Below are positions 1-20,440 of a stretch of 20,440 bases of DNA, piece by piece. Made by a program: the position numbers and the translations under genes. The number at the start of each line of letters is the position of its first letter. Position 1 is the first letter of the stretch. The notes below the pieces were generated by a model, which ran no database searches, had not been told where the DNA came from, and saw only the letters and a list, made by a program, of their open reading frames with translations. The stretch comes from a virus: positions 1-20,440 of the IMG/VR virus record IMGVR_UViG_3300025626_000170; one strand, given 5' to 3'.

Positions 1-78
1 GATTCCAATGATTATGCATCAGTATATGCAGATACAGATGCATTAGACTTTAATCCTATAAGAATAACTAATATATGA
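1..78 (+). CDS. C-terminal end of an unidentified upstream phage gene (partial)
   Basis: Frame 1 is open from the first base and gives 25 residues ending in RITNI before a TGA at 76-78. The stop overlaps the ATG of the terminase gene in an ATGA arrangement (75-78), the usual sign of translational coupling, so this is very probably the 3' end of a real gene in the same operon. The visible part is acidic and Tyr/Asp-rich and carries no motif. In T4 the gene before the large terminase is the small terminase gp16, but nothing here shows that identity. Confidence 0.6.
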   Translation, partial: DSNDYASVYADTDALDFNPIRITNI

Positions 79-1901
79 GCGATTACGTAGGAGATAATAA
101 ATGGATACCCAAAGAAGAGGGTGATGTGCTATCAGAGAAAATTGTTTGGTCTACTAAACAAGTAAATGATTTGATGGTAGCAATGGACCAAGGGTTTAGA
201 CCTAAAGTTGCCATGCCATTTTATGAAGGTAAAAACTTTTTACGTAAAGGTAATATTGTATTTGAATATACTGATGAAGAGATTACAGAATTAGCCAGAT
301 GTGCCACTGACATTGTTTATTTTGCAGAGAAGTATGCAGTAGTAATGACTGATAACGGTATTCAACAAGTAAAACTTAGAGAGTATCAAAAAAGGATGTT
401 AAGAAACTTTCAAGATGAAAGATTTAATATTGTTTTAGCATCTCGTCAAATGGGTAAAACCGTGACAGCATCCATCTTTAATGCATGGTACTTAATATTT
501 AACACAGATAAAAATACTCTTTTATTAGCTAACAAATCAGATTCTACTAAAGAGATTATTGATAAAGCAAAGGTAGTTGTAGAAAACGTACCATTCTTTA
601 TGAAACCGGGTATTGTTAAATATGATGTAATGAATGTTAAGTGTGATAATGGATGTAGATTGGTAGGACAAGCAACTACTGCAAAAGCAGGTATTGGTTT
701 CACTATTCATAATTTGTATCTTGATGAGTTTGCACATATTCATCCAACTATTGTAGATACCTTTTATGAAAATGTATATCCTACATTATCTGCATCAAAA
801 GTTTCTAGAATTACTATCACATCTACCCCAAATGGATTTAACAAATTTTATCAAATATATGCAGCCGCAGATAGAGGTGAAAATGAATACACTGCAATGC
901 GAGTTGATTGGTGGGAACATCCAGACAGAGATGATGATTGGTACAATAGAGAGCTAGGAAACTTAGGTAGTATAGAAGCGTTTAATAGACAGTATGGAAA
1001 TGAATTCGTTTCATCTTCAAACCTTTTATTAGATCCAATAGATTTAAAGAAAATGCGTAAACGAATGAGACAATATGTTTATCATGACCTTGAAGAGTTT
1101 GATGATATTAACATAGATGTTAGGGACGTTTTATTATGGAATCCTGACTTCGATATCGAATCAACTAAAGATGCTTCAAAGTTTTGGTTATTTTCGGTAG
1201 ATATTGCTGAAGGAAATGGAGGTGATTATTCGGTGATAAATATATTTGAAGTTATACCCATGAATAAAAAGGAAATTGAAAATTCACTTAATCCAGGTGC
1301 AATGTATGATTTCTTTAAAATAAATCAAGTAGCAATATTTAGATCTAACGAACATGTTATAGAAGATTTTGCAAAGGTCTTATATACTTTATCTACAGAA
1401 ATATTTTATAACGAGAATGTAAAAATGATAGTAGAATATAATACATATGGTTCTGTGTTGTTTCAATATCTAAGATCTGTATTTCCACAAAGAAATGATT
1501 TTGATGATGAAATGATTGTAAAATTCAGACATCGTCACGATTCTAAGACACTAAAACATGGAATAAAAATAAAATCAGATAATAAAGCAATATTTTGTCA
1601 GAATTTTGCAAAGTTATACAAAATAAATAGGATAAATATAACAGATGAAACAACAATAAATGAAGCTAGTCTATTTGGAGGTTTACCAAGAGGTGGTTAC
1701 GGAGCTCAAATGGGAAATGATGATACTGTTATGACAGTTATTAGTTCCACTGAATTCTTTAATACTACAGACTACGCAGATTATATTGAAGAACTTTTGG
1801 ATTTTATAGATCCAGACTTACATAACGAGATGGAAAGGGTGTTATATAAAGATAATATTTCTGATGGAGATTTACAATATGACATTTATGATTTAATATA
1901 A
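75..1901 (+). CDS. Large terminase subunit (T4 gp17-like): packaging ATPase and nuclease
   Basis: This is the DNA-packaging motor protein, which cuts concatemeric DNA and pumps it into the prohead using ATP. The ATPase domain shows a Walker A motif SRQMGKT (about residues 123-129, the same layout as T4 gp17 SRQLGKT), a Walker B YLDEFAH (about 215-221, D217/E218) and the coupling motif TSTPNG (about 249-254). The RNase H-like nuclease domain follows, with its three acidic positions: D376 in VDIAEGNGGDYS, E454 in IVEYNTYG, and D549/D550 in GNDDTVMTV. The length of 608 residues is normal for the family (T4 gp17 is 610). The start is fixed by the ATGA overlap with the preceding gene. A separate promoter-like box and the sheath gene follow, as in T4. 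Confidence 0.97.
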   Translation: MSDYVGDNKWIPKEEGDVLSEKIVWSTKQVNDLMVAMDQGFRPKVAMPFYEGKNFLRKGNIVFEYTDEEITELARCATDIVYFAEKYAVVMTDNGIQQVKLREYQKRMLRNFQDERFNIVLASRQMGKTVTASIFNAWYLIFNTDKNTLLLANKSDSTKEIIDKAKVVVENVPFFMKPGIVKYDVMNVKCDNGCRLVGQATTAKAGIGFTIHNLYLDEFAHIHPTIVDTFYENVYPTLSASKVSRITITSTPNGFNKFYQIYAAADRGENEYTAMRVDWWEHPDRDDDWYNRELGNLGSIEAFNRQYGNEFVSSSNLLLDPIDLKKMRKRMRQYVYHDLEEFDDINIDVRDVLLWNPDFDIESTKDASKFWLFSVDIAEGNGGDYSVINIFEVIPMNKKEIENSLNPGAMYDFFKINQVAIFRSNEHVIEDFAKVLYTLSTEIFYNENVKMIVEYNTYGSVLFQYLRSVFPQRNDFDDEMIVKFRHRHDSKTLKHGIKIKSDNKAIFCQNFAKLYKINRINITDETTINEASLFGGLPRGGYGAQMGNDDTVMTVISSTEFFNTTDYADYIEELLDFIDPDLHNEMERVLYKDNISDGDLQYDIYDLI

Positions 1902-1922
1902 ATAAATTTCGAAAGAAGAATA

Positions 1923-1932
1923 GATATATAAT
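1923..1932 (+). promoter_or_regulatory. Late-type promoter box GATATATAAT before the sheath gene
   Basis: GATATATAAT lies 29 bases before the sheath ATG, in the gap after terminase. The same 9-10 base word recurs in gaps before several other genes (4817, 6970, 11640, 16634, 17304, 18169). No common -35 element is seen upstream. That fits a T4-late-style promoter read by a phage sigma factor, but function is inferred. Confidence 0.6.
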
Positions 1933-1961
1933 AAAAGTAAAAAAAATAAAAAAGAACAACT

Positions 1962-4808
1962 ATGGCATTAAGTCCTCAATTATTACAGTTCAAAAGCTCA
2001 GGCGTATATCGCTTAGAGTTTGACAAATCACAGACGGTTAATATCCCTGCTGAAACTATTAGATTGGTTGTTGGTAGATCTAAAAAAGGTCCATACAACA
2101 CTCCAGTATTTATCGAAAACATTGAGCAATTCACTCAAGTGTTTGGAGGTATTGACAAATCTTTAGAAAAGAAAGGAATGTTCTTCCACAGATCATGTAT
2201 CGAAACTCTCTCAAGAGGGCCGATTCTGGCATTAAACTTAACTATCGCTGACGCAGCTGATAGAATTGCATTAGTATCTCCAGCAACTAATTCTGGTTCT
2301 GAAGGTTTATCAGCAAAACCAGCTTCTGTACAATACAGCGCTATTTTTGACACTGATAAATTTTGGGTTCCTTCTGATATCAAAACATTAGAAGCAGCAG
2401 GTAACACTGATGACGACTCAAACAACGCAATCACTTTCGCTAACATCAAGCAAGAGCCTATTTCAGTTATCGTAAGACAAGCTGCAAATACAGCAGGTTT
2501 TGAAATGACAGCAAGAGAATGGTATGGTGAAGGAAATGTTCCTGAAGGAATCGAAGATTTAGAATACGTATCTGACTACATGGTAGATGTGTTTGTATTC
2601 AAAGGTAATTACGATGCACAGGTATTACAAAATGACCCAACATATGGATCATTTTTTAATGAGCATGGATTATTAAGAGATCAATTAGCAAAATTCACTG
2701 CTTTGAGAGAAGTTAGTTTAGTAGCACAATACACTGGATCAGTTATTCCAGAATTTCAAGATCAAGAAGGTCGTCAATTATACATTGAGACTTTAATTAA
2801 CTTGGAAGCAAGAAGAACAGGTTTATTCTGTGCAATTAACGAAGATGCTTTAGAAGCAATCGATTTCGTAGGTAAAGGTTTTGATATTTACCAAGATTAT
2901 AAAGTATTATCACATAGAGTTGCACAAGATGCTACTCCTGATGCAATTGCACTAGCAAAACAAATGGAAGTTGATGGTAATGTATTAACTATTAGAAACG
3001 CTAGCGCTGCTGATTTAAATGCTTTACAAATCACAACAGATGGTTTCTTAAGAGCTGCATTAGAAGGAGAATTTACTCCAATTGAATCAATAAGCGCATC
3101 TGGATCAGATATGGTTATTGAATGTGAAGGTCCTATTAAAGCATCAACATATGAAACGTTTGAAGCTGGAACAGAAGCTACATTCCACGCAGGACCAATT
3201 ACAGTTGTAGATGGTGACATTATTATAGCGTGTCCAGAAGTTGGAGCAGATGTTGCAGGTAAATTACTTACACCAGGAAGCTTATCAACTGGAAACTTCT
3301 TATTAGGAGCAAATGGACTTGATTATGTAGGAATTGGTTCAGTTGAAGAATTACAACCCCTTGGAAATATAAACGTAGTAAAAATTACTGCAGCAGGTGG
3401 AAACGCATTTAGTTCAACTTACGCAGCGGCAAGTGCAGATAAATTAACTGCATATTTAAGAGCTCAATCAACTACAATAGAGTACACTACTATCGAGCCT
3501 AACTCGAGAGCAGTTATGTTACCAACATTAATTGATGATTATTCATTTACTCCACTAGGAGCTGGACAATTTAGATTATCTGCTACTTTAGTTAAAGATA
3601 CATTTGATTGGTCAGACGTATCAGTAGGAATGTATATTCCAGCTGACGGGGGTGAATTGGCAAGAATTAAAAGAATTATTAAGACTACTGAAGGTGGTTC
3701 TAATATTTATTCATTCGAATGTCACAGACCTGTATCTTTAAGACCAGAATATGCTCTTAAAAGATATGAAGAAAGTACAACTACGTATACAGTATTCCCA
3801 TTAGCGGCTGCAACACAGAGCGTTAAAACAAAAGCTGAGTTATTAACTCAACTAAAACCAGGAAATGGATTATCAAACACATTAATAGACAAAGACGCAA
3901 TTACCTTTAGATATGTTGTTGATACATTCGGATCATTGGAAAACAGCGGAATTCTTAATAAAGAAGAAATTACTCAACTATGTAAAGAAAGACAAAATGC
4001 ATCTGCAATTCTTAACGCACCGATGGTGAAAGAATTTAAAGGATCATCTAATCCTTCTTTTAAAGATGCTAACACTGGATCATTTGATACAAGATTAGTA
4101 TCTACTGGTGGTAATTTAGAACTTAACCCTACTGCAGTGTATACATTACCAAGTATCAATGAAGGTGCAAACTTCGGTTTCTACTATGGTCCTGGTCTTA
4201 ATGTGTTAGAGAATGGTAAAACAAAGGTGATTCCACCAGCGGCTTACGTATCTAACAACTACATTGACAAATACTTAAACGCTTTACCATGGTCAATTAT
4301 TGCAGGACCAAGAAGAGGTGTTGTAGGTGGTACAGGTGTACAAGGTTTAGAATTCGCATTTGATAAAAATGATAGAGATTACTTAGAGCCATTTGGAATT
4401 AACCCAATCGTATTCGAAAGAGGAGTTGGTTTAACTATCAAAGGTAATAAAACTGCACAACAATCAGTTCAATCAGCATTATCTTCAGCTCACGTGAGAG
4501 AAGCAATGATCTACATTGAAGACGGTTTAGCAGAAATCTTGAAAAATTACTTATTCGAGTTTAACAACGCGCAAACAAGATTAGAGATTAAAACTTTAGC
4601 AGATTCATTTATGGAATCAGTTAAAAAAGACGGAGGTGTATACGACTATAGAAACGTTATGGACGGAACAAACAACACTAACGAAGTAATCGATAATAAC
4701 ATGGGTATTTTAGATACATTTGTTGAGCCAGTTAAAGGACTTGAAATCTTAGTATCGAGAGTAACTATCTTGAACACAGGAGAAATCGCAACTGGAAACT
4801 TTGCATAA
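1962..4808 (+). CDS. Contractile tail sheath protein (T4 gp18-like), unusually long
   Basis: Main subunit of the contractile sheath that surrounds the tail tube. The N-terminal part (PQLLQFKSSGVYRLEFDKSQ, then RLVVGRSKKGPYNTPVFI and FGGID) matches the typical start of myovirus sheath proteins. The C-terminal part (REAMIYIEDGLAEILKNYLF, FNNAQTRLEIKTLADSFM, and the end GLEILVSRVTILNTGEIATG) matches the conserved polymerising core. At 948 residues it is much longer than T4 gp18 (659). The extra material seems to sit in the middle: roughly residues 360-560 are rich in short beta-prone segments and Gly/Ala/Ser/Thr, and could form surface domains decorating the sheath. It has its own promoter-like box, lies between terminase and tube as in T4, and starts at an ATG with an A-rich leader. 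Confidence 0.92.
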   Translation: MALSPQLLQFKSSGVYRLEFDKSQTVNIPAETIRLVVGRSKKGPYNTPVFIENIEQFTQVFGGIDKSLEKKGMFFHRSCIETLSRGPILALNLTIADAADRIALVSPATNSGSEGLSAKPASVQYSAIFDTDKFWVPSDIKTLEAAGNTDDDSNNAITFANIKQEPISVIVRQAANTAGFEMTAREWYGEGNVPEGIEDLEYVSDYMVDVFVFKGNYDAQVLQNDPTYGSFFNEHGLLRDQLAKFTALREVSLVAQYTGSVIPEFQDQEGRQLYIETLINLEARRTGLFCAINEDALEAIDFVGKGFDIYQDYKVLSHRVAQDATPDAIALAKQMEVDGNVLTIRNASAADLNALQITTDGFLRAALEGEFTPIESISASGSDMVIECEGPIKASTYETFEAGTEATFHAGPITVVDGDIIIACPEVGADVAGKLLTPGSLSTGNFLLGANGLDYVGIGSVEELQPLGNINVVKITAAGGNAFSSTYAAASADKLTAYLRAQSTTIEYTTIEPNSRAVMLPTLIDDYSFTPLGAGQFRLSATLVKDTFDWSDVSVGMYIPADGGELARIKRIIKTTEGGSNIYSFECHRPVSLRPEYALKRYEESTTTYTVFPLAAATQSVKTKAELLTQLKPGNGLSNTLIDKDAITFRYVVDTFGSLENSGILNKEEITQLCKERQNASAILNAPMVKEFKGSSNPSFKDANTGSFDTRLVSTGGNLELNPTAVYTLPSINEGANFGFYYGPGLNVLENGKTKVIPPAAYVSNNYIDKYLNALPWSIIAGPRRGVVGGTGVQGLEFAFDKNDRDYLEPFGINPIVFERGVGLTIKGNKTAQQSVQSALSSAHVREAMIYIEDGLAEILKNYLFEFNNAQTRLEIKTLADSFMESVKKDGGVYDYRNVMDGTNNTNEVIDNNMGILDTFVEPVKGLEILVSRVTILNTGEIATGNFA

Positions 4809-4816
4809 CAAAATAA

Positions 4817-4826
4817 GATATATAAA
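4817..4826 (+). promoter_or_regulatory. Late-type promoter box GATATATAAA before the tube gene
   Basis: GATATATAAA starts 8 bases after the sheath stop codon and ends 17 bases before the tube ATG. It is the same word as at 1923 and lets the highly expressed tube gene be transcribed independently of the sheath (inference). Confidence 0.55.
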
Positions 4827-4843
4827 ATAAACACATACAAATT

Positions 4844-5401
4844 ATGGCTTTACCACATTATTCAGAAGATCAAACAAGCAAGAAAGGTAAGAATTTCGAA
4901 CCAGTACAGGCTAACCTGTTTGAGGTAACTATTTTACCTCCTGACGGTGTCGCTGGACAAGAGATGTTACTACAACACGTAAACACTATTTCTGGTCTTG
5001 CAGGATTACATAAAGAAGTTGCTGCTATCGAACAAAAGTATAAATTTGCTACTAGATCTTATGCTGGTATGATTGATAATACTGCGTTAGATATTACTGT
5101 AAACTTTTCATTGAACTTAAATGATTCTAACCAAGCGTACTTATACAAAACATTACGCCAATGGTACAGAGCACAATACAACCCGGAAACTGGTGAAATG
5201 GGCTTGAAAAAGAATTATGTAGGAACAATCGTAATCGTACAATTCAACAGAGAAGGTGATATTTTTAGAAAAGTAACACTTGATGATTGTTTCATCACTT
5301 CCGGACTTGGATTTACAGACGCATTAGATTATTCATCTGCAGACGTACAAACATTAGAAATCACTTGGAGATCTGATGTATACGCAGAAGAAGTAAACTA
5401 A
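4844..5401 (+). CDS. Tail tube protein (T4 gp19-like)
   Basis: Subunit of the inner tail tube through which DNA passes. The 185-residue length is close to T4 gp19 (163). The pattern of beta-strands fits the tube/Hcp fold: an N-terminal segment ending in ANLFEVTILPP, a middle DITVNFSLNLN followed by YLYKTLRQWYRAQYNPETG, and a C-terminal KVTLDDCFITSGLGF ending in LEITWRSD. The position directly after the sheath gene is the T4-like order. It is followed by a clear intrinsic terminator, so sheath and tube form the end of a transcription unit. Confidence 0.9.
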   Translation: MALPHYSEDQTSKKGKNFEPVQANLFEVTILPPDGVAGQEMLLQHVNTISGLAGLHKEVAAIEQKYKFATRSYAGMIDNTALDITVNFSLNLNDSNQAYLYKTLRQWYRAQYNPETGEMGLKKNYVGTIVIVQFNREGDIFRKVTLDDCFITSGLGFTDALDYSSADVQTLEITWRSDVYAEEVN

Positions 5402-5420
5402 TTATTAACTAATTACAAAT

Positions 5421-5453
5421 AAGAAGGTGTATAACTACATCTTCTTATTTTTT
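5421..5453 (+). terminator. Intrinsic terminator after the tail tube gene
   Basis: A 10-bp stem pairs AAGAAGGTGT (5421-5430) with ACATCTTCTT (5437-5446) through one G-U pair, with a six-base loop ATAACT, followed by a run of Ts (5448-5453). It sits 20 bases after the tube stop codon. Confidence 0.85.
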
Positions 5454-5457
5454 GCAA

Positions 5458-5469
5458 GATAAATATAAT
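5458..5469 (+). promoter_or_regulatory. Variant late-type promoter box GATAAATATAAT
   Basis: GATAAATATAAT directly follows the terminator and precedes the 5494 ATG by 24 bases. It is a looser match to the GATATATAAT word, and its placement after a terminator supports a promoter role. Confidence 0.4.
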
Positions 5470-5493
5470 ATATTATTAACATATCAAATTATT

Positions 5494-5712
5494 ATGAATA
5501 ACCACAAATTAACAAAAAAACTACAAGTTCTCTTAACAGAGGACGAGGTTTCTTCAGTTAATAGATGCATTTTAAACGATGCAGTAAATACTGAAACGAG
5601 GCCAGTTTCTGTTAGTGCATGGATAAGAGACTTAATAAAAAAAGAACTAAGTCTACAATCTATTGACCAACAGTCGTATATTAAAACCAAAGTAAAAAAC
5701 TTAAATAAGTAA
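5494..5712 (+). CDS. Small ribbon-helix-helix-like protein
   Basis: A 72-residue protein with an N-terminal strand-like segment (KLQVLLTEDEVSSVNRCI) followed by a predicted turn and a helix (PVSVSAWIRDLIKKEL). This is the usual signature of the ribbon-helix-helix (CopG/Arc-type) DNA-binding fold. Such proteins dimerise and act as transcriptional repressors; a regulatory role here is inferred. The reading frame is open further upstream, but the upstream part overlaps the terminator and promoter region, so ATG 5494 is the better start. The next gene starts only 4 bases after its stop, so it is probably co-transcribed with the gp26-like gene. A DNA-binding protein inside a tail gene block is unusual. 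Confidence 0.7.
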   Translation: MNNHKLTKKLQVLLTEDEVSSVNRCILNDAVNTETRPVSVSAWIRDLIKKELSLQSIDQQSYIKTKVKNLNK

Positions 5713-5716
5713 TAAC

Positions 5717-6721
5717 ATGAGTAAAGAAGATCAAAACAAAAAAGAAGAAGCTGCAAAAAAAATGCTGGAAGCCAGAGATAATATCAATGAGCCAGTAAAG
5801 GACAATCCAGTAGAAGATGTTTCTGCTGAAATGTTAAGTGAAGTCGAGTCCAAGGGACTTGGTAAAGTAAATATGGATCAATTCGGACAAGCAAGACCTG
5901 ATAAATCTGCGGATCAATTCCTAGGATGGATGGTTTTAAATCAAGACGAATTGCCATCTAGTGGTAAATTTTATCCAAATGGATGTGTCATCAAAATTAG
6001 ATCAGCGAGAGCTGCTGAGATTAGACACTTCTCAACTATGGATGAAGAGAACTACATCGATATGGAAGAAAAACTAAACCATATTGTAGAGATGTGCACC
6101 CAGATCATGATTGGAGATAAGAGAATGTCATATAAAGATCTTTTAGAAGAAGATAGAATTGTAATTCTATTGGCTATTAGAGATCTTACTTTCCCAGAAC
6201 CAGAAAATAAACTGATTCTTAAAGGTAAAACTGAAACAACTAAAAAATCAGTAGACATTGAATTGGCTTCAAAATATTTAGTCGCAACAGAAGTCCCGAC
6301 AGAAATAGAAGCGTATTATAGTTCTAAAGAAAGAACATATGTTATCAAAACTAGATCAGCTGGTGAAATCAAAATGCGTCCACCTTCAATTGGTGTTATG
6401 CAAGAAATAACTAAGTATTTAAAGGATCGTCAAGAAAAAGAAGTTGAATTCGATAAGGCTTTTATACAAGTATTACCTTATATTACACCTGACTGGAGAC
6501 AATTAAACTTACCTAAGATTTTTAATTTAGAAGTAGATTATAAATCATGGGATCAGAAGAAGTTTATGGTAATTTACAGACTAGCAGAAAAAATGAAAAT
6601 TGGAGTTGAAACAACACTTGAAATGGAATTCGAAGGGGAGATCGCAAAAGCCCCTCTTGATTTCCCAGGTGGCATCAAAAGTCTTTTCATTATTTCAGAT
6701 CTCGCTGGAGAATTACTTTAA
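5717..6721 (+). CDS. Baseplate hub / tail assembly protein, T4 gp26-like
   Basis: The 334-residue product has a charged, low-complexity first 70 residues. A domain resembling the T4 baseplate protein family (T4 gp26 type) follows, opening with ELPSSGKFYPNGCVIKIRS and continuing through RHFSTMDEENYID, KLNHIVEMC and LLEEDRIVILLAIRDLTFP. The family is linked to baseplate hub assembly and, by position before the tape measure, to the tail assembly chaperone role. The gene ends at CTT TAA G, a heptamer that resembles known +1 shift sites, and the +1 frame beyond it stays open to 6968. The shifted product would therefore gain a C-terminal extension, like the lambda G/GT pair. The family call rests on motif recognition without a profile search. 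Confidence 0.7.
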   Translation: MSKEDQNKKEEAAKKMLEARDNINEPVKDNPVEDVSAEMLSEVESKGLGKVNMDQFGQARPDKSADQFLGWMVLNQDELPSSGKFYPNGCVIKIRSARAAEIRHFSTMDEENYIDMEEKLNHIVEMCTQIMIGDKRMSYKDLLEEDRIVILLAIRDLTFPEPENKLILKGKTETTKKSVDIELASKYLVATEVPTEIEAYYSSKERTYVIKTRSAGEIKMRPPSIGVMQEITKYLKDRQEKEVEFDKAFIQVLPYITPDWRQLNLPKIFNLEVDYKSWDQKKFMVIYRLAEKMKIGVETTLEMEFEGEIAKAPLDFPGGIKSLFIISDLAGELL

Positions 6722-6722
6722 G
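6707..6722 (+). other. Candidate +1 programmed frameshift site (CTT TAA G)
   Basis: The last sense codon CTT (6716-6718) is followed by the TAA stop (6719-6721) and G. A GGAG element lies 5 bases before CTT (6707-6710). CUU followed by a stop codon, with an upstream Shine-Dalgarno-like element, is the layout of the bacterial prfB +1 site (CUU UGA C). Slipping +1 joins ...GELL to KTKFYLGIHLRMQPSEI and continues to 6968. In Flavobacteriia the ribosome makes little use of Shine-Dalgarno pairing, so the role of GGAG is doubtful. Confidence 0.45.
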
Positions 6723-6752
6723 ACTAAGTTCTATCTGGGCATACATCTCAGA

Positions 6753-6968
6753 ATGCAACCTTCAGAAATAGAAAATTTATTTTATTATGAATTTTGGTAC
6801 TACGTAAAAAATCTGTCGGAACACATTAAAGAGAAGAATAATCAGAACAAGGATCAACAAGAACAACAGGCACAACAACAGAGTGAAATGAGCTCTAAAT
6901 ATAAAACGCCTAAGATGCCGTCGGTCCAATCTTTTAAAGCACCTTCTATGAAGATGCCTAAATTTTAA
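6753..6968 (+). CDS. Small protein behind the gp26-like gene; possibly a frameshift-extended tail chaperone domain
   Basis: If it starts at ATG 6753, this gives 71 residues: MQPSEIENLFYYEFWYYVKN, then a Gln/Lys-rich middle and a Pro/Met/Lys-rich tail ending KMPKF. The first 25 residues have the look of the T part of G/GT tail chaperones (short helix, PSEI, then an aromatic-rich segment). The same frame also reads KTKFYLGIHLR just before this ATG, directly after the upstream stop. This suggests that translation may enter from the gp26-like gene by a +1 shift rather than begin here. No good initiation signal precedes ATG 6753. The gene lies between the gp26-like gene and the tape measure, the expected place for a tape-measure chaperone. 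Confidence 0.65.
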   Translation: MQPSEIENLFYYEFWYYVKNLSEHIKEKNNQNKDQQEQQAQQQSEMSSKYKTPKMPSVQSFKAPSMKMPKF

Positions 6969-6969
6969 A

Positions 6970-6979
6970 GATATATAAA
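6970..6979 (+). promoter_or_regulatory. Late-type promoter box GATATATAAA before the tape measure gene
   Basis: GATATATAAA begins 2 bases after the stop codon of the small 6753 gene and 72 bases before the tape measure start. That leaves an unusually long leader containing a perfect palindrome. Confidence 0.55.
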
Positions 6980-6989
6980 GAGTATGGAT

Positions 6990-7011
6990 AAACGCTACAT
7001 ATGTAGCGTTT
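6990..7011 (+). repeat. Perfect 22-bp palindrome in the tape measure leader
   Basis: The two 11-base halves AAACGCTACAT and ATGTAGCGTTT are exactly complementary and adjacent. On RNA this makes a hairpin with AU pairs at the apex. It lies between the promoter-like box and the start of the tape measure gene. The bases that follow (GTCTTATAC) are only weakly T-rich, so it could be a weak terminator for the upstream gene, an mRNA-stabilising 5' hairpin, or a binding site for a dimeric protein. Confidence 0.7.
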
Positions 7012-7041
7012 GTCTTATACTAAAAAACATATACATATAAC

Positions 7042-10000
7042 TTGGCTCAATTAATTCCAAAATTTCTAGCAAGTGCATTCGAAAGAATGGGTAATAGTGA
7101 TAAAGCTCTAGAACAAGTAGCAATAAATACTGGAACGACAGCAGCTGCTGTATCAGTGGGTGGTGATCTTTATGAAAAGATGGATGAGCTTGTTAAAGCT
7201 CTTGGTGCTGGAGGTGGCGGAAAGAAAGGTGACCTTTCAATTAAAGAAGCACTAGTCCTTAGAATCACTGCAGGTGCATTAGAGCCTATTGGACTTGGTT
7301 TAGGTGTAATTATTGACGCCCTAGAAAGAGCGCCTGATGGTAAAGAACTTAAATTAAAAATGGAAGCCTTAACTAACGGGCTTTTAGCATTAGGAGAAGT
7401 TGGTTATTCAATAGTAAAATTTGCTGCAATGATGATTTTAGCACTGCCTCTACTAATAGTGGCTGGTATTGCCATGTTATTGATAGTGCCTATATTAAAA
7501 CTCATGGTAGATGGCCTCATGTGGGCTACCAAAAAGCTTGATAAGAAACAGCTCAAAAAAATAGCAATGCTTGGTGAAATTGGAGTTAATATATTAATAC
7601 TAGCAGTGAGTTTAGTATTAGTTGGATTATTAGCTACATTTGCACTTAAAGGTGTATTAGTAGCAGCTGGTATTATGTTAGGTCTTGCAGGTGTTATGTT
7701 CCTTTTAGATAAAATGGGATTTGATCCTAAGGGAATGAATAAATTTGCCAAGGCTTTAAAGAATTTAGCACTAGGAATTTTAGGATTATCTGTAGGTTTA
7801 ATATTAATAGGATTTTTAACAGAACCTATATTATATGGACTGGGAACAGCAATGTTAATAATATTAACTATTGGCGGAGTATTCTGGCTGATGGATAAAA
7901 TGAAAGTTGCTAAATCAATGAGAAAAACAGGTCGAGCGCTGGTTTATGCAGCGATGGCCATTTTATCAGTTTCTGTAGCATTAGTATTATCTGCACTTGT
8001 AGTAAAATCGTTGGGTTGGTTAGAAGTGGGTAAAGTATTATTAATGGTTGGAGCAGTAGCTATGACATTCTTCGTAATTAATAAGGTATTAGGTAAACAA
8101 TCTAGAAAAGGAGCAATGTTAATGATATTTGCAGCCGGGGCAATATTAGCGGTTTCAGTTGCATTATTTTTAGCTAAATTATTAATAGGACCAGTAGATA
8201 CTAAAAATGCTCTTAAAACATTTGGTGTTTTAGTAGTTCTTGGTGCAGTTGCATTAGTATTCGGAGTCGCAGGATTAGTTGAAAAACAGATTAAATCTGG
8301 TGCTATCGCGATGATGTTCGCGGGTGGTGCAATGATAGTGATAGCGATTGGTGTTTATGCAATGAAAAAAGCAATTGCAGACCTTTCATGGAGTAATTTA
8401 GGAATGATAGCTGCTATTATAGGCGGTTTAGCGATCGCTATGGGAATTGCAGGTATTGGACCAATTCCAGCTGCAATTGCACTTGGCTCTGCAGCAATGA
8501 TAGTTGCTGGACTTGCGCTAGTGGTAATCGGTGCAGGAGTTAAATTGTTTTCGTCTGCAACTAAGGATTTAACTTGGGAAAAGGTTGGTATGATGGGTGC
8601 AATTATAGGAGGTATTGCAATAGCAATGGCTGCAGCAGGTTTAGCAGCACCATTTATATTAATAGGATCAGCTGCGATGTTAGTTGCAGGAGCTGCAACA
8701 ATAGCTATGGGTCTAGGTTTATTAGCAATTAGTAAATTAGACTTTTCATCTTTAGGTAGCATTGATAAAAAAGGTAATAAACCATTTAACTACTCTGGTG
8801 AAAAAGGATTCTTCGGTGGTAAGAAAACTAACTTTGAGGTGGCAATGGATGCTATCGCAGATGGTATGTCATTAGGGCCTCTTTCTATTGCCGGTATTGC
8901 CATGGGAGCACCGATGTTAATATTAGCGGGTGCCGCACTTGTTGGTATAGTTAAAGGTATTAGAGCATTTTCAGGTATAGCAGAAGAAGCTGATTTACCT
9001 GGATTAAAGACAAATGTTAGAATAATAGTTAGCGGCTTAGCTGATACATTCGCAGAAGTCGGAAAAAAATACCCAGGCGGAGGTTCTTCATTATTATCTG
9101 CATTAACAGGTAATACTAGTGGACAATCAGTAGTTGCTATGGGTATTTCAGCTGTCGGTGGAATGGGTAAAGCACTTACAGGTATTGCAAAGGGTGTACA
9201 AGCCATGGCCAATCTTAAATTCCCAACGGGATTTGACAAAGATGGTAATCCAACTGGATATGAAACAATAGATATTGGTACTGTAGTCCCAGGTTTAATA
9301 AAGAATACACAATTATTAGTAGCAGGTTTAAGTTCTGTTTTTTCAGAGGTTGGAAAATCAGATGCAGCACAAGGTAGCTCATGGTTTAGTAGTTCTACAT
9401 ATGAGAAAGGTATTAATGTTGTTAAACAAATGGGTACACCTCTTTATAATTTAGCAAATGGTGTACAAGCCATGGCTAATTTAAAGTTCCCAACGGGATA
9501 TGACAAAGATGGTAACCCAACAGGATATAAATCAATTGGTAATGTAGACGGACTCGTTAAGAAACTTGCTAAGAATACAAAAGCACTTATTATAGGTTTA
9601 GCTGGTGTTTTTGAAGAAGTTGGTAAGTCTGGAGTTGGTCAAGATGGTGGATGGTTCTCTTCATCAAACTTTGAAAAGGGTGTAGAAATAGCAATGCAAT
9701 TAGGAGAGCCTTATACAACTCTCTCATCTGTAGTTGATGATGTTGTTAAAATTACTTCTAAAATTACCGATGCCCAAGATGTAAAAGAAAAGGTAACTGC
9801 TATTATATCAGCAATCACCGATACAGGCGGACAAGATATGGGAATTATTAATGCGAAAAAGAATTTAATAGCAACTATAGGAGGTACATATAAAAAATTA
9901 GGTACTGCTATCCCTGCGATAGTTTCATCGATCGCATCGTTTACAGTAGATAAAGCAAAATCATTTGCGTCTATCTTTGGAGGTGAATCTCCAGCAGAAT

Positions 10001-10758
10001 TATTTGAAACTAAGACAAAATTCTTAAAAGGATTAACTGCTTCGTATTTAAGAATGGCCGTGGCCATTCCATTGATAGTAGGATCAATTAACACAGTAAG
10101 TGCCGAACAATTAGATGAATTTACAGCTGTATATGGTGGTCGAATGGATGTCGATACAGAAGTATTGAATAGCAGATCAAACTTATTTTTAGCGGTAGGA
10201 TCTGGTTATGAAAAAATGGGTAAAGGTGCCAAATCTATTTCTAGTGCTGTTAACGCAACTAACATAAAAACATTAGAAATATTTAAAAATATGTTTGTTG
10301 GTAGAGTTAGTATGTTAAGGCCAGTTGCAGGATATGAAGCACAAACAGAATTGTGGAACGCAATAGGTGTTAGTATGAAAACTACTGGAGGTTCATTTCC
10401 TTCTATTGCCGGTGCTATTAACTCAATGGATTTAGCCAAATTAACAGAAGCCAGAACGATGTTTGAAGCTCTTGCTGTTTTATCAAAAGGTGGTGATCCT
10501 AGTGATATTTTAGCGGAAATGGGTGAATCATTAGAAGTTGCAATGCAGCGTCTAGCAGATATTTTACAAGAATTCCAATCTTCAGTTCAAGCCAACACAG
10601 ATTCACAAGGCGGATTTTTCGAAGAACTTGGTGATGCAGCACGTAATCTATTACCGGGCGGTGGAAGTGGATCTAGCTCCACTACTGTTGATATGCCTAG
10701 TCAAATGTCAGTTAAAATTGTTAACTTACGTGCATTGGCAAGAGCCATGAAAGAATAA
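7042..10758 (+). CDS. Tail tape measure protein (T4 gp29 position)
   Basis: Very long (1238 residues), Gly/Ala-rich protein that sets tail length and sits in the tail lumen. Residues about 85-580 are a run of hydrophobic helices separated by short charged linkers (for example FAAMMILALPLLIVAGIAML), as expected of the membrane-active part of many tape measures. Residues about 655-905 contain three related units of 90-97 residues, each starting with a segment like LxxNTxxLIxGLxxVFxEVGK. The tail is Ser/Gly-rich (LLPGGGSGSSSTT). The first possible codon after the in-frame TAA at 7021 that serves as a start is TTG 7042 (reads MAQLIPKFLASAFERMG); no ATG is near. The position after the gp26-like gene supports the call. 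Confidence 0.88.
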   Translation: MAQLIPKFLASAFERMGNSDKALEQVAINTGTTAAAVSVGGDLYEKMDELVKALGAGGGGKKGDLSIKEALVLRITAGALEPIGLGLGVIIDALERAPDGKELKLKMEALTNGLLALGEVGYSIVKFAAMMILALPLLIVAGIAMLLIVPILKLMVDGLMWATKKLDKKQLKKIAMLGEIGVNILILAVSLVLVGLLATFALKGVLVAAGIMLGLAGVMFLLDKMGFDPKGMNKFAKALKNLALGILGLSVGLILIGFLTEPILYGLGTAMLIILTIGGVFWLMDKMKVAKSMRKTGRALVYAAMAILSVSVALVLSALVVKSLGWLEVGKVLLMVGAVAMTFFVINKVLGKQSRKGAMLMIFAAGAILAVSVALFLAKLLIGPVDTKNALKTFGVLVVLGAVALVFGVAGLVEKQIKSGAIAMMFAGGAMIVIAIGVYAMKKAIADLSWSNLGMIAAIIGGLAIAMGIAGIGPIPAAIALGSAAMIVAGLALVVIGAGVKLFSSATKDLTWEKVGMMGAIIGGIAIAMAAAGLAAPFILIGSAAMLVAGAATIAMGLGLLAISKLDFSSLGSIDKKGNKPFNYSGEKGFFGGKKTNFEVAMDAIADGMSLGPLSIAGIAMGAPMLILAGAALVGIVKGIRAFSGIAEEADLPGLKTNVRIIVSGLADTFAEVGKKYPGGGSSLLSALTGNTSGQSVVAMGISAVGGMGKALTGIAKGVQAMANLKFPTGFDKDGNPTGYETIDIGTVVPGLIKNTQLLVAGLSSVFSEVGKSDAAQGSSWFSSSTYEKGINVVKQMGTPLYNLANGVQAMANLKFPTGYDKDGNPTGYKSIGNVDGLVKKLAKNTKALIIGLAGVFEEVGKSGVGQDGGWFSSSNFEKGVEIAMQLGEPYTTLSSVVDDVVKITSKITDAQDVKEKVTAIISAITDTGGQDMGIINAKKNLIATIGGTYKKLGTAIPAIVSSIASFTVDKAKSFASIFGGESPAELFETKTKFLKGLTASYLRMAVAIPLIVGSINTVSAEQLDEFTAVYGGRMDVDTEVLNSRSNLFLAVGSGYEKMGKGAKSISSAVNATNIKTLEIFKNMFVGRVSMLRPVAGYEAQTELWNAIGVSMKTTGGSFPSIAGAINSMDLAKLTEARTMFEALAVLSKGGDPSDILAEMGESLEVAMQRLADILQEFQSSVQANTDSQGGFFEELGDAARNLLPGGGSGSSSTTVDMPSQMSVKIVNLRALARAMKE
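9193..9261 (+). repeat. Internal direct repeat of the tape measure gene, copy 1
   Basis: This 69-bp stretch encodes 23 residues that begin GVQAMANLKFPTG and end DGNPTGY. It recurs at 9460-9528 with a single amino-acid change (F to Y) and scattered synonymous changes, a spacing of 267 bases (89 codons). It marks the duplicated ~90-residue unit of the tape measure. Confidence 0.9.
9460..9528 (+). repeat. Internal direct repeat of the tape measure gene, copy 2
   Basis: Second copy of the 69-bp repeat starting at 9193, with near-identical protein. A third, more diverged ~90-residue unit begins near 9565 (LAKNTKALIIGLAGVFEEVG) and lacks this 23-residue segment. Confidence 0.9.
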
Positions 10759-10806
10759 AATCTCTAATTTTAACTATTTTTCTCTGAAACATTTATAATC
10801 TCCATA

Positions 10807-10826
10807 GTATAAGTATCAAATACTAT
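10807..10826 (+). promoter_or_regulatory. Possible promoter box GTATAAGTAT before the KTSC gene
   Basis: The 20-base element beginning GTATAAGTATCAAAT is matched at 18 of 20 positions at 12029-12048, again just upstream of a gene start. Here it is flanked by an inverted repeat TAGTAT/ATACTA (10805-10810 and 10820-10825), which is not kept in the other copy, so the conserved part is more likely a promoter box than an operator. Confidence 0.4.
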
Positions 10827-10829
10827 ATT

Positions 10830-11114
10830 ATGAGAACATCAACAACATCTTATTATGATTCATCAACACTAACACATGCGTCATATAACTTTACCACTAA
10901 AGATTTAACAGTTCACTTTAATCACGCTACATATGTTTATGAAGGTGTGTCATTAGAAGACTTTTTATTATTTGAAGGAGCCAAATCTCAAGGTAAAGCA
11001 TTAAATGAGTTTATTAAACCAAATTACTCATTTGAAAAAATAGGAACAATAGAAAAAGCTCCTGGTAGTTTACTAGATGAATTACCACCTGCTGATTATC
11101 AAATGGGAAATTAA
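10830..11114 (+). CDS. KTSC-domain protein
   Basis: A 94-residue protein with the pattern of the KTSC domain: STTSYYDSSTLTHASYNF, then a strand-rich DLTVHFNHATYVYEGVS, then an alpha region with FEGAKSQGKALNEFIKPNY. This matches the family's S..I..v.Yd....L.v.F..g..Y.y..v....f..f..a.S.G..fn..I...Y layout. The domain is about 60 residues, here at about 3-70. Its function in phages is not established; it is often found as a small stand-alone protein. A candidate promoter box lies just upstream. It is the first gene after the tape measure. Confidence 0.75.
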   Translation: MRTSTTSYYDSSTLTHASYNFTTKDLTVHFNHATYVYEGVSLEDFLLFEGAKSQGKALNEFIKPNYSFEKIGTIEKAPGSLLDELPPADYQMGN

Positions 11115-11192
11115 TATAAGCTCTTTAGCCCAAGAACTAAACAAATAAACAAATAAACAATAACAACAGCGTTCGTTTTAGGTGTACTTTCA

Positions 11193-11471
11193 GTGTTGGC
11201 ATTAGTCGGCGTTTATCGTATAGTTAAGGTGGCATTTAGGGTCAAAGACCTACAGGAAGATATTGATGACGTTAGATGCGTTATCAATGAAATTGAAGCG
11301 GATTTAGGACAAACTTCGGATTTACTAGACCGCAGAATTGATGGTGAAATCGATAGAGTAGATAATTTAATTGAAGAACTCTATAAGTACATTGATTCTA
11401 GAACTGACAAAATGGAATCAAGATGCGATTCTAAATTTAAAGAAGTAGAAACAAAAATTAAAAAGAAATAA
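11193..11471 (+). CDS. Small membrane-anchored coiled-coil protein; start uncertain
   Basis: From the GTG at 11193 the product is 92 residues: a hydrophobic start (MLALVGVYRIVKVAF) and then a long, highly charged helix with heptad-like spacing (DLQEDIDDVRCVINEIEADL, DRRIDGEIDRVDNLIEELY). The frame is open upstream to a TAA at 11154. It reads ITTAFVLGVLS directly before the GTG, which together with the N-terminus would make a full-length transmembrane helix of about 24 residues. The codon best placed to start that longer form is ATA at 11160, after an A-rich leader. A one-span, spanin- or anchor-like topology is plausible; no family is recognised. Confidence 0.65.
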   Translation: MLALVGVYRIVKVAFRVKDLQEDIDDVRCVINEIEADLGQTSDLLDRRIDGEIDRVDNLIEELYKYIDSRTDKMESRCDSKFKEVETKIKKK

Positions 11472-11502
11472 TATAAACCTTTGGGCAAGGGAGTTTATGT
11501 TA

Positions 11503-11588
<86 letters not shown>

Positions 11589-11639
11589 TCATTTTTCTTT
11601 AAAAAGTTTCTCCGGTAGTAAATTACACCACTGCATATA

Positions 11640-11649
11640 GATATATAAT
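11640..11649 (+). promoter_or_regulatory. Late-type promoter box GATATATAAT before the HNH gene
   Basis: GATATATAAT ends only two bases before the HNH ATG. If it acts as a -10 box, transcription would begin at or just after the start codon, so the mRNA would be leaderless or nearly so. Confidence 0.5.
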
Positions 11650-11651
11650 AT

Positions 11652-11978
11652 ATGAAAAAGAAAACGATTAAAGAGAATAGAGAACATTTTGGAAATTGGG
11701 CTAAGAAAAATTTAACTAAACCTAATGAAGAAGTGTTTTGCGAAGGTGCAACTATTGCAAGGCATCATGTGAAAAAGAAAATCCTGCAACAGGGTTTAAT
11801 TGAACATAAGTGTAACATCTGTGGAACAGATCCAATATGGCAAGGAAAACCAATGCCTCTCATATTAGATCATATCAATGGTGTTAATAATGACAATAGA
11901 TTAGAAAACCTTCAATTTGTATGTAGTAATTGTGATTCACAGTTACCAACATATAAAGCAAGAAATATTAAGAAGTAG
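11652..11978 (+). CDS. HNH homing endonuclease-like protein
   Basis: The 108-residue protein carries a zinc-binding CNIC (C54, C57), the HNH core LILDHINGVNNDNRLENLQF (D73-H74) and a second CSNC (C91, C94). This is the standard layout of small phage HNH endonucleases, which nick or cut DNA at specific sites and often move by homing. The residue after the last Cys pair is Asp where many relatives have His (CxNCHxQ), so the final motif is CDSQ rather than CHSQ; whether cleavage is affected is unknown. The TAG stop shares its last G with the first base of the second tRNA-Ser repeat. The N-terminal 50 residues are basic and probably contact DNA. Confidence 0.9.
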   Translation: MKKKTIKENREHFGNWAKKNLTKPNEEVFCEGATIARHHVKKKILQQGLIEHKCNICGTDPIWQGKPMPLILDHINGVNNDNRLENLQFVCSNCDSQLPTYKARNIKK

Positions 11979-12000
11979 GTTCGAATCCCTCCTTCTCCGC
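11978..12000 (+). repeat. 23-bp direct repeat, copy 2 (isolated tRNA-Ser 3' end)
   Basis: Exact copy of 11566-11588, starting at the last base of the HNH stop codon. There is no acceptor 5' strand, D-arm or anticodon arm before it, so it cannot form a tRNA by itself. Confidence 0.97.
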
Positions 12001-12028
12001 AAAAATTGAAACAAATCAAATATGCTTT

Positions 12029-12048
12029 GTATAAGTATTAAATAATAT
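12029..12048 (+). promoter_or_regulatory. Possible promoter box GTATAAGTAT before the small-gene string
   Basis: Matches the element at 10807-10826 at 18 of 20 positions and ends 9 bases before the ATG of the 12058 gene. It would drive the run of small genes up to 13282 (inference). Confidence 0.4.
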
Positions 12049-12057
12049 TTTAAATAA

Positions 12058-12255
12058 ATGACAAAGGCAAGTATTGTACAACGATTGTTAGATAAAAAAA
12101 CAATCACTGCTGAAGAAGCCGTAGTTCTACTAAAGAGCGAAGCTATCAATATTCCAATGTATACTCCGAATCCTTATTTTAGCGATCCGAATTGGTCAAC
12201 TCCACCTCCAGTATGGTGTGAAGATCAAGATAATACAACCAGTAACATCGATTAA
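12058..12255 (+). CDS. Hypothetical small protein (65 aa)
   Basis: Not recognised. The first half (TKASIVQRLLDKKTITAEEA) reads as a short helical hairpin in which a helix ending KKTITAEEA leads into VVLLKSEA, a pattern common in small phage proteins with a helix-turn-helix-like N-terminus. The second half is Pro/Trp/Tyr-rich (YTPNPYFSDPNWSTPPPVW) and probably extended. It starts at an ATG 9 bases after a conserved 20-base promoter-like element and is the first of six closely packed small genes. Confidence 0.6.
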   Translation: MTKASIVQRLLDKKTITAEEAVVLLKSEAINIPMYTPNPYFSDPNWSTPPPVWCEDQDNTTSNID

Positions 12256-12266
12256 ATAACAAACTG

Positions 12267-12419
12267 ATGAAAAAGCGTAAACAATCACGTGAGGATTATA
12301 ATCCCGAAGAAAGAAAGCGTAAGATCAATTTTAAGAAAAAGAAACAACGCTATGAAGACAACTACTTTGATCCTAAGAGATTAAGTGAATTGGAAGATTT
12401 TGATGAAGAACATGAGTGA
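12267..12419 (+). CDS. Hypothetical small charged protein (50 aa)
   Basis: ATG 12267 opens a 50-codon frame, beginning MKKRKQSREDYNPEERKRK and ending LEDFDEEHE. The N-terminal two thirds is strongly basic and the last 15 residues strongly acidic. Its stop overlaps the start of the next gene (ATGAGTGA, 12412-12419), supporting translation of both. No family is recognised; the composition would suit a nucleic-acid-binding or intrinsically disordered protein. Confidence 0.6.
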   Translation: MKKRKQSREDYNPEERKRKINFKKKKQRYEDNYFDPKRLSELEDFDEEHE

Positions 12420-12624
12420 AGAAGATTTTATTTATAGACACATTGAGAGCATATTAGATGTTCCAGGTGATCTTAGTTCTGGTATCAATGGTTGTATACT
12501 CGCAAGTGCATATGATAGAACCTGCCGCATTTTAAAAGAACATGGAGCAATGAAACCAGTGATAGTGCATACTATAGATGATCCAGAATGTGAATTAACA
12601 TATTTAGTAGAAAATGGACAATAA
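12412..12624 (+). CDS. Hypothetical protein (70 aa)
   Basis: Starts at ATG 12412 inside the end of the previous gene; an in-frame upstream ATG exists at 12385 but the overlap geometry and the sequence MSEEDFIYRHIESIL favour 12412. Helical N-terminus, then SSGINGCILASAYDRTCRIL and IVHTIDDPECELTYLVENG. Three cysteines, no metal-binding spacing. Not recognised. It is part of the compact small-gene string. Confidence 0.6.
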   Translation: MSEEDFIYRHIESILDVPGDLSSGINGCILASAYDRTCRILKEHGAMKPVIVHTIDDPECELTYLVENGQ

Positions 12625-12625
12625 A

Positions 12626-12739
12626 ATGATATTCTGGGATGAGATGTGGAATCAAAGCACACCGACTCCAACGCCAACACCAACATTAGAATGTTGCGGT
12701 GAATGGGATAAAGATGGTAAATGTAATTGTAAAGAATAA
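12626..12739 (+). CDS. Tiny protein with TP repeat and Cys cluster (37 aa)
   Basis: ATG 12626 begins one base after the previous stop and the frame ends at TAA 12737-12739, one base before the next ATG, so it fits exactly between two genes. The product has an N-terminal MIFWDEMWNQ, a Thr-Pro dipeptide run (TPTPTPTPT) as linker, and a C-terminal LECCGEWDKDGKCNCKE. The four cysteines (CC-x8-C-x-C) could bind a metal ion, though the spacing matches no family I know. A longer start at ATG 12614 in the same frame is possible. Confidence 0.55.
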   Translation: MIFWDEMWNQSTPTPTPTPTLECCGEWDKDGKCNCKE

Positions 12740-12740
12740 A

Positions 12741-12950
12741 ATGGAATTAAACTATTCAAGATTAAACGGAGAATACCTATCATGGGCAATTGAACATGGT
12801 GATGGTAGAAATGAACAAGATTTGAGATTTGGCCAGTATTTGTGGTCTAAATATGACAACATGAAAGACTTCACTGATGTATTCTATAAAGAATCATGCG
12901 AAGAAGCATATTCTATATTACTAACAGACTTACATAAATTAGAAGCGTAA
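12741..12950 (+). CDS. Hypothetical protein (69 aa)
   Basis: Starts at ATG 12741 immediately after the previous stop (TAAATG) and ends in TAATG overlapping the next start. The sequence (MELNYSRLNGEYLSWAIEHG, then FGQYLWSKYDNMKDFTDVFY) is aromatic-rich and mainly helical. An upstream in-frame ATG at 12699 lies inside the 37-aa gene and is less likely. Not recognised. Confidence 0.6.
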   Translation: MELNYSRLNGEYLSWAIEHGDGRNEQDLRFGQYLWSKYDNMKDFTDVFYKESCEEAYSILLTDLHKLEA

Positions 12951-13282
12951 TGGGATTATTACAAAAGATAGCGTGGAGAACACGTAAATGGAATTTAAAA
13001 ATTAATATATTAGACATTTTCATTCATGATGGAGATGGTTGCTGGGGTTTTACATTTTTAGAAGTAGTTCATAATTTTCAAACAAGATCTTTACTTGCAT
13101 TTGAATTTAGATTACCAAATGGTGGAAACATTAAACAATTCAGTATTGACAATTGGGATTTCTTATTTCTTAGAAGGTTTCTCTATAACCATTGGGAAGA
13201 GTTGGATGAAAGACGCATGTGGTCAGGTACTCTTTCAAGATGGGATGAAATTAAACTAAATATTTTAAGTAAAATTTTATAA
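12950..13282 (+). CDS. Hypothetical protein (110 aa)
   Basis: The ATG shares its A with the preceding TAA stop (TAATG), a typical coupled start. The product has a basic N-terminus (MGLLQKIAWRTRKWNLKIN), a strand-rich middle (ILDIFIHDGDGCWGFTFLEV, RSLLAFEFRLPNG) and a helical end rich in Trp and Arg (WDFLFLRRFLYNHWEELDER). Not recognised. It closes the small-gene string; a 29-base gap with no clear terminator separates it from the kinase gene. Confidence 0.65.
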   Translation: MGLLQKIAWRTRKWNLKINILDIFIHDGDGCWGFTFLEVVHNFQTRSLLAFEFRLPNGGNIKQFSIDNWDFLFLRRFLYNHWEELDERRMWSGTLSRWDEIKLNILSKIL

Positions 13283-13311
13283 ACAAATATAAAACTCTAC
13301 ATATAAACTAC

Positions 13312-13785
13312 ATGAAAATAATACTAGTAGGCAAAGCAGCATCCGGAAAGGATTTTTTAAAACACAGATTACATAAAAAAGGATTTACAATAGGTGTAAG
13401 TCATACTACTAGATCACCTAGAAATAGTGAAATAGACGGAGAAGATTATCATTTTGTAACAGAAAATAAATTTAAGGAAATGATAGTTAATGGAGATTTC
13501 ATAGAGTATATGGAATTTAATGGATGGTATTATGGACAAACTGAAACAGATTTTAACAATGCAGATATAATGATTATGTCTAAAGATGGTTTAGATATGT
13601 TGCCACAACAATATAGAGATCAATGTATCGTTCTTTATTTAGACATCGATAGAATGACTAGAATTGAAAGACTTAATTACAGAAATGATGTAAATGATTC
13701 TATCATGAGAAGAATGAACACCGACGATCAACAATTTGCGGGCTTTAAAGACTATGATATTAAAATAAAAAACGCAGATTTTTAA
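13312..13785 (+). CDS. Guanylate kinase-like nucleotide kinase
   Basis: Likely phosphorylates GMP/dGMP to the diphosphate, feeding phage DNA synthesis. The 157-residue protein has a P-loop GKAASGKD (residues 7-14), the guanylate kinase signature SHTTRSPRNSEIDGEDYHFV (about 30-49), EYMEFNGWYYGQ (the GMP-binding stretch before the conserved YYG), and an arginine-bearing lid segment near RIERLNYRND. It ends at DYDIKIKNADF and so lacks the last ~20-30 residues (final helix) of bacterial guanylate kinases, which run to about 200. The residues that bind GMP and phosphate appear kept. T4 itself uses an unrelated-sequence dNMP kinase (gp1). Confidence 0.88.
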   Translation: MKIILVGKAASGKDFLKHRLHKKGFTIGVSHTTRSPRNSEIDGEDYHFVTENKFKEMIVNGDFIEYMEFNGWYYGQTETDFNNADIMIMSKDGLDMLPQQYRDQCIVLYLDIDRMTRIERLNYRNDVNDSIMRRMNTDDQQFAGFKDYDIKIKNADF

Positions 13786-13789
13786 GACA

Positions 13790-13799
13790 GATAAATAAT
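13790..13799 (+). promoter_or_regulatory. Possible variant late-type box GATAAATAAT
   Basis: GATAAATAAT lies 23 bases before the ATG at 13823 and resembles the GATATATAAT class and its 5458 variant. In this AT-rich DNA a single loose match is weak evidence. Confidence 0.25.
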
Positions 13800-13822
13800 A
13801 AACACAATTAAACAATTATAAT

Positions 13823-14329
13823 ATGAACACAAAGTTAAAAACACGTCAAACAGAATTGGCAGTTGAAATCGATGCATTACAGACTGAAGCCGCAGAAAAA
13901 CGTTTTGAAATTACATTTGATAATGTAAAAGCTATTAAAACAGTTCAAGAACACCTTAACAAAGGTTATACTTGGAAAACACAAAACGCTGCAGTAGTTG
14001 TATCTTTATATGATCAATTTAAAGCACAAGGTAAAAATCTAACAACTGATTCAGATCCTGTTATTTCTTTAAGAGGCCATGAATTAAATGCACTTTATCA
14101 AGCACTTCTTAATGTAGAAGGAACTGGAATTGAAAATGCACGTAGATTTATTACTATGTTAACTCAAATAGGTGAAGCTGTAGGAACAGCGATGCAAGAT
14201 TTAAGTACTATGAATACTACACTAAACGATCTACATGCTGAGTTAGCAGAAATTGATGCTCAGTTAGATGCTGATTCTAAGGTGGAAGTAGTTTCACCAG
14301 AATTAGAAACTGTTAAATCTACAAAGTAA
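13823..14329 (+). CDS. Hypothetical coiled-coil protein (168 aa)
   Basis: Not recognised. The N-terminal helix (RQTELAVEIDALQTEAAEKR) and C-terminal helix (LNDLHAELAEIDAQLDADSK) have heptad-like spacing and may pair. The central region (FDNVKAIKTVQEHLNKGYTW, SLRGHELNALYQALLNVEGT) is helical and soluble. There is no signal peptide and no membrane segment. It is followed by a strong terminator, and the preceding gap carries a possible promoter box, so it may be a single-gene unit. The composition suits an abundant soluble or structural accessory protein. Confidence 0.75.
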   Translation: MNTKLKTRQTELAVEIDALQTEAAEKRFEITFDNVKAIKTVQEHLNKGYTWKTQNAAVVVSLYDQFKAQGKNLTTDSDPVISLRGHELNALYQALLNVEGTGIENARRFITMLTQIGEAVGTAMQDLSTMNTTLNDLHAELAEIDAQLDADSKVEVVSPELETVKSTK

Positions 14330-14341
14330 GATTTAACCATT

Positions 14342-14385
14342 AATAAAACAATAAAGCGATAGATCAAAGTATCTATTGTTTTATT
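14342..14385 (+). terminator. Intrinsic terminator after the 13823 gene
   Basis: A perfect 12-bp inverted repeat pairs AATAAAACAATA (14342-14353) with TATTGTTTTATT (14374-14385), enclosing a 20-base loop with an inner GATA/TATC pairing. A T-rich tail follows. The stem is AT-rich but long. Confidence 0.75.
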
Positions 14386-14421
14386 GTTATTTTACAAGTA
14401 AAAAACCTATAATAACTTCAT

Positions 14422-14936
14422 ATGAAAATATTTGTAACATCTAATTTACAGTTAGGCAGACCAGCTGCCATAAAGCAATATAAGAGATCATATACTGACG
14501 TAGATCAAATGACTGATGATCTTATATTAAAAGGAATGAAACTGTAAAAGCAGAAGATACAGTATTCTATCTTGGTAATTTTGCACATGATCCTAAAACG
14601 GCTCAAGATGCATTACAAAGATTAAATGGTAATATTAAATTTATTGAAGGTGATTATGATAGCTCTATTTCGTTATTACATGATAAAGGTATGTTACCTG
14701 CACGATGTTCTATTCTTAGGTGTGTAGATAAAATTGAAGGATTTAATGGAGTAATATCTTATTGGCCACTGGGTGCATGGCCTGAAAAATCAAAAAAATA
14801 TTGGTCCATTATAGGTTATCCAAATAAAAAATTTAAATCAGATCCTAAAAAGAGAATCATCAATGTCTCTACTGATTTATGGGCAAATAGACCACAAGAG
14901 CTAGAAAAGCTACTTGGCATCTTCTCAGATTTTTAA
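14422..14936 (+). pseudogene. Metallophosphoesterase-like gene, frameshifted and lacking metal ligands
   Basis: ATG 14422 gives MKIFVTSNLQLGRPAAIKQY and continues to a TAA at 14545. A -1 shift near the AAAA run at 14529-14532 joins it to a frame running to 14936 (RNETVKAEDTVFYLGNFAHD, RLNGNIKFIEGDYDSS, SYWPLGAWPEKSKKYWS, INVSTDLWANRPQELEKLLG), about 171 residues in all. The layout copies phage calcineurin-like phosphoesterases in full, but each expected metal-binding motif is altered: TSDLHLGH is TSNLQLGR, LGDF is LGNF, GNHD is GDYD, and the late HYP and HGHSH motifs are YWP and IGYPN. It may be a decaying gene, a pseudoenzyme made by frameshifting, or a pseudoenzyme with one sequencing error. 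Confidence 0.7.
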
Positions 14937-14950
14937 TTTACAACTTTTCC

Positions 14951-15001
14951 GAAAATAAACGCTTAAATACTTTTTTATGTCGTTTATTTGTGGTATATTA
15001 G
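14951..15001 (+). promoter_or_regulatory. TATATTAG-class promoter module 1
   Basis: GAAAATAAA (14951-14959), TTTTTTATGTC (14971-14981), then TTTGTGG and TATATTAG (14994-15001), followed by a TATAATT-like tail. The same parts recur with near-constant spacing at 15400, 19629 and 19959. An inverted repeat AAATAAACG/CGTTTATTT (14953-14961, 14981-14989) overlaps it. TATATTAG resembles the Bacteroidota -7 element TAnnTTTG with one difference. Confidence 0.7.
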
Positions 15002-15027
15002 TAGTATAATTAAAAAAGAGAAACTCT

Positions 15028-15384
15028 ATGCAAATTAAAATCAATTCAAAAGAAGAATCAGTAATCAAAGAAGCTTTAAAAGATCTCCAAGATCAATTAG
15101 TAGGTCAAGGTGTTAAATACAACACAATATCAGATATCTTAAATAAGATCAATAATGCAGGTTTAATAAAATCTGATAGAACACCAAAGGTATTTGTAAA
15201 CAAACAATATATGTTCAGTTTTGAAGAAGGTGGATGGAACACTGTTTGGGCTAAGACATTGCCAGGAGCAAAAAGACAAGCTATCAAAGAATACAAAAAA
15301 ATAGAAAATCTAACAATAAATTTAGACTCAGTACACTTAGCAACTAAAAAAGGATTAGACTCAGCGATGAGTTTATTTTACTAA
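15028..15384 (+). CDS. Hypothetical protein (118 aa)
   Basis: Not recognised. The N-terminal 50 residues (MQIKINSKEESVIKEALKDL, SDILNKINNAGLIKS) are charged helices. The second half includes FVNKQYMFSFEEGGWNTVWA followed by PGAKRQAIKEYKKIENLTIN, a strand-then-helix pattern that resembles small phage proteins with a single alpha/beta domain. It stands alone between two TATATTAG-class promoter modules, so it is probably transcribed as its own unit, at the time the sigma factor gene is expressed (inference). Confidence 0.7.
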   Translation: MQIKINSKEESVIKEALKDLQDQLVGQGVKYNTISDILNKINNAGLIKSDRTPKVFVNKQYMFSFEEGGWNTVWAKTLPGAKRQAIKEYKKIENLTINLDSVHLATKKGLDSAMSLFY

Positions 15385-15399
15385 TTGTTCGTAACTTTT

Positions 15400-15450
15400 G
15401 AAAATAAATCTAAAAAAGATTTCCCGTTTAAATAAAAAGTGTTATATTAG
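15400..15450 (+). promoter_or_regulatory. TATATTAG-class promoter module 2, before the sigma factor gene
   Basis: GAAAATAAA (15400-15408) and TATATTAG (15443-15450) are 34 bases apart, as in the other modules, but the middle TTTTTTATGTC is replaced by TTCCCGTTTA. A small inverted repeat AAATCT/AGATTT (15406-15411, 15417-15422) follows the first box. The different middle element could give the sigma gene a distinct strength or timing. Confidence 0.65.
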
Positions 15451-15481
15451 CCCTATAATTAAAAACTAAAAAAATAATAAT

Positions 15482-16087
15482 ATGCCAAAACAACTCAGTT
15501 ACCGCGAACTATCAGAAAATTTTATCAAGTCAAAATCAGAAAAAGATTACAATGCACTATATCAACGTGTAAAACCAGGACTTAGGAATTATATTTCAAA
15601 TATAGTTAAAGATGTGAATGCCACGGAAGATGTTTTAACAAATACTCTAACTAAAATGTGGACTAAGATTGATCAATACAATCCATCATATCAAATCACA
15701 ACGTGGTTATACAGAATTGCATTCAATGAATGTTTAGGTTGGATACGTCAACGTAATTCTAAATATAGTATTGAAACTATGAAAGAATATGGTATTGAAA
15801 TTTCTGATCAATATGCTCACACATCAGCTCGTGATCTATTAATTGAGAGCGAAACAAAAACAGAATCTGATTGGTATGAAGAAGATGATTATTTACAAGC
15901 ACGTTATGAACTAGCTCTTGCAAATATAGAATCGCTAAAACCAATGTATAAAGAGATTATAGAAGATCGTCTCCTTAATAATATGAAATATGAAGATATT
16001 GCTGCTAAGCATAATCTGCCACTTCAAACTATTAAAAACAGAATTCGTAGAGGTAAATCTATTATTGCAGAAAGTATGGATTATTAA
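15482..16087 (+). CDS. ECF-type RNA polymerase sigma factor, phage-encoded
   Basis: Would redirect host RNA polymerase to phage promoters. The 201-residue protein has a sigma-2 region at about residues 20-92 (DYNALYQRVKPGLRNYI, ATEDVLTNTLTKMWTKIDQY, TTWLYRIAFNECLGWIRQR) and a sigma-4 helix-turn-helix at about 145-197 (YKEIIEDRLLNNMKYEDIAA, LPLQTIKNRIRRGKSII). An acidic linker lies between them (ESETKTESDWYEEDD). Regions 1 and 3 are missing, as in ECF sigmas. In T4 a small sigma-like protein, gp55, reads late promoters that have only a -10 box; this protein is a candidate for the same job at the GATATATAA boxes (inference). It has its own promoter module, and the tRNA cluster follows. Confidence 0.92.
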   Translation: MPKQLSYRELSENFIKSKSEKDYNALYQRVKPGLRNYISNIVKDVNATEDVLTNTLTKMWTKIDQYNPSYQITTWLYRIAFNECLGWIRQRNSKYSIETMKEYGIEISDQYAHTSARDLLIESETKTESDWYEEDDYLQARYELALANIESLKPMYKEIIEDRLLNNMKYEDIAAKHNLPLQTIKNRIRRGKSIIAESMDY

Positions 16088-16187
16088 AAAAAATCCACAA
16101 ATACCATAAACAAAATAAAACACATTGGTATAATATAAGTGAACAACAAAAAAGGTTCTTTGATTTATTGGTAGAGAAAATACGTAT

Positions 16188-16273
16188 GCTACTGTGGTGG
16201 AATTGGTAGACACGTTGGACTTAAAATCCAATGGGCAGTAATGTCCGTGCCGGTTCGACCCCGGCCAGTAGTA
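16188..16273 (+). tRNA. tRNA-Leu (anticodon TAA)
   Basis: Acceptor GCTACTG pairs with CAGTAGT (16266-16272). The anticodon arm is TTGGA-CTTAAAA-TCCAA, so it reads UUA. A long variable arm and T-arm GCCGG-TTCGACC-CCGGC follow. No CCA is encoded. The 100 bases before it, after the sigma gene, contain a TATAATATAAG stretch that could be a promoter. Confidence 0.95.
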
Positions 16274-16280
16274 CAAGTAT

Positions 16281-16354
16281 GGACCAGTAGCACAACTGGA
16301 TAGTGCAGCACCCTTCTAAGGTGCCGGTTATAGGTTCGAATCCTATCTGGTTCA
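16281..16354 (+). tRNA. tRNA-Arg (anticodon TCT)
   Basis: Acceptor GGACCAG pairs with CTGGTTC (16347-16353). The anticodon arm is GCACC-CTTCTAA-GGTGC, so it reads AGA. The T-loop is TTCGAAT. It begins 7 bases after tRNA-Leu. Confidence 0.94.
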
Positions 16355-16367
16355 CCGATATCTAAAC

Positions 16368-16439
16368 GCTCCGTTCGTCTAACGGTTAGGACATTAGGTT
16401 TTCATCCTAAAAATAGGAGTTCGATTCTCCTACGGAGTA
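16368..16439 (+). tRNA. tRNA-Glu (anticodon TTC)
   Basis: Acceptor GCTCCGT pairs with ACGGAGT (16432-16438). The anticodon arm is TTAGG-TTTTCAT-CCTAA, so it reads GAA. The T-arm is AGGAG-TTCGATT-CTCCT. Confidence 0.95.
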
Positions 16440-16448
16440 CAACAGATC

Positions 16449-16525
16449 GATCTCTTAGCTCAGTTGGCTAGAGCATCTCACTTTTAATGAGAGGGTCCAG
16501 GGTTCGAGTCCCTGAGGGATCACCA
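16449..16525 (+). tRNA. tRNA-Lys (anticodon TTT), CCA encoded
   Basis: Acceptor GATCTCT pairs with AGGGATC (16515-16521) with one T-G pair. The anticodon arm is TCTCA-CTTTTAA-TGAGA, so it reads AAA. The T-arm is CAGGG-TTCGAGT-CCCTG. Discriminator A is followed by a genomic CCA (16523-16525), unlike most of its neighbours. Confidence 0.95.
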
Positions 16526-16528
16526 TAT

Positions 16529-16605
16529 AGTCAAGTATCTCCTCAAGCTTATACCTTGTAGAAAGAGTAATTGGTTACATGAGAGTTCAAATCTCTCCTT
16601 GACTA
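16529..16605 (+). ncRNA. Aberrant tRNA-like gene without a D-arm
   Basis: Acceptor AGTCAAG (16529-16535) pairs perfectly with CTTGACT (16598-16604), and a perfect T-arm GAGAG-TTCAAAT-CTCTC precedes it. Between them no canonical D-arm can be drawn. Only eight bases separate the acceptor from a hairpin CAAG-CTTATAC-CTTG (16544-16558), whose 7-base loop would place TAT as anticodon with T33 and A37 correct. A second hairpin GTAA-TTGG-TTAC (16567-16578) sits where a long variable arm would be. It starts 3 bases after the CCA of tRNA-Lys. It is either a degenerate tRNA or a tRNA-like RNA of other use; the isoacceptor assignment (Ile, AUA) is tentative. Confidence 0.55.
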
Positions 16606-16633
16606 CCTGTGGAAGAAATTTAATTATATTAAT

Positions 16634-16642
16634 GATATATAG
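16634..16642 (+). promoter_or_regulatory. Late-type promoter box GATATATAG
   Basis: GATATATAG lies 25 bases before the ATG of the 47-aa gene at 16668 and matches the GATATATAA class except at its last base. Confidence 0.4.
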
Positions 16643-16667
16643 TTTTCAATTAAAAAAACAATAAGTA

Positions 16668-16811
16668 ATGAATTCTGAACAATCAAACAATGGAAACACT
16701 CAGATAAACCATGAGAGAGCAAGTCTCAATAGTAGAGTTTCTAGGTTTATGATGCTTGGTAAATCCAAGAAAGTACAATGGGACGGTAAAAGAAGATGCC
16801 GCACCATTTAA
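16668..16811 (+). CDS. Hypothetical small basic protein (47 aa) within the tRNA cluster
   Basis: ATG 16668 to TAA 16809-16811 encodes 47 residues, starting MNSEQSNNGNTQINHERASL and ending VQWDGKRRCRTI. The N-terminal half is Asn/Gln/Ser-rich and probably unstructured; the C-terminal half is basic (RFMMLGKSKKVQWDGKRR). It has an A-rich leader and an upstream promoter-like box, and it fits exactly between two RNA genes, which supports it being real. No family is recognised. Confidence 0.5.
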   Translation: MNSEQSNNGNTQINHERASLNSRVSRFMMLGKSKKVQWDGKRRCRTI

Positions 16812-16817
16812 AAGGTC

Positions 16818-16891
16818 GCCTTTGTAGCTCAGCTGGCTAGAGCAGCTGATTTGTAATCAGCAGGTCGTGGGTTCGAGTCCCTCCAAAGGCT
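16818..16891 (+). tRNA. tRNA-Thr (anticodon TGT)
   Basis: Acceptor GCCTTTG pairs with CAAAGGC (16884-16890). The anticodon arm is GCTGA-TTTGTAA-TCAGC, so it reads ACA. The T-stem GTGGG/CCCTC contains one T-T mismatch. D-arm AGCTCAGCTGGCTAGAGC is canonical. Confidence 0.94.
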
Positions 16892-16908
16892 CTAATAATA
16901 TAGTATAA

Positions 16909-16981
16909 GCGAAAGTAGCTCAGTTGGTAGAGCGAAAGCCTTCCAAGCTTTAGGTCGCCAGTTCGAACCTGGTCTTTCGCT
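16909..16981 (+). tRNA. tRNA-Gly (anticodon TCC)
   Basis: Acceptor GCGAAAG pairs with CTTTCGC (16974-16980). The anticodon arm is AAAGC-CTTCCAA-GCTTT, so it reads GGA. The T-arm is CCAGT-TCGAACC-TGG type with a standard TTCGAAC loop. No CCA is encoded. Confidence 0.95.
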
Positions 16982-17215
16982 CACAATCGAGAAATAAAGA
17001 CAACTCGGGACAAGCATAAGAGTCCTTAAACAATGCAGGCCACTACCTCGCGAGCCTACAATTTCATAAAACGTGGGGTCTGGGATTCTAAAGGACATAA
17101 CAAACCTACCCAGTAGTTTGACTATTTTTTATGTGGTAAGACACTAATGCGTTTTATTGAAGAGAAAGAAAAACCGTTAAAATCCAGTCTAACAAGTCTT
17201 AGTTAGGCGCAACAT
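16982..17215 (+). other. Unexplained 234-base gap between tRNA-Gly and tRNA-Asp, probably structured
   Basis: No convincing gene lies here. The first 130 bases look richer in G+C than the surroundings and hold several possible pairings: GTCCTT/AAGGAC (17022-17027, 17091-17096), AGGC/GCCT (17037-17040, 17054-17057) around the palindrome CTCGCGAG (17047-17054), CCTAC/GTGGG, and CTGGG with CCCAG (17108-17112). A weak terminator-like hairpin AGTAGT-TTG-ACTATT (17112-17126) runs into Ts. A 19-codon frame (17147-17206, MRFIEEKEKPLKSSLTSLS) follows but is too short to support. It may encode a small RNA. Confidence 0.35.
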
Positions 17216-17289
17216 AGTCTGGTAGCTCAGTTGGTTAGAGTGTCGCCCTGTCACGGCGAAGGTCGCGGGTTCGAGTCCCGTCCAGACTG
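17216..17289 (+). tRNA. tRNA-Asp (anticodon GTC)
   Basis: Acceptor AGTCTGG pairs with CCAGACT (17282-17288). The anticodon arm is TCGCC-CTGTCAC-GGCGA, so it reads GAC/GAU. The T-arm is GCGGG-TTCGAGT-CCCGT. It is the last tRNA of the cluster. Confidence 0.95.
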
Positions 17290-17303
17290 CAATTCTTAAA
17301 ATA

Positions 17304-17313
17304 GATATATAAT
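17304..17313 (+). promoter_or_regulatory. Late-type promoter box GATATATAAT
   Basis: GATATATAAT lies 13 bases before the ATG at 17327 and 14 bases after tRNA-Asp. It is an exact match to the boxes at 1923, 11640 and 18169. Confidence 0.55.
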
Positions 17314-17326
17314 CTAAATCATTATC

Positions 17327-17434
17327 ATGACAGATCCTAAAAACGAACCAGACGTAGACTTAGAAAATTCAGAATACGATTCCTTTTCAATACCAAACAA
17401 ATCTGAATATATTGATGACGATTACGATTATTAA
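17327..17434 (+). CDS. Tiny acidic protein (35 aa)
   Basis: ATG 17327 to TAA 17432-17434 encodes 35 residues, very rich in Asp/Glu/Tyr (for example EYIDDDYDY at the C-terminus). It follows an exact late-type promoter box and precedes the glycosyltransferase gene by 11 bases, as the first gene of that unit. No family is recognised; the charge would suit a small protein that binds basic surfaces, but that is only a guess from composition. Confidence 0.55.
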   Translation: MTDPKNEPDVDLENSEYDSFSIPNKSEYIDDDYDY

Positions 17435-17445
17435 ATTAATATAAT

Positions 17446-18156
17446 ATGCAAACACGAGTAATTTATATGAGTGGTAATGAATTTTCGGTAAACATTACTA
17501 AAGAGACCGTTAAATCATTAGAAAATTTTGGCATTGAATATGAATTATTTGATGGGGTAAAAGGAAGGGATGGAATTAAAATTCTAAACAATCTTAATAT
17601 AGTTCCATCTGCTTATGTAAAAACAAGTGATTGGACCGATGGTACAATTGGATGTTTAGCAAGCCATGTATTACTTTGGGAAGAATGTTCTCGTCAAGAA
17701 GAACCATATCTCGTAATGGAACAAGACGGTGTTTTAATAAAAGATCCCAGATCACTTCTACCTCTTATAGACACTGTTTGCCATTTAGATGCATATTTAC
17801 CATTTGATAATTCAAAAACAGCTTCAACTGCATTAGAATACTTTCAACTATATAATGAAAGAGTTGCTTTAGAAAAACCGGGCGTAAAGGCACATCCAGC
17901 AAATAAATTTTATAATGATAATAATATAACAGGTTCATGTTTTAGAGGAACATATGGTTATATTATAACACCACGTGGTGCAAAAGAAGTTTTAGATTTT
18001 ATTAAAACTAAAGGTGCATTTCCTTCAGATAGGTGCTTATGTTCAAACGCAACATATTTACAAAGATCTCATAGTACTTATGTTAGATTGAATCCATTTT
18101 TTAATTCACTTGATGTTCAGCGAAAGTGGTCCTTAAGAACTCCCGGATTTATTTAA
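17446..18156 (+). CDS. Glycosyltransferase family 25-like protein
   Basis: The 236-residue protein has the order of motifs seen in GT25 (LPS/galactosyl) transferases. These are an N-terminal RVIYMSGNEFSVN and FGIEYELFDGVKGRDG, the core GCLASHVLLWEECSRQEEPY (G69 to H74 and on), an acidic EQD at about 92-94 where many relatives have EDD, then GTYGYIITPRGAKEVLDFI and PSDRCL near the end. The family moves a sugar from a nucleotide-sugar to a glycan or protein acceptor. In a phage it might modify virion glycans, DNA or host surface sugars; the acceptor cannot be told from sequence. It lies next to a methyltransferase, after the 35-aa gene. Confidence 0.8.
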   Translation: MQTRVIYMSGNEFSVNITKETVKSLENFGIEYELFDGVKGRDGIKILNNLNIVPSAYVKTSDWTDGTIGCLASHVLLWEECSRQEEPYLVMEQDGVLIKDPRSLLPLIDTVCHLDAYLPFDNSKTASTALEYFQLYNERVALEKPGVKAHPANKFYNDNNITGSCFRGTYGYIITPRGAKEVLDFIKTKGAFPSDRCLCSNATYLQRSHSTYVRLNPFFNSLDVQRKWSLRTPGFI

Positions 18157-18168
18157 TCAATCGTCTGA

Positions 18169-18178
18169 GATATATAAT
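18169..18178 (+). promoter_or_regulatory. Late-type promoter box GATATATAAT before the lysis genes
   Basis: GATATATAAT begins 13 bases after the glycosyltransferase stop and 47 bases before the holin-like ATG. The leader contains a GTAC-GAAA-GTAC hairpin (18181-18192) with a GNRA-type tetraloop, which may stabilise the transcript. Confidence 0.55.
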
Positions 18179-18215
18179 AAGTACGAAAGTACATAAAAAA
18201 AATATATCTTATAAT

Positions 18216-18452
18216 ATGAAAAAGATAATTGGATGGGTATCAGGATTACTAAGAGATGAAAAGGGAACACCATCATCTAAAAGATTTATTGGAATTTTAG
18301 CAGGTATCACATTATGTGCCGCTTTATTTATTAATCTTTACACAGAATATCCAGTAGAACCTACAATCGTAAACGCAGTCGCAGCAATATGTATTGGTGG
18401 ATTAGGACTAGCTTCAGCTGATAAAATATTTGGCAAGAAAAAAGAAGAATAA
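18216..18452 (+). CDS. Small two-helix membrane protein, putative holin
   Basis: The 78-residue protein starts at ATG 18216 after a promoter-like box (the frame is open further upstream, but that part overlaps the glycosyltransferase gene). A short basic N-terminus carries LLRDEKGTPSSKRFIGILAG, a sequence style common to small membrane proteins of Bacteroidota phages. Two hydrophobic segments follow (about residues 27-44 and 53-68), and the end is Lys-rich (KIFGKKKEE). Size, two membrane spans and charged tail fit a class II holin. A YkuD-like hydrolase gene follows two genes later, which supports a lysis role. This is by analogy; no sequence search was done. Confidence 0.6.
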   Translation: MKKIIGWVSGLLRDEKGTPSSKRFIGILAGITLCAALFINLYTEYPVEPTIVNAVAAICIGGLGLASADKIFGKKKEE

Positions 18453-18461
18453 ACTTAATTA

Positions 18462-19001
18462 ATGGAATTCAATTTAGACAAGGTTATATCTGAGGAATAT
18501 CGTAATATGATTCAGGAAAATACTAAACATATGCCATGGGGAGGAGCTGTAATAAGTTCTGTTCCTAAGATATATGAATATGCTTTAGAATATGATTGTA
18601 AGTCGATTTTAGATTACGGCTCAGGAAAATCAGATTTTTTTAACACATTAAATGAATCATATCCAGATCATCAATTTAAAGTAAATCAATATGAACCTGC
18701 TAGACCTGAGTTCCAAATGGATCCAGAAACAAGTGATATGACAGTTTGTGTTGATGTAATGGAACACATAGAACCAGAAAAACTAGAAGCAGTTTTAGAT
18801 CACATTGCAGATAAAACTAATAAGATCTTATATTTTAAAGTATGTTTATTACCGTCTCATAATAAATTTAAAAATGGGCAGAATTTACATTTAATAATAG
18901 AAAATAAAGATTTTTGGTTAGATAAATTATCAAAGTATTATAATTTAGATAATATTATTGTTGCACCTGGACATGTTTGGGGATTAGCTATAAAAAAATA
19001 A
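18462..19001 (+). CDS. SAM-dependent methyltransferase (class I fold)
   Basis: The 179-residue protein shows the first SAM-binding motif SILDYGSGKSDFF (about residues 48-60), a second acidic strand NQYEPARPEF, and a later motif VCVDVMEHIEPEKLEAVLDH (D98, E101, H102) that is typical of small-molecule or glycan methyltransferases of the UbiE/methyltransf-11 type. The substrate is not evident. It starts 9 bases after the putative holin gene and is followed 7 bases later by the lysin gene, so all three form an operon. Proximity to the GT25-like gene suggests a shared role in sugar or surface modification (inference). Confidence 0.82.
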   Translation: MEFNLDKVISEEYRNMIQENTKHMPWGGAVISSVPKIYEYALEYDCKSILDYGSGKSDFFNTLNESYPDHQFKVNQYEPARPEFQMDPETSDMTVCVDVMEHIEPEKLEAVLDHIADKTNKILYFKVCLLPSHNKFKNGQNLHLIIENKDFWLDKLSKYYNLDNIIVAPGHVWGLAIKK

Positions 19002-19008
19002 ATAGATT

Positions 19009-19620
19009 ATGAAAAACTGTTATACAAGAGAACAGATCGAAGAAGTAATGAAAGCCAAAGGCTACAAATACTTCACAGGTGGAGATTACGATGTTAACAT
19101 TATAGGCATCAGAAACTCAGAGACAAAAAACAAAGTAACAAATAAATTTGATGACTGTCTAACTCTATCTTATAAAATAGATGGTGAATGGCAGTTTCAT
19201 TGCTTTCCATGTACTACCGACCCTGGAACACATTGGGTAGAGAATGTACTAAATAAAAATGGAGTAGCGATACTTAAACCGGGTCAATATAGAGGGTCTC
19301 ATAAATTAAGATTACATGCTGGTAAATATTTAGCTTTAGGGCAACAAAAACCAGTTAAAGTATATCGAGACAGTAATAGAGATGACAAATATGATTTGCT
19401 AGAAGAAAATGTTCATGAAGGTATTTATGGAATTAATATTCATAGAGCTACAAGTAGAGCAGGTGGAAAATCTACACAAGTAGATAAATGGTCTGCAGGT
19501 TGTCAAGTTATTGCTGATAATGATGATTGGCATGAATTTTTAGATGTCTGCCAAATCGCTAGAGAACACTGGGGCAACTCTTTTACTTACACTTTGATTG
19601 ATTCAAGCGATATTTCTTAA
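19009..19620 (+). CDS. Probable endolysin with YkuD-like (L,D-transpeptidase/carboxypeptidase) motif
   Basis: The 203-residue protein has no signal peptide. Residues 138-168 contain GIYGINIHRA (H145) and WSAGCQVI (S162, G164, C165), matching the H...[ST]xGC catalytic pattern of YkuD-type cysteine enzymes that act on peptidoglycan stem peptides. Upstream are YFTGGDYDVNIIGIRN, FPCTTDPGTHW and GQYRGSHKLRLHAG, the kind of beta-rich segments seen around that fold. As the third gene after a holin-like protein it is the best candidate for the phage lysin. The assignment rests on motif and context; the exact bond cleaved is unknown. Confidence 0.68.
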   Translation: MKNCYTREQIEEVMKAKGYKYFTGGDYDVNIIGIRNSETKNKVTNKFDDCLTLSYKIDGEWQFHCFPCTTDPGTHWVENVLNKNGVAILKPGQYRGSHKLRLHAGKYLALGQQKPVKVYRDSNRDDKYDLLEENVHEGIYGINIHRATSRAGGKSTQVDKWSAGCQVIADNDDWHEFLDVCQIAREHWGNSFTYTLIDSSDIS

Positions 19621-19628
19621 ACTTTTTT

Positions 19629-19678
19629 GAAAATAAATCACCAGGATTTTTTTATATCAATTATTTTTGGTATATTAG
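19629..19678 (+). promoter_or_regulatory. TATATTAG-class promoter module 3, before the structured RNA
   Basis: GAAAATAAA (19629-19637), TTTTTTATATC (19648-19658), TTTTTGG and TATATTAG (19671-19678) are in the same order and spacing as modules 1 and 4. It starts 9 bases after the lysin stop codon. The AAATC/GATTT pairing followed by seven Ts (19635-19654) may also weakly terminate the upstream operon. Confidence 0.7.
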
Positions 19679-19684
19679 TATTGT

Positions 19685-19940
19685 AATTGTGGCTGAGGGC
19701 TTGATCACTCTCTCGAACATTATGGGCCTGATGGCAACGCGACCACCCCTAATGACAGTTATATCGGACAGACGCCAGGTGAAAAAGTAAATTTATGGCA
19801 ATGTGGGAACTCAGTTCGCTGAGGTCGGTCAATCATAGGGAATACCGTTTAAAACAAGAATAGAGCCTGGTACCTACGCAGCTTAAGAACGTGGGAATAT
19901 GGTTAATTGAAGGTTCGACTCCTTCTCTGTCCGCAAATAG
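19685..19940 (+). ncRNA. Unrecognised structured RNA with a tRNA-like 3' domain
   Basis: No protein is supported here, yet a promoter module precedes it and a strong terminator follows it. The 3' part reads as a tRNA-like domain. Acceptor GGACAGA (19766-19772) pairs perfectly with TCTGTCC (19926-19932), and a T-arm GAAGG-TTCGACT-CCTTC (19909-19925) sits exactly where expected. A D-stem-like CCAGG/CCTGG pair (19775-19779, 19866-19870) encloses about 86 bases with a CTCAG-TTCG-CTGAG hairpin. An anticodon-like arm CCTACG/CGTGGG (19873-19878, 19890-19895) has an 11-base loop. The 5' leader folds into its own hairpin (CATTA-T-GGG with CCC-C-TAATG, 19718-19726 and 19746-19754). It matches no RNA family I know. 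Confidence 0.65.
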
Positions 19941-19984
19941 AAATCCGGAAACTAATTTGAAAATAATTAGCTCCGGATTTTTTT
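19941..19984 (+). terminator. Strong intrinsic terminator after the structured RNA
   Basis: AAATCCGGA (19941-19949) pairs with TCCGGATTT (19972-19980), with an inner CTAATT/AATTAG stem and a T-run to 19984. The GAAAATAA box of the next promoter module lies in the loop and its T-run is the promoter's TTTTTTATGTC, so terminator and promoter share sequence. Confidence 0.88.
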
Positions 19985-20009
19985 ATGTCAAATATTTGTG
20001 GTATATTAG
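19959..20009 (+). promoter_or_regulatory. TATATTAG-class promoter module 4, before the T5orf172 gene
   Basis: GAAAATAA (19959-19966), TTTTTTATGTC (19979-19989), TTTGTGG and TATATTAG (20002-20009), followed by TGGTATACTA. A small GGAG-GTTA-CTCC hairpin lies in the leader before the 20047 ATG. Confidence 0.7.
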
Positions 20010-20046
20010 TGGTATACTAATGGAGGTTACTCCGCAAAAATAAATA

Positions 20047-20440
20047 ATGAAAGTACAAAAAATTAAACAAGACATTCAATCTAAAGGATCTAACCACTAC
20101 AACGTTAAATTCAAAGGTAAATTAACTCTTAAACCGGGAGATATGTTTATCTACTCATCTACTAAAGATGATATGGAATCTGCATTCGAGGTTTTAGAAA
20201 TTAAATCCGATAGAGAAATCAAAGTTCGTAAGTTAACTCCAGCTATTTACGTTTGGACAACAGAAGCTTATCAAAAATCTAATATCTATAAAATTGGACT
20301 AGTAAACTGGCAATCAGTTGAAAGACGTTTAAAGCAAACCGATGCTACTGGTATGCTACAACCTATTATCTTAATAGAGAAGTTTGATCTTCTTGTTTTG
20401 GATCCTAAAACAACGGATGCAATAGAATCTAAAATCCATA
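20047..20440 (+). CDS. T5orf172/MUG113 (GIY-YIG-like) protein, 3' end outside the window
   Basis: Open from ATG 20047 to the window end, 131 residues visible. The first ~60 residues form a separate alpha/beta region (KFKGKLTLKPGDMFIYSS). From about residue 66 the pattern is that of the T5orf172 branch of the GIY-YIG superfamily: AIYVWTT (the GIY position), IYKIGLVN (YIG, about 80-87), VERRLKQTDA (conserved Arg), then IILIEKFD and DAIESKIH, with the Glu and His expected at the end of the core. Proteins of this family are found in many phages, some as nucleases; catalytic activity here is not shown. It has its own promoter module and no neighbour sharing its transcript within the window. Confidence 0.72.
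   Translation, partial: MKVQKIKQDIQSKGSNHYNVKFKGKLTLKPGDMFIYSSTKDDMESAFEVLEIKSDREIKVRKLTPAIYVWTTEAYQKSNIYKIGLVNWQSVERRLKQTDATGMLQPIILIEKFDLLVLDPKTTDAIESKIH

Follow-up and report, generated by a model that had tools for sequence, protein, structure and literature searches.

A conserved RNA gene with a tRNA-like 3' end

Comparison of related sequences indicates that positions 19681-19933 of the window, a virus record of 20,440 bases, hold the gene for a non-coding RNA, about 255 nt long, that is both structured and conserved; the RNA, its promoter module, and its terminator lie on the + strand. The RNA has two domains, a three-way junction on the 5' side and a tRNA-like part on the 3' side, where a large core unlike that of tRNAs is closed by a tRNA top half. 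A sequence-only reading had proposed a structured RNA gene here, and every element that it listed was found at its place in the window. The 3' domain is closed by a perfect 7-bp acceptor, formed by GGACAGA (19766-19772) and by TCTGTCC followed by a discriminator-like G73 (19926-19933). The T-arm, GAAGG-TTCGACT-CCTTC (19909-19925), is stacked directly on it, and CCA is not encoded, as in most tRNAs of the window phage. The core (19773-19908) contains a CCAGG/CCTGG stem (19775-19779 with 19866-19870), and the 86 nt between its arms, which include the hairpin CTCAG-UUCG-CTGAG (19810-19823), agree with the earlier description of a giant D-arm with about 86 extra bases and a UUCG hairpin. A CGGT...ACCG hairpin (19826-19847) follows, and then an anticodon-like arm (19873-19895). 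The proposed cloverleaf held only for the tRNA-like top half; the 86-nt D-loop insert and the anticodon-like loop are not tRNA features. The anticodon-like stem itself, CCTACG/CGTGGG (19873-19878 with 19890-19895), is present, but its loop has 11 nt instead of 7.

At two places in the window, the RNA and 16529-16605, a perfect T-stem that carries a TTCRA loop is stacked on a perfect 7-bp acceptor; 300 dinucleotide shuffles of the window sequence gave no such combination. The G+C content of the RNA region is 46%, compared with 34% for the window. However, the fold energy of the single sequence was ordinary (z +1.6 for 19685-19960 and z -1.1 for 19766-19933), and therefore a comparison among homologues was needed.

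Terminase and tail genes of T4 type lie in the window, which also has an array of tRNA genes (16188-17290). In named records, the best relatives of its terminase were found in uncultured large phages and in phages of Tenacibaculum, Chryseobacterium, and Flavobacterium; another was in a phage recorded for Sphingomonas. From these relatives, a host among the Bacteroidota is likely for the window phage, which is T4-like. Two other stretches of the tRNA array were recorded. The segment 16529-16605 is a borderline tRNA (31.3 bits with Rfam, no ARAGORN call) at the place where the homologous contig L064 has tRNA-Asn(gtt), and is perhaps a remodelled or decaying tRNA. Between tRNA-Gly and tRNA-Asp, positions 16997-17217 form a second conserved non-coding stretch of about 220 nt, whose counterpart in the relative L246 (78.5% identity) sits between tRNA-Asn and tRNA-Thr. 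It has a possible covarying pseudoknot (a GGAC/GTCC hairpin, with its loop pairing downstream) and gave no credible Rfam match.

Homologues of the RNA

To find homologues, IMG/VR was scanned for exact patterns taken from the 5' domain, the core, and the 3' end, and a protein-anchored scan was added. Besides the window, six IMG/VR loci were homologous: L064 (same contig as L072), L068, L257 (same contig as L071), L253, L249, and L252. All six were recovered by the 5'-domain scan and by each core scan, and none further, so the invariance that the homologues have in common is not merely an effect of the search words. The seven sequences form three groups, the window clade, L253, and L249/L252. 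The last group represents another phage lineage, and the proteins that it shares with the window clade are 32-83% identical (amidase 38%). No neighbouring gene was constant beside the RNA across the homologues. In this second lineage (L278-L282; G051 and G052), genes for DnaK, FKBP, SHMT, thymidylate synthase, and a ClpP-like protein, named by reading translations, lie near the RNA.

The core plus T-arm pattern had no match in GTDB, and the RNA had none in plasmids or E. coli genomes. Over Rfam, ARAGORN, GTDB patterns, plasmids, E. coli, and named phages, only short tRNA-like 3' ends matched. A covariance model run on the records of relatives reached no more than about 25 bits outside the known homologues, and these weak matches are apparently tRNA genes and an element of the crAss-like phage cr111_1 described below. 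Several candidates were rejected. An 18-mer of the 5' domain gave 10 matches in unrelated bacteria of GTDB; in the two of these that were searched with the model, L264 and L267, it found a short 19-nt match in one and nothing in the other. Matches of a core 18-mer to L287 and L288 were not found by the model. The pattern GCAGCTTAA...GGTTCRANTCC retrieved 31 contigs, none homologous to the RNA by eye, though several have another tRNA-like RNA in common. Such a recurrent RNA was seen in the phage tRNA arrays of L006, L008, L010, L024, L025, and L031; a ACTTTAAG...CTTAAAGT stem comes first in it, then a T-arm and CCGTAAT, and it did not appear among the Rfam matches obtained.

Covariation supports the stems of both domains

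In an alignment of the seven sequences, 97.9% of the cells of the proposed structure were paired. Ten pairs were changed on both sides, whereas the shuffled mean was 5.3 and none of 500 shuffles reached 10. The covariation score was 0.164, compared with 0.091 for the shuffled alignments (0/500), and controls in which the arms were slid gave at most 2 pairs changed on both sides. RNAalifold, given no structure, found 9 such pairs.

The support was located in three helices of the 5' domain (P1, hairpin 1, and hairpin 2), in the acceptor (C-G to U-A), and in the T-stem (A-U to G-C, twice). P1 (19684-19690 with 19755-19761) closes the three-way junction at 19684-19761; its arms, TAATTGT/ACAGTTA in the window, are TAGTTCT/AGAACTA and TAGTTGT/ACAACTA in homologues, all paired. 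Hairpin 1, GAGGG-CTTGATCA-CTCTC (19695-19712), has the paired variants GAGAG/CTCTC in L068 and GAGTA/TACTC in L249; MAFFT misplaced its 3' arm in L249 and L252, and read by eye it pairs there too. Hairpin 2, CATTATGGG...CCCCTAATG (19718-19754), in which three pairs changed on both sides around an invariant apical region, CCTGATGGCAACGCGACCA, varies to CATTAAGGG/CCCTTAATG in L068, CATTAGAGG/CCTCTAATG in L064, and TATTAGG/CCTAATA in L249 and L252. The acceptor of L249 and L252 is GGATAGA/TCTATCC, a compensatory change that leaves 100% of the acceptor cells paired. The T-stem changes from GAAGG/CCTTC to GGGGG/CCCCC in three homologues, which gives two compensatory pairs around an unchanged T-loop. 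Thus, the covariation that had been proposed as a check on the acceptor and the T-arm was observed in both.

The CCAGG/CCTGG, UUCG, CGGT/ACCG, and anticodon-like stems were identical wherever present among the seven sequences, and because the CCAGG/CCTGG and anticodon-like stems never vary, covariation cannot probe these two. Folding predicted the anticodon-like stem with a pairing probability of 0.95 or more in all seven sequences. The CCAGG/CCTGG stem was predicted at 0.41-0.89, and a near-equal alternative, GCCA/TGGC, competes with it in six of the seven; a change in L249 breaks this competitor. The anticodon-like loop varies and has 10 nt in L252.

The core is nearly frozen

The window and L249 differ at only 3 of the 136 alignment columns of the core, at 0 of 23 positions in the apical part of hairpin 2, and at 0 of 7 in the T-loop. 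In contrast, they differ at 14 of 31 positions in hairpin 1 and the junctions, 5 of 14 in P1, and 4 of 10 in the T-stem. The core is therefore more conserved than the 32-83% identical proteins of these phages, and the compensated drift in the stems beside static loops and core argues for a functional RNA and not a recent copy. The CGGT...ACCG hairpin is the 27 nt missing from L253, and is thus dispensable.

The region had been described as having no coding frame of note. A 22-codon ORF in the core (19795-19863; ATG GCA ATG TGG ... TAG) had been overlooked, but it is probably fortuitous on the pattern of its changes. The ORF is intact in all seven sequences, and the 27-nt deletion in L253 is in frame and leaves 13 codons. 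However, its substitutions are mostly non-synonymous (the ends read ...KQE, KQK, or KLK), and a deletion is in frame by accident one time in three; the ORF was rejected as a real gene. A reading of TAC GCA GCT TAA (19875-19886) as a tmRNA tag was also rejected, since its frame is not conserved (ACTAGG in L252, ACT TAA in the others).

The 5' domain and expression of the RNA

The sequence-only reading had described the first 80 nt or so as a leader that would be released if host RNase P cut at 19766. The segment is instead a conserved, covarying three-way junction, with compensatory changes in three helices and an invariant apical loop, and therefore belongs to the RNA. Cleavage at 19766 is possible, yet uncertain, because C(-1) (C19765) and G73 (G19933) are invariant and are predicted to pair (P about 0.9). 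If formed, this pair may prevent the RNA from having a normal 5' end of tRNA type. A likeness of the 5' domain to the 5' half of tRNA-Ser (GTGGCTGAGGGCTTGA) was dismissed as coincidental, because it is lost in L249 and L252. The loop of hairpin 1 (window 19700-19707) contains a palindrome in every homologue, each time a different one (TGATCA, GATC, GATATC); this could fit a kissing dimer, and chance could also account for it.

A promoter-like module, TTTTTGGTATATTAGT (19664-19682), with the -10-like TATATT at 19671-19676, precedes the RNA. Exact copies of TTTNTGGTATATTAGT stand at 14987, 19664 (19664-19679), and 19995 in the window, and contigs of related phages as well as Chryseobacterium phage MA9V-1 also have the longer module. 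Since TATATT ends 7 nt upstream of P1, the transcript of the window clade probably begins with the 5' domain, and we infer a start at about 19682-19684, at the foot of P1. Downstream, a long hairpin followed by a T run (19939-19982) forms an intrinsic terminator (-16.8 kcal/mol, z -4.8, 0/200 shuffles). These signals strongly suggest that, in the window clade, the RNA has a promoter of its own and that its transcription stops at the terminator. However, in L249 and L252 the model start of the RNA and the stop codon of a 72-codon ORF overlap. Because the RNA lies directly 3' of this ORF, it would be either cut from a longer transcript or started inside the ORF, and the proposed independent transcription unit is thus not general.

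Comparison with known RNA families

In keeping with the new class that the earlier reading had listed as one possibility, the RNA matched no known family. ARAGORN called neither a tRNA nor a tmRNA in it, no Rfam family scored above its gathering score, and none of the weaker matches was credible. Group I and group II introns and ribozymes were rejected, as none had an Rfam match at E up to 10 in window 19600-20040 or in L252 880-1220. Since no named family matches, the RNA is filed as a new family among the phage stable RNAs with tRNA-like parts.

The RNA resembles class II tRNAs (RF00005; Ser and Tyr) in the geometry of the acceptor and T-arm, the T-loop TTCGACT, and the CCA that is not encoded. 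However, it scores 15.5 bits with the tRNA model, against a cut-off of 29, and differs by the lack of a 7-nt anticodon loop, by the 86-nt insert in place of a normal D-arm, and by the extra 5' domain. The last 28-30 nt resemble tRNA-Tyr genes in the window and tRNA-Ser genes in L249, a likeness in sequence which suggests that a class II tRNA was the ancestor of the 3' end. In tmRNA (RF00023), too, acceptor and T-arm close a tRNA-like domain with a core that is not that of a tRNA, but the window RNA has about half to two thirds of the usual tmRNA length.

Besides tRNAs, stable RNAs without a known function, such as T4 species 1 and 2, have long been described from phages. The nearest known kind is T4 species 1 RNA (rnaC, 139 nt; with rnaD), likewise encoded by a T4-like phage and a stable RNA on the T4 side. 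Like the window RNA, it carries a perfect T-arm of tRNA type at the 3' end (CCGGG-TTCGAAT-CCCGG). However, rnaC lies in a tRNA cluster, one long hairpin replaces its D-arm, and it lacks both a clear 7-bp acceptor and the 5' three-way junction of the window RNA. No sequence homology was detected, and covariance model R1 found no match in rnaC. RNAC and RNAD are reported to be late RNAs of unknown function (PMC9697503).

An unannotated 139-nt element of the crAss-like phage cr111_1 (L002 1393-1531) lies between tRNA-Ser and tRNA-Trp and folds better than shuffles (z -2.5). It has a perfect acceptor (GGGCAGA/TCTGCCC), the same T-arm GAAGG...CCTTC, and a large insert; its likeness to the window RNA is limited to the 3' 30 nt, and it has neither the 5' domain nor the core. 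Bacterial Y RNAs of the YrlA type are non-coding RNAs with a tRNA-like module (PMC7790460). The module is common to both, but that of the window RNA has its own acceptor and a free 3' end, and no Y RNA matched in Rfam at E 10 in the window or L252.

Possible functions of the RNA

The earlier reading had listed decoy, packaging, and regulatory roles as possibilities. We give about even odds to a two-domain RNA whose tRNA top half engages host tRNA enzymes, and whose frozen core and 5' loop are the binding site of a conserved partner. The top half would be read by host tRNA enzymes for 3'-end trimming, CCA addition, and possibly RNase P, EF-Tu, or a synthetase, which would provide both a matured, stable RNA and a docking handle. 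With the partner bound by the core and the 5' loop, the RNA would redirect or occupy a component of the host translation/tRNA system during infection. The acceptor combines G1-C72, A3-U70, and G73 with G2-C71, which is G2-U71 in two homologues; this combination occurs in tRNA-Ser and tRNA-Asp. A stronger version, in which the RNA is charged or handled as a tRNA and the 136-nt core and the 5' domain act on the ribosome/tRNA system by a tmRNA-like logic with unrelated parts, seems improbable.

Of the other explanations, a plain small RNA is a possible one, about half as probable as engagement of host tRNA enzymes. Here the tRNA-like end would be a module for 3' stability or maturation, and the core would regulate by base pairing or protein binding outside tRNA biology. 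A generic end module predicts what was observed, a top half that varies freely while paired and a frozen core, but it does not account for the exactly kept T-loop sequence and stacked geometry, and the 3' end would already have the protection of the terminator hairpin. That phages counter nucleases with tRNAs and tRNA mimicry is a well-established theme. A decoy against tRNA-cleaving defences of the host, for example anticodon nucleases, or an RNA that competes for a tRNA enzyme would fit this theme, as well as the tRNA-like top half with an invariant hairpin at the anticodon position; the tRNA-like domain of bacterial Y RNA has also been proposed to act as an inhibitor (PMC7790460). The loop of the hairpin at the anticodon position, however, has 11 nt (10 in L252) and varies, and for a bait a 130-nt frozen core plus a 5' domain are more than necessary, so that we regard a decoy as unlikely.

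A reduced tmRNA-like RNA, with the tRNA-like domain and the internal ORF (22 codons, 13 in L253) as a tag, is very unlikely. The intact ORF and the in-frame deletion would agree with it, and the tmRNA model has a local match to 17 nt of the T-arm in L252, but this match covers the T-arm only and reaches 13.5 bits against a gathering score of 47. Moreover, the alanine identity pair G3-U70 of tmRNA is absent, with A3-U70 in all seven sequences; no D-loop motif GGNUUCGAC, ALAA-like tag end, or pseudoknot was found in the RNA, and the mostly non-synonymous changes do not suit a tag. Slightly less probable still is a tRNA gene that is interrupted by an intron or decaying, despite the likeness of the 3' end to tRNA-Tyr and tRNA-Ser genes: removal of the conserved part leaves no tRNA core, Rfam gave no intron match even at E 10, and strong conservation excludes decay. 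A fortuitous resemblance in an ordinary intergenic spacer would explain why the single sequence folds not clearly better than shuffles, but it has hardly any probability left, as covariation and conservation across lineages refute it for the acceptor, the T-arm, and the 5' domain.

The RNA thus represents a new family in which a covarying tRNA top half is combined with a second covarying domain and with a core more conserved than the phage proteins. This family gives a concrete handle on the stable RNAs of phages, in asking which tRNA-reading machine is engaged and what the binding partner of the core is.
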